Below, piece after piece: positions 1 through 48,066 of a DNA stretch of 48,066 nucleotides; within the stretch, counting starts at the first letter, position 1, and each line of letters begins with the position of its first letter. Source of the DNA: Acidimicrobiia bacterium. GTDB taxonomy: Bacteria; Actinomycetota; Acidimicrobiia; Acidimicrobiales; MedAcidi-G1. The DNA lies in assembly GCA_012961035.1 (NCBI GenBank), contig DUAC01000013.1, forward strand, positions 1 through 48,066, read 5' to 3'. The notes under the pieces are model-generated. The model made no database searches. It worked only from the letters and a program-made list of their open reading frames with translations, and was not told where the DNA came from. The translations under genes and the position numbers were made by a program.

Positions 1-79
1 CCTCCTTCAGGAGTTCCCCGAGTCGTCCCACGGTCAGGACCACCGGGTCCTCGGACGGCACTTCGGCTTCCGGGGTCAC
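1..79 (-). CDS. N-terminus of an unidentified protein (runs off the left edge)
   Basis: A minus-strand frame opens with GTG at 79 and stays open to the window edge, giving about 26 residues that begin MTPEAEVPSEDPVVLTVG. The start is supported by a TAGGGT hexamer (complement at 87-92) seven bases upstream, the same leaderless arrangement seen at many starts in this window. Wobble positions are almost all G or C, as in the neighbouring genes. Too little protein is present to name a family. The stretch around TVGRLGELLKE vaguely recalls the start of exodeoxyribonuclease VII large subunits, but I do not rely on it. Confidence 0.45.
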   Translation of the reverse strand, partial: MTPEAEVPSEDPVVLTVGRLGELLKE

Positions 80-301
80 GACGGCGACCCTACCCACCAC
101 CTGTGACGGGTCCCGGCGGACCCGACGGCCTGCATGTTGTAACCGAACCGTCATCGGCCGAGTTGAGACACGGCGGGGTGTGACTACTACGTTCCAGCGG
201 TCGGCAGCCACTTTGTTTGGCTATAGACGATCCAAGCATTGGCGATCATGCAGGAACGGTCTAGGTTCCAGCGGTTGGTTGAGGGCACAGGGGGGTGGAA
301 C
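80..301. promoter_or_regulatory. Divergent promoter region with a repeated GTTCCAGCGG element
   Basis: This 222-base gap separates the leftward gene starting at 79 from the acyl-CoA synthetase. It holds a 13-of-14 direct repeat, GTTCCAGCGGTCGG at 191-204 and GTTCCAGCGGTTGG at 265-278. The second copy also forms an inverted repeat, GGAAC (253-257) with GTTCC (265-269). TATAGA at 222-227 is a plausible -10 box for the rightward operon. TAGGGT on the minus strand (87-92) serves the leftward gene. Regulator and transcription start are not known. Confidence 0.4.
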
Positions 302-2173
302 ATGGCACTTGTGGTTGAGGAACGTTCCTCCACGGATGCGCCGGCCCCGACGGTCACCGTTGCCAGCCTCGCCCGCGACTGGGGAATCAGCGACCCGAAC
401 CGCATCGCCATGCGGGAGAAGGACTTCGGGATCTGGCAGGAGTACTCCTGGGCCCGCACCTGGGGTCTCGTCATGGATGCTGCCCACGGTCTGCTGGCCC
501 TCGGAATCGACGTAGGCGACCGGGTCTCGATCCAGGCGGAGAACCGGCCCGAGTGGGTCATCCTGGACCTCGCAGCCGTAGCCGTGCGCGGCATCACCGT
601 CGGCTTCTATCCGACCAATCCCGCAGCAGAGGTCAAGTACCTGCTGACCGACTGCGGTGCCACCGTCCACCTGGCTGAGGACCAGGAGCAGGTCGACCGG
701 GTGCTGGAGATCGACCCGGCAGCGGTTCCGAACCTCGGTCGGATCATCTACTGCGAGCCCAGGGGCGTGCACTCCTACTCCGACGATCGGCTCATGGACT
801 GGGATGACTTCCTGGCAGCAGGCCGACAGCACCGGGCTGAGAACCCCGATGCGGTGGTGGACCGCATGGCCGAGGCCCGACCCGACGACGTGATGACGCT
901 GGTGTACACGTCGGGTACCACCGGCCCGCCCAAGGGGGCAATGCTCACCAACGCCAACACGGAGTTCTCGATCACACGGATCATGGGCGAGGACGGCCTG
1001 AGGGGAAAGCGTGTACCCACGGCGGACGACCTCGTGGTCACCTACCTGCCGTTGTGCCACGTGGCAGAGCGAATCTTCTCCACCTGGCACATGGTCTCCT
1101 GCGGTCTCTGCCTCAACTTCGCCGAGTCGATCGATACCGTCACGGTGAACCTCCGCGAGGTCCAGCCCACCCTGTTCTTCGCCGTGCCCCGCATCTGGGA
1201 GAAGCTCCACGCCACGGTGATGATCAAGGGCAGCGACTCATCGCCGTTCAAGCGCCTCTGGCTTCGCTCCGGCCTGAAGTTGGCCGGGGTGATCGGCCGG
1301 GAGAAGGTGGCCAACGGTGGCCTGCACACTCCGAAGAGCCGCCTCCTGAACCTGGTCGGCTACCCGCTGGTGTTCCGGGCCCTCCAGGAGCGCCTCGGCC
1401 TCCGGCGCTGCTGGCACGCCGGCTCGGGTGCGGCGCCCATTGCTCCCGAGGTGCTCGAGTTCTTCACAGGCATCGGCGTGCCCGTCTACGAGCTGTATGG
1501 CATGACGGAGAACTCCGCCGTGGCCACCGGGAACTTCCCGGGTCGGATGCGGCTCGGCACCGTCGGTGAGCCGTATCCGGACATCGGCTTCCGCCTGGAC
1601 GAGGAGACCGGTGAGATCCAGACGAAGCATCCGGGCGTCTTCGCCGGGTACTGGAACAGGCCCGAGCAGACCGCCGAGACGTTCACCGAGGACGGCTGGT
1701 TGATGACCGGTGACGTGGGTGAGTGGGTGGATGGAACCCACATCCGCATCATCGACAGGATCAAGCACATCATCATCACCGCCGGAGGAAAGAACATCTC
1801 GCCGTCGGAGATAGAGAACAGCCTCAAGACATCGCTGTACGTCAAGGAGGCCATGGTCATCGGCGACCGTCGAAAGTTCCTGTCGGCGCTCATCGGGATC
1901 GAGTTGGACACGGTGGGCGACTGGGCCCTGCGAAAGAACATTCCGTACACCACCTACAGGGACCTCTCCGAGAAGCCCGAGGTCCTGGAGCTCATACAGG
2001 GCGTGGTCAACGAGGCCAACGAGAAGTTCGCACGGGTGGAGTCGATTCGGGAGTTCCGGATGATCCCCAAGGAGCTCGATCACGAGGATGGTGAGTTGAC
2101 CGCCACCCAGAAGATCAAGCGTTCGGCCATGGAGGAGGCCTTCGGCGGCCTCATCGAGGAGATGTACGCATGA
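302..2173 (+). CDS. Long-chain-type acyl-CoA synthetase (AMP-forming)
   Basis: It should activate a carboxylic acid to its CoA thioester through an acyl-adenylate. About 623 residues, usual for the FadD15/ACSL-type class. The P-loop YTSGTTGPPKG lies near residue 200, YGMTE near 397, GWLMTGDVG near 464, and the C-terminal ATQKIKR, carrying the catalytic lysine, near 602. The start is placed at ATG 302, six bases after a GGGGGG tract; ATG 248 and TTG 239 are in frame but lie inside the putative control region. The gene overlaps livH by ATGA. Its place at the head of a branched-chain-type ABC transporter operon suggests that the imported compound, or a product of it, is the acid activated. The substrate cannot be read from sequence. 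Confidence 0.9.
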   Translation: MALVVEERSSTDAPAPTVTVASLARDWGISDPNRIAMREKDFGIWQEYSWARTWGLVMDAAHGLLALGIDVGDRVSIQAENRPEWVILDLAAVAVRGITVGFYPTNPAAEVKYLLTDCGATVHLAEDQEQVDRVLEIDPAAVPNLGRIIYCEPRGVHSYSDDRLMDWDDFLAAGRQHRAENPDAVVDRMAEARPDDVMTLVYTSGTTGPPKGAMLTNANTEFSITRIMGEDGLRGKRVPTADDLVVTYLPLCHVAERIFSTWHMVSCGLCLNFAESIDTVTVNLREVQPTLFFAVPRIWEKLHATVMIKGSDSSPFKRLWLRSGLKLAGVIGREKVANGGLHTPKSRLLNLVGYPLVFRALQERLGLRRCWHAGSGAAPIAPEVLEFFTGIGVPVYELYGMTENSAVATGNFPGRMRLGTVGEPYPDIGFRLDEETGEIQTKHPGVFAGYWNRPEQTAETFTEDGWLMTGDVGEWVDGTHIRIIDRIKHIIITAGGKNISPSEIENSLKTSLYVKEAMVIGDRRKFLSALIGIELDTVGDWALRKNIPYTTYRDLSEKPEVLELIQGVVNEANEKFARVESIREFRMIPKELDHEDGELTATQKIKRSAMEEAFGGLIEEMYA

Positions 2174-3144
2174 TCGGCGTGCTGGCCCAGGCGTCCACCA
2201 CGGACTTCGACATCTTCGTACAGACCTTCTTCAAGGCCACGGCCCTGGGTTCCCTCTACTCGCTGCTGGCCCTCGGCTTCGTCCTCGTCTACAAGTCCAC
2301 CCAGACGCTCAACTTCGCCCAGGGGGCAATGGCCCTGGTCGGCGCATGGTTCCTCTCCCTCGTCTTCATCGACTGGGACTTCCCGGCTCGCTGGCTGCCC
2401 GGGCCCAACTGGTTGCACTGGATCATCGCCCTGCTGGTCGCGGCAGCCATGGCCGCCGTCATGGGCATGGCCATCGAGAAGTACACGATCCGTCCCATGA
2501 TCGGCCAGCCGCTCTTCTCCATGGCGATGATCACCCTGGCACTCGAGGTCATCCTGCGGACCATCTCGTTCGATGCGGTGAACCTCACGACACGCAGTCT
2601 CGGAGTGCCGTGGGGAACACGGATCTTCATGCTCGGAGGGGCCCGGGTGGCCTGGTCCTACATCGCTGCCACGGCCATGGCCCTGTTGGCGTTCGTGGCG
2701 ATATGGCGGTTCTTCAAGACCCGGATGGGCATTGCCATGCGCGCCACCTCGTTCGACCAGGAGGCGGCGATGGCCCAGGGAATCAACGTCTCCCGGGTCT
2801 TCTCGATCGCATGGGCGTCTGGAGCCTCCCTTGCGGCCTTTGCCGGCGTGTTCGCGTCAATGTCACCCTGGCCGTCCGGTGGAACCGCCAACCGTGACGG
2901 CGCCTTCTTCGTGTTCCGTGCCCTTCCGGCGGTCGTGCTGGGTGGCCTCGACTCCGTGGTGGGTGCCCTCGTGGGTGGGATGATCATCGGCTTCTCGGAG
3001 ATCTACGCCGGCCAGTACCTCGCGAACTACACCGGCGTGCTGGGGGTCGGCTACCAGCAGGTCATCCCCTACCTAGTGATGCTGGTCGGGCTGCTCGTCA
3101 GGCCATACGGGCTCTACGGAACCGTGGAGGTCCGCCGGGTATGA
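2170..3144 (+). CDS. livH: Branched-chain-type ABC transporter permease LivH
   Basis: Inner-membrane permease of 324 residues with about eight hydrophobic segments. It shows the LivH-family N-terminus (GSLYSLLALGFVLVYKST, NFAQGAMALVGAW) and a late cytoplasmic loop with the pattern MRATSFDQEAAMAQGIN near residues 190-206, where the ATPases couple. It overlaps the preceding synthetase by ATGA, so translation is probably coupled. With LivM it should form the channel of a HAAT-family importer. Family members move branched-chain amino acids, amides, urea or aromatic acids; the linked synthetase favours a carboxylic acid here. Confidence 0.9.
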   Translation: MIGVLAQASTTDFDIFVQTFFKATALGSLYSLLALGFVLVYKSTQTLNFAQGAMALVGAWFLSLVFIDWDFPARWLPGPNWLHWIIALLVAAAMAAVMGMAIEKYTIRPMIGQPLFSMAMITLALEVILRTISFDAVNLTTRSLGVPWGTRIFMLGGARVAWSYIAATAMALLAFVAIWRFFKTRMGIAMRATSFDQEAAMAQGINVSRVFSIAWASGASLAAFAGVFASMSPWPSGGTANRDGAFFVFRALPAVVLGGLDSVVGALVGGMIIGFSEIYAGQYLANYTGVLGVGYQQVIPYLVMLVGLLVRPYGLYGTVEVRRV

Positions 3145-3182
3145 CACCGACCGCATCCCTGAACGATCGGACCGCCCGGTGA
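3141..3182 (+). other. 13-codon mini-ORF linking livH and livM
   Basis: ATG at 3141 overlaps the livH stop (ATGA) and opens a 13-codon frame, MTPTASLNDRTAR, whose TGA (3180-3182) overlaps the GTG start of livM (GTGA). The short frame therefore joins the two permease genes stop-to-start at both ends. It could act as a translational-coupling peptide. It could also be the true livM N-terminus separated by a one-base frameshift, real or from assembly. No homology can be judged at this length. Confidence 0.4.
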
Positions 3183-4432
3183 GGGGTCGGCCAGGTCTCT
3201 ACACCTCGTACGAGGCAGAGGCGGCGCTGCTTCCCACGCGCACCAGGAAGGTGGCCCTGGGGCTGCTGATCCTGGTGTTGGTGCTGATGCCGTTCTCCCT
3301 GCCGGTCATCGACCAGATCCCCTTCGTCCGGTTCCTCGGCGACGCCCCCTGGCTGCGGGTTGTCAACCGTGCCCTCATCTTCTGCATCGCAGCCCTGGGC
3401 CTGAACCTCCTGGCCGGCCTTGCCGGACAGGTCTCCCTGGGTCACGCCTTCTTCATGGGGGTTGGCGCCTACACGGCAGTGCTGATGGGTGGTGTATCCA
3501 CGCCGCACCTGTGGGGTTGGGGCCTACCAATGTGGCTGTGGCTGCCGGCTTCGGGCGTGGTGGCTGCCGGTGTGGGCATCCTGGTCGCTCCAGCCGCCGT
3601 GAGGGTCCGGGGTCTCTACCTGGCGATTACCACGATCGGACTGGTTTTCATCGGCCTCCACCTGTCAAGGGTGTTCGAGGAGATCGCCGGTCCCGGCGCG
3701 TTGGGACGTAAGTGGCCGAAGTTGCAGTTGCGCCTCTGGAAGGAAGAGGAGCCCTTCCTGGACTTCTCAGGGAACGGTCACTGGTTCTGGTTCGATGTGA
3801 ATCGAACCCAGAAGACCTACTACTTCCTCCTGGCCCTGCTGGTGCTGTTCGCTCTTGCGGCTGCCAACCTTGCCCGGAGCCGTACCGGACGGTCGTGGGC
3901 AGCCATCCGGGACCGGGACGTGGCTGCCGAGATCATGGGCGTAGCCGAGTTCCGCGCCAAGACAACGGCGTTCGCCATCTCGTCGTTCTACGCAGGGGTG
4001 GCAGGTGCCCTGCTGGCATCCATGGTCGGCCAGATGAACCCTGAGGCATGGAACCTCCTCCTCTCCGTGGAGTTCGTGGCCATCCTCCTGATCGGAGGCA
4101 TGGGTCGCGTGTCTGGCGCCATCATGGGAACCTTCTTCGTGGTGCTGTCGCCACGGTTCGTCGAGCAGTTCATCGGGTGGACGGCCGACCAGGCTGAGGG
4201 CGACGGCCTCTTCAGCGGGTTCTGGGACCTGCTGGTAGTCGTCGGGTCTGGCGATTTCGGCCTCATCTCAGTGACCCAGCAGGCGCTCGGCTTTCCACTG
4301 CCGGCCAGCGCCCTCGATGAGATCATCTACGGCGTTCTGATAATAGTCTTCCTGCTGTTCGAGCCTCTAGGCCTGTTCGGCATATGGGTGAAGGTCCGTA
4401 ATTACTGGAAGGGATGGCCGTTCAGCTACTGA
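3179..4432 (+). CDS. livM: Branched-chain-type ABC transporter permease LivM
   Basis: Second permease subunit, 417 residues, with family marks ALGLNLLAGLAGQVSLGHAFFMGVGAY near residues 64-91 and the coupling-loop pattern SWAAIRDRDVAAEIMGV near 239. It is longer than many LivM proteins: an insertion near 170-205 (WKEEEPFLDFSGNGHWFWFD) and another near 330-370 fall between membrane segments. It starts with GTG, since no other in-frame start exists downstream of the preceding stop that would keep the N-terminus. Start and frame relation to the 13-codon mini-ORF are uncertain. Confidence 0.88.
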   Translation: MRGRPGLYTSYEAEAALLPTRTRKVALGLLILVLVLMPFSLPVIDQIPFVRFLGDAPWLRVVNRALIFCIAALGLNLLAGLAGQVSLGHAFFMGVGAYTAVLMGGVSTPHLWGWGLPMWLWLPASGVVAAGVGILVAPAAVRVRGLYLAITTIGLVFIGLHLSRVFEEIAGPGALGRKWPKLQLRLWKEEEPFLDFSGNGHWFWFDVNRTQKTYYFLLALLVLFALAAANLARSRTGRSWAAIRDRDVAAEIMGVAEFRAKTTAFAISSFYAGVAGALLASMVGQMNPEAWNLLLSVEFVAILLIGGMGRVSGAIMGTFFVVLSPRFVEQFIGWTADQAEGDGLFSGFWDLLVVVGSGDFGLISVTQQALGFPLPASALDEIIYGVLIIVFLLFEPLGLFGIWVKVRNYWKGWPFSY

Positions 4433-4506
4433 GCCGCCATTCCGACACAACAGATCTCGGGGCCGTTGAGGGGTCCGGGTACCGACAACATGAGGGGAAC
4501 ACCAAC

Positions 4507-5901
4507 ATGAAGCGACTGACCAGGGTGTTGGCATTGCTGCTGGCGCTCACGATGGTCGCTGCCGCCTGCGGCAGTGACGATGACGATGGTGGCGAGGCTG
4601 CACCGGTAACGACCGCTGCACCAGTTGCCACTGATGCAGACGCATCTTCAGACGCAGCCGAGGCTTCGATCGCGTTCGACTACGGCGTTGATGAGGACAC
4701 TGTCCGGATTGGCGCCATTGCGGACCTGAGTGGGATCTTCTCGGGTCTTGTGACCCAGATCGTCGACGCTCAGACCGTCTACTGGGACATGGTGAATGCC
4801 GCCGGTGGTATTGGCGGCAAGCAGGTGGAGTTCATCGTGCTGGACAACGCGTATGACGTGCCGACGCATCTGGAGCGTTACGAGGCAATGCGTGACACCG
4901 GCGCTGACGGCGTGGTCATGTTGAGCCAGTCCACCGGTTCGCCGCACACGGCGGCGATCGCCGAGATGGCCATCGAGGACAACCTGGCGGTCATTCCGCT
5001 GTCGTGGTACTCGGGTTGGTCGGATCCGGACTTCGGCAAGAACATCTTCGAGTCGTACAGCAACTACTGCTACGAGGCCATGAACGGCGTCGACTACCTG
5101 AACCGCTACATGCAGGAACAGGGCGTGGGGTCACCCACCCTGGCCATCGTGAGCTTCCCGGGTGAGTACGGCGGCGATGGTGCTGCCGGTGCACGCCTTG
5201 CGGCCGAGGCACTCGGCATCGAGGTGGTTGCTGACCTTGGTGGCACCGTCATCCCGGGTGCGGACAACACCCCGGTGATCAGCCAGTTGGTGGAGGCCAA
5301 CGCCGACATGGTGTGGACGACGCTCAGCTCGGGCACCCTCACCGAGGCGATGCTGGGCGCCAGCGCCCAGGGCTACGAGCCGATGTGGTCAGGCAACGTC
5401 CCGTCGTTCAGCTACCTGCTGCTGGGTGGTGACGTGGCTCCGCTCCTGGACACCAACTACATAGCCAACACGTACATCGTGACGTGGAACACCCCCAATG
5501 TTCCGGGCCTTGAGAAGTTGAAGGCGGAGATGACCGCTGCGATGCCCGACGCTGTTGTCTCTGACGCCTACATCATGGGTTGGACAGAGGCGATGGCTGC
5601 CCATCAGGCACTCGACCAGGCGGCGAGCAACGGGGACATGACCCGCGCTGGCGTCGTCAGGGCGTTCAACGAGATCACCGCCGAGTTCGATGGCCTGGCA
5701 CCGACCCAGTCATGGGGTGGTGGTGACGTGAACGACCTGATCGTCCGCGAGACCTACACCTATGACGTGGTGCTCGCCGACTACGACGCCGGGGCGACCC
5801 TGGCCGAGGGTGGCGGTACGGGAACGGTCCTCGTCGAGGGCCCGCGTGCCGCAGACATCACCAAGGCACATGTCTACGTAGGAGCCTGCGACAAGGGCTG
5901 A
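4507..5901 (+). CDS. ABC transporter substrate-binding lipoprotein (Peripla_BP_6 type)
   Basis: Extracytoplasmic receptor, 464 residues, for the importer encoded around it. A lipoprotein signal ends at TMVAAAC with the lipidated cysteine at residue 21, followed by an Asp/Gly and Ala/Thr/Val-rich tether to about residue 55. The binding fold then starts with VRIGAIADLSGIFSG, typical of Leu/Ile/Val-binding protein relatives. ATG 4507 is chosen because GAGGGGAA precedes it and the signal peptide starts there; an in-frame start at 4414 would spoil the signal. A strong stem-loop follows the stop, which would let this gene be expressed above the downstream ATPases. Confidence 0.9.
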   Translation: MKRLTRVLALLLALTMVAAACGSDDDDGGEAAPVTTAAPVATDADASSDAAEASIAFDYGVDEDTVRIGAIADLSGIFSGLVTQIVDAQTVYWDMVNAAGGIGGKQVEFIVLDNAYDVPTHLERYEAMRDTGADGVVMLSQSTGSPHTAAIAEMAIEDNLAVIPLSWYSGWSDPDFGKNIFESYSNYCYEAMNGVDYLNRYMQEQGVGSPTLAIVSFPGEYGGDGAAGARLAAEALGIEVVADLGGTVIPGADNTPVISQLVEANADMVWTTLSSGTLTEAMLGASAQGYEPMWSGNVPSFSYLLLGGDVAPLLDTNYIANTYIVTWNTPNVPGLEKLKAEMTAAMPDAVVSDAYIMGWTEAMAAHQALDQAASNGDMTRAGVVRAFNEITAEFDGLAPTQSWGGGDVNDLIVRETYTYDVVLADYDAGATLAEGGGTGTVLVEGPRAADITKAHVYVGACDKG

Positions 5902-5934
5902 TCCTCCGGGATACACCCTTGCCTGAACGCGTGA

Positions 5935-5970
5935 GGAAGGGGGTGGCTGGTTCGCCGGCCGCCCCCTTCC
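5935..5970 (+). terminator. Long stem-loop with TTCG loop (attenuator or 3'-stabilising hairpin)
   Basis: A 16-base arm at 5935-5950 pairs with 5955-5970 around a TTCG tetraloop; only two positions are not Watson-Crick and both are G-U. Only a weak T-rich stretch (GTTTGGATTTT) follows. It lies 33 bases after the binding-protein stop and 42 before livF. It is therefore more likely a partial terminator or mRNA stabiliser that raises binding-protein expression over the ATPases than a complete operon end. Confidence 0.75.
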
Positions 5971-6012
5971 CACCCGTTTGGATTTTGACCGCCCCCGACA
6001 CATCCGGAAACC

Positions 6013-6807
6013 ATGCTTGAGATCGCCAACCTGGAAGTCGTATACAACGAGGTCATCCTCGTGCTGCGCGGCCTCAGCATCGAGGTACCGGATGGACACA
6101 TCGTGGCCCTGCTGGGTGCCAACGGGGCAGGCAAGACCACGACCACTAGGGCCATCACAGGCCTGCTGGACATGCACGATGGAAAGGTGACCAAGGGGTC
6201 CGTAACCTTCGACGGTCATCGAATCGACGATGATGATCCCTCAGCCATCGTGCGTTCAGGCATCACCCAGGTGATGGAGGGCCGCCGGGTGTTCGCCGAG
6301 CTCACCGTGGATGAGAACCTGATCACCGGTGGGATCACGAACACTGATCGCAAGGCACTGGCTGTCGCCCATGACCGTGTCATGACGATGTTCCCGGTGC
6401 TGGCGGAGCGGCGGAAGTCCACTGCCGGCTACCTGTCAGGTGGCGAGCAGCAGATGCTCGCGATAGGACGCGCTCTGATGGCTGATCCGAAGCTGCTGAT
6501 CCTGGATGAACCGTCCCTCGGCCTGGCCCCGAAGCTCGTGGCACAGATCCGCGACACGATCGTGGAGATCAACACGGCGGGAACGAGCGTGCTGCTGATC
6601 GAGCAGAACGCCAGGATGGCCCTGTCCATTGCCAACTACGGCTACGTCCTGGAGACAGGCAAGGTCGTCATGGACGGAGAGGCTGAGAAACTCCTCAAGG
6701 ACGAGGACATCCAGGAGTTCTACCTGGGCCTTCATGGAGACGAGGGCGAGCGGAAGTCGTTCCGGGACGTGAAGCACTACAAGCGGCGGAAGCGGTGGTT
6801 GTCATGA
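6013..6807 (+). CDS. livF: Branched-chain-type ABC transporter ATPase LivF
   Basis: Cytoplasmic ATPase, 264 residues. Walker A GANGAGKT is at residues 35-42, signature LSGGEQQ at 141-147 and Walker B LLILDEP at 161-167. The LivF-type switch region LLIEQNARMAL follows. It has a basic C-terminal tail (about 20 residues ending HYKRRKRWLS) beyond the usual family end near 240. It overlaps livG by ATGA. The order livF before livG is the reverse of the classical liv operon. Confidence 0.9.
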   Translation: MLEIANLEVVYNEVILVLRGLSIEVPDGHIVALLGANGAGKTTTTRAITGLLDMHDGKVTKGSVTFDGHRIDDDDPSAIVRSGITQVMEGRRVFAELTVDENLITGGITNTDRKALAVAHDRVMTMFPVLAERRKSTAGYLSGGEQQMLAIGRALMADPKLLILDEPSLGLAPKLVAQIRDTIVEINTAGTSVLLIEQNARMALSIANYGYVLETGKVVMDGEAEKLLKDEDIQEFYLGLHGDEGERKSFRDVKHYKRRKRWLS

Positions 6808-7595
6808 GCGGGCCATTGCTGGAACTGGACGGCATCAGCCTGTCGTTCAAGGGCGTGAAGGCCATCACCGACGTGTCGTTCAAGGTCGGCGAGGGCGAGC
6901 TGTTCGCCATCATCGGCCCCAACGGGGCAGGCAAGACGTCGATCTTCAACTCCATCAGCCAGGTGTACCGGCCCCAGGAGGGCGACATCAGGTGGAAGGG
7001 CAAGTCCATCATGGGCCAGCGCCCCGACCACATCGCCGGGATGGGCATAGCCCGCACCTTCCAGAACATCGAGCTCTTCCCGCACATGACGGTGCTGGAG
7101 AACCTGCTGCTGGGTCGCCACATCCGCATGAAGACGTCCTGGCTGGCCGGGGCGCTGTGGTTGGGACCGGCGAAGCGGGAGGAGATGACGAACCGACGTG
7201 CCGTCGAGGACATCATCGACTTCCTGGAGATCGAGCGGTGGCGGAAGCATCCGGTGGCGCTGCTGCCGTACGGCTTCCAGAAGCGGGTCGAGCTGGGGCG
7301 TGCCCTGGCCATGGAACCCGAGCTCCTCCTGCTGGACGAGCCGGTGGCCGGCATGAACCTCGAGGAGACCGAGGACATGGCCCGGTTCATCCTGGATATC
7401 CGCCAGGAACTGGGTATCTCCATTCTCCTGGTGGAGCACGACATGGGCCTCGTCATGGACGTAGCCGATCGGGTGCTGGTGCTGGACTTCGGCCAGAAGA
7501 TCTCCGAGGGCGAACCGGCCGAGGTCCAGCGGGACCCGGCGGTCATCGCCGCCTACCTGGGCGACGAGGCCGGACTGGCCGCTGCCGACTCGTGA
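6804..7595 (+). CDS. livG: Branched-chain-type ABC transporter ATPase LivG
   Basis: Second ATPase of the importer, 263 residues. Walker A GPNGAGKT lies at 38-45 and Walker B LLLLDEP at 174-180. The signature region reads LPYGFQKRVE instead of LSGGQ, as in many LivG proteins. IARTFQNIELFPHMTVLENL is typical of the LivG half. ATG 6804 overlaps the livF stop, and the end overlaps the regulator gene by GTGA, so all three are probably translationally coupled. Confidence 0.9.
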   Translation: MSGPLLELDGISLSFKGVKAITDVSFKVGEGELFAIIGPNGAGKTSIFNSISQVYRPQEGDIRWKGKSIMGQRPDHIAGMGIARTFQNIELFPHMTVLENLLLGRHIRMKTSWLAGALWLGPAKREEMTNRRAVEDIIDFLEIERWRKHPVALLPYGFQKRVELGRALAMEPELLLLDEPVAGMNLEETEDMARFILDIRQELGISILLVEHDMGLVMDVADRVLVLDFGQKISEGEPAEVQRDPAVIAAYLGDEAGLAAADS

Positions 7596-8092
7596 CCGGC
7601 GGGCAGCGCTCCGACCCCTTCCTGGAGCAGGCCACCGAGCGGGTGGCCGGGGCCTACGACGACGTCGACCTGGGTGTGTTCCAACTGGCGTTGGCGTTGA
7701 CGCGGGCCTCGAACAGGATGGCCCGCCACGTCGAGTCGTCGGTCCACCGACCTCGGAACCTGACCACGGCAGGCTTCCGCATCCTCTTCACGATCTGGTC
7801 CTGTGGCCCGCTGGAGGCCCACCGGATCGCCCTGCTGGCCGGGCTCTCGCGGGCGTCGGTGTCCAGCGTCGTGAACACCCTGGAGAGGGATGGGCATGTG
7901 GTGAGGTCCCGCGAGCAGGACGACCGGCGCCTGGTCACCGTGTCGCTTACCGGATCTGGCTCCGACCTGGTGAGGGATGCGTACGCCGGCCAGCACGAGG
8001 TGGAACGGTCCATCTTCGGCTCGATGCCGGCGGTCGAACGCTCCACCTTCACCCGACTGCTGGAGATGGTGCTCGACGGCCCGATGGCCTGA
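7592..8092 (+). CDS. MarR-family transcriptional regulator
   Basis: 166 residues from GTG 7592, which overlaps the livG stop. The winged-helix domain spans about residues 57-125, with recognition helix LSRASVSSVVNTLERDG and the wing motif REQDDRRLVTV typical of MarR. As the last gene of the operon it is a good candidate for controlling uptake and activation, perhaps with an acyl-CoA as ligand, as known for other MarR regulators of acid catabolism. The frame stays open upstream inside livG, but that part is out of phase with any family member. Confidence 0.88.
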   Translation: MTGGQRSDPFLEQATERVAGAYDDVDLGVFQLALALTRASNRMARHVESSVHRPRNLTTAGFRILFTIWSCGPLEAHRIALLAGLSRASVSSVVNTLERDGHVVRSREQDDRRLVTVSLTGSGSDLVRDAYAGQHEVERSIFGSMPAVERSTFTRLLEMVLDGPMA

Positions 8093-8141
8093 TCGGAGAC
8101 CGTGGTCCCGGGCGACCGCGTCGGTTGGCGTGGACGTCGGG

Positions 8142-10589
8142 TCAGAGCCGGATCCGCAGGCTGTCCGGGTCGTAGAACGGGCGGTACGAGGCGGTCGCCG
8201 GTACCAGCACGCCGTTCACGTCGACCTCGAAGGTGCCCTCGAGCACCTGGGCCCTCGGTGTTCCGGGTTCACAGTCGACGTAGGACATGCCGAGAGCCGC
8301 TCCGACGGTGTGGCCGTACATCCCTGAGGTGATGCGTCCCACCAACTGGCCATCGCGGAGGACCGGTTCGTCGTGGTAGAGCAGTGGTCCGGGGTCGTCC
8401 AGGCGGAACTGCACGAGGCGTCGGGTCACGCCGGTGTCGCGCTGGGCCACCAGGGCATCGTGGCCGATGAAGCCACCGGGCTTGTCGAACGCCACGCCCC
8501 ACGAGAGCCCAGCCTCCAGCGGGGTGTCCTCGTCGCCGATGTCGTCACCCCAGTGGCGGTAGGCCTTCTCCATCCGCAGGGAGTTCATGGCGTGGTAGCC
8601 GGCAGCCACGAGGCCATTGGGGGCGCCAGATTCCCAGAGGGCGTCGAATGCACCGAGGGCGAACTCGGTGGGAACGTAGAGCTCCCAGCCCAGCTCGCCC
8701 ATGTAGGTGCGACGCACGGCGATGGCCCGTGCGTAGGCGAGGTCGATCTCCTGGAGGGTGCCGAACGGGAAGGCCTCGTTGGAGAGGTCGGCGTCGGTCA
8801 GCGGGGCCACGATGTCGCGTGCCCGGGGACCGAAGACTCCCAGGACCGCATAGCCGGACGTCACGTCGGTGACTGTCATGCGGGCGCCGTCCGGCGCGTG
8901 GCGGGCGATCCAGTCGGCGTCCTTGACCTGTGTGGAGAAGGCGGTCACCACCAGGAACCGCTCCTCGTCGAGGCGGTTCACGGTCAGGTCGGCCTCGATG
9001 CCACCGCGGTCGTTCAGCCAGGTGGTGTACACGGACGTTCCCGGCTCCACGTCGACGTCGGCCGACGAGATCCGGTTCAGCACAGCGCACGCATCCGGAC
9101 CCTGGACCAGCAGCTTGGCCAGCGACGTCTGGTCGAAGTAGGCGGCGCCCTCCCGGCAGGCCCGGTGCTCGGCGGCCGAGTGTTCGAACCAGTTCTGACG
9201 GCCGTAGGTGTATTCGTAGACCGGCTCGACGCCTTCCGGCGCGTACCAGTTGGGTCGCTCCCAGCCGCCGCCCTCGCCGAGGCAGGCACCCAGGGCCACC
9301 AGGCGGTCATGCACCGGTGAGCGCCGCACGCCCCGGGCCGTCTCGACCTGGCGGAACGGCCAGTGCATGGCGTACAGGAGGCCGAGGGCCTCGATGGAGC
9401 GGTCGTGCAGGTAGCGGCTGTTGGTCTGGAACGGCTGCATGCGACGAACGTCCACGTCCCACAGGTCCATGGGAGGTCGGCCGTTCACGATCCACTCGGC
9501 CAGCACCTTGCCGGCACCTCCGGCCGACTGCATGCCGATGGAGTTGAAGCCGGTGGCCACCCAGTGGTTGCGGAGTTCGGGCGTCTCGCCCAGCAGGTAG
9601 CGGTCGTCGGGGGTGAACGATTCGGGGCCGTTGAAGAACAGGCGGATGCCCACGTCTGCCAGGATCGGGATGCGCTCGCAGGCCGCCTCGTAGACTGGGG
9701 CCAGGTGTTCCCAGTCCTCGTCCAGTTGCAGGAACGGCTGGTCGGTGGGCAGCCCGCCCATGCCGTAGGGCTTGGCCACCGGCTCGAAGGCGCCGACCAT
9801 GAGGCGGCCGGCCTCGGTCTTCACGTAGATGCACCGGTCCTGGTCCCGAAGCACCGGGAGGCTGGCCGGCAGGCCCTCGATCGGTTCGGTCACGAGGTAG
9901 AAGTGCTCGCAGGCATGCAGGGGGATGTTCACGCCCACGTCGCGGCCCAGCTTGTGGGACCACATGCCGGCAGCGGTCACCACGTGCTCGGCATCCATCG
10001 GACCCTGGTCGGTCTCCACCCCGATGGCCCGACCGCCTTCGGTGCGGATTCGTTCCACCGACACACCCTCGAAGATCCGGGCGCCCCGTTCCCTGGCCAC
10101 CGCGGCCAGCGCCATGGTCGTGTCTACCGGCGAGGCCTGGCCGTCCCCGGGAATCCAGGCGCCGCCGACGATGCCCTCCGGGTTCAGCAGCGGCCAGCGG
10201 GAGACCAGGTCCTCGGCCGAGATGATGTCGACCTCCACGTCGAAGGCGCTGGCCATGCCGGCGCCCCGTACCAGCTCCTCCATGCGCTCCGGGTTGTCTG
10301 CCACGCTGAGCGATCCGACCTTCTGGAATCCCGTGGCATGACCCATGTCGCGTTCGAGGGACTCATAGAGTTCGGCCGAGTAGGCGGCCAGGCGGGTCAT
10401 GTTCTGGGTGGCCCGAAGGCACCCGACGAGGCCGGCGGCGTGCCAGGTGGTGCCGCTGGTCAACGTGTTGCGTTCCAGTAGGACGACGTCGGTCCAGCCC
10501 AGCTCTGTCAGGTGGTAGGCGATGCTGGCGCCCACGATGCCGCCACCGATTATGACGACCTGGGCGCTCTCGGGAATCTGCTTGGCCAT
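8142..10589 (-). CDS. FAD-dependent dehydrogenase fused to GcvT domain (dimethylglycine/sarcosine dehydrogenase-like)
   Basis: 815 residues with the two-part layout of dimethylglycine and sarcosine dehydrogenases: an N-terminal DAO-type FAD domain and a C-terminal aminomethyltransferase (GcvT) domain from about residue 430. The FAD-binding GGGIVGAS is at 15-22. TSGTTWHAAG places a histidine at 50 where family members bind FAD covalently. The expected reaction is oxidative demethylation of an N-methyl amine, with one-carbon transfer to tetrahydrofolate. ATG 10589 is the family start. It is divergent from an aminotransferase and shares a 188-base control region. The exact substrate (dimethylglycine, sarcosine or another) is open. 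Confidence 0.85.
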   Translation of the reverse strand: MAKQIPESAQVVIIGGGIVGASIAYHLTELGWTDVVLLERNTLTSGTTWHAAGLVGCLRATQNMTRLAAYSAELYESLERDMGHATGFQKVGSLSVADNPERMEELVRGAGMASAFDVEVDIISAEDLVSRWPLLNPEGIVGGAWIPGDGQASPVDTTMALAAVARERGARIFEGVSVERIRTEGGRAIGVETDQGPMDAEHVVTAAGMWSHKLGRDVGVNIPLHACEHFYLVTEPIEGLPASLPVLRDQDRCIYVKTEAGRLMVGAFEPVAKPYGMGGLPTDQPFLQLDEDWEHLAPVYEAACERIPILADVGIRLFFNGPESFTPDDRYLLGETPELRNHWVATGFNSIGMQSAGGAGKVLAEWIVNGRPPMDLWDVDVRRMQPFQTNSRYLHDRSIEALGLLYAMHWPFRQVETARGVRRSPVHDRLVALGACLGEGGGWERPNWYAPEGVEPVYEYTYGRQNWFEHSAAEHRACREGAAYFDQTSLAKLLVQGPDACAVLNRISSADVDVEPGTSVYTTWLNDRGGIEADLTVNRLDEERFLVVTAFSTQVKDADWIARHAPDGARMTVTDVTSGYAVLGVFGPRARDIVAPLTDADLSNEAFPFGTLQEIDLAYARAIAVRRTYMGELGWELYVPTEFALGAFDALWESGAPNGLVAAGYHAMNSLRMEKAYRHWGDDIGDEDTPLEAGLSWGVAFDKPGGFIGHDALVAQRDTGVTRRLVQFRLDDPGPLLYHDEPVLRDGQLVGRITSGMYGHTVGAALGMSYVDCEPGTPRAQVLEGTFEVDVNGVLVPATASYRPFYDPDSLRIRL

Positions 10590-10777
10590 GGAGGATGTTC
10601 CCCTGATCTGGTCGGCAGGGGCGCCGACCGGTCCGCCGTGCGGGCCTTGTCGTTAGACGCCTTCGTGATTAGGTTACAGACTCTAACTCCCGTGACGCCG
10701 GTCACCCGACGGTCGGTTCGCTGGAGTGTACGGCCCGGCACCACGGGAGGACCCGTGAACCACCACCCGGAGAAGAC
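10590..10777. promoter_or_regulatory. Divergent control region with GTTAGA/TCTAAC inverted repeat
   Basis: This region lies between the flavoprotein and aminotransferase genes. GTTAGA at 10652-10657 and TCTAAC at 10682-10687 form an inverted repeat with 24 bases between. TAGGTT inside it (10670-10675) could be a -10 box. The string CTCTAAC recurs at 13931-13937 in front of the TetR gene that ends this cluster, so the same regulator may bind both. The aminotransferase has a Shine-Dalgarno-like GGAG just before its ATG. Confidence 0.4.
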
Positions 10778-12148
10778 ATGAGCACGTCCAGGGAACTGGC
10801 ACAGAAGCACCTCGTTCCCCACTTCACGAAGAAGGGGGCCTGGCACACCGATGCCCTGCCGATCATCGTGCGCGGTGAGGGTTGCTACCTATACGACAGC
10901 GACGGCAACGAGTACCTGGATGGTCTGGCAGGCCTGTTCTGCGTGAACATCGGCCACGGTCGATCTGACCTGGCCGCCGTTGCCGCCAGCCAGATGGAGA
11001 CGCTGGCCTTCGCCACCAACTGGGGCTTCGCCCACCCGCCGGCCATCGAAGCGGCGGCCATGATCGCCGGCTTCGCCCCCGGGGACCTGAGCGAGACGTT
11101 CTTCGTGAGCTCCGGCTCCGAAGCTGTCGAGTCGGCCATCAAGTTCGCCCGCAACTACCACGTGGCACGCGGTGACGAGGGGCGGTACAAGGTCATCTCC
11201 CGCAACTGGTCATACCACGGCACCACGCTGGGAGCGCTCTCCGTCACCGGCATCCCGAAGTTCCGGGAGCCATACCTGCCGATGCTCTGGGAGGGAACCC
11301 GCCACGTGCCCAACACCCGCCAGTGCACCTCGCCGGCGGGGACCCCGGCCGCCGAACTCTCATGCGTGCGTGCCATTGAGGAGATGATCCTGGCCGAGGG
11401 TCCCGAGACGGTCTCCATGGTCATCGCGGAGCCCATCCAGAACGGTGGCGGCGCCCTCGTGCCTCAGGACGGCTACTGGCAGGAGCTCCGCCGGATCTGC
11501 GACGAGCACGGCGTGCTGCTTGTGGCCGACGAGGTCATCTGCTCGTTCGGGCGCTTCGGCCACTGGTTCGCCAGCGAGCGCAACGGTGTGGTGCCCGACA
11601 TGATCACCTTCGCCAAGGGGGTGACCTCGGCGTACCAGCCCCTTGGGGGCGTGGTCATCCGCGGCCAGCTGGTAACCGAGCTGTTCGACTCCCCGATGGG
11701 CTCATACGTGCACGGCTCGACGTTCGGCGGCCACCCGGTGGCCACAGCGGTGGCCGTGGCCAACATGACCGCCATGCGTGATGAGGGCCTCATGGGGCAC
11801 GTGCTGGACAACGAGGCCTACTTCGCCGAGCAGCTCCGGGCCATGGGCGACGCCCACCCGAGCATCCGGGAGGTCCGGGGGACCGGCTACTTCTACGCAG
11901 TGGACCTGTGCGCGGATTCAGCGGTCGACCGCGACCTGAGTGCCACCCAGGAGGCGGCACTCCAGGGTGGCGTGCTGGGCGGCTTCGTGAGCGAGGAGCG
12001 GATCACCATCCGCCCGGACGACCGTGGCTACACCGGGCTGACCATCTCGCCTCCGCTGATCGCCGACCGGACGGTTATCGACGACCTGGTCGGCAGGGTG
12101 GACCGCATTGCCGATCGGGTCGACGGTTGGCTGGCCGCGAACGGGTGA
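10778..12148 (+). CDS. Class III pyridoxal-phosphate aminotransferase (omega-amino acid:pyruvate type)
   Basis: 456 residues with the full class III fold. [11 protein letters not shown] lies near the N-terminus, [10 protein letters not shown] is the cofactor phosphate site, [13 protein letters not shown] carries Asp251 for the PLP pyridine nitrogen, and MITFAKGV puts the Schiff-base lysine at 280. It should transfer an omega-amino group (for example from beta-alanine, GABA, a polyamine or taurine) to an oxo acid. The phosphotransacetylase gene starts within its stop. That pairing is known from taurine dissimilation, but sulfoacetaldehyde acetyltransferase is not in this window. Confidence 0.88.
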
Positions 12149-13050
12149 GGGACATGCCTCCAGCAGGCGTGGTGGCCGGGTGGCATGCCCGGGCGGCGAC
12201 GGCCCCGGCACGGATCGTGCTGGCCGACCTCGGCGACCCGCGTGCCGACATGGCGGCAACCCGCCTGGCCGCCGAGGGCCTCGCCGTCCCGATCCACCCC
12301 GTGCTGGACCGGTCGGTCGGAGCCGTGGCCGATGCCGCCGCCCATGCGGAGGCCCGGGGGCTGGACCCCGATGATCCGGTGGTCGCTGCTGCCGTGCTGG
12401 TCCGGGCCGGAGCGGCCGATGCCGCCGTGGCCGGGGCGACACGTCCGAGCGCGGACGTCCTACGGGCCGGGTTGAGGGTGCTGGGGACGGCGCCCGGAAC
12501 CGACCTGGTCTCCAGCTGCTTCATGCTGGTCATGCCTGACGGCCGACCGGTGGCCTTCGGCGACTGCGGCGTGGTGCCCGACCCCGATGCCGACCAGATG
12601 GCGTCGATCGCCATCTCCACGGCCCGGACGTTCGCGGCCCTGGTCGAGGTCGAGCCGCGGGTCGCCATGCTCTCCTTCTCCACGAAGGGCAGCGCAGAGC
12701 ATGAGCGGGTCGACAAGGTGCGTAGGGCCACTGCCCTCGTCGTCGAACGGGCGCCGGGCCTTGCCGTCGACGGCGAGCTGCAGTTCGACGCCGCATGGGT
12801 GGCCGAGGTGGCTGATGCCAAGGCGCCGGGATCACCGGTGGCCGGTGCGGCCAACGTCTTCGTGTTTCCCGACCTGGACAGCGGGAACATCGCCTACAAG
12901 GTGGCCGAGAGACTGGGTGGGGCCCGGGCGTTCGGCCCGTTGCTCCAGGGGCTGGACGGCGTGCTGCATGACCTGTCGAGGGGCTGTTCGACCGACGACA
13001 TACTCGACGTGGCAGTGATCGCAGGGCTGCAGGCCCGCGCCACCGCCTGA
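12145..13050 (+). CDS. Phosphate acetyl/butyryltransferase
   Basis: A 301-residue protein of the phosphotransacetylase fold (PTA_PTB), the short form without a regulatory N-terminal domain. Recognisable blocks are [20 protein letters not shown] near the start, [19 protein letters not shown] in the middle, ELQFDAAW, and [16 protein letters not shown] near the C-terminus. It interconverts acetyl-CoA and acetyl phosphate, or longer acyl forms. GTG 12145 overlaps the aminotransferase stop; ATG 12154 is an equally possible start. No acetate kinase is adjacent, which suggests that acetyl phosphate arises from another lyase rather than from fermentation. Confidence 0.85.
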
Positions 13051-13065
13051 TCCCGCCAACTCCCC

Positions 13066-13863
13066 GTGCCTACGTCTGCGGTCCTCCTGGTGCTGGCCTC
13101 GACGGTTCTGCACGCTGCCTGGAATGCCCGCCTGCACCGGACCGCCGACCCAGAGGTCGTCATCGCCCTCGCCTACCTGGCGGTCGGCATCGTCCTGCTG
13201 CCGGCGGCGTTCGTGGATCCACCGACCGAGGTGGTCGGGGCGGTGCTGGCCTCGTCGGTGGCCCAGAGCGCGTACCTCAGCCTGCTGGGAACCGGCTACC
13301 GGGAGGGCAGCCTGGGCGTGGTCTACCCGATCGCCCGGGGGACCGCCCCGCTGCTGATCGGCCTGGGCGGTTGGCTGCTGCTGGACGAGCGGCCGTCGGT
13401 CGCCACCGTGGTCGGCCTGGTGGTGCTCCTCGCCGGCCTCGTGGTCCTGGCCGGGCTGGGAAGCCGACTCCGGGAGCGCAGGGCCGTTGTCCTGGCGGTG
13501 GGCACCGGCCTCTGCACGGTCAGCTATTCGCTCATCGACGCCAGTGCTGTCGACCTCACCGGAGCGCTCGGATACCTGTCCGTGATCATGGTCCTCAGCT
13601 CGAGCGCCGTGCTGCTGGTGCGCCGACCCGGATGGGGTCGACTCCGGCCGGTGATGGGGGTCTCAGCGGTGGTCGGGGTCGGCCAGGGCAGCGCCTACGC
13701 CCTGGTGCTGCTGGCCTTCCAGCAGGCCCAGGCAGGCCAGGTGGCCGGCCTGCGGCAGGTCTCGGTGGTCCTGGGCGTGCTGATCGCCCGCGAGGCCCTG
13801 GGCCCGCGGGCCCTCTGGGGTGCGGTCCTGGTGGCCGCCGGAGCGGTCCTGGTGGTCTGGTGA
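13066..13863 (+). CDS. EamA/DMT-superfamily transporter
   Basis: 265 residues, almost entirely hydrophobic, about ten predicted membrane segments arranged as two EamA repeats. GYREGSLGVVYPIARGTAPL falls in repeat 1. It starts with GTG 13066, 15 bases after the phosphotransacetylase stop. Family members export or import small metabolites; the cargo cannot be predicted. Position suggests export of a by-product or uptake of a substrate for the aminotransferase cluster. Confidence 0.8.
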   Translation: MPTSAVLLVLASTVLHAAWNARLHRTADPEVVIALAYLAVGIVLLPAAFVDPPTEVVGAVLASSVAQSAYLSLLGTGYREGSLGVVYPIARGTAPLLIGLGGWLLLDERPSVATVVGLVVLLAGLVVLAGLGSRLRERRAVVLAVGTGLCTVSYSLIDASAVDLTGALGYLSVIMVLSSSAVLLVRRPGWGRLRPVMGVSAVVGVGQGSAYALVLLAFQQAQAGQVAGLRQVSVVLGVLIAREALGPRALWGAVLVAAGAVLVVW

Positions 13864-13951
13864 CCACCGTGGGAGGGGCCGGATCGGTGGTTCACGAAAA
13901 CGGCAGCGGCCATAACTGCTCCGTGATGGTCTCTAACACTAGGATCCGGGC

Positions 13952-14527
13952 ATGAGTCGGCGAACCCTGGACACCGGTCAGGTGGTGGACTGTGCCGCCG
14001 AGCTGGCCGATGCCGACGGGCTGGACGCAGTCACCCTGACACGGGTGGCCGAACGCCTGGGCGTCCGGCAGCCTGCCCTGTACCGCCACGTCGACAACTA
14101 CGACGCCCTCATCCGCGCCCTGGGCCTACGGGGTCGTGAGTTCCTCGCCAACCGGCTGGGCGAGGCCGCCGTGGGGCTGGCGGGCGACGACGCTGTGCGG
14201 GCCATGGGCGGTGCGTGGCGGGCAATGGTCGCCGAACACCCAGGCCTGTACGCGGCTACCGACCGCTACCCGTGCTCCTCGGACGCCGAGCTGGAGGATG
14301 CTGTGGAGCGGGTCGTCCAGATGCTGGGCCAGGCCCTGGCCGGCTACGGGTTGGCGGACGACGAACGGATCCACGCGGCCAGGACCCTGCGGAGTGCCTT
14401 CCACGGCTTTGCCCACCTGGAGGCCGGGGACGGCCACCCGTTCGCTCTCGACCTGGACGACAGCTTCGACCGCATGGTCGTCCTGTTGTGTGCCGGCATC
14501 CGACAGATGGCCACGGTCTCCGCCTGA
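13952..14527 (+). CDS. TetR-family regulator with WHG-type C-terminal domain
   Basis: 191 residues. The N-terminal helix-turn-helix reads VTLTRVAERLGVRQPALYRHVDN (residues about 31-53). The C-terminal ligand domain contains RTLRSAFHGFAHLEAGDG, typical of the WHG group of TetR proteins. TAGGAT (13940-13945) sits six bases before the ATG and there is no Shine-Dalgarno, so the mRNA is probably leaderless. CTCTAAC just upstream (13931-13937) matches the inverted repeat at 10652-10687 and may be an operator half-site shared with the flavoprotein/aminotransferase promoters. Confidence 0.85.
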   Translation: MSRRTLDTGQVVDCAAELADADGLDAVTLTRVAERLGVRQPALYRHVDNYDALIRALGLRGREFLANRLGEAAVGLAGDDAVRAMGGAWRAMVAEHPGLYAATDRYPCSSDAELEDAVERVVQMLGQALAGYGLADDERIHAARTLRSAFHGFAHLEAGDGHPFALDLDDSFDRMVVLLCAGIRQMATVSA

Positions 14528-14561
14528 CCAGCGGACCGTTCGGCCCGGAGACGCTCCCACC

Positions 14562-16100
14562 ATGACCCGCCTCGGATTCGTCCTTGATTCCGGAAGTTGC
14601 ATCGGCTGCCACGCCTGCACCGTGGCCTGCAAGAGCGAGCACGACGTGCCGCTGGGGGTGAACCGCACCTGGCTGAAGTACGTCGAGACCGGTACGCATC
14701 CGGACAGCGAGCGCCACTTCTCGGTCATGCGCTGCAACCACTGCGACGACGCGCCGTGCATGGACATCTGTCCGACCTCGGCGCTGTTCCGGGCCGACAA
14801 CGGTGTGGTCGACTTCGACGACGACAACTGCATCGGGTGCAAGGCCTGCATGAACGCCTGCCCGTACGACGCCATCTACCTCAACCCACAGACCGGCACG
14901 GCGCACAAGTGCAACTTCTGCAACCACAGGATCGAGGACGGCCTGGAACCCTCCTGCGTGGTGGTCTGCCCCACACAGGCCATACGGGTCGGGGACCTGG
15001 ACGATCCGGCGTCCGAGATATCGATCCTCCTCGCCTCGGGCGGCAAGGTTCGTTCCCCGGAACAGGGGACCAGGCCGAAGGTCGTCTACAAGGGCGCCAA
15101 CCCCTCCTCGCTGGATCCCCTGGCATCGGCCATCGCCGACGACGGGATGATCTGGACCGACACCACGCCCGGCCACCCCACCCCCACGCCGGTGGCGCTC
15201 AGCGCTTCGCCCGCCCGCGACGACGGTGCCGCCATGGCGCGGACCGTCTACACGACCCAGCATCCGATGGCCTGGGGTTCCATGGTCTCGGGATACCTGG
15301 TCACCAAGGCCATAGCCGCCGGCGTGATGCTGGTCGCATCACTGCTGGTCCTGCTCGGCCATGGTGGCTCCCGGGCAGCCGTGGGCATCGTGCCTCCGAT
15401 GCTGGCCGGCATGTTCCTGACGCTCACCGGCGTCCTGCTGGTCGCCGACCTGAAGCAGCCGAAGCGCTTCATCTACCTGCTGACACGGGGCAACCGGACG
15501 TCGTGGCTGGTGAAGGGCGCCTACGTGCTGGGTGGCTTCGCCGCATGCCTGGCCGCCTGGTGGGTGGTCGGGCTGTCTGGCGCCGACGGCATCCTCCCCG
15601 TGCTGGTGCTGCCCACCGTGCTGCTGGCACTGGCCACCGCCGGCTACACCGCCTTCCTGTTCGGGCAGTGCGAGGGCCGCGATCTCTGGCAGGAACCCCT
15701 CCTCCTGCCGATCCTCCTGGCCCAGGCCGTCGTCGCCGGCGGAGCCGCATACTCGTTGCTGGACCTCGTCATGGAGGTTCCCGGGACCGCCGCCATCCAG
15801 TGGACGTTCCTGGCGGGCCTGGTCGCCAACGGCCTCCTGGTCGGCCTGGAGCTGCGGGGCGTGCACTCGCGGCACGTGACCATGGCCCTGGCCGAGATGA
15901 CCCGGGGAGGCCAGCAGAGGTCGTTCCGACAGTGGCGCCTGAACGGCATGGCCATGCCACTGGTGCTCATCGCCGCATCCATCGCCACCGGTGCCGATGA
16001 CCCGCTGCTGCCCGCTGTGGCCGCCCCCTTCGTCCTGTTCGGACTGTTCGCATACGAGGACGCCTACGTGAGGGCCGGCCAGTCGGTCCCCCTCTCGTAG
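14562..16100 (+). CDS. Four-cluster ferredoxin subunit fused to NrfD/DmsC-type membrane anchor
   Basis: 512 residues. Residues 1-190 are a DmsB/PhsB-like iron-sulfur subunit with four cysteine groups: CIGCHACTVAC (13-23), CNHCDDAPCMDIC, CIGCKACMNAC and CNFC with CVVVC. That gives four [4Fe-4S] clusters. After a linker the rest is hydrophobic with about eight membrane helices, of NrfD type. In known enzymes these are two separate subunits (B and C). Here they are one chain, which would pass electrons between the quinone pool and the catalytic subunit encoded 21 bases downstream. No export signal is visible, so the iron-sulfur side is probably cytoplasmic. Confidence 0.88.
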   Translation: MTRLGFVLDSGSCIGCHACTVACKSEHDVPLGVNRTWLKYVETGTHPDSERHFSVMRCNHCDDAPCMDICPTSALFRADNGVVDFDDDNCIGCKACMNACPYDAIYLNPQTGTAHKCNFCNHRIEDGLEPSCVVVCPTQAIRVGDLDDPASEISILLASGGKVRSPEQGTRPKVVYKGANPSSLDPLASAIADDGMIWTDTTPGHPTPTPVALSASPARDDGAAMARTVYTTQHPMAWGSMVSGYLVTKAIAAGVMLVASLLVLLGHGGSRAAVGIVPPMLAGMFLTLTGVLLVADLKQPKRFIYLLTRGNRTSWLVKGAYVLGGFAACLAAWWVVGLSGADGILPVLVLPTVLLALATAGYTAFLFGQCEGRDLWQEPLLLPILLAQAVVAGGAAYSLLDLVMEVPGTAAIQWTFLAGLVANGLLVGLELRGVHSRHVTMALAEMTRGGQQRSFRQWRLNGMAMPLVLIAASIATGADDPLLPAVAAPFVLFGLFAYEDAYVRAGQSVPLS

Positions 16101-16121
16101 CGGCGGAACCGGAGACCCACG

Positions 16122-18965
16122 ATGGCATTGGACGCAGCACCGCCCGGAACGGGTGCCGAGGGCCTGTCGGCCTACCCGCCCGAGGAGACCTGGGACCACG
16201 TCGAGTCGCTGGACCCGGCGACATGGCCGAAACGTGTCCGGAGGGCCCACCGCCTGGTGCCCACCACGTGCTTCAACTGCGAGGCCAACTGCGGGCTACT
16301 GGCATGGGTCGACAAGGAGACCGGGCGGATCACCAAGTTCGAGGGAAACCCGGTGCACCCGGCCAGTCGGGGCCGCAACTGCGCCAAGGGCCCGGCCACC
16401 ATCAACCAGGTGGAGGACCCCGAGCGGATCCTGCACCCGATGAAGCGGGTGGGCGAGCGGGGCGAGGGCCTCTGGGAGCGAATCAGCTGGGACCAGGCCC
16501 TGGACGAGATAGGCACCCGCATAGGCAACGCCTTCCGGGAGGAACGCCACCACGAGGTCATGTACCACGTGGGTCGGATGGGCGACGACACCTACATGGA
16601 GCGGGTCCTCCACTCGTGGGGCATCGACGGCCACAACAGCCACACCAACATCTGCTCCAGCGGCGCCCGTGTGGGCTACGCCTCGTGGATGGGCTTCGAC
16701 CGTCCCTCGGCCGACTTCGCCAACGCCAAGGTCATCTTCCTCATCTCGGCACACCTGGAGGCCGGCCACTACTTCAACCCGCACGCCCAGCGGATCATCG
16801 AGGGCCAGCAGAACGGCGCCACGGTCATCTGCATCGATCCCAGGCTGTCCAACACGGCATCCAAGGCCGACCACTGGTTCTCCGCCTGGCCGGGCACCGA
16901 GGCGTTCCTGCTGCTGGCCATCGCCCGCCTGCTGATCCTGGACGGCACCTGGGATGCGGCCTTCTTCGAACGGTGGGTGAACTGGGAGACCTTCCTACGC
17001 GAGTCGCGGCCGGACCTGGAGCCGGTGTTCGCCAACGTGGGCCCTGCCCTGCTGGAGCTCTACGCCGAGTACACCCCGGAGGCCGCCGCCCGGATCTGCG
17101 GTATCGACGAGGACCGCCTGCGAATCGTCGCCCGCACCATCGGCGAAGGACTGGGAGGGTTCGCCTCCCACACCTGGAGGGCTTCGTCGGCTGGCAACGA
17201 GGGCGGCTGGATGGTGGCCCGCTGCCTGCAGTTCCTGACGGTGCTGACCGGGTCCGTGGGCACCGTGGGTGGCACCAACGCCAACGGCTGGAACAAGTTC
17301 ATGCCCGTCACCCCGATACATCCCGAGCCCCAGGGCCGCTGGAACGAGATGCAGTGGCCGATCGAGTACCCGCTCAGCCACCACGAGATGTCGTTCCTGC
17401 TACCGCACTTCCTGAAGGCCGGACGGGGCTATCTGGACACCTACTTCACCCGGGTCTACAACCCGCTCTGGACGAACCCGGACGGCTTCACGTGGATGGA
17501 GGTGCTGCGCGACACCGACAAGATCGGATGCCACGTGGCGCTCACCCCCACCTGGAACGAGTCGGCGTGGTTCGCCGACTACGTGCTGCCGATGGGAATC
17601 GCATCGGAGCGCCACGACGTCGCCAGCTTCGAGACCCACAACGGCCGCTGGATCGGCTTTCGCCAGCCCGTCGCCCGACGACACCGGGAGCTGGACGGCG
17701 AGACCATCCAGCGCACCTACGAGGCCAACCCGGGCGAGGTCTGGGAGGAGCAGGAGTTCTTCATCGACCTGTCGTGGCGGATCGACCCCGACGGTTCGTT
17801 GGGCATCCGCTCCCAGTTCGAGAGCGTCCAGAATCCGGGCACGCCGCTCACGCTCGACGAGTACTACTCGATGCTGTTCGAGGGTTCGGTTCCCGGCCTG
17901 CCCGAGGCGGCCGAGGCTCTCGGCATCACCCCGTTGGAGTACATGCGCCGGAAGGGCTCGTTCTCCCTGCCCGGTGACCAGACGCAGGTCTACGAACGCG
18001 ACGTGCCGGCAGCCGACCTGGAGGGGGCCGTCAGGGACGCCGGTGGTGTCTGGCGCCAGCCCGGTACGGCCGGTTCACACGCTTCGCTGGACGAGATCAG
18101 GGGCCACATGCCTTTCATCGGCGACGGCTCGCCGGCCGTGGACATCGATGGTGAGCCGAAGCTCGGGTTTCCGACGCCGTCGCGGAAGCTGGAGTTCTTC
18201 TCCGAGACGATCCGCGACTGGGGCTGGCCCGAGTACTCCATGCCGACGTTCATCAGGAGCCAGGTGCACTGGGAGGACCTGGACATGTCGGCCGGCGAGC
18301 GGATCCTGGTACCCACCTTCCGCATCCCGACGTTGATCCACACCCGGTCGTCCAACAGCCAGTGGCTGAACGAGATCAGCCACCGCCACCCGCTCTGGCT
18401 GCATCCCGGTGATGCCGAGGAGCTGGGCATCGAGGAGAACGGCCTGGTCAGGATCACCACCCGCATCGGCCACTTCGTGATCCAGGCGTGGCGCACGGAG
18501 GGCATCCGGCCCGGCGTGGTTGCGGCCAGCCATCACATGGGGCGGTGGCGCCTGGAGGACGACAAGGCCCGGTCGTGGGGGGCCGGAAAGGCCTCGGTCG
18601 AACAGGACGGGGACGGCCGGTGGAAGCTCCAGCGGGAGCAGGGCGTGGAGGCCTACGAGAGCGAGGATCCGGATACCGGGTTGATCTGGTGGACCGACAC
18701 CGGGGTGCACCAGAACCTCACCTTCCCCGTGCAGCCCGATCCGGTCAGCGGCATGCACTGCTGGTTGCAGCGGGTGACGGTGTCGCCGGCCGAGCCCGGT
18801 GACGCATACGGCGACGTGGTGGTCGACACCGGGGCATCGCACCGGATCTTCGAGGAGTGGCTGGCCAAGGCCCGGCCGGGTCCCGGCCCTGACGGCCTAC
18901 GTCGCCCCCTCTGGTTCGCCCGTCCGGTGAAGCCGAAGGCGACGGCCTACCGCTACGACGCCTGA
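16122..18965 (+). CDS. Molybdopterin oxidoreductase catalytic subunit (Psr/Phs/SoeA-like)
   Basis: 947 residues of the complex iron-sulfur molybdoenzyme family. A [4Fe-4S] site is formed by Cys50, 53, 57 and 87 (CFNCEANC plus NCAKG). SHTNICSSGAR places a probable molybdenum-ligating cysteine at 178, as in polysulfide/thiosulfate reductases and SoeA. The C-terminal molydopterin-binding domain starts near residue 725. There is no twin-arginine signal, so it should be cytoplasmic, which fits sulfite dehydrogenase SoeABC better than periplasmic reductases. Substrate assignment (sulfite, polysulfide, thiosulfate, an arsenic species) is inference only. It forms a two-gene operon with the fused iron-sulfur/anchor protein. 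Confidence 0.87.
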   Translation: MALDAAPPGTGAEGLSAYPPEETWDHVESLDPATWPKRVRRAHRLVPTTCFNCEANCGLLAWVDKETGRITKFEGNPVHPASRGRNCAKGPATINQVEDPERILHPMKRVGERGEGLWERISWDQALDEIGTRIGNAFREERHHEVMYHVGRMGDDTYMERVLHSWGIDGHNSHTNICSSGARVGYASWMGFDRPSADFANAKVIFLISAHLEAGHYFNPHAQRIIEGQQNGATVICIDPRLSNTASKADHWFSAWPGTEAFLLLAIARLLILDGTWDAAFFERWVNWETFLRESRPDLEPVFANVGPALLELYAEYTPEAAARICGIDEDRLRIVARTIGEGLGGFASHTWRASSAGNEGGWMVARCLQFLTVLTGSVGTVGGTNANGWNKFMPVTPIHPEPQGRWNEMQWPIEYPLSHHEMSFLLPHFLKAGRGYLDTYFTRVYNPLWTNPDGFTWMEVLRDTDKIGCHVALTPTWNESAWFADYVLPMGIASERHDVASFETHNGRWIGFRQPVARRHRELDGETIQRTYEANPGEVWEEQEFFIDLSWRIDPDGSLGIRSQFESVQNPGTPLTLDEYYSMLFEGSVPGLPEAAEALGITPLEYMRRKGSFSLPGDQTQVYERDVPAADLEGAVRDAGGVWRQPGTAGSHASLDEIRGHMPFIGDGSPAVDIDGEPKLGFPTPSRKLEFFSETIRDWGWPEYSMPTFIRSQVHWEDLDMSAGERILVPTFRIPTLIHTRSSNSQWLNEISHRHPLWLHPGDAEELGIEENGLVRITTRIGHFVIQAWRTEGIRPGVVAASHHMGRWRLEDDKARSWGAGKASVEQDGDGRWKLQREQGVEAYESEDPDTGLIWWTDTGVHQNLTFPVQPDPVSGMHCWLQRVTVSPAEPGDAYGDVVVDTGASHRIFEEWLAKARPGPGPDGLRRPLWFARPVKPKATAYRYDA

Positions 18966-18984
18966 GGTCGGCCGGAGGCCAGCC

Positions 18985-19650
18985 CTACAGGTAGGCGTTG
19001 GCCGAGAGGTCGGCGGGGACGAGGGAGTCCACGACGGCCTGCAGGGTCGTGTCGAACAGCGAAGGCAGGTGGCTGCTCGTGGCCAGGGCCGAACGGGTGG
19101 TTGGGTCCAGGCCCGGGTCCTCCAGGTGGGCCAGCACCGAGGTGCGACGGTGGTCGGTCGGGAGGGCGTCGTCGAGCAGCGCGGCCACGATGAAGCCACC
19201 GACACAGGCGGTGATGGCCCGCAGCGCGTCGCGGGCGCTTTCGCCGACCACGCCGGCCTCCTGGAGTTCCCTGGCCATTGCCAGCTCCAGGTGCTGGGCA
19301 TGGAGTGACGACAGCCCGTGGGAGCTGGCCAGCCGGGTGATCTCCCGATCTGCCAGGGCGCCCTCCCAGATGAGGCGTGCGACGGCGAGTACCCGCTCGC
19401 GTGCCGTGTCACCGGTGATCGGGGTCTCGGCCAGGCGTTCGCCGTGGCGCTGGACCATGGCGGTGAGCAGTTGTTCCCGGTTGCCGACGTGCCAGTAGAT
19501 CGACGTGGTGGCCACGCCCAGTTCGGCGGCCAGCCGGCGCATGGTCAGCGCATCGGCACCCTCGTCCCGGGCAAGGGCAATGGCCCTGTCGAGGATCCCG
19601 CCCGCTTCGAGGCCGGCGTGGCGGTTGCTCCTGGATCGGGTCTCGGCCAT
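18985..19650 (-). CDS. TetR-family regulator
   Basis: 221 residues. The helix-turn-helix reads LTMRRLAAELGVATTSIYWHVGN near residues 35-57. ATG 19650 is chosen because GGAGAACCC precedes it; an upstream in-frame start at 19704 would overlap the operator. The C-terminal domain resembles the TetR_C group. It is divergent from an amidohydrolase operon, with a 45-base dyad between the genes, so it very probably represses that operon and itself. Confidence 0.87.
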   Translation of the reverse strand: MAETRSRSNRHAGLEAGGILDRAIALARDEGADALTMRRLAAELGVATTSIYWHVGNREQLLTAMVQRHGERLAETPITGDTARERVLAVARLIWEGALADREITRLASSHGLSSLHAQHLELAMARELQEAGVVGESARDALRAITACVGGFIVAALLDDALPTDHRRTSVLAHLEDPGLDPTTRSALATSSHLPSLFDTTLQAVVDSLVPADLSANAYL

Positions 19651-19685
19651 GGGTTCTCCGTTGCCCGGGTTGCTCTCGGGCCCTT

Positions 19686-19730
19686 TCTCTGCGACAGTGT
19701 ACAACGAAGTCTGTGACGCTGTCCAAGAGA
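19686..19730. promoter_or_regulatory. 45-bp dyad, probable TetR operator
   Basis: Two nested inverted repeats share one centre at 19708: TCTCT (19686-19690) with AGAGA (19726-19730), and GACAG (19693-19697) with CTGTC (19719-19723), plus GT/AC further in. The element lies between the TetR gene (start 19650) and the amidohydrolase (start 19758). Such common-centre arms suit two TetR dimers or one dimer with extended contacts. Confidence 0.65.
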
Positions 19731-19757
19731 GCAGCGCCCCATCAGGAGAGGCACACC

Positions 19758-21038
19758 GTGGAGCGAGAGGTCAGCACAGGGAGCGAGCCGTACGTAGTCG
19801 TCTCGTCAGATACCCACGCCGGTCTGCAGTGCGAGGAGTACCGGCCGTACCTGGAGTCCTCGCTGCACGAGGAGTTCGACACCTACGTCGCCGAGCGCCA
19901 CGCACACCGGCGCATCGCCGAGGAACTCAATGCCGAGTTCATCGCCGAGTGGGAGGGTGACAACGAGTGGGGCCTGCAGGGCGCCTACGACCCCGAGGTC
20001 CGCGATCCGGTGCTGGACGCCGACGGCGTGGCGGGCGAGATCATCTTCGCCGACGGCGACGCCGTGACCGGCCAGGAGTCCCCACCGTTCGGTGCCGGGC
20101 TGGCCGCAGGCCAGATCACCGATCCCCGGCTGGCGTTCGGCGGGGCCCGAGCGCATAACCGCTGGTTGGAGGAGTTCTGCGCCACCGATCCCGTCCGACG
20201 GGCCGGCGTGGCGCTCATTCCCGTCGTCCACGACGTAGACGAGGCCGTGAAGGAGGTCGAGTCGCTGGCCGGCCGGCCCGGCATCAAGGGGGTCATGGTG
20301 CCGACCATGTGGCACGACTTCCCGCCCTACGGGTCCGACCACTATGACCGCTTCTGGGCGGCGTGTGCCGACACCGGCCTCGTGGTCCACACCCATTCCG
20401 GTGAGGCCGATTTCGGCGCCTACGGCGACAACGTGGCCATCTACATCAACGAGGTGCCCTTCTGGACCCACCGGATCCTCTGGCAGCTCCTGTTCTCCGG
20501 CAAGTTCGACAGGTACCCGAACCTGCGCTACGCCGTGGTGGAATGCGGCTCGTACTGGATCGGCGACCTGCTCTGGAAGGCCGACGTCAACTTCGGTGCC
20601 AGCTTCAAGGTCAAGAAGATGGGCTCGCGCATGAAGGGCCTCATCTCCCGCCTCCCGTCCGAGTACTTCGGCACCAACGTGTTCATCGGCGCCTCCACCA
20701 TGTCCAGGGAGGAGGTCCGTCGCCGGCACGTCAACGGAATCGACGCCCTCATGTGGGGCACCGACTACCCGCACCCGGAGGGGTCGTGGCCCAACACCAG
20801 GGCCCGCCTGAAGAACGACTTCGCGGACGCCACCGTCGAGGACACCCGCCGCCTGCTTGGCCTCAATGCCATCGACTGCTATGGCCTCGACGAGGCCGCG
20901 CTACAGGCCGTGGCCGATCGGATCGGTCCCACGCCCGAAGACCTGGGCCAGTCGCTGGATATACGGACGCCATCCGACGCCACCCGCGCCGCACGCTGGT
21001 GGTTGGACGAGTACGGCTGCGAGATGCAGTACGCCTGA
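19758..21038 (+). CDS. Amidohydrolase-2 family metal-dependent hydrolase/decarboxylase (first copy)
   Basis: 426 residues of the PF04909 TIM-barrel fold. SSDTHAG near residue 15, VVHTHSGEADFG near 210 and WGTDYPHPEG near 330 give the metal ligands expected for the family. The usual N-terminal HxH is HxG here. Relatives include ACMSD and gamma-resorcylate decarboxylases, and many poorly characterised actinobacterial hydrolases. GTG 19758 is chosen because AGGAG lies eight bases before it; an upstream GTG at 19713 falls inside the dyad. The next gene is a paralogue, and a dehydrogenase follows, suggesting catabolism of a cyclic or aromatic compound. Confidence 0.85.
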   Translation: MEREVSTGSEPYVVVSSDTHAGLQCEEYRPYLESSLHEEFDTYVAERHAHRRIAEELNAEFIAEWEGDNEWGLQGAYDPEVRDPVLDADGVAGEIIFADGDAVTGQESPPFGAGLAAGQITDPRLAFGGARAHNRWLEEFCATDPVRRAGVALIPVVHDVDEAVKEVESLAGRPGIKGVMVPTMWHDFPPYGSDHYDRFWAACADTGLVVHTHSGEADFGAYGDNVAIYINEVPFWTHRILWQLLFSGKFDRYPNLRYAVVECGSYWIGDLLWKADVNFGASFKVKKMGSRMKGLISRLPSEYFGTNVFIGASTMSREEVRRRHVNGIDALMWGTDYPHPEGSWPNTRARLKNDFADATVEDTRRLLGLNAIDCYGLDEAALQAVADRIGPTPEDLGQSLDIRTPSDATRAARWWLDEYGCEMQYA

Positions 21039-21097
21039 GTCCGGCACCGACCCTTCGAACCCGGCCCGTCCGGACCCAACCAGGAAGTGACGAAACC

Positions 21098-22393
21098 ATG
21101 AGCGAACGACACGTCGTCATCTCGGCCGACACCCACTGTGGTGCGGCCCTGCACGACTACAAGCCGTACCTGGAGAAGAAGTACCACGGGGACTTCGACG
21201 AATGGGCGGAGTCGGTACAGGAGGCCGAACGACGGACCGCCGAGGTGTTCAAGGACTCCGATCGGTCGCCGCTGAACGTCGGCGTGGACGGTGACCCCGA
21301 GGTTGACGGCGACCGCAATTGGTCCAGCGAGCGTCGCCTCAGGGAACAGGAGGCTGACGGTGTCGTAGCCGCGGTGCTCTTCCCCAACACGCAACCGCCG
21401 TTCGCCCCAGCGGCCGCCAGCCAGTTCGAGGCTCCTCCCTACAGCGATGACATGGACCGCAGGTGGGCGGGTCTCCAGGCCCACAATCGCTGGCTCCTGG
21501 ACTTTGTCTCCGAGGCGCCGGAGCGCAGGGCTGGTATCGCCCAGATCTTCCTGGGCAACGTCGAGGCATCGGTGGCCGAGATCGAGTGGGCAGCCGAGAA
21601 CGGGCTGCGTGGGGGGATCCTGGTTCCCGGCGCTCCACCCGATTCACCGTTCGAGCCCCTCTACTCGGCCACCTACCTACCCATCTGGGCCGCCGCCGAA
21701 GCATGTGGGATGCCGCTGAACCACCATTCGGGTGGCGCCACTCCCAACTTCGGAAGCCACTTCCCGGCATCGCTGGCGATGTTCATGCTGGAGGTCTCGT
21801 GGTGGAGCCAGCGGGCCCTGTGGCACCTCATGTTCTCCGGGGTGTTCGAGCGCCACCCCGACCTCCAGTGGGTGAATACCGAGAGCGGCACCGCCTGGGT
21901 GCCCGACACCCTCGAGAAGCTGGACTCGTTCTACGAGCGGATGAAGTACTCGACGTACGGCTCCGAGGCGATCTTCGGCGGCGTCGCCGTGGCCCAGATG
22001 TCGTTGCGGCCATCTGAGTACTGGCAGCGCCAGTGCCATGTCGGCGCCAGCTTCCTGCGGCCGACCGAAATCGACGTTGTGAGGCAGATCGGCATCGGGA
22101 ACGTCATGTGGGGCTCGGACTACCCACACATCGAGGGCTCCCACCCGCATACCGACGAGCACCTGAGGCTCACCTTCGGAGAGATGACCGAGGAGGAGGC
22201 CACCAGGCTGTTGACCACCAATGCAGCCAGCCTCTACAAGTTCGACGTCGAGAAGCTGCGACCCCTGGCCGAGCAGTTCTGCCCGACCAAGGTCCATGTG
22301 GCCGGTGGCATCGCGTACTCCGATATCCCTGAGAGGGGCAAGGGCTGCCCGGGCATGGCGCCGCAGAACCAGACCCAGGAGGTGGCGGCCTGA
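21098..22393 (+). CDS. Amidohydrolase-2 family metal-dependent hydrolase/decarboxylase (second copy)
   Basis: 431 residues, homologous to the preceding gene along its length: ISADTHCG near residue 9, NHHSGGATPNFG near 210, and MWGSDYPHIEGS near 340. It starts at ATG 21098 with AGGAAG ahead of it and overlaps the next gene (TGATG). It carries two short insertions relative to its neighbour. Tandem paralogues of this family may make a heteromer or act on successive intermediates. The second metal histidine of HxH is glycine, as in the first copy. Confidence 0.85.
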   Translation: MSERHVVISADTHCGAALHDYKPYLEKKYHGDFDEWAESVQEAERRTAEVFKDSDRSPLNVGVDGDPEVDGDRNWSSERRLREQEADGVVAAVLFPNTQPPFAPAAASQFEAPPYSDDMDRRWAGLQAHNRWLLDFVSEAPERRAGIAQIFLGNVEASVAEIEWAAENGLRGGILVPGAPPDSPFEPLYSATYLPIWAAAEACGMPLNHHSGGATPNFGSHFPASLAMFMLEVSWWSQRALWHLMFSGVFERHPDLQWVNTESGTAWVPDTLEKLDSFYERMKYSTYGSEAIFGGVAVAQMSLRPSEYWQRQCHVGASFLRPTEIDVVRQIGIGNVMWGSDYPHIEGSHPHTDEHLRLTFGEMTEEEATRLLTTNAASLYKFDVEKLRPLAEQFCPTKVHVAGGIAYSDIPERGKGCPGMAPQNQTQEVAA

Positions 22394-23286
22394 TGGCGGC
22401 GTCCATGGAGGTCGCCGGGTCGGTCGCGGTCGTGACCGGTGGGGCCAACGGCATCGGTCGGGGCATCGTCCGCGCCCTGCTGGAGGCCGACGCCACGGTC
22501 GTGGTGGCCGACATCGAACTCGACGTCCTGGATACGACGGTGGCCGCTCTGTCAGCCTCCTTCCCCGGCCGGGTCTCCGGGATCATGGCGGACGTCTCAG
22601 ACGATCGTTCGATGGACTCGCTGGCTGACCAGGTCTTCACGGTGCACGGGCGGTGCAACCTGCTCTACAACAACGCCGGAGTGGGCTCGGGCGGAGGCGG
22701 CCGGATCTGGACCCATGAGCCCAACGACTGGCGGTGGTGCTACGGGGTCAACGTGTTCGGAGTGGCCAACGGGATCATGGCCTTCGTTCCCAGGATGCTG
22801 GAGTCCGGTCAGCCGGGACACGTCGTGAACACGTCGTCGGGCGACGGTGGCTTCGCACCCGTGCCGACGGCCGGCCTTTACGCCTCCAGCAAGGCGGCGG
22901 TTAGCTGCATCACCGAGACGCTGGACCACCAGCTCCGGGCCGAATCCGAGGCCATGGGAGCGTCGGTGTTCTACCCGTCCGGGGGCCTGATGGACACCGG
23001 GCTGTTCACATCGCAGCGCAACCGGCCAACCGACCTGGAGCGGGTACGCGGCGGTACGGGTCGAAAGAGCATGTCGTTTGCCGAGATGAAAGACCGCCTG
23101 GAGCAGGCCGGGCGGAACGTGACGGTCGCCGACCTGGACGAGCTGGGTCGCTTCGTGGTCGAGTGCACCGCCCGGCGGCAGTACATCATCGGTCGGGACC
23201 TGGACGACACCGTCGGGTTGCTGCACAGCCGGGCCGACGCCATCGGGCGCTACGAGATCCCGCCCCACCACCAGATCGGCTTGTAG
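22393..23286 (+). CDS. Short-chain dehydrogenase/reductase
   Basis: 297 residues, classical SDR with cofactor site TGGANGIG (15-22), NNAG near 94 and catalytic YASSK (Tyr163, Lys167). ADIELD after strand 2 suggests NAD(H) preference. ATG overlaps the last base of the amidohydrolase stop, so it is the third gene of that operon. It probably oxidises an alcohol formed in the same pathway. The C-terminal part after 220 is longer than in minimal SDRs. Confidence 0.88.
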   Translation: MAASMEVAGSVAVVTGGANGIGRGIVRALLEADATVVVADIELDVLDTTVAALSASFPGRVSGIMADVSDDRSMDSLADQVFTVHGRCNLLYNNAGVGSGGGGRIWTHEPNDWRWCYGVNVFGVANGIMAFVPRMLESGQPGHVVNTSSGDGGFAPVPTAGLYASSKAAVSCITETLDHQLRAESEAMGASVFYPSGGLMDTGLFTSQRNRPTDLERVRGGTGRKSMSFAEMKDRLEQAGRNVTVADLDELGRFVVECTARRQYIIGRDLDDTVGLLHSRADAIGRYEIPPHHQIGL

Positions 23287-23289
23287 GAC

Positions 23290-23316
23290 TGACGCCTGAC
23301 GCCTGACGCCTGACGG
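23290..23316. repeat. Short tandem repeat TGACGCC x3 plus a partial copy
   Basis: Three exact copies of TGACGCC (23290-23310) and a partial fourth, TGACGG, lie in the 39-base gap between two convergent dehydrogenase genes. The last copy plus GGTCAG downstream could form a weak hairpin (CTGAC/GTCAG). There is no T-tract. It may be slippage-derived with no function. Confidence 0.6.
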
Positions 23317-23325
23317 TCCCGAGGG

Positions 23326-24156
23326 TCAGCTGGCGTTAGACCCGTCTAGTGGCGTGGTCAGGCCCTCGTCGTTGGCCGGTCGGCTCCGGGACAGGAACGC
23401 CCCTGCGTCGGCCAGCACGAGTTGTCCGGTGATGCAGCGGGCCAGGTCGCTGGTCAGGAACACCGCCAGGCGTGCCAGCTCGTCGTGTTCGACCATGCGT
23501 CGCAGGGGCGTGGCTTCGACGATCGCCGCCATGCGCTCCTCCGTGAACGCAGCCGCCACCGTCTCGGTCATCGTCGTTCCCGGAGCCATGGCGTTGACCC
23601 GGATGCCGGCCGGTCCCAGCTCCACGGCCATGGATGTGACCAGGTGGTTCACCGCCGCCTTGGCCGCTGCGTAGGCAGCGTTGTACGGCGACGGTCGGGT
23701 CGTCTCACCGGAGGTCACGAACAGGATCGAACCGCCTCCCGTCCCGACCATCAGCTCGGCTTCGGCCCGACCACAGAGGGCGGCCACAACGAGGTTCTGG
23801 TCGATGATGTCGTGCCAGTCGTCGTACCGGTACCGGACGAAGGGTCGCGGCTGCCGCCCGGGCGGCAGCATCCCGACATTGTTGACGGCGATGTCCAGGC
23901 CACCCAGGCGGTCGGCCACGGTGGCCACCATGGCGTCCACGGCGGTCTCGTCCCGGCAGTCGGCGACCACGGCGATAGCCGTGGATCCATCGTCGGTGAT
24001 CTCCGCCGCCACAGCCTCGGCCCGGTCGGGCCTGAGGTCGTTGACGGCCACCGACGCGCCGGCACGGGCCAGCCAACGGGCGATCTCCCGGCCGATGCCG
24101 GCGCCCGCGCCGGTCACCAGTGCGGTGCGGCCCGCGTGGTCGATCGAGATGCTCAT
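23326..24156 (-). CDS. Short-chain dehydrogenase/reductase, third gene of the selenoprotein operon
   Basis: 276 residues. Cofactor site TGAGAGIG (15-22), NNVG near 92-95 and catalytic Ser149, Tyr162 and Lys166 (YAAAK). NDLRPD after strand 2 suggests NAD(H). The start lies seven bases after the stop of the selenoprotein gene, so it is probably co-transcribed. It is not especially similar to the SDR at 22.4 kb. A role in reducing or oxidising a product of the selenoprotein system is inferred from position only. Confidence 0.87.
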   Translation of the reverse strand: MSISIDHAGRTALVTGAGAGIGREIARWLARAGASVAVNDLRPDRAEAVAAEITDDGSTAIAVVADCRDETAVDAMVATVADRLGGLDIAVNNVGMLPPGRQPRPFVRYRYDDWHDIIDQNLVVAALCGRAEAELMVGTGGGSILFVTSGETTRPSPYNAAYAAAKAAVNHLVTSMAVELGPAGIRVNAMAPGTTMTETVAAAFTEERMAAIVEATPLRRMVEHDELARLAVFLTSDLARCITGQLVLADAGAFLSRSRPANDEGLTTPLDGSNAS

Positions 24157-24163
24157 CTTTCGG

Positions 24164-24688
24164 TCATCCGGCCATGCCGGTCAGCAGGCCCAGCACCTCG
24201 TCGACCACAGCGTCTGCCCGATCCAGGATCGCTGCCTCGGAGACCCCACCGATCGGGTGTTCCACCGAGACGATCCGGAGGCCCGCCAGGCCCAGGTCGG
24301 CGGCGGTCTGGTCGGCGAGGAGGCGGAGTTCTCCGGTGGCCACCAGCACGGTGGGGATGCCGGCACCTTCCAGCTTCACGGTGTCGTGGACACTCCACGA
24401 CGTGCAGCTCCCTCAATCAGCAGTGCCGGTGAGGACCAGCTCCACCTCCTCCACGAGTCGACCGAGTACCTGGTCCTCGCATGGGATGGCGGCGTTCTTG
24501 GTCTGGACGAGGGTCACCTCGGCGCCCGTGCGGCCGGCAAGCCGCTCGGCCAGTCGTGCCAGGAGGAGGCCGGCGTTGGGCTTGCGGTTGTCGAGGATGC
24601 CGATCCGCCTGCCGGCCAGCACAGCGGGGGTGGGAGCCAGGCTGGCAGGCGGGGTGCTCGAGGCGCCGGTGGGTGGGTGTATCTGCAC
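24164..24688 (-). CDS. UGSC-family selenoprotein (in-frame TGA read as selenocysteine)
   Basis: Read through TGA at 24415-24413, this frame gives 174 residues with Sec at 92 in the motif ADUGSCTSWS. Both halves look coding and fit one protein: GRRIGILDNRKPNAG and VLTGTAD before the TGA, and LEGAGIPTVLVATGEL after it. GTG 24688 follows AGGAG (TAGGAGCACCC) and lies eight bases after the upstream gene stop. VLTxT..UGSCT followed by GAGIPTV resembles the UGTCT active-site region of glycine/betaine reductase selenoprotein B (GrdB). I recall a family called UGSC (seleno)protein of unknown function. A SECIS-like hairpin directly follows the TGA. Conventional gene calling would split or truncate this gene. 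The tRNA-Sec and SelB genes are not in the window. Confidence 0.85.
24372..24415 (-). promoter_or_regulatory. Bacterial SECIS-like element
   Basis: Eleven bases after the TGA (24415-24413) comes a perfect 8-bp stem, GTCGTGGA (24401-24394) with TCCACGAC (24390-24383), around a GTG loop. Below it CAC (24404-24402) can pair with GTG (24379-24377) and AGCT (24409-24406) with AGCT (24375-24372), with bulges. The apical loop begins about 20 bases after the TGA, inside the range known for bacterial SECIS elements, and has the G-containing loop they need. Confidence 0.75.
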
Positions 24689-24696
24689 GGGTGCTC

Positions 24697-25749
24697 CTAG
24701 GGCTCGATGGGGATGGTGACGCTCCGGGTCATTCCCCAACTGGGTATGACGGAACTGTGCCTGCCGGCGCCGCCCACCACCATGATCCGGATGTTGTCGG
24801 GGTGTCCGGTCATCGGGGCGGCGTCTCCATCCTGCAGGGCCTGCATCCAGGGAGCCCAGGCCCGATGTCCGAAGGCCTGCTTCAGCTCGCCGACGGGCAG
24901 TCGGGCCCGTTGGAAGAGGTAGGACGCCACGTCGCCCCGGGACCATCCGGCGTCGGCGCAGGTGGCGGCGTGTTCCGGGCAGAGCGCCACCAGGTACTCG
25001 CCCTGGCTGATGCAGGCGTTGTTCTGGGCGGTGGTGGCCATTGCCGAGGCCACCTTGTCGAGGATCCCGGTGGGGTCGGAGGATTCCATGTCGTGCACGT
25101 TGTGTGGTGCTTCGCCGCAGTGGATGGTCACCGCCGATGGGGCGTCCACCCCGACCGAGGCCGCGTAGCCGGTCCAGGGTGAGGCCTCCAGGTTCTCGGC
25201 GACGCAGAAGCCGTACTTGGCGGGCCCACCCTGGGTGGAGGCGTCACCGTCACCCGGAGTGGCGCCGGCAACGTGCAGGAGGATGAGGCGGAGGGCTCGG
25301 CCGGTGGTGGCATTGGCCCGACTCCCCGGGCCGAACGCTCCGAGGCCGCCGTGGTAGCCGGCACTACGGACCACCTCGCCGTGGACGACGAGGAGGGGGG
25401 CGACGCAGTGCGTGGTGGCGTTGACCCCCCGCAGGTTCAGGTCGGTATGGGCGAGGGCCCGCACGGCCGACACCAGGACCGGGAGGTGGTCGGGTAGGCA
25501 GCCGGCCATCACGGCGTTCACGGCGATGGCCAGGCGGGTTGCCTGGCCGAACCGCGGTGGGAGGGTGGCCACGACCTCCTCGGGGTCGCGGCCACTGCAG
25601 CCGGCCAGCATCGCTTCCACCCGCTCGGGAGTGGGGGCGACCACCGGCAGGCCGTCTCCCCAGCCGAGGGAGGCCAGGACCTCTATCAGGTCGGCGTCGT
25701 CGTCCACCTCGAGGAGGTCGGTGGGGGAACCTGCCGTGTCTACAGTCAT
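24697..25749 (-). CDS. Conserved protein of unknown function, partner of the UGSC selenoprotein
   Basis: 350 residues, start ATG 25749. I recognise the conserved blocks, GWGDGLPVVAPTPERVEAML near residue 30, AIAVNAVMAGCLPDHLPV near 75 and NNACISQGEYLVALCPEHA near 245, as a widespread family without an established function. No signal peptide or membrane segment is visible. Several cysteines (for example in MAGC, THC, GFC, HCG, NACIS) could take part in thiol chemistry or metal binding. It is eight bases upstream of the selenoprotein start, so the two are surely co-translated and may form one enzyme, by analogy with two-protein selenoenzyme reductases; that is inference. Confidence 0.8.
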   Translation of the reverse strand: MTVDTAGSPTDLLEVDDDADLIEVLASLGWGDGLPVVAPTPERVEAMLAGCSGRDPEEVVATLPPRFGQATRLAIAVNAVMAGCLPDHLPVLVSAVRALAHTDLNLRGVNATTHCVAPLLVVHGEVVRSAGYHGGLGAFGPGSRANATTGRALRLILLHVAGATPGDGDASTQGGPAKYGFCVAENLEASPWTGYAASVGVDAPSAVTIHCGEAPHNVHDMESSDPTGILDKVASAMATTAQNNACISQGEYLVALCPEHAATCADAGWSRGDVASYLFQRARLPVGELKQAFGHRAWAPWMQALQDGDAAPMTGHPDNIRIMVVGGAGRHSSVIPSWGMTRSVTIPIEP

Positions 25750-25805
25750 CAGACAACAGCCTGCTCTACTTCGACTAGGTTTGCAAGCCAACCGATGGAG
25801 GAGCG
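25750..25805. promoter_or_regulatory. Divergent promoter with quasi-palindrome, probable TetR site
   Basis: The 56-base gap between the selenoprotein operon and the TetR gene contains GGTTTGCAAGCC (25778-25789), a 12-base near-palindrome centred on TTGCAA. GGAGGAGCG directly before ATG 25806 is a clear ribosome-binding site. A TetR protein encoded next to it would be the natural binder, linking control of the selenoprotein operon and the rightward operon. Confidence 0.4.
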
Positions 25806-26390
25806 ATGGCGGCACGACGGGGGGTGACCAGGGACCGGGTGGCCCACGCCGCCCTGGAGGTCCTGGACGAGGTCGGGAACATCGACGGTGTACGGCCGTC
25901 GATGGTGGCTGCCCGGCTGGGTATCCGGTCGCAGTCGCTCTACGCCCATGTCGACGGCGTGGACGGGCTGCGTCGACTGCTGGCCCTCCGGTCACTTGCC
26001 GACCTGGCCGACACCGTGACCGGGGTCGCCGTCGGGCGGTCGGGTCTCGACGCCGTCGACGCCATTGTCCGGGCGCACCTGGGCTTCGCCATGGCATGGC
26101 CGGGACGCTTCAGTGCCGCCATCCACCCGCCGGGGGAGGATTCCGACCTCCTGGCAGCGGTGGAGCGCGTCGGCAGCCCACTCCAGACGGTCCTGGAGCT
26201 GCTGGGCCTGGACGCCGACGAGAGGGTCCACTGGACGCGCCTGCAGCTCTCCCTGGTCTGGGGCTTCGCCACCCTCTGGCGCGATGGGCGCCTCACCCTG
26301 GCACCACCCCCGGAGTCGACGATCGACCACCTGGTGGCTGCCCTCCTGGTCCGGTTGGAGACCAGCCCGGCAGCGGAGGCCTCGAGATGA
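25806..26390 (+). CDS. TetR-family regulator
   Basis: 194 residues. Helix-turn-helix VRPSMVAARLGIRSQSLYAHVDG near residues 29-51, then a TetR_C_33-like helical domain (LRSLADLADTVTGVAV, RLQLSLVWGFATLW). Strong ribosome-binding site GGAGGAG. It overlaps the next gene by ATGA and is divergent from the selenoprotein operon, so it probably controls both directions. Confidence 0.85.
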   Translation: MAARRGVTRDRVAHAALEVLDEVGNIDGVRPSMVAARLGIRSQSLYAHVDGVDGLRRLLALRSLADLADTVTGVAVGRSGLDAVDAIVRAHLGFAMAWPGRFSAAIHPPGEDSDLLAAVERVGSPLQTVLELLGLDADERVHWTRLQLSLVWGFATLWRDGRLTLAPPPESTIDHLVAALLVRLETSPAAEASR

Positions 26391-27253
26391 TCGACGAGCG
26401 TCGTCAGCGTGACGACCTGTACCTCTGTCCCAGCACCCTGCTACCCGACACGTTCTCCCTGGATGCAGCGGGCTTCGAGGAGTACGTGGAGGCGTGTGTC
26501 GACGCCGGAGTAGCCGGCATCTCCTACTGGACCCTCCACGAGGTCCTGCTGAAGGCGCAGGGGTGGTCCTCCGAGCGGATCAGGTCCCGACTCTCCACTG
26601 CAGGCCTCCGGGTCGTCTGCGTCGAGGCCATCTACGGCTGGGCCAACGCAGCCAGCCCCGCCGCGGCCGTGGAGGCGTCACTGGAGTCGATCGACATCGC
26701 CTCGGCACATGGGTCACCGAACCTGGCTGCCGTGGTCCTCGAACCGGACCTCCGGTCCATGGAGGTGACTGTGGCCAATCTCGCTGCGGTGGCCGATCGG
26801 GCCGCCGATGTGGACGTGGCCATCTGCGTGGAGTTCCTCCCGTGGTCCGGGATCCCGGACATCACGACCTGTTGGGACCTTCTGAAACGGACGGGACGTC
26901 CGAACGTGGGGGTGCTGCTCGATTCCTGGCACTGGTTCCGCCAGCCCGGTGGGCCGTACGGCCGCCACGCCGACACCCTGGCCTCCATGCCCGGCGATGC
27001 CATCCGGGTATTCCAACTCTGTGACGCCGGGGTCGAGCCCTGGGAGGATCCGATGGCCGAATGCCTGGCCGCCCGCTGTCTGCCCGGTGACGGGGTGGTC
27101 GACCACGAGCACCTGTTCGGCCTGTTGCGGGGCATTTCCGCCGATCCGGTGGTCACGCCGGAGGTCTTCAACACCGGGTTGGCAAGGTTGGGAATGGGCC
27201 CGATGGCCCGCCGCATAGTCGAGGCCAGCAGGGCGGTCCTGGCCGGCTGGTGA
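26387..27253 (+). CDS. Sugar-phosphate isomerase/epimerase-like TIM barrel
   Basis: 288 residues of the AP-endonuclease-2/xylose-isomerase-like fold. Motifs include CPSTLLPDTFSLDAAGFEEYV at the N-terminus, VCVEFLPWSGIPD near 145 and GVLLDSWHWFR near 178, with Glu, Asp and His residues suited to a divalent metal. ATG overlaps the TetR stop. Relatives act in inositol, sugar or hydroxypyruvate-type metabolism, so the substrate is open. A binding-protein lipoprotein lies downstream, suggesting uptake and conversion of the same compound. Confidence 0.8.
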   Translation: MIDERRQRDDLYLCPSTLLPDTFSLDAAGFEEYVEACVDAGVAGISYWTLHEVLLKAQGWSSERIRSRLSTAGLRVVCVEAIYGWANAASPAAAVEASLESIDIASAHGSPNLAAVVLEPDLRSMEVTVANLAAVADRAADVDVAICVEFLPWSGIPDITTCWDLLKRTGRPNVGVLLDSWHWFRQPGGPYGRHADTLASMPGDAIRVFQLCDAGVEPWEDPMAECLAARCLPGDGVVDHEHLFGLLRGISADPVVTPEVFNTGLARLGMGPMARRIVEASRAVLAGW

Positions 27254-27273
27254 TCGACCGATCGGATCCCGTC

Positions 27274-27327
27274 TACCTTCTGGGGAGGTGATCGGGCCCA
27301 CGGTGGGCCCGGAGGGAGGAACCGGAC
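27274..27327 (+). promoter_or_regulatory. Promoter and leader hairpin before the second binding protein
   Basis: TACCTT (27274-27279) is a plausible -10 box. GGGCCCAC (27294-27301) and GTGGGCCC (27303-27310) form a hairpin just before the ribosome-binding site GGAGGGAGGAACC. The hairpin could affect translation initiation. The very short loop implies the top base pairs open to a three-base loop. Confidence 0.35.
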
Positions 27328-28827
27328 GTGGACGGCTCCATGCGACGAGTCATCGGACTCTGGTTGGCCATGGCAGTGCTGGCCGGGGGTTGTGGGGGTG
27401 GCGGATCGCCCACGACGGCGCCCACCGTTACCGAAGCACCCACGACGACCGTGGTCGAGGAACCGGCCGAGGCCACGACCACCACCGCGGAGGCCCCCGC
27501 CGACGAACCGGCAGAGGTGCCCACGACGACCATGGAGGCGCCCGCTGAGGAACCGACCGGAACCACCACCACCACCACGACGGTGCCGGTGGAGGAGCCG
27601 CCGGCGACCACGACGACTACCACGGAGGCCCCGATCGTCCTGACCGACTCCTTCCGGGGGGTCACCTCGGAGACCATCAGGATCGGCTTCACGTCGATCG
27701 ACTTCGAGAAGTTCAACTCGACCTACGGGTTCAACCTCACGTATGCGAACTACGGGCCGACCGTTGACACCTACGTCGCCCACATCAACGCCACCGGTGG
27801 AATCCTGGGCCGGATGGTCGAGATCGTCCACGGGACCTTCCTCCCGGTGGGTGCGGCCACGGCCGAGGCGGTGTGCGTGGAGCTGGTCGAGGACCACCAG
27901 GTGTTCGCCGTGCTGAACGGGTTCGCCGGCCCGGGCGCCGAGAGCGTCAACGAGTGCTTCGGTGGCCTGTACGACACGATCCTGGTCGGGGGGAAGCCCA
28001 CACCCGAACAGCTCGAACGGATCACCGCCACCTGGATCAGCGACGACATCAGCCTGGGTCGTCGCGGCAGGGCCTTCGTGAACCTGCTGCGGGAGACCGG
28101 GCGACTGGCCGACCTGGGCACCTTCATGCTCTACGGGGCGAATGGCGACTACGAGGCCACCATCGCCGACACCACGGAGGCCCTCGAGGAGGCCGGCGCG
28201 GAGGTGGTCATCGCCACCTACAACCCGAGCACCGGAGATGAGTCGGCCACCATCGCCCACATGGAGGTGGTCCTCGAACGGGCGCGGGCCGAGGGCGTGT
28301 CCACCGTGTTCTTCATCGGGGAGGCCGCCTACGCCCAGGAGGTCGTGTTCGAACTGGGTGACGAGTTCATCGTGCTCATCTTGAATGGTGACTCCACCAA
28401 CCGATGGAAGACCGACCCTCCGCTGGGCATCGATGAAGCGGGCACCCTGTTGACCAACCGGTCGTTCACCTCGTCGACGGACCCGGCCATGGCCGACTGC
28501 CTGGCCATCATCGAGGCGGGCCTCGGCCTGGAGGTGCGATCGGTGGAGCTCCTGGAGGAGGGTGAGGCCAACTACTGGGCCGCCACCCAGGCTTCCTGCC
28601 GGCTGTTCGAGTTGTTCCGCCAGATCGCCACCGCTGCTGGCCCCGACCTGACCAACGAATCCTTCGCAATGGCGGCTGCCGACCTCGGCTCGTTCTCCAT
28701 CTCGGGGCAGCCCTACAACTCCCTGGGCCCCGACAAGTCCGACGCCCGCGACACCCTCAGCCTGGCCGAATGGGACCACGGGCTGGGGTTCTGGCGGGCC
28801 ATCTCCGATCCCGTGGACGTGGGCTGA
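27328..28827 (+). CDS. Substrate-binding lipoprotein with long Thr/Pro/Glu-rich tether
   Basis: 499 residues from GTG 27328, placed after a strong ribosome-binding site; ATG 27340 is an alternative. The signal ends at VLAGGC with the lipid-bearing Cys at 22. Residues about 28-105 are a low-complexity TTT/EEP/APA tether, longer than usual. Then a Peripla_BP_6-type receptor domain begins at SETIRIGFTSIDFEKF. No permease or ATPase gene is adjacent, so it may serve a distant transporter or act as a sensor. A perfect 11-bp hairpin ends the transcription unit. Confidence 0.85.
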   Translation: MDGSMRRVIGLWLAMAVLAGGCGGGGSPTTAPTVTEAPTTTVVEEPAEATTTTAEAPADEPAEVPTTTMEAPAEEPTGTTTTTTTVPVEEPPATTTTTTEAPIVLTDSFRGVTSETIRIGFTSIDFEKFNSTYGFNLTYANYGPTVDTYVAHINATGGILGRMVEIVHGTFLPVGAATAEAVCVELVEDHQVFAVLNGFAGPGAESVNECFGGLYDTILVGGKPTPEQLERITATWISDDISLGRRGRAFVNLLRETGRLADLGTFMLYGANGDYEATIADTTEALEEAGAEVVIATYNPSTGDESATIAHMEVVLERARAEGVSTVFFIGEAAYAQEVVFELGDEFIVLILNGDSTNRWKTDPPLGIDEAGTLLTNRSFTSSTDPAMADCLAIIEAGLGLEVRSVELLEEGEANYWAATQASCRLFELFRQIATAAGPDLTNESFAMAAADLGSFSISGQPYNSLGPDKSDARDTLSLAEWDHGLGFWRAISDPVDVG

Positions 28828-28835
28828 ACGCGGCA

Positions 28836-28860
28836 GTGACCGGGTCGGGGACCCGGTCAC
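28836..28860. terminator. Bidirectional hairpin terminator
   Basis: GTGACCGGGTC (28836-28846) and GACCCGGTCAC (28850-28860) form a perfect 11-bp stem with a GGG loop. It lies between the binding-protein stop and the convergent tRNA-Ser gene. There is no T-tract on either side, as often in GC-rich actinobacteria. Confidence 0.75.
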
Positions 28861-28863
28861 TGG

Positions 28864-28953
28864 TGGCGGAAGGTGTGGGATTTGAACCCACGGTGACCCG
28901 GAGGCCACAACGGCTTTCGAGGCCGCCCCATTCGTCCGCTCTGGCAACCTTCC
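28864..28953 (-). tRNA. tRNA-Ser (CGA)
   Basis: The acceptor GGAAGGT at 28953-28947 pairs with ACCTTCC at 28874-28868, with discriminator G and an encoded CCA at 28866-28864. The anticodon stem GCGGC/GCCGT encloses the loop CTCGAAA, so the anticodon is CGA. There is a long class II variable arm and a T-arm with GGGTTCAAATCCC. All arms fit a serine tRNA. Confidence 0.93.
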
Positions 28954-29009
28954 GCCGACGAGGCTACTGAGGTGCCGACGGACGGCCAACCGGACGGGTC
29001 GGCCACCGG

Positions 29010-29501
29010 TCAGCGGTGTCGGGCGAAGAACGAGGTGAGCAGCTCGGCACATTCCCGGGAGCGGATGCCAGCGGTCGCCGGGTACTCGTGGTTCAGGCGT
29101 GGATCGGAGCCCAGGTTGTAGAGGGAGCCGGCGGCGCCGGCCTCCGGGTTGGGTGCTCCCCAGACGAGGCGACCGATCCGGGCCGCCCAGGCGGCTCCGG
29201 CACACATCGGGCAGGGCTCCAGGGTCACGACCAGGACGGCGTCGTCGAGGCGCCACGTACCCAGCTCTGAGGCGGCGTCGCGCAGGGCCAGGACCTCGGC
29301 GTGGGCGGTGGGGTCACCCGTGGCCCGGCGTTCGTTGTGCCGTCGGGCCACGATCCGACCGCCCACGGCCACCACGGCGCCTACCGGTACCTCGCCCGCT
29401 GCAGCGGCCAGGGTGGCCTCGGCCAGCGCCACGCCCATCAGGTCATGGTCGGTCTGGTGGCCTTCATCACCTGGTCCGACGATCGGGTCCGGATGCTCCA
29501 T
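29010..29501 (-). CDS. tadA: tRNA-specific adenosine deaminase
   Basis: 163 residues. The cytidine-deaminase-fold zinc site is complete: HAE at 67-69 and PCPMC with Cys97 and Cys100. It converts the wobble adenosine of tRNA-Arg(ACG) to inosine and is essential in most bacteria. ATG 29501 is chosen because TAACGT lies seven bases upstream (leaderless pattern) and because a longer reading would run into the SRP RNA gene. It is next to a serine tRNA and the SRP RNA, a common arrangement. Confidence 0.92.
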   Translation of the reverse strand: MEHPDPIVGPGDEGHQTDHDLMGVALAEATLAAAAGEVPVGAVVAVGGRIVARRHNERRATGDPTAHAEVLALRDAASELGTWRLDDAVLVVTLEPCPMCAGAAWAARIGRLVWGAPNPEAGAAGSLYNLGSDPRLNHEYPATAGIRSRECAELLTSFFARHR

Positions 29502-29555
29502 GTACGCGACGTTAGGTCCGGGCGCGGCGGCACCCGTCCTCGAGAGTGGCGGCCA

Positions 29556-29649
29556 GGCGGTCTGCGGCACTCCGGGAGTTCCGCTGAGAGCTGCTGCCTT
29601 CCGGCCCTGACCCGGTTCACGGGGCCCGGTCGCACAGGACCCGACCGCC
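29556..29649 (-). ncRNA. ffs: Signal recognition particle 4.5S RNA (small bacterial type)
   Basis: The minus strand contains the diagnostic domain IV sequence GGTCAGGGCCGGAAGGCAGC, close to the conserved GGUCAGGUCCGGAAGGAAGCAGCC of bacterial SRP RNA. The ends GGCGGTC and GACCGCC pair to close a 94-base hairpin. It lies between tadA and tRNA-Ser/dnaX, the usual neighbourhood, but points away from dnaX. Confidence 0.93.
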
Positions 29650-29751
29650 ACACTCGAGAACGGGTGCATCCGAACGATACCCGCACCGTCCGTTTCCCAT
29701 CTCGTGGCTCGGTATCCTTGTCGCCCGGAACCCGGCTGCGTGCCGGGCCCC

Positions 29752-29838
29752 GGAGGGATGCGAGAGCGGACGATTCGGCACGCCTGGAACGCGTGTGTGG
29801 CTTCACCGTCACCGTGGGTTCGAATCCCACTCCCTCCG
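29752..29838 (+). tRNA. tRNA-Ser (GGA)
   Basis: Acceptor GGAGGGA (29752-29758) pairs with TCCCTCC (29831-29837), discriminator G. The anticodon stem CACGC/GCGTG surrounds CTGGAAC, giving anticodon GGA. It has a long variable arm and the T-arm GGGTTCGAATCCC. The CCA end is not encoded. A CCCGGCTGCGTGCCGGG hairpin lies just upstream at about 29730-29746. Confidence 0.94.
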
Positions 29839-29896
29839 CCGTTCAGCGGCTCCAGGCCCGAGGCCTCCCCCGGTGGTGCCGCTGTAGGGTCGGACC

Positions 29897-31621
29897 ATGG
29901 AGTACACGTCGCTCTACCGGCGCTTCAGGCCCCGGCGATTCTCGGAGATCCGGGGACAGGAGCACGTGGTTGCGGCCCTGCGAAACGCCGTACGGGAGGA
30001 CCGCGTCCTCCACGCCTACCTACTCAGCGGCCCCCGCGGAACCGGGAAGACGACGGCCGCACGGGTCCTGGCCAAGGCCCTGAACTGCACGGCTGTCGAG
30101 GACGGCGAACCCTGCGGCGAGTGTGAGTCCTGTACTTCCATGGACGCAGGTACCTCCTTCGACCTGCACGAGTTGGATGCGGCCTCCAACAACAAGGTCG
30201 ACGACATGCGCGACCTGCTGGCGAGGGTCGCCCTGGGCACCCCCGGCCGGACCAAGGTGTACCTCCTGGACGAGGTCCACATGCTGACCGCCGGCGCTGA
30301 GAACGCCCTCCTCAAGACATTGGAGGAGCCTCCCGCCCACGTGGTCTTCGTCCTGGCCACCACCGAGCCGCACAAGGTTGTCGAGACCATCCGGAGTCGG
30401 TCGCAGCACCTGGAGTTGAACCTCCTGCCAGCCTCCGAACTCGAGTCCCTGGTGCGCTATGTGATTGCCGAGGCCGACCTGGACGTGGACGAGGACGGCA
30501 TCTCCCATGTCGTGCGGGCCGGGAGGGGTTCGGCCCGCGACGCCCTGTCGGCACTCGACAGGGTGGTGGCGGGTGGGATCACCCAGGACGAGACCTCCAC
30601 GGACGAGTTGCTGGCCGCTCTCGCCGAGCGGGACACCGCCCGGGCCCTGGCCGCCCTGGCCGCCGGTATCTCCCGTGGCCGGGAGCCACGGGTCACCGGC
30701 GAGGCGTTGCTGGGTTCCCTCCGGGAGGCCTTCCTCATCGCCATGGGCGTACCACCGACCCAACTGGCCGCGGCGGACCGCGAGCGGGCGGAGCGATTCG
30801 CCGAAATGGTCACGCCGGCGGTCACGACACGGGCCCTGGAGGTACTGGGCACCGCCCTGATCGACATGCGTCGCTCCCCTGACCCGCGGGTGGACCTGGA
30901 GGTGGCCCTCGTACGCCTCACTGCATCGGAGGTGGCCGGGGCCGGGGATCCGGCAGTCCTCGAGGGCCTCATCCGTCGGATCCAGAAGTTGGAGGCCGCC
31001 CTGGCCGGCGGCGCTGCCGTTGCGGCTCCGCCTACGCCCCCGCCCCCGCTCCGCCGCACCGGGCCCGCGGCCCAGGGCCGAGCCAGTCTGGCTGCCACGA
31101 CCGGGCCGGCGCCCGTTGCCGCCACGGAACCTGCAGCGGGAGCTGACGTCGAGACCGGTGCCGATGGGGAGCCGGAGCCGGCGACCCGTCCGGTCGTGGA
31201 GGCACCGGCCGGTCCGGCCACGCCGGTGACGCTCGAGGAGCTCGTCGCGGCCTGGGGAGACGACCTGCTGGACCGACTGGGAAGGAAGGCCCGAGCCAGG
31301 TTCTCGGCGGCGCGCTTCGTGTCCGTGGAGGACGGCACGGCCGTCATGGCACTTCCAAACGAACCCCACATGCGGCGCTGTGAGGACATGCGATCCGATC
31401 TGGAGAAGGTCCTCTCGGAGAAGTTCGGTGGCACGGTTCCCGTGAAGCTGGTGGTGGGCGGGGACGTCTCCGCGCCGGTCGTCCCCGAGGTGGTCGCCAC
31501 CCCGGCGAACGAGGAGTCCATCGACATGGACGAGCTCGTGGATGCCGATATGTCCGAGGGCTCCGCCGTCGAGAAGCTCACCCAGGCGTTCCCCGGCGCC
31601 TCGTTGGTCGACCCGGACTGA
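29897..31621 (+). CDS. dnaX: DNA polymerase III subunit gamma/tau
   Basis: Clamp-loader ATPase, 574 residues. Walker A GPRGTGKT (45-52), zinc-binding Cys64, 73, 76 and 79, Walker B LLDEVHML near 122, and the sensor region LATTEPHKV near 150. An Ala/Pro-rich linker runs from about 370 to 440 before the tau domain. TAGGGT (29885-29890) is six bases before the ATG and there is no Shine-Dalgarno, so translation is probably leaderless. recR follows after 21 bases; the usual ybaB gene between them is absent. Confidence 0.95.
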   Translation: MEYTSLYRRFRPRRFSEIRGQEHVVAALRNAVREDRVLHAYLLSGPRGTGKTTAARVLAKALNCTAVEDGEPCGECESCTSMDAGTSFDLHELDAASNNKVDDMRDLLARVALGTPGRTKVYLLDEVHMLTAGAENALLKTLEEPPAHVVFVLATTEPHKVVETIRSRSQHLELNLLPASELESLVRYVIAEADLDVDEDGISHVVRAGRGSARDALSALDRVVAGGITQDETSTDELLAALAERDTARALAALAAGISRGREPRVTGEALLGSLREAFLIAMGVPPTQLAAADRERAERFAEMVTPAVTTRALEVLGTALIDMRRSPDPRVDLEVALVRLTASEVAGAGDPAVLEGLIRRIQKLEAALAGGAAVAAPPTPPPPLRRTGPAAQGRASLAATTGPAPVAATEPAAGADVETGADGEPEPATRPVVEAPAGPATPVTLEELVAAWGDDLLDRLGRKARARFSAARFVSVEDGTAVMALPNEPHMRRCEDMRSDLEKVLSEKFGGTVPVKLVVGGDVSAPVVPEVVATPANEESIDMDELVDADMSEGSAVEKLTQAFPGASLVDPD

Positions 31622-31642
31622 CCGGCGGACGGAGCGACGAAC

Positions 31643-32245
31643 GTGTACGCCGACGCAGTGCAGCAGGTGATCGACGAGTTGGGGCGCCTTCCGGGCATCG
31701 GGCCCAAGTCCGCCCAACGCCTGGCCTTCCACCTCATGAAGGTCCCGGTAGAGGACACCACCCGGCTGACGGTGGCCATCGACGAGATGAAGGCGAAGGT
31801 CCGATTCTGTGACCGGTGCTTCAACCTGGCCGAGGGAGAACTCTGTGCGGTGTGCACCGACGACCGTCGGGACTCCTCCCTGTTGTGCGTGGTGGAGGAT
31901 CCCCGCGACATCGTGGCCGTGGAGCGGACCGGTGAATTCCGTGGTCGGTACCACGTGCTGGGAGGGGCGATCAGCCCGATCGAGGGCATCGGTCCCGACC
32001 AGTTGCGGGTGAGGGAGCTGCTGGTCCGCCTGGAACCGGAGGGGGTGGTCGAGGTCATCCTCGCCACCAACCCCAACATCGAGGGCGAGGCCACGGCCAT
32101 GTACCTGGCCCGCCTGCTCGCCCCACTCGGCGTGGAGGTCACGAAGATCGCCAGTGGCCTGCCGGTGGGCGGGGACCTGGAGTACGCCGACGAACTGACG
32201 CTGGGCCGGGCCCTGGAGGGTCGTCGGCGCCTGGACGGCGGGTGA
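31643..32245 (+). CDS. recR: Recombination mediator RecR
   Basis: 200 residues. N-terminal helix-hairpin-helix [19 protein letters not shown], a C4 zinc finger (Cys56, 59, 68, 71) and a Toprim domain starting [14 protein letters not shown]. Works with RecF/RecO to load RecA at gaps. GTG start, 21 bases after dnaX. Confidence 0.95.
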
Positions 32246-32545
32246 AGCGTCTGTGGAATACTGCACCGGAACATGGAAACGCCCCCCGGTGGCTTCCGCC
32301 AGACCGGAGGGTCGTTCCCGAGTTGGGCGGAGGGGTGGTTCCCAACTGTTGCAGTCACATTACGACAGTGAAGATATCATTACAAGTCAGGGACAAATCG
32401 TCGTTTCTTCGCCAGAGGGCGGGCAATTGGCTCCGAAACGGCAATTCCGGCTCCGTCCGTGCTTATCCACAGGTTCTTCCACAGACAGCCAGGCCCGGTG
32501 GAACCCGACGGTGGCCAGCGCCACCCGTAGACCCGGAGGTTTTCC
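32246..32545. promoter_or_regulatory. 300-bp non-coding region with AT-rich core and DnaA-box-like sites
   Basis: No convincing gene. A perfect DnaA box TTATCCACA lies at 32463-32471, a 7-of-9 match TCTTCCACA at 32475-32483, and another 7-of-9, TATTCCACA, on the minus strand at 32260-32252. Between them, 32350-32410 is clearly AT-richer than the rest of the window (for example GAAGATATCATTACAAG). The next gene has a strong GGAGG ribosome-binding site. This could be a DnaA-regulated promoter, a DnaA-titration site or an origin-like element. Confidence 0.5.
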
Positions 32546-32947
32546 ATGCTCTTGACCCAGATCGACCACGTCGCAATAGCGGTCCACGACCTGGAAGCGG
32601 CCATCACCTACTACCGCGAGGCCTTCGGTGCCGAGGTGCACCACCGGGAGGTGGTGGAACGCGACGGTGTCGACGAGGCCCTGCTGCGCGTCGGTGAGTC
32701 CTACATCCAGCTCACCACCGGAACCCGACCCGATTCGGCCATCACGAAGTTCCTGGAGAGCCGGGGTGAGGGCATGCACCACGTGGGATACCGGGTGGAT
32801 GACTGCGGTGAGGCCCTGGCGGCCATCGTGGCGGCAGGTGGGCGGGCGATAGACGAGGCTCCCCGGCCCGGGTCACGCGGCACGACCGTGGCCTTCGTGC
32901 ATCCGAAGGGTTCGTTCGGGACGCTGATCGAGCTGGTCCAGGAGTAG
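32546..32947 (+). CDS. mce: Methylmalonyl-CoA epimerase
   Basis: 133 residues, a VOC-fold protein. DHVAIAV (His8), GMHHVGYRV and LIELVQE (Glu129) give the family metal ligands. It interconverts the R and S forms of methylmalonyl-CoA. Strong ribosome-binding site GGAGG six bases upstream. The carboxylase beta subunit 1.6 kb downstream fits the same propionyl-CoA pathway. Confidence 0.9.
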   Translation: MLLTQIDHVAIAVHDLEAAITYYREAFGAEVHHREVVERDGVDEALLRVGESYIQLTTGTRPDSAITKFLESRGEGMHHVGYRVDDCGEALAAIVAAGGRAIDEAPRPGSRGTTVAFVHPKGSFGTLIELVQE

Positions 32948-32967
32948 TCGGGACACCTGGAGGCGCC

Positions 32968-33858
32968 ATGGCCGGTATCGACGTCCACCTGGTGGATGGC
33001 ACCTACGAGCTCTTCCGTCACCACTTTGCCGTGCCGTCGCACGTCACGGCCGAGGGCGTCGAGGTGGCGGCGACCCGCGGGGTGCTGGGCTCGATGCTGA
33101 GGCTCCTGAAGGAGGGCGCCACCCACGTCGGGGTGGCCACCGACAAGGTGATCGAGTCGTTCCGCAACGACCTGTTCGACGGCTACAAGACCGGCGAAGG
33201 CACCCCGCCGGAGTTGTTCGCCCAGTTTCCGTTGTTGGAAGCCACCCTGGAGGCTGCCGGGTTCATGGTCATGGCGATGGTCCGACACGAGGCCGACGAC
33301 GCAATGGGTGCAGCGGCCGTCCTGGCCGCCGCGGATCCCCGCGTCGCCAGGGTGCTGGTGTGCACGCCCGACAAGGACCTGGCCCAGGTGGTGGACGACG
33401 CCGCCGGCATCGTCCAGGTGGATCGCCGGCGGGAGATCACCTACGACCGGGCCGCGGTGGTTGAGAAGTTCGGCGTGCAGCCGGGGTCGATCCCGGACTG
33501 GCTGGCCCTGGTGGGCGATACGGCCGACGGGATTCCCGGTCTGAGCGGCTGGGGAGCCAAGTCCTCGGCGACGATCCTGGCCCGGTACGGACACCTCGAG
33601 GCCATCCCCGATGACCCTGCTGAATGGGACGTCGCCGTCCGCGGCGCGACGAAGCTGGCCGGCACCCTCGCTGCCGGCCGGGAGGAAGCCCTGCTCTACC
33701 GGCTACTGGCCACCCTCGACCTGAACGCACCTGTCATGGACGACGTGGAGGACCTGCGCTGGACCGGCCCCGCAGACCACCTCGAGGACGTCTGCTCCCA
33801 CCTGGATGCCCCGCGGCTTGCCGAAATGGCACGACGCCTCGCCGACGACCTGGACTGA
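32968..33858 (+). CDS. 5'-3' exonuclease (PolA N-terminal-like flap nuclease)
   Basis: 296 residues, equivalent to the 5' nuclease domain of DNA polymerase I as a free protein. Acidic metal-binding clusters are VDGTYELFRHHF, HEADDAMGA near residue 109, CTPDKDLAQ near 132 and VGDTADGIPGLSGWG near 182, followed by the helix-hairpin-helix. It is the stand-alone type found in actinobacteria beside full-length PolA. Likely role in flap or RNA-primer removal or repair. Confidence 0.85.
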   Translation: MAGIDVHLVDGTYELFRHHFAVPSHVTAEGVEVAATRGVLGSMLRLLKEGATHVGVATDKVIESFRNDLFDGYKTGEGTPPELFAQFPLLEATLEAAGFMVMAMVRHEADDAMGAAAVLAAADPRVARVLVCTPDKDLAQVVDDAAGIVQVDRRREITYDRAAVVEKFGVQPGSIPDWLALVGDTADGIPGLSGWGAKSSATILARYGHLEAIPDDPAEWDVAVRGATKLAGTLAAGREEALLYRLLATLDLNAPVMDDVEDLRWTGPADHLEDVCSHLDAPRLAEMARRLADDLD

Positions 33859-33887
33859 CCTCCTCGTCGGGCCACCGGAGGCGGCGG

Positions 33888-34454
33888 TCACCGGTCCAGG
33901 ACCGCCAGCACCTCCTCGACCGAGGTCACCCGCGACACGATTCCACGGCTCTCCGGATTCACGAACCCGTCGGACACCAACCTGTCCAGGAAGTCGTCGA
34001 GGCCCGACCAGAACCCGTTCCGGTCCAGCAGGATGACCGGCTTGTGGGTGCCGTGGAGGCCCAACTGCGTCCAGGTGGCGGCTTCGAACAACTCCTCGAG
34101 GGTCCCGTAGCCGCCGGGTAGCGCACAGAAGGCGTCGGAGCGCTCGTACATCGCCAGCTTCCGGGCGTGCATGTCCGGGACCTTCACGAGCTCCGTGAGG
34201 TTCCCGTGGTGGACCTCGCTGCTGAACAGCCCGACGGGTACGACACCGACCGCCGTGCCTCCCGCCTCCAGCACGGCGTCGGCCACCGTGCCCATGACGC
34301 CGATGCCCGCCCCTCCGTAGACCAGCCCCACGTCGGCGGCCACCATGGCCGAAGCCAGTTCCCGGGCCAGGGCGTGGACGTCGTCGTCGTTGCCGGTCCT
34401 GGATCCGCAGAAGACCCCCAGGTGGCGCCCTCCTCCGACAGGTGCATCGTGCAT
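33888..34454 (-). CDS. LOG-family nucleoside 5'-monophosphate phosphoribohydrolase
   Basis: 188 residues. Marks of the LOG (TIGR00730) family: VFCGSRTG near 14, YGGAGIGVMG near 46, and PGGYGTLEE at 113-121, with MHARK before it. Such enzymes release the base from cytokinin-type or other nucleoside monophosphates; many were misnamed lysine decarboxylases. The start at 34454 has TACCTT six bases upstream (leaderless pattern). The frame is open far upstream but that part is antisense to the carboxylase gene. Confidence 0.9.
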   Translation of the reverse strand: MHDAPVGGGRHLGVFCGSRTGNDDDVHALARELASAMVAADVGLVYGGAGIGVMGTVADAVLEAGGTAVGVVPVGLFSSEVHHGNLTELVKVPDMHARKLAMYERSDAFCALPGGYGTLEELFEAATWTQLGLHGTHKPVILLDRNGFWSGLDDFLDRLVSDGFVNPESRGIVSRVTSVEEVLAVLDR

Positions 34455-34520
34455 GGGTGAAAGGTACCGGTGGCCGGTGGATCCTGCCCGTGGATTCCAG
34501 TTCGGTACCCTGTGGCCACC
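34455..34520. promoter_or_regulatory. Compact divergent promoter, two leaderless starts
   Basis: The minus-strand TACCTT (34466-34461) lies six bases before ATG 34454, and the plus-strand TACCCT (34506-34511) lies nine bases before ATG 34521. Neither gene has a Shine-Dalgarno. The 66-base gap therefore probably holds two back-to-back promoters with transcription starting at or next to the start codons. Confidence 0.5.
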
Positions 34521-36077
34521 ATGGCCGACCATTCGATGACCGAACGCCTCGAGGACCTCAGGACGCGCAAGGAGGCGGCGATCCACGCCGGCACCGACCG
34601 GGCCGTCCAACGCCAGCACGACAAGGGGAAGATGCTGGCCCGGGAGCGCATAGACCACCTTCTGGATCCCGGTTCCTTCCACGAACTGGACATGCTGGCC
34701 CGGCACCGGGCGCACGAGAGCGGGATCGTGGGGCGGCCCTACACCGACGGGGTGATCACCGGCTGGGGCACGATCGATGGTCGCAAGGTCTTCCTCTACT
34801 CCCAGGACTTCACCGTGTTCGGTGGCGCCCTGGGCGAGGTGTTCGCAGAGAAGATCCACAAGGTCATGGACCTCGCCCTGAGCGTCGGAGCCCCGATGAT
34901 CGGCCTCAACGACGGAGCGGGGGCCCGCATCCAGGAAGGCGTCGTGAGCCTCGACGGCTATGGCGGGATCTTCTGGCGCAACGTCCAGTCCTCGGGGGTG
35001 ATTCCCCAGATCAGCGTCATCCTGGGCCCGTGCGCCGGCGGGGCCGTGTACAGCCCAGCCATGACCGACTTCATCTTCATGGTCCGCGAGAAGTCCCACA
35101 TGTTCATCACAGGCCCGGATGTCGTCAGGACGGTCACCGGCGAGGACGTCACCCTGGAGGAACTGGGTGGTGCCGGCAGCCACTCCACCAAGTCGGGGGT
35201 GGCCACGTTCGTCTGCGATGACGAGAAGGCGGTACTCGATGAGGTGAGGGCCCTCCTCGCCCAGTTGCCATCCAACAACCTTGAACAGGCCCCGACCTTC
35301 CCGACCGATGATCCACCGGACCGTCTGTGTCCCGAGCTGGTGGACCTGATGCCGGAGAGCGCCAACCTCCCCTACGACATGCGGACGGTCATAGAGACCG
35401 TCCTGGACGACGGCGGGTTCCTCGAATACCACTCGGCCTGGGCCGCCAACATCGTCTGCGGCTTCGGGCGCCTCAACGGTCGGAGCGTCGGCGTCGTCGG
35501 CAACCAGCCGATGCACTTCGCCGGGGTACTCGACATCGGGGCCTCCGAGAAGGCAGCCAGGTTCGTACGCACCTGCGACGCCTTCAACGTGCCGCTGATC
35601 ACCTTCGTCGACGTTCCCGGCTTCCTGCCCGGCGTGGACCAGGAGTACGGCGGGATAATCCGGCACGGTGCCAAGCTGCTGTACGCCTACTGCGAGGCGA
35701 CGGTGCCGAGGATCCAGGTCATCACCCGGAAGGCCTATGGCGGTGCCTACGTGGTCATGGACTCCAAGTCCGTGGGCTCGGACCTCTCGCTGGCATGGCC
35801 TTCGGCCGAGCTGGCCGTGATGGGTCCACAGGGCGCCGTGGAGGTCGTCTTCCGGCGTGAGCTCCAGAGCGCAGCCGACCCGGAGGCCCGTCGGGCCGAG
35901 CTGGTCCAGGAGTACATGGAGAAGTTCGCCAACCCGTACGTGGCGGCCGAGAGGGGCTACGTGGACGACGTGATCGATCCCGCCGAGACCCGGGTGAAGT
36001 TGATCGCCGGTCTGGAGATGCTGGCCTCCAAGCACCAGGAGATCCCCCAGCGCAAGCACGGGAACGTGCCCCTCTAG
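34521..36077 (+). CDS. Acyl-CoA carboxylase beta (carboxyltransferase) subunit, propionyl-CoA type
   Basis: 518 residues with both crotonase-like halves. N half: RERIDHLLDPGSFHELDML, SQDFTVFGGALGE, GLNDGAGARIQEG and GGAVYSPAMTDF; C half: NQPMHFAGVLDI, FVDVPGFLPGVDQE, RHGAKLLYAYCEATVP and KAYGGAYVVM. It transfers carboxyl from biotin to propionyl-CoA or a related acyl-CoA. ATG 34521 is the family start. The epsilon-like small gene follows 14 bases later. The biotinylated alpha subunit is not in the window. Confidence 0.93.
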   Translation: MADHSMTERLEDLRTRKEAAIHAGTDRAVQRQHDKGKMLARERIDHLLDPGSFHELDMLARHRAHESGIVGRPYTDGVITGWGTIDGRKVFLYSQDFTVFGGALGEVFAEKIHKVMDLALSVGAPMIGLNDGAGARIQEGVVSLDGYGGIFWRNVQSSGVIPQISVILGPCAGGAVYSPAMTDFIFMVREKSHMFITGPDVVRTVTGEDVTLEELGGAGSHSTKSGVATFVCDDEKAVLDEVRALLAQLPSNNLEQAPTFPTDDPPDRLCPELVDLMPESANLPYDMRTVIETVLDDGGFLEYHSAWAANIVCGFGRLNGRSVGVVGNQPMHFAGVLDIGASEKAARFVRTCDAFNVPLITFVDVPGFLPGVDQEYGGIIRHGAKLLYAYCEATVPRIQVITRKAYGGAYVVMDSKSVGSDLSLAWPSAELAVMGPQGAVEVVFRRELQSAADPEARRAELVQEYMEKFANPYVAAERGYVDDVIDPAETRVKLIAGLEMLASKHQEIPQRKHGNVPL

Positions 36078-36091
36078 GGGCGGGCATTCCA

Positions 36092-36268
36092 ATGGTCCGT
36101 ATCGTCGCCCAGGGAGCCACCGAGCAGGAGCTGGCAGCGATCCTCGCCGCCTACGAGGTGCTCTGGCCTAAGCCTTCGGCGGCCGTGGAGGCTCCAACCG
36201 CACCTACCGCCTGGAGGTTCTCCGGACGGTGGTGGCACTCGGGTGGCCTCCGGACGCATCGGGGCTGA
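36092..36268 (+). CDS. Acyl-CoA carboxylase epsilon subunit (small)
   Basis: 58 residues starting at ATG 36092. VRIVAQGATEQELAAILAAY resembles the actinobacterial AccE/PccE pattern of a beta strand followed by xxTxEELAAL, and the C-terminus TAWRFSGRWWHSGG resembles its tryptophan-containing tail. These small proteins bridge alpha and beta subunits in actinobacterial acyl-CoA carboxylases. It begins 14 bases after the beta gene. It is short enough to be missed by length-filtered gene calling. Name is from pattern and position. Confidence 0.7.
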   Translation: MVRIVAQGATEQELAAILAAYEVLWPKPSAAVEAPTAPTAWRFSGRWWHSGGLRTHRG

Positions 36269-36316
36269 GCACCGACGGGCAGGCTCGATGCATACGGGCA
36301 GGTCCGGTTGCGGGCG

Positions 36317-37000
36317 TCAGGTGGTTGGGGTCGGCCAGTTCGGGCCTGCGGCGAGCGTCAGGTCCGGAAGGCGCTCCAGGTAGTCCTCCCGGCTGAGTTC
36401 GACGGCTCCCAGGCGAGCCAGGTGCGGGGTGCACCACTGCACGTCCACAAGCCGGTCAGCGCCATTGCCCAACAGGTCGGTGAGGCCGGCGAGGGCGACC
36501 TTGGAGGCGTCGGTCCGACGGTGGAACATGGACTCTCCGGCGAACAGCCCGCCAATGGCCACCCCGTAGAGCCCACCGGCGAGGCCATCGGCGTCCCAGG
36601 CCTCGACCGAGTGGGCCCAGCCGAGGCGGTGGAGTTCCACGTAGGCCGAGGAGATCCGTCCGTCGATCCAGCCGTGCTCCCGGGTCGGATCGGCACAGGC
36701 CGCCACCACCTCGTCGAAGGCCGTGTCCACGCGAACCTCGAAGCGGGCCATGGACCGTCTCAGCGACCGACTGATCCTCATCCCACCCGGATCCAGGACG
36801 CCCCGGGGATCGGGGGACCACCAGGCCATGGGCCCGCCGACCTCCATGGGCATGGGGAACAGGCCACGTCGGTAGGCGGCCAGCAGGGTGCCGGGATCCA
36901 CGTCGGCCCCAACGCCCACCACGCCATGCTCGTCGGCTGACCGGGCGGACGGGAAGGCCCAGGAACTGGCCGGTGGTTCCACGGGTGTGTGACGGCCCAT
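36317..37000 (-). CDS. aat: Leucyl/phenylalanyl-tRNA-protein transferase
   Basis: 227 residues. Family blocks are LLAAYRRGLFPMP, MAWWSPDPRGVL, HGWIDGRI, YVELHRLGWAHSVEAWD and GGLYGVAIGGLFAGESMFHR. It adds Leu or Phe to N-terminal Lys/Arg of proteins, marking them for ClpS/ClpAP degradation. Start at ATG 37000, 34 bases after the cyclophilin stop, same direction. About 48 bases separate it from the convergent epsilon gene. Confidence 0.92.
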   Translation of the reverse strand: MGRHTPVEPPASSWAFPSARSADEHGVVGVGADVDPGTLLAAYRRGLFPMPMEVGGPMAWWSPDPRGVLDPGGMRISRSLRRSMARFEVRVDTAFDEVVAACADPTREHGWIDGRISSAYVELHRLGWAHSVEAWDADGLAGGLYGVAIGGLFAGESMFHRRTDASKVALAGLTDLLGNGADRLVDVQWCTPHLARLGAVELSREDYLERLPDLTLAAGPNWPTPTT

Positions 37001-37034
37001 CGGAGCGGTTCCGGACCGGGCGACGACCCCTGGG

Positions 37035-37826
37035 TCAGCCCAGTTCGATGGTGATGGAGCGGACCACGACGTCGCGGATCGGGCCACCGCCATAGGGCGA
37101 GGTGTCGTCCAGCTCGTAGAGGTCCATCATCGCCTGCAGGACGGCGATGCCTGCCTCGTCGGCGTGGCCGAAGACCAGGTACGTGCCCTGGTTGTCCAGC
37201 AGCGATACCTCCGGGCCCGTGGCGAAGAAGAACTGGGCGCCCGAGCTGTCCGGTCCGGCCGACCGGGCCATGACCAGGTCGCCGGCCCTGTAGCTGAAGG
37301 GCCCACGCAGGCCACCGTTGGACAACTTGATGAACTGACCACCCTCGTCGGGGATGGTGTACCCGGGCCCCGGATCAGACCAGCTGTTGGTCGTCGGGGC
37401 GCCGCCCTGGATTATGGCGATGGTCGGATCGAAGCGGAAGAGGAGGGTCTCGTCGTAGTACCCGTACCTGGTGAGGACCACGAAGTTGTTGACGGTCTCC
37501 GGGGTCCGGGAAATGTCCAGGGCCACCCGGATCTCCCCCTCGGTGGTGTAGAACACCGCCGTGTAGGTGACACCGGACCGGAGGCACCAGGTGGGACGTG
37601 AGTCGAAGGCCAACCGTGGGGTACCCGACCCGTCCGGGGCAGGGCAGTCCTCCGGTATCGGCAGGGCCGGTGCCGGAGCGCTGGAGCCGCCGCCGGAACC
37701 GGCCACCACCACGAATATCAGGCTGCCGACCATCATGAAGGCCAGCAGGCCCGCCACGATCCGCGTCGCCGGCGAGAATCGGGCGGCAGCTGACGGCGGG
37801 GCGGGACGACGGGACTTGGTGGCCAT
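37035..37826 (-). CDS. Membrane-anchored cyclophilin-type peptidyl-prolyl isomerase, divergent active site
   Basis: 263 residues. A basic N-terminus and one membrane segment (about 22-43, IVAGLLAFMMVGSLIFVVVAG) place the domain outside the cell. The cyclophilin domain from about 85 shows SGAQFFF and YLVFGHADEAG. The catalytic strand reads LLFRFDPTIAIIQGG where active enzymes have FHRVIPGF.IQGG, so the key arginine is displaced by one position or lost. It may fold or bind proline-rich segments rather than catalyse strongly. TAGGGT lies eight bases before the ATG (leaderless pattern). Confidence 0.85.
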   Translation of the reverse strand: MATKSRRPAPPSAAARFSPATRIVAGLLAFMMVGSLIFVVVAGSGGGSSAPAPALPIPEDCPAPDGSGTPRLAFDSRPTWCLRSGVTYTAVFYTTEGEIRVALDISRTPETVNNFVVLTRYGYYDETLLFRFDPTIAIIQGGAPTTNSWSDPGPGYTIPDEGGQFIKLSNGGLRGPFSYRAGDLVMARSAGPDSSGAQFFFATGPEVSLLDNQGTYLVFGHADEAGIAVLQAMMDLYELDDTSPYGGGPIRDVVVRSITIELG

Positions 37827-37930
37827 GGGGCGGCACCCTACCGAGGGCCGTAGGTCGACCGGGATACAGCGCTCCGCCCATCGGTAATACGGCCCGGTGC
37901 CCCGGAGCCTCGCAGGTATCGTTGTGCCCC
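37827..37930. promoter_or_regulatory. Divergent promoter between cyclophilin and aspartokinase
   Basis: The minus-strand TAGGGT (37840-37835) precedes ATG 37826 by eight bases, and the plus-strand TATCGT (37917-37922) precedes GTG 37931 by eight. No Shine-Dalgarno is visible for either gene, so both mRNAs are probably leaderless. Confidence 0.5.
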
Positions 37931-39148
37931 GTGGCCCTCATAGTCCAGAAATACGGCGGCACCTCGGTCGCAGATGCGGAGCGCATGCGCGAGGTGGCCG
38001 ATCACGTCGCCCGCACCGTCCGGCGCGGCAACCAGGTCGTGCTCATCGTGTCGGCCATGGGCAAGGAGACCGACGAGCTGTTGCGCCTTGCTGGTGAGGT
38101 CTCGACCGTCCAGCCGGGTCGCGAGATGGACATGCTCATTACGGCCGGTGAACGCAAGGCCATGGCCCTGTTGTGCCTGGCCCTCCACAACGTCGGAATC
38201 GACTCCGAGTCGTTCACCGGTAGCCAGGCCGGCTTCCTGACCGACGCCAACCACCGGAACGCCAAGATCCTGGAAGTCAGGCCCGACCGGGTCCGGGCCT
38301 CCCTGGAAGCGGGAAGGGTCCCGGTGGTCGGAGGATCCCAGGGGGTCTCGACGGAGAACGACGTGACCTTCCTGGGGCGTGGGGGGTCGGACACGACGGC
38401 TGTGGCGATAGCCCATGCCCTCGGCGCAGACTGCTGTGAGCTCTACACGGACGTCACCGGCGTCTTCACCACCGATCCACGGTTGGTGCCGACCGCCCGA
38501 CGCATGCCCACGGTCTCGTTCGACGAATTGTTGGAGATGACGGCCACCGGATGTCCGAAACCGGCCATGCGATCCGTCGAGTACGCCCGTACCCACGGGG
38601 TGAGGCTGCATGTCCGTTCTGCCTTCACCTGGCAGGAAGGGACGTGGGTCGATGAGGAGGAAACCGATATGGAACAGGCAATCGTCTCGGCGGTCACACA
38701 CGACACGTCCGAGGCCAAGATGACGATCGCCGGTGTCCCCGACCAGCCGGGTATCGCCGCCCGGGTCTTCCGGGCACTTGCCGACCTCGACGTGAACGTG
38801 GACATGATCGTCCAGAACGTGTCGGACCACGGGGTGACGGACATCTCCTTCACCGTCCCGCACGCGGACCTGGCGCGCACCGTTGAGCTGGCCGAACGGC
38901 TCGCCACCGAGATCGGGGCGGCGGGGGTCTCCTCCGACGACACGATCGCCAGGGTGAGCGTCATAGGTGCGGGGATGCGCTCGAACCCCGGTGTCGCGGC
39001 GACCATGTTCGAGACCCTCTCGGCATGTGGCGTGAACATCCGGATGATCTCCACCTCGGCGATCCGGGTGAGCTGCGTGGTCGACGGTGACCAGGTCGAG
39101 GAGGCCGTTCGGGCGCTCCACGACGCCTTCGGGCTGGCCGGAACCTGA
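37931..39148 (+). CDS. ask: Aspartokinase
   Basis: 405 residues. ALIVQKYGGTSVADAERMREVA at the N-terminus, VSAMGKETDE, TAGERKAMALL and GRGGSDTTAVA are kinase-domain marks. Two ACT domains follow from about 265, ending MISTSAIRVSCVVDGDQVEEAV, where lysine and threonine usually bind. It catalyses the first step of Lys/Thr/Met and diaminopimelate synthesis. GTG 37931 matches the actinobacterial start; TTG 37922 is less likely. A second protein from an internal start, known in some actinobacteria, is possible but not shown. Confidence 0.95.
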   Translation: MALIVQKYGGTSVADAERMREVADHVARTVRRGNQVVLIVSAMGKETDELLRLAGEVSTVQPGREMDMLITAGERKAMALLCLALHNVGIDSESFTGSQAGFLTDANHRNAKILEVRPDRVRASLEAGRVPVVGGSQGVSTENDVTFLGRGGSDTTAVAIAHALGADCCELYTDVTGVFTTDPRLVPTARRMPTVSFDELLEMTATGCPKPAMRSVEYARTHGVRLHVRSAFTWQEGTWVDEEETDMEQAIVSAVTHDTSEAKMTIAGVPDQPGIAARVFRALADLDVNVDMIVQNVSDHGVTDISFTVPHADLARTVELAERLATEIGAAGVSSDDTIARVSVIGAGMRSNPGVAATMFETLSACGVNIRMISTSAIRVSCVVDGDQVEEAVRALHDAFGLAGT

Positions 39149-39156
39149 ACCGCGAG

Positions 39157-40212
39157 GTGCGGTTCCGTGGACCGGGACGGGTCGGCTCAGCCACGGCTGT
39201 GGTCCTGGCGACCTGCCTCCTGGCGGCTGCCTGCGGGTCGACCGACGGGGGACGGGATTCGGCAGCGGAGGTAGCGACCACGACGATCCTGGAGGTGGCC
39301 ACCACGACGGTCACGCCTGCCGGCGCCAGGGACGGCTTCGTTGCAGGGGTGGCTGACTCCGCCCCGATCCTGGGCGGCCTGACCGACCACGATCTGGGTT
39401 GTGTGGCCGACCGCCTCCTGGAGGAACTGGAACCGGCGGAGGTGGTGGCCCTGACCCGCAACGGTCCGCGACCGGACCAGTCGGCGTTGGCGGTTCGGGC
39501 ACTGCGTGACTGCGACCTGGTCATCCAGGTCGTGACCATCGGGCTGCGGGATGCGATCCAGGCTGATCCGGATTCCCTGCCCATCGATGCCACCTGCCTG
39601 CTGGAGGGAGTCGATCCCGACGACCTGACTCCCTATCTGGAGGCACGCTTCGCCCTTGGCTTCGTGGCCTTCGAGGACTCCGAGGCCATCGACCTGCTGG
39701 CCGGGACGCCGATACTCGCCAACACGATGCGGTGCTCCACGATGGCTGCGTTGGGGATGGTGGATGCCCATACCCCGGCCGTGTGCCTCGAGCTCTCCCA
39801 GCGGCTCGGCGAGATGATGGCTGGGATCATGGAGACCGGTGGGGCCGATGGGGGTCCGGATCCGCTGCTCCTGGCCAGCGTCTTCGGGGTCACCAACGAG
39901 ATCTTCGCCTGGTTGGCCGACGAGGTTCCCCCGGAGCTGGAGGCCGATGCGATCCTGGTGCGGGACACCATGGCGCGTGTGGGGGAGCTGATGGTCGAGG
40001 GCCTGGCCAGGCCCGACCTGGACACCGACGACCCGGATGAGGTCATGGTCGCCTTCCTGAGCGTGATGACCCGTATCTCCGCCGAGTTGTCAGGGGTGGA
40101 GGGCGACCTGGCTGCCGCCACCAGCCGGTTGAGGGCCCACCTGGTCGAGACCTGTGGTGAGTCCTCCTCGATGCTGTTCGAGCTGCTCGGCGGGGTCGGA
40201 GCCACCTCCTGA
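39157..40212 (+). CDS. Putative lipoprotein of unknown function
   Basis: 351 residues from GTG 39157, eight bases after the aspartokinase stop. The signal ends at LLAAAC with the Cys at 26, followed by a Thr-rich segment (ATTTILEVATTTVT). The rest is predicted helical and acidic with several conserved-looking cysteines (DLGCVAD, RDCDLV, ATCLLEG, VCLEL, ETCGESS). No family recognised. The repeated pattern of Cys-containing helical hairpins recalls lipoproteins common in Acidimicrobiia. It overlaps the next lipoprotein gene by TGATG. Confidence 0.75.
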   Translation: MRFRGPGRVGSATAVVLATCLLAAACGSTDGGRDSAAEVATTTILEVATTTVTPAGARDGFVAGVADSAPILGGLTDHDLGCVADRLLEELEPAEVVALTRNGPRPDQSALAVRALRDCDLVIQVVTIGLRDAIQADPDSLPIDATCLLEGVDPDDLTPYLEARFALGFVAFEDSEAIDLLAGTPILANTMRCSTMAALGMVDAHTPAVCLELSQRLGEMMAGIMETGGADGGPDPLLLASVFGVTNEIFAWLADEVPPELEADAILVRDTMARVGELMVEGLARPDLDTDDPDEVMVAFLSVMTRISAELSGVEGDLAAATSRLRAHLVETCGESSSMLFELLGGVGATS

Positions 40213-40919
40213 TGGGACTACCCGGTAGGTCCCGTCACGTCGCCCGGTGGGCGGCATCGGTGGCTGCCCTGATGGTTGCCGCGGCGTGTGGTGGGGCCAT
40301 GGAGGCGGTGCCACCATCGACCACGATCGGCCAGGTCCAGCTGGCGGCGGGTTCCACGACTGCGGCCGTGTCCCTCCCGACGACCACCGTGTCCGTTTCG
40401 ACGACCGTGTCCGTTCCGACCACCGTGCCCGTCCCTACGACCGCCGTGCCCGTGCCGACGACGACCCTGGCCGGCGGGCCGATACCGGCTGCGGCGACCG
40501 GCTTCTGTGCGAGCCTGGCGGTGGTGTCCGGTGAGCTCGTGCTGGAGGTCGAATCCGTCGTGGCCGCCGACGGGACGCTCGACGCACGCAGCCACCACGC
40601 ACTCCTGCTGGCTACCCGGAACCTCCTGGCGTGGACCAGCAACCGCGTGCCGCCAGCCATGTCGTCCGACCTGCGACTCCTCACCGGGGTCTACGCCGAC
40701 CTGGGGGTCCAACTGGACCGGCTGGACCCCGAGACGGTGACCATGCCCCGCATCCAGGCCCTCGTATTCAGCTACATCTTCGACTCGGCTGACGTGAACG
40801 CCGGTGAGCTGGACCTCTCGGCCAGGCGTCTCTCTGCCTTCGTTGCCGGCTCCTGCGGCGGCGGCTATCCGCTGATGGCGTCGCTCGCCGACCTCTTCGC
40901 TGAGGTACCGGGAGGCTGA
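40212..40919 (+). CDS. Putative lipoprotein with Val-Pro-Thr repeat tether
   Basis: 235 residues. The signal ends at LMVAAAC (Cys26). Residues about 55-87 are a VSVPTT/VPVPTT repeat. Then comes a compact helical domain of about 140 residues that includes GFCASL and GSCGGGYPL. No family recognised. Together with the preceding lipoprotein it forms a pair inserted between ask and asd, which are adjacent in many actinobacteria. Confidence 0.75.
   Translation: MGLPGRSRHVARWAASVAALMVAAACGGAMEAVPPSTTIGQVQLAAGSTTAAVSLPTTTVSVSTTVSVPTTVPVPTTAVPVPTTTLAGGPIPAAATGFCASLAVVSGELVLEVESVVAADGTLDARSHHALLLATRNLLAWTSNRVPPAMSSDLRLLTGVYADLGVQLDRLDPETVTMPRIQALVFSYIFDSADVNAGELDLSARRLSAFVAGSCGGGYPLMASLADLFAEVPGG
40389..40463 (+). 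repeat. Coding minisatellite, 18-bp units
   Basis: Four imperfect 18-base units beginning GTGTCCGTTTCGACGACC encode VSVSTT, VSVPTT, VPVPTT and, after one GCC codon, VPVPTT. The first three start 18 bases apart (40389, 40407, 40425), the fourth at 40446. Copy number could vary between strains and change tether length. Confidence 0.75.
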
Positions 40920-42014
<1,095 letters not shown>

Positions 42015-42041
42015 GGCCCACCCCACCCGGTCGGGTAGCGG

Positions 42042-42293
42042 CTAGGGAGGATCCGTCACGTAGCGGGCCATCGCCTCGTCCATGGAGAGGTCCAACTGGT
42101 TGGCCAGGCTGGCCAGCCACGCCAGGACGTCGCCCAACTCGTGGAGCTGCTCCTCCGGGGTCCCCTTGCGGGTGGCCTGGGCCAGCTCGCCCAACTCCTC
42201 GCAGAGCCACGCCACGGTGGCTGGTATCCCACGCTCCCGATCGGCGGCTCCGTAGAGGTCCTCCATGAGCCGCTGTACCTCTGCCAGTTCCAT
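42042..42293 (-). CDS. MazG-like nucleotide pyrophosphohydrolase
   Basis: 83 residues, the size of single-domain MazG-like proteins. WLCEELGELAQA and HELGDVLAWLASLANQL match the EExxE...ExxD metal-binding helices of the family. It likely hydrolyses a non-canonical nucleoside triphosphate. Start at ATG 42293 with TACGGT seven bases upstream (leaderless pattern); a longer reading to 42368 would leave only nine bases to the divergent gene. Confidence 0.82.
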   Translation of the reverse strand: MELAEVQRLMEDLYGAADRERGIPATVAWLCEELGELAQATRKGTPEEQLHELGDVLAWLASLANQLDLSMDEAMARYVTDPP

Positions 42294-42376
42294 GCCGCGG
42301 ACCGTACCGGCCCACGACGGGCGACCGTGACGGAGCATCCACGCCTCGCGCGCCTGTTCGGTCCACACTCGTCGCC

Positions 42377-42682
42377 GTGCTCACCGACCACGAGGCGACC
42401 CACGTCATGCGTGCCCTGGATGCCCTCGACGAGCTGGAGGCGGCTGCGGTCAAGCTGGTGAGGGCCGAGCTGGCCTGTGGCCCTGCAATAGACGGCCTCA
42501 TCGCCGATCCGCTCACCGCAGGTACCCGCCTGGACGTGCTGTGCCTGGTCGACACCATCGCAGCCGACCTCCTTGCCGCCATGGGTCGCGCTGACACCGT
42601 CCGACGCCTGGTCGACGAGGCGCCCGCAGGTGGAGCCCGTGATGCCCTGGTCGAGTACCTGGCGGGTCAGGGCAGCACCTGA
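42377..42682 (+). CDS. Small helical protein of unknown function
   Basis: 101 residues from GTG 42377. Predicted all-helical, Ala/Leu-rich, with acidic first half (HVMRALDALDELEAAAVKLV) and a C-terminal EYLAGQGST. No family recognised. Third-position GC is high and it lies in a plain gap between divergent and convergent genes, which supports coding. Confidence 0.6.
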   Translation: MLTDHEATHVMRALDALDELEAAAVKLVRAELACGPAIDGLIADPLTAGTRLDVLCLVDTIAADLLAAMGRADTVRRLVDEAPAGGARDALVEYLAGQGST

Positions 42683-42704
42683 ACGCGGTCCCACCCGGGG
42701 CGGG

Positions 42705-43235
42705 TCAGGAGTCGGAGGGTGCGGGGCGGGCCAGACCGTCAACGGCCTCAGCCAACGCCAGCTTCAGGAGCCCGGAGGGTGGAAGCAGGAGCTTGCGATC
42801 GCGGCTTCCACCACCCACGACGATCCGGTCACGGGCCATGACCGCGGCGTCGATCCAGACGGGGAGCGGGGCGGGTAGGCCGAACGGCGTCACCCCTCCG
42901 ATCGTCATGCCGGTCACAAGCGCGGTCTCCTCGGCCCCGGCAAAGGAGGCCTTCCGGGTATCCAGCCGTTTCCGGACGGTGCCGTTGACGTCCAGCCGGT
43001 GGGTGGCGAGCACCATGCAGATGGCGAACGGCCGGTCCTGGCCGGGTCTCGGCTTTCCGGCGACCAGGATGGCGTTGGCGGAGTCGGAGGGGTCGATTCC
43101 GTAGGCGGCGCAGAAGTCGGCGGTATCGGCCAGGTCAGGGTCGCACGGCATCACCTCATGGTCCACCCCCAGAAGGGCCAGCATGGCCAGCACCGGGTCG
43201 ATGGCACTGCCTGGTTCAGTCGGTGGAGCGGTCAC
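42705..43235 (-). CDS. YbaK/ProX-type aminoacyl-tRNA deacylase
   Basis: 176 residues. ANAILVAGKPRPGQ carries the conserved lysine. RKRLDTRKASFAGAEETALVTGMTIGGVTPFGLP is the strongly conserved family core, close to the KxAS-x-ATG-(I/V)-GGVSP pattern. It clears mischarged tRNA, such as Ala- or Cys-tRNA-Pro. GTG 43235 overlaps the stop of the upstream transporter by GTGA. Confidence 0.88.
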   Translation of the reverse strand: MTAPPTEPGSAIDPVLAMLALLGVDHEVMPCDPDLADTADFCAAYGIDPSDSANAILVAGKPRPGQDRPFAICMVLATHRLDVNGTVRKRLDTRKASFAGAEETALVTGMTIGGVTPFGLPAPLPVWIDAAVMARDRIVVGGGSRDRKLLLPPSGLLKLALAEAVDGLARPAPSDS

Positions 43236-44149
43236 GACTGCCTCGGTGGCACAGGGTCGACCTCGCGGGCCGGACCGGTCAGGCCGTAGGCGACTGCGGC
43301 GACCACGAGCGCCCCGCCGATGAAGGTGGGCGTCGGCGGTACCTCGTCGAACCACAGCCAGACCCATAGCGAGGCTGTCACCGTCTCCACCGGGGTGAAC
43401 ATGGAGACCTCGGCGGCCGGCGCGTGCCGGGTGGCGGTCGACATGCACAGCCTCGCCACCGGGCCGAACAGCCCTCCCATGAGCAGCGTCGCTAAGAAGG
43501 CCCGTCGGTCCACGAGGGCGAGGTCGGCCGGCCACGCGGTGAGCAGGGCGGTCATCGTGGCGGCCATGGCCACCACCAGGGTTCGGGGCAGGTCCGGGTA
43601 GCGCCGCCAGATGACCAGGTTCACGCTGAACCCGATGATGGCCACGAGGGCCAAGAGGTCGCCGCCGACGCCGCCGCCGGACATGGAGCCGCCCACGATC
43701 ACGGTGATGCCGCCCAGGACGCATGCGATGGCCCGCCATGTACGGCCGGAGGTCCGTTCGTGCAGGGCGATCCGGGCCAGGACGGCGGCGAAGATCGGAC
43801 CGGCGGCGATGATGGCGACCACGTTGGACACGGCGGTGAGCGTCACGGCGGTGAGGAATGCCGTGGTGCCTATCGCCGACACGATGCCGGTCGTCAGCAG
43901 CTGGCGTCGCCAGAGAATTGCCTCGACCAGGACCCGACGCCCAAGAGACCGCGTGGCCATCGACCATGCCACCGGCGTGGAGAAGAGGCCGACCATGAAG
44001 GCAATGGTCCAACCGTCGATCTCCGAGTCCCGCTCGGCCACCCGTATGAGCAGCGAGTCGGTGGAGACCAGGAACATCCCGGTGAAGGCCAGGAGAAGTC
44101 CGAGTTGGCGTCCGGAGCGTGGGATCGCGTCAAGGGGGCGGATGGCCAT
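43232..44149 (-). CDS. EamA/DMT-superfamily transporter
   Basis: 305 residues with ten hydrophobic segments in two EamA repeats; VGLFSTPVAWSM and TAVTLTAVSNVVAIIAAGPIFAAVLARIAL belong to repeat 1, FTPVETVTASLWVWLWFDE to repeat 2. TAGTGT six bases before ATG 44149 suggests a leaderless mRNA. Cargo unknown. It is translationally coupled to the deacylase gene. Confidence 0.85.
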   Translation of the reverse strand: MAIRPLDAIPRSGRQLGLLLAFTGMFLVSTDSLLIRVAERDSEIDGWTIAFMVGLFSTPVAWSMATRSLGRRVLVEAILWRRQLLTTGIVSAIGTTAFLTAVTLTAVSNVVAIIAAGPIFAAVLARIALHERTSGRTWRAIACVLGGITVIVGGSMSGGGVGGDLLALVAIIGFSVNLVIWRRYPDLPRTLVVAMAATMTALLTAWPADLALVDRRAFLATLLMGGLFGPVARLCMSTATRHAPAAEVSMFTPVETVTASLWVWLWFDEVPPTPTFIGGALVVAAVAYGLTGPAREVDPVPPRQS

Positions 44150-44213
44150 CGCCGGACACTAGTTGTAGAGGCTGGCAGGATGACCGGACGGAGCCCGGGA
44201 CCGGAGGGTTGGT

Positions 44214-45695
44214 ATGAGTCGTCCGAACATCTTGTTCATCACCCTCGACCAGTGGCGAGGCGACTGCCTCGGGTCTGCGGGACATCCGGTGGTGGAGACC
44301 CCCAACCTGGACCGCCTGGCCGCCGAGGGCGTCCGGTTCACCTCCCACTACGCCCAGTCCGCCCCGTGCGGGCCCAGTCGGGCCAGCCTCCTGACGGGCA
44401 CCTACCAGCACGTCCACCGGTCGGTCCAGAACGGCGCGCCGTTGGACGCCCGGTTCACGAACGTGGCACTGGAGGCCCGTGCCGCCGGTTACGACCCGCT
44501 GCTGTTCGGCCACACGGACACGACCGTGGACCCTCGTACGGTCCCCGACGACGACCCACGCCTGGAGGACTACGAGGGCTCCCTGCCCGGTTTCCGGGTC
44601 GTCCTGGACATCAGGGAGGACCGCACCGTCTGGTACCGGTGGTTGGAGGAGCGGGGGCACGACATCTCGGACCCGGACCGGTTCCTGCGCCCGCGGACCG
44701 ACATGGCCACACCGGCGGGCCGGGGGGCCAGCTGGCCTCCTCCACCGTTCGCCGCCGACGAGACCGAGACGGCCTTCCTGGTAGGCGAGGTGATCGACGA
44801 GTTGGAACGGCTGGAGGGCGATGGCCGGCCCTGGTTCGTACACGCCTCGATCTACCGGCCGCACCCCCCGTTCGTGGTTCCTGAGCCGTACAACGACATG
44901 GTGGATCCGGCGTCGGTATCCGAACCGATCGTCGACGAAGCGGGCGCCGAGCACCCGTTCCTGGCCGCCGCCAGGTCGTGGCGTCACACACGACAACCGC
45001 TCGACTCCGGCGACCTCCGGCAGCTGCGTGCCACCTACTACGGGATGATGGCCGAGGTGGACGCCCAGGTCGGCCGGCTGCTGGGGGCCCTGGATGACCT
45101 GGGGGCGGCTGACGACACGATCGTGGTGGTCACCTCCGACCACGGTGAGATGCTGGGCGACCACGGCCTCATGAACAAGCTGGGCTTCTTCGACCAGGCA
45201 TTCCACATTCCGCTGATCCTCCGCTACCCACCCGTGACGGGAGGATCCGCCTCGACCGGTGCGGTGGTGGAAGCCTTCACCGAGAACGTGGACGTGATGC
45301 CGACATTGTTGGACCTGGCCGGCCTCGAGGTGCCACGCCAGTGCCAGGGCAGGTCGCTCCGGCCCTGGCTGGAGGGCACCGTTCCAGACGGCTGGCGGAC
45401 AGCGGTGCACTGGGAGTTCGACTTCCGCCTCTTCGCGGGCGCCGTCGACCTACCGGGCCACCTCTGCAACCTGGCGGTGCACAGGGATCGGAGCGGCAAG
45501 TACGTGCACTTCGCCGGGTGGCCGGCGGTCTTCTACGACCTGGAGGACGACCCGGCAGAGCAGCGCCCCCTCGACGCACACCCCGCCATGGCCGACTACG
45601 CGGCCTCCCTCCTGGACTGGCGGATGGCAACTGACGATCAGGTCCTGGCAGACCACTTGGCCCTGCCCGGCGGCATGGTTGTGCTCGATGCGTAG
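44214..45695 (+). CDS. Type I sulfatase (formylglycine-dependent)
   Basis: 493 residues. PNILFITLDQWRGD gives the metal-binding Asp; APCGPSRASLLTG contains C52-x-P-S-R, the cysteine that FGE converts to formylglycine. HSDH-type metal ligands appear as VVVTSDHGEMLGDHGL near 305. GGAGGG ribosome-binding site. No signal peptide, so it is cytoplasmic and may act on a small imported sulfate or phosphonate ester. Relatives also include phosphonate monoesterases. No FGE gene in this window. Confidence 0.88.
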   Translation: MSRPNILFITLDQWRGDCLGSAGHPVVETPNLDRLAAEGVRFTSHYAQSAPCGPSRASLLTGTYQHVHRSVQNGAPLDARFTNVALEARAAGYDPLLFGHTDTTVDPRTVPDDDPRLEDYEGSLPGFRVVLDIREDRTVWYRWLEERGHDISDPDRFLRPRTDMATPAGRGASWPPPPFAADETETAFLVGEVIDELERLEGDGRPWFVHASIYRPHPPFVVPEPYNDMVDPASVSEPIVDEAGAEHPFLAAARSWRHTRQPLDSGDLRQLRATYYGMMAEVDAQVGRLLGALDDLGAADDTIVVVTSDHGEMLGDHGLMNKLGFFDQAFHIPLILRYPPVTGGSASTGAVVEAFTENVDVMPTLLDLAGLEVPRQCQGRSLRPWLEGTVPDGWRTAVHWEFDFRLFAGAVDLPGHLCNLAVHRDRSGKYVHFAGWPAVFYDLEDDPAEQRPLDAHPAMADYAASLLDWRMATDDQVLADHLALPGGMVVLDA

Positions 45696-45919
45696 GCCGG
45701 CGTAGCGGCGGTGTCGCCCCCGGTCATGCTGCTGCGACGGTGGTCACGTGTGACCAGAGTCGCCGTCTCGGAGGGTACGCGTGGCGCCAGAATATGTCCA
45801 CGGCCGAACCGGTCGGTGGGCTGCCTACAGGTAGTGCACCGCCTCCGGCCAGACACGCAGACCAGTTGGCCCGGGAGTCCCCGGAAGTTCCGGCTGGAGC
45901 CCTTCAGACAGGAATCCAC
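45696..45919. other. Intergenic region, 224 bases
   Basis: Between the sulfatase and a possible small gene. Only short, weak open frames; no clear hairpin or promoter. An ACAGGAATC stretch at its right end could be the ribosome-binding site of the next gene. Confidence 0.5.
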
Positions 45920-46138
45920 ATGCGATTCAGTACCCGTTCCATCCACAGCCTCCGTCACCCGCAGGACGATGTCTACCGGGCCGTCTCCAGGGAGGTGGGC
46001 CCCGGCTTCGCCATGGGATCCAGCGATCCCGTGCTTCGCACCGTTCTCAAGGGAGCACGTCAGATCGCCGCAGACCAGCGCCTCCCCATGGACCCGGTCG
46101 CCCAGAGCGCCGACCCGGAGTTGGACCTGGTCGCCTAG
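45920..46138 (+). CDS. Possible small protein of unknown function
   Basis: 72 residues from ATG 45920, preceded by AGGAATC. Sequence begins MRFSTRSIHSLRHPQDDVYR and contains GPGFAMGSSDPVLRTVLKGA. Third positions are mostly G or C, as in real genes here, and the stop is 18 bases before the methyltransferase start. No family recognised. Confidence 0.4.
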   Translation: MRFSTRSIHSLRHPQDDVYRAVSREVGPGFAMGSSDPVLRTVLKGARQIAADQRLPMDPVAQSADPELDLVA

Positions 46139-46156
46139 GCGACCATCCTCCGGCAC

Positions 46157-46837
46157 ATGACCGGTAGGCACGGGGTCGTCCAGCCCGAGGACCGCCCGCC
46201 CTTCGATCTGGCGGACGCCTACGCCGTCGAGACACCGGATGACAACCGTGGCCTGTACGCCCGCTGGGCCACAACCTACGAGTCTGGGTTCATTGCCGAC
46301 AACGGGTACGTGTACCACCTCGGCGTGGCCGGGGCCTTCGCCGAAGCGGCGACCGTTGACGATGGCCCCGTCCTGGACGTGGGATGCGGCACGGGACTGG
46401 TGGGTGAGGTACTCCGGTCCTCCGGGCCGTGGGTCGTGGACGGCCTGGACCTGTCACCCGAGATGCTCGACGAGGCCCGCGCCAAGTCCACGGGAGACGG
46501 AACTCCCGTCTACGGCGACCTCCACGTCGGGGACCTGACGGCCACCCTCGACCTCGCCACCGGCGGGTACGGGGCGGTGGTCAGCTGTGGGACCTTCACA
46601 CACGGGCATGTCGGACCGGGTGCGTTCGACGAACTGCAGCGCATCGCACGCCCGGGTGCCCTCTTCGCCATCGGGATCAACCCCGACCACTTCACGAACC
46701 TCGGCTTCGCCGCCCGATTCGCCTCGGACGTGGCGGCCGGTCGGATCACCGAACCGGTCGTCCACCGGGTGCAGACGTATGCGTCGGGTGACCACGTCGG
46801 ACAGGTCTCCCCGGTGGTCGTCTTCCGGACGCTCTGA
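46157..46837 (+). CDS. Class I SAM-dependent methyltransferase
   Basis: 226 residues. The SAM site reads LDVGCGTG at 73-80, followed by DGLDLSPEMLDEAR. RGLYARWATTYES before it is typical of Williams-Beuren-region-27-like methyltransferases. Small-molecule substrate unknown. Start is ATG 46157; no clear Shine-Dalgarno. Confidence 0.85.
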   Translation: MTGRHGVVQPEDRPPFDLADAYAVETPDDNRGLYARWATTYESGFIADNGYVYHLGVAGAFAEAATVDDGPVLDVGCGTGLVGEVLRSSGPWVVDGLDLSPEMLDEARAKSTGDGTPVYGDLHVGDLTATLDLATGGYGAVVSCGTFTHGHVGPGAFDELQRIARPGALFAIGINPDHFTNLGFAARFASDVAAGRITEPVVHRVQTYASGDHVGQVSPVVVFRTL

Positions 46838-46852
46838 CGCCCGGGGCCCAGC

Positions 46853-47047
46853 TCAGCCCACGGCGCACGACATGTCTGCGCCGCAGCACATCGGCGACTT
46901 GATCTTGCCGTGGTCGTTGGGGCACTTCGATACCTGCACGGTCGAGCCGTCGTCCCTGGTGAGGGTGGCGTCGACCAGCGGGGCGTCACACGCTCCGCAG
47001 GTGGCGTTCACGGACATCCCGCAGGACGAACATTCGTAGGTGGCCAT
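46853..47047 (-). CDS. Small zinc-ribbon protein
   Basis: 64 residues with eight cysteines: CSSC (6, 9) and CGAC (17, 20) form a probable zinc ribbon; Cys42, 54, 55 and 61 with a His near 46 could form a second site (KCPNDHGK, MCCG). Strong ribosome-binding site GGGAGGAACC. Function unknown. It resembles small CxxC proteins of marine bacteria and archaea, from memory only. Confidence 0.75.
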   Translation of the reverse strand: MATYECSSCGMSVNATCGACDAPLVDATLTRDDGSTVQVSKCPNDHGKIKSPMCCGADMSCAVG

Positions 47048-47195
47048 GGTGGGTTCCTCCCGTGGAGCGATCGGAGTGGAGCCTGACACAAAGGCCAACC
47101 GGATCCGGTTACCCAGGCGCCCTTCGAGTGCATAAGCCGGGAGGCCTACGAGATGGCAGCAGCTCCGGCCGTTGGCCAGGCCATTGGCCAGTGGT
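47048..47195. other. Intergenic region, 148 bases
   Basis: Leader of the zinc-ribbon gene and the gap to the next minus-strand gene. It contains a short repeat, TTGGCCAG, twice at about 47172-47195. No gene or hairpin of note. Confidence 0.45.
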
Positions 47196-47576
47196 CTACA
47201 AGCGCCCGCCGAAGCCGCCACGGCCGAATGGGCCGGGGTGGAACCGCCGTACCGGCCGGCCACCTGGCCTGCCCCGTGGCGGGCGTTGAAGGAGCCGGTC
47301 GACTCGATGTGAGGTAGCCCGACGCTTACGCCAGACGCCCAGGCAGACCAAGACGACACCATAGAAAAGCCATAACCGCGACCGGCCCACATCCTCTGAG
47401 AGGGCAACCGAGACAACGACATTGACCGCCCCCAGAATCAGAAGGACAGATCCAATCCTGGTGAGGAAGTGCCACGCCCCAAACGCCTTGAACAACCTGG
47501 CGACCGGGTTGGTGCGCCTCTCGATACTGGGATTGTTCAAGTCGTCCGGTGATCCGAAGTCGTGGGAGGCGCCCAT
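47196..47576 (-). CDS. Small membrane protein with Arg/Gly-rich C-terminus
   Basis: 126 residues. Two hydrophobic segments near 40-60 (IGSVLLILGAVNVVVSVAL) and 68-83 (LWLFYGVVLVCLGVW), then a basic tail, RRPVRR and PFGRGGFGGRL. TACTAT 10 bases before the ATG is a possible -10 box. No family recognised. Coding evidence is moderate: codon use is less GC-biased than in neighbours. Confidence 0.5.
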   Translation of the reverse strand: MGASHDFGSPDDLNNPSIERRTNPVARLFKAFGAWHFLTRIGSVLLILGAVNVVVSVALSEDVGRSRLWLFYGVVLVCLGVWRKRRATSHRVDRLLQRPPRGRPGGRPVRRFHPGPFGRGGFGGRL

Positions 47577-47893
47577 GTCATCCGTAATAGTAGAGAAAAC
47601 GCCCCCAGCGGGGAGATTGTCCTCCGGGTGAGGGGATCCACCAGCGCCACCGCCTACAGGAACAGACTGGTGGCCGAGGACATTTCCCCTCTGTATTCAT
47701 GCCCTCAGGAACGGCCGCCTTCATGGGCGGTCGTTCTCTCGGTGTGCCCACCTCGATCGAGCTTCCAAAACGGCCCCACACACGCGCCCCTTGGTTCGCC
47801 GGAGTGTTGCCCCCTGCCGGAGAGGCCCGTGATTACAGGGATCACAGCGGCATCGCGCACAGTCGCCGGTACCTAGAGAACAGTCCTGGTAGC
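47577..47893. other. Non-coding stretch of about 317 bases
   Basis: No convincing gene on either strand; open frames present here lack family features and use rarer codons. Base composition is less GC-rich than the core region. It ends directly at a tRNA 3'-end-like fragment, so it may be remnant or integrated DNA. Confidence 0.5.
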
Positions 47894-47921
47894 ACGGGTT
47901 CGAATCCCGTACGGGGTACCA
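47894..47921 (+). pseudogene. tRNA 3'-end fragment (T-arm, acceptor strand, CCA)
   Basis: A perfect T-arm (ACGGG-TTCGAAT-CCCGT) is followed by seven acceptor bases ACGGGGT, discriminator A and CCA. No matching 5' acceptor strand (ACCCCGT), D-arm or anticodon arm lies upstream within tRNA length. tmRNA was considered but the tag frame and 5' end are missing. tRNA 3' ends of this kind are typical attachment-site remnants left by integrases. Confidence 0.6.
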
Positions 47922-47924
47922 CGC

Positions 47925-47961
47925 GAGCCGGTCCTGTCCAGGGCCGGCTCCAGTGCTTTTT
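47925..47961 (+). terminator. Rho-independent terminator
   Basis: GAGCCGGTCCTG (47925-47936) pairs with CAGGGCCGGCTC (47939-47950), 12 bp with one G-U, loop TC, followed six bases later by TTTTT (47957-47961). It sits four bases after the tRNA fragment CCA, as for a real tRNA gene. Confidence 0.85.
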
Positions 47962-47978
47962 CGGTTCGGTTGCCCTGT

Positions 47979-48066
47979 TCAGCCGAGGTGGCGCAGGTGG
48001 CCGGTCTCGTTCACGCTGCGGAGCGTGCGGATGCCGCTCGAAGAGGCCGTCACCCGCATGATGCCG
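47979..48066 (-). CDS. Possible C-terminus of a gene (runs off the right edge)
   Basis: A minus-strand frame enters from the right edge and ends at TGA 47981-47979 with SSGIRTLRSVNETGHLRHLG. Third positions are nearly all G or C, and it ends just before the terminator, as expected for a convergent gene. Only 28 residues are visible and no family is recognised. A plus-strand frame across the same bases (MPLEEAVTRMMP) is the alternative. Confidence 0.35.
   Translation of the reverse strand, partial: GIMRVTASSSGIRTLRSVNETGHLRHLG

Follow-up and report, generated by a model that had tools for sequence, protein, structure and literature searches.

The window, i.e. the whole stretch of 48,066 nucleotides analysed here (contig DUAC01000013.1 of the Acidimicrobiia bacterium assembly GCA_012961035.1), harbored a UGSC family selenoprotein gene in which an in-frame TGA almost certainly encodes selenocysteine (Sec) at residue 92, as judged from sequence comparison. 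We propose that this selenoprotein and the protein encoded just upstream form a thioredoxin-dependent reductase acting like GrdB and PrdB, the Sec subunits (PF07355) of glycine/betaine/sarcosine reductases and D-proline reductase, with a probability of about 0.55 for the statement as a whole.

Published passages on the family presented it in 2008 as an abundant aquatic selenoprotein, with 255 proteins in the GOS set and a fusion to an unnamed domain, Unknown_1 (PMC2398784), and later gave its share as 8.2% of selenoprotein genes (PMC9402790), figures that rank UGSC with the most abundant selenoproteins of marine and fresh water metagenomes. A 2026 review still counted such proteins as largely uncharacterised in function (PMC13188914), in agreement with an earlier note on this DNA, which had regarded it as not established. 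The partner protein, the thioredoxin links and the relation to GrdB/PrdB were not stated in the published passages on UGSC consulted here; the profile relation, the near-constant partner and the thioredoxin link added here lead to a testable functional proposal. Since Cys forms occur in cultured haloarchaea, Arthrobacter and Roseovarius, with Halalkalicoccus locus L151 and Arthrobacter locus L149 as examples, this function could be tested without selenocysteine expression.

Gene structure and family membership

The UGSC gene (24164..24688, minus strand) began with a GTG start codon (24688-24686) and encoded 174 residues by readthrough of an internal TGA, the next stop being the TGA at 24166-24164. 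The internal TGA (24415-24413) was codon 92, at the first position of the motif U92-G-S-C95 (residues 92-95). The readthrough product matched Pfam PF24696 over residues 3-170 (5.2e-46, 157.4 bits for a cut-off of 25) and NCBIfam NF041046 (133.7 bits for a cut-off of 125), so that the two halves do read as one protein, as the earlier note had proposed. The first position of [UC]GSC was an invariant Sec/Cys column in an alignment of 16 sequences. With its full-length match, its UGSC motif and its Sec at the same codon, the window gene differs in nothing from the catalogued family; it is an ordinary, full-length member, and the family itself is not new.

An AGGAG ribosome-binding site (24694..24698, minus strand) preceded the gene and overlapped the stop codon of its upstream neighbour, which makes translational coupling of these genes probable. 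This upstream gene (24697..25749, minus strand, start codon inferred) encoded a conserved partner protein of about 350 residues. On the downstream side, an SDR-type dehydrogenase gene (23326..24156, minus strand; PF13561, 1.5e-56), kept in close relatives, adjoined UGSC in most Acidimicrobiia loci. The AGGAG site, the two co-directional flanking genes and all coordinates first given for the features of the UGSC gene thus proved correct. A divergent TetR-type regulator (25806..26390, plus strand; PF13305, 1.3e-12), whose position was kept in loci L020-L023 and L030, is a candidate regulator of the UGSC operon. Apparent conserved families arising from opposite-strand open reading frames overlapping UGSC were false and were disregarded.

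Selenocysteine at the internal TGA

The genome containing the window (2.37 Mb, a 212-contig draft, 94% complete), whose nearest public relatives were Acidimicrobiia assemblies, encoded the full Sec machinery: SelA, SelB and SelD, each above its cut-off, and a tRNA-Sec (67.5 bits for a cut-off of 47) also called by ARAGORN. The SelD gene itself carried an in-frame TGA, and a second UGSC gene in the same genome was also of the TGA form. A TGA was found at the UGSC codon in 17 of 17 loci retrieved by similarity from public genomes. In the phylum, UGSC matches were present in 29 of 396 genomes, most of these matches containing a single TGA and some a Cys, so that homologues carrying Sec or Cys at position 92, which the earlier note had suggested seeking along with the machinery, were indeed found.

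The TGA form was associated with selA: among 49 of these genomes, chosen to include 29 with and 20 without UGSC, 22 with TGA-form UGSC had selA and 1 did not, against 7 and 19 for the rest (Fisher P 9e-7, kinship being ignored). In each half of the gene, most substitutions relative to related sequences were at third codon positions, the closest pair excepted, and both halves were kept at the protein level. The draft state of the assembly leaves some room for the TGA being an assembly error or an ordinary stop, with the halves a pseudogene or two proteins, but such a reading is very improbable given the conservation of the TGA in 17 loci and in most matches of the phylum, the protein-level conservation on both of its sides and the complete machinery. 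The TGA-form homologues, the Sec machinery, the family match and compensatory changes in the adjacent hairpin (see below) make the selenoprotein call essentially settled.

Several individual cases were recorded. One TGA-form UGSC gene (G036:C10:205469-205966) lay in a genome (94% complete) in which selA was not detected; the assembly may be incomplete or contaminated. Genome G102 carried two UGSC genes (L083 and L105), both of the Cys form, and no selA, consistent with a loss of Sec use. On a plasmid of the cultured Paracoccus ferrooxidans (L156:4396-4965), the annotation of a Sec-form UGSC gene breaks at the TGA into two separate hypothetical proteins, and selB lies at a distance of about 4 kb.

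A conserved hairpin after the selenocysteine codon

A SECIS-type hairpin (24383..24401, minus strand) followed the TGA after 11 bases (GGGAGCTGCAC) and consisted of a perfect 8-bp stem, GTCGTGGA-GTG-TCCACGAC, as first described. With the protein sequence held fixed, a perfect 8/8 stem would be expected in 1.3% of synonymous recodings. All 8 pairs were kept in 27 of 39 distinct Sec sequences and at least 7 in 33 of 39, while the stem was broken in five Cys genes (1-5 of 8 pairs). Across 24 distinct sequences, 93.2% of the hairpin cells were paired and covariation reached 0.215 against 0.113 in shuffles, none of 500 shuffles being as high; these shuffles ignore relatedness, and a slid-partner control was also far below. 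At the column pair 21/27, a C-G pair changed to G-C through the replacement of Trp98 (TGG) by Cys98 (TGC) together with a silent GTC/GTG change in Val100. These results show the hairpin just after the UGA to be under selection. An Rfam search of the region for a known RNA family gave chance matches only, this SECIS being represented by no family there. The claim of a UGSC selenoprotein with an adjacent SECIS hairpin is supported by the family match and the Sec machinery as well as by the homologues and the covariation.

Probable distant relation to GrdB and PrdB

Profile comparison supported a distant homology between UGSC and the Sec domain of GrdB/PrdB. With hhalign, UGSC aligned to the C-terminal domains of GrdB/PrdB with probabilities of 82-91% and scores of 41-46, Sec on Sec, values that are below the usual 95% threshold and stem mainly from the half around and after Sec. 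Among 23 unrelated clusters of open reading frames from the same loci, the best score was 32 (24%), for a Rossmann-fold dehydrogenase; one more cluster, at 100%, was UGSC itself. Column-shuffled profiles scored at most 13, and the unshuffled UGSC profile of that run scored 26 against GrdB and 40 against PrdB-like proteins, so the scores depend on the settings. The positive control, GrdB against PrdB-like proteins, reached 99.7%. The likeness of UGSC to a GrdB-type active site, noted at first from the motif, probably reflects distant homology.

The domains were collinear, with a strand, Sec, a helix, an E..GIPT motif, a strand and a P.G motif in common, as well as U-G-S/T at the Sec site, and thioredoxin genes occurred in some clusters of both. 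Unlike GrdB/PrdB, UGSC lacked the first GrdB domain, a GrdE-type partner and any PF07355 match (PF24696 was its sole Pfam match at E up to 10); it was found in bacteria annotated as aerobes, and its Cys form in haloarchaea.

The earlier note had stated that aerobic-type actinobacteria are not known for glycine-reductase-like chemistry. Genes of this type nevertheless occur in other Actinomycetota, which encode GrdB with GrdE beside it, while the search of the window genome yielded no GrdE. In other Actinomycetota, GrdB-type proteins ran past the Pfam model into, e.g., TST-U-GTGTRCGSTLAKELERAGIPTALL, and PrdB-like proteins showed U-PLC at the Sec site. The GrdB-type proteins of the actinomycetotal loci L107-L119 displayed UGTGT at the Sec site, without a Cys three residues on, and most of their genes adjoined GrdE. 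The window genome also contained two partial PF07355 matches (G000:C56:20488-20889 and G000:C96:22499-22657), which, like those of PrdB-like proteins, span the C-terminal part and may represent further selenoproteins.

The AlphaFold model of UGSC (pLDDT 91) alternated strands and helices in a Rossmann-like arrangement, U92 sitting between strand 84-90 and helix 93-108. Its PDB neighbours were receiver- and flavodoxin-like domains. The fold search gave many Rossmann-like matches, the highest Z being 10.9 over 127 residues at an rmsd of 3.4, and was not specific; neither GrdB/PrdB nor thioredoxins were among the fold-search matches listed. A PDB sequence search returned no solved relative of UGSC or of its partner. 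The predicted model makes the thioredoxin fold that was assumed in 2008 less likely, within the limits of this unspecific fold search.

Alternatively, UGSC could be a thiol-disulfide oxidoreductase of general function that resembles thioredoxin or peroxiredoxin, a suggestion made in 2008, with U92/C95 as a UxxC redox pair working on protein disulfides or peroxides. The UxxC spacing would suit such an enzyme, and thioredoxin or TrxB neighbours fit any thiol redox enzyme. We consider it unlikely, however, in view of the Rossmann-like model with its receiver- and flavodoxin-like neighbours, the profile similarity to GrdB/PrdB, and a large, near-constant partner that would be unexpected for a free-standing disulfide reductase.

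A near-constant upstream partner

The partner protein was encoded in 51 of 58 loci examined; of the 7 loci without it, 3 ended near the UGSC gene and 2 held no real UGSC, their hits being sub-threshold. In loci L091, L094, L095, L098 and L099, UGSC followed by the partner domain read as one chain, and these chains may be the Unknown_1 fusion of 2008. Residues conserved in the partner included C99, K193 and E200 (numbering of alignment A2). The pair also occurred on plasmids of haloarchaea, Betaproteobacteria, Alphaproteobacteria and Arthrobacter.

The partner family had no Pfam or NCBIfam match, a scan of 28 relatives giving scattered weak hits only. Its profile showed no similarity to those of UGSC, GrdB and GrdE, the probability for GrdE being 0.25% (GrdE being the pyruvoyl-type subunit covered by the comparison), and the window genome had no PF09338 match for the pyruvoyl partner GrdE. 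In the fold comparison of the partner, class I fumarate hydratases ranked first but superposed poorly (TM about 0.25), and the VIA Z was no higher than 6.3 over about 90 residues; no fold was assigned. A GcvT-like gene lay between the partner and UGSC genes in L025, L027, L029 and L034, and elsewhere in the window (8145-10652) an FAD oxidoreductase was fused to a GcvT domain, of the sarcosine/dimethylglycine dehydrogenase type.

Thioredoxin links and proposed mechanism

Glycine reductase receives its electrons from thioredoxin (PMC10298544), and thioredoxin genes accompanied UGSC in several clusters. The gene order in Arthrobacter was trxB-trxA-partner-UGSC, trxB was found in the clusters of Variovorax and Roseovarius, and weaker TrxB-like genes in others; beside the window's own UGSC copy no thioredoxin gene was seen. 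In about 11 loci of a second subtype, a domain with CxxC and VPT motifs was fused in frame to the N-terminus of the partner, and in the second UGSC copy of the window genome this domain was a separate gene. By our reading of its motifs the domain would be thioredoxin-like; Pfam gave a weak TraF match only.

In the proposed mechanism, the hairpin after the UGA would direct SelB and tRNA-Sec to insert Sec at residue 92, a step that is strongly supported. UGSC would be a Rossmann-like domain with Sec at a helix start, distantly homologous to the GrdB/PrdB Sec domain, as the profile and model data support. A small substrate, which is probably a carboxylic acid, would be bound and activated by the partner and then attacked by the Sec selenolate; a carbon-heteroatom bond would be reductively cleaved, and the resulting U92/C95 selenenylsulfide would be reduced by thioredoxin. 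With a partner unlike GrdE, neither a pyruvoyl nor a Schiff-base step is supported, and the lack of a PF09338 match in the window genome likewise gives no ground for a pyruvoyl group. More tentatively, and with odds somewhat below even, UGSC and its partner could represent an unrecognised class of thioredoxin-dependent reductases, which kept the GrdB/PrdB Sec domain, swapped the pyruvoyl subunit for another activating protein, and acts outside amino-acid-fermenting anaerobes.

As a special case of the proposed reductase, the pair could act reductively on a carbon-halogen or carbon-sulfur bond rather than on an amine. The precedent is FarB/FarE of Cloacibacillus, related to GrdB/GrdE and proposed to cleave the C-F bond of fluoroacetate (PMC10838667), a GrdB-type reductive cleavage of a small carboxylate; FarB/FarE are nevertheless true GrdB/GrdE homologues, whereas UGSC pairs with a different protein. 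The CoA transferases, PEP-mutase-type lyases, tricarboxylate/TRAP transporters and ComA-type sulfolactate synthase (in the Arthrobacter cluster) found in UGSC clusters would fit such a substrate. No dehalogenase or sulfonate gene was constant across loci, however, and the sulfolactate synthase annotation was limited to two clusters, which leaves this narrower reading doubtful. For the reductase in general, the gene neighbourhood was tried as a guide to the substrate and set aside, as neighbouring enzymes vary too widely for the substrate to be read from context. Within the window itself, a large molybdopterin oxidoreductase with an Fe4S4 domain was encoded at 16122-18965, scoring far under every NCBIfam equivalog cut-off.
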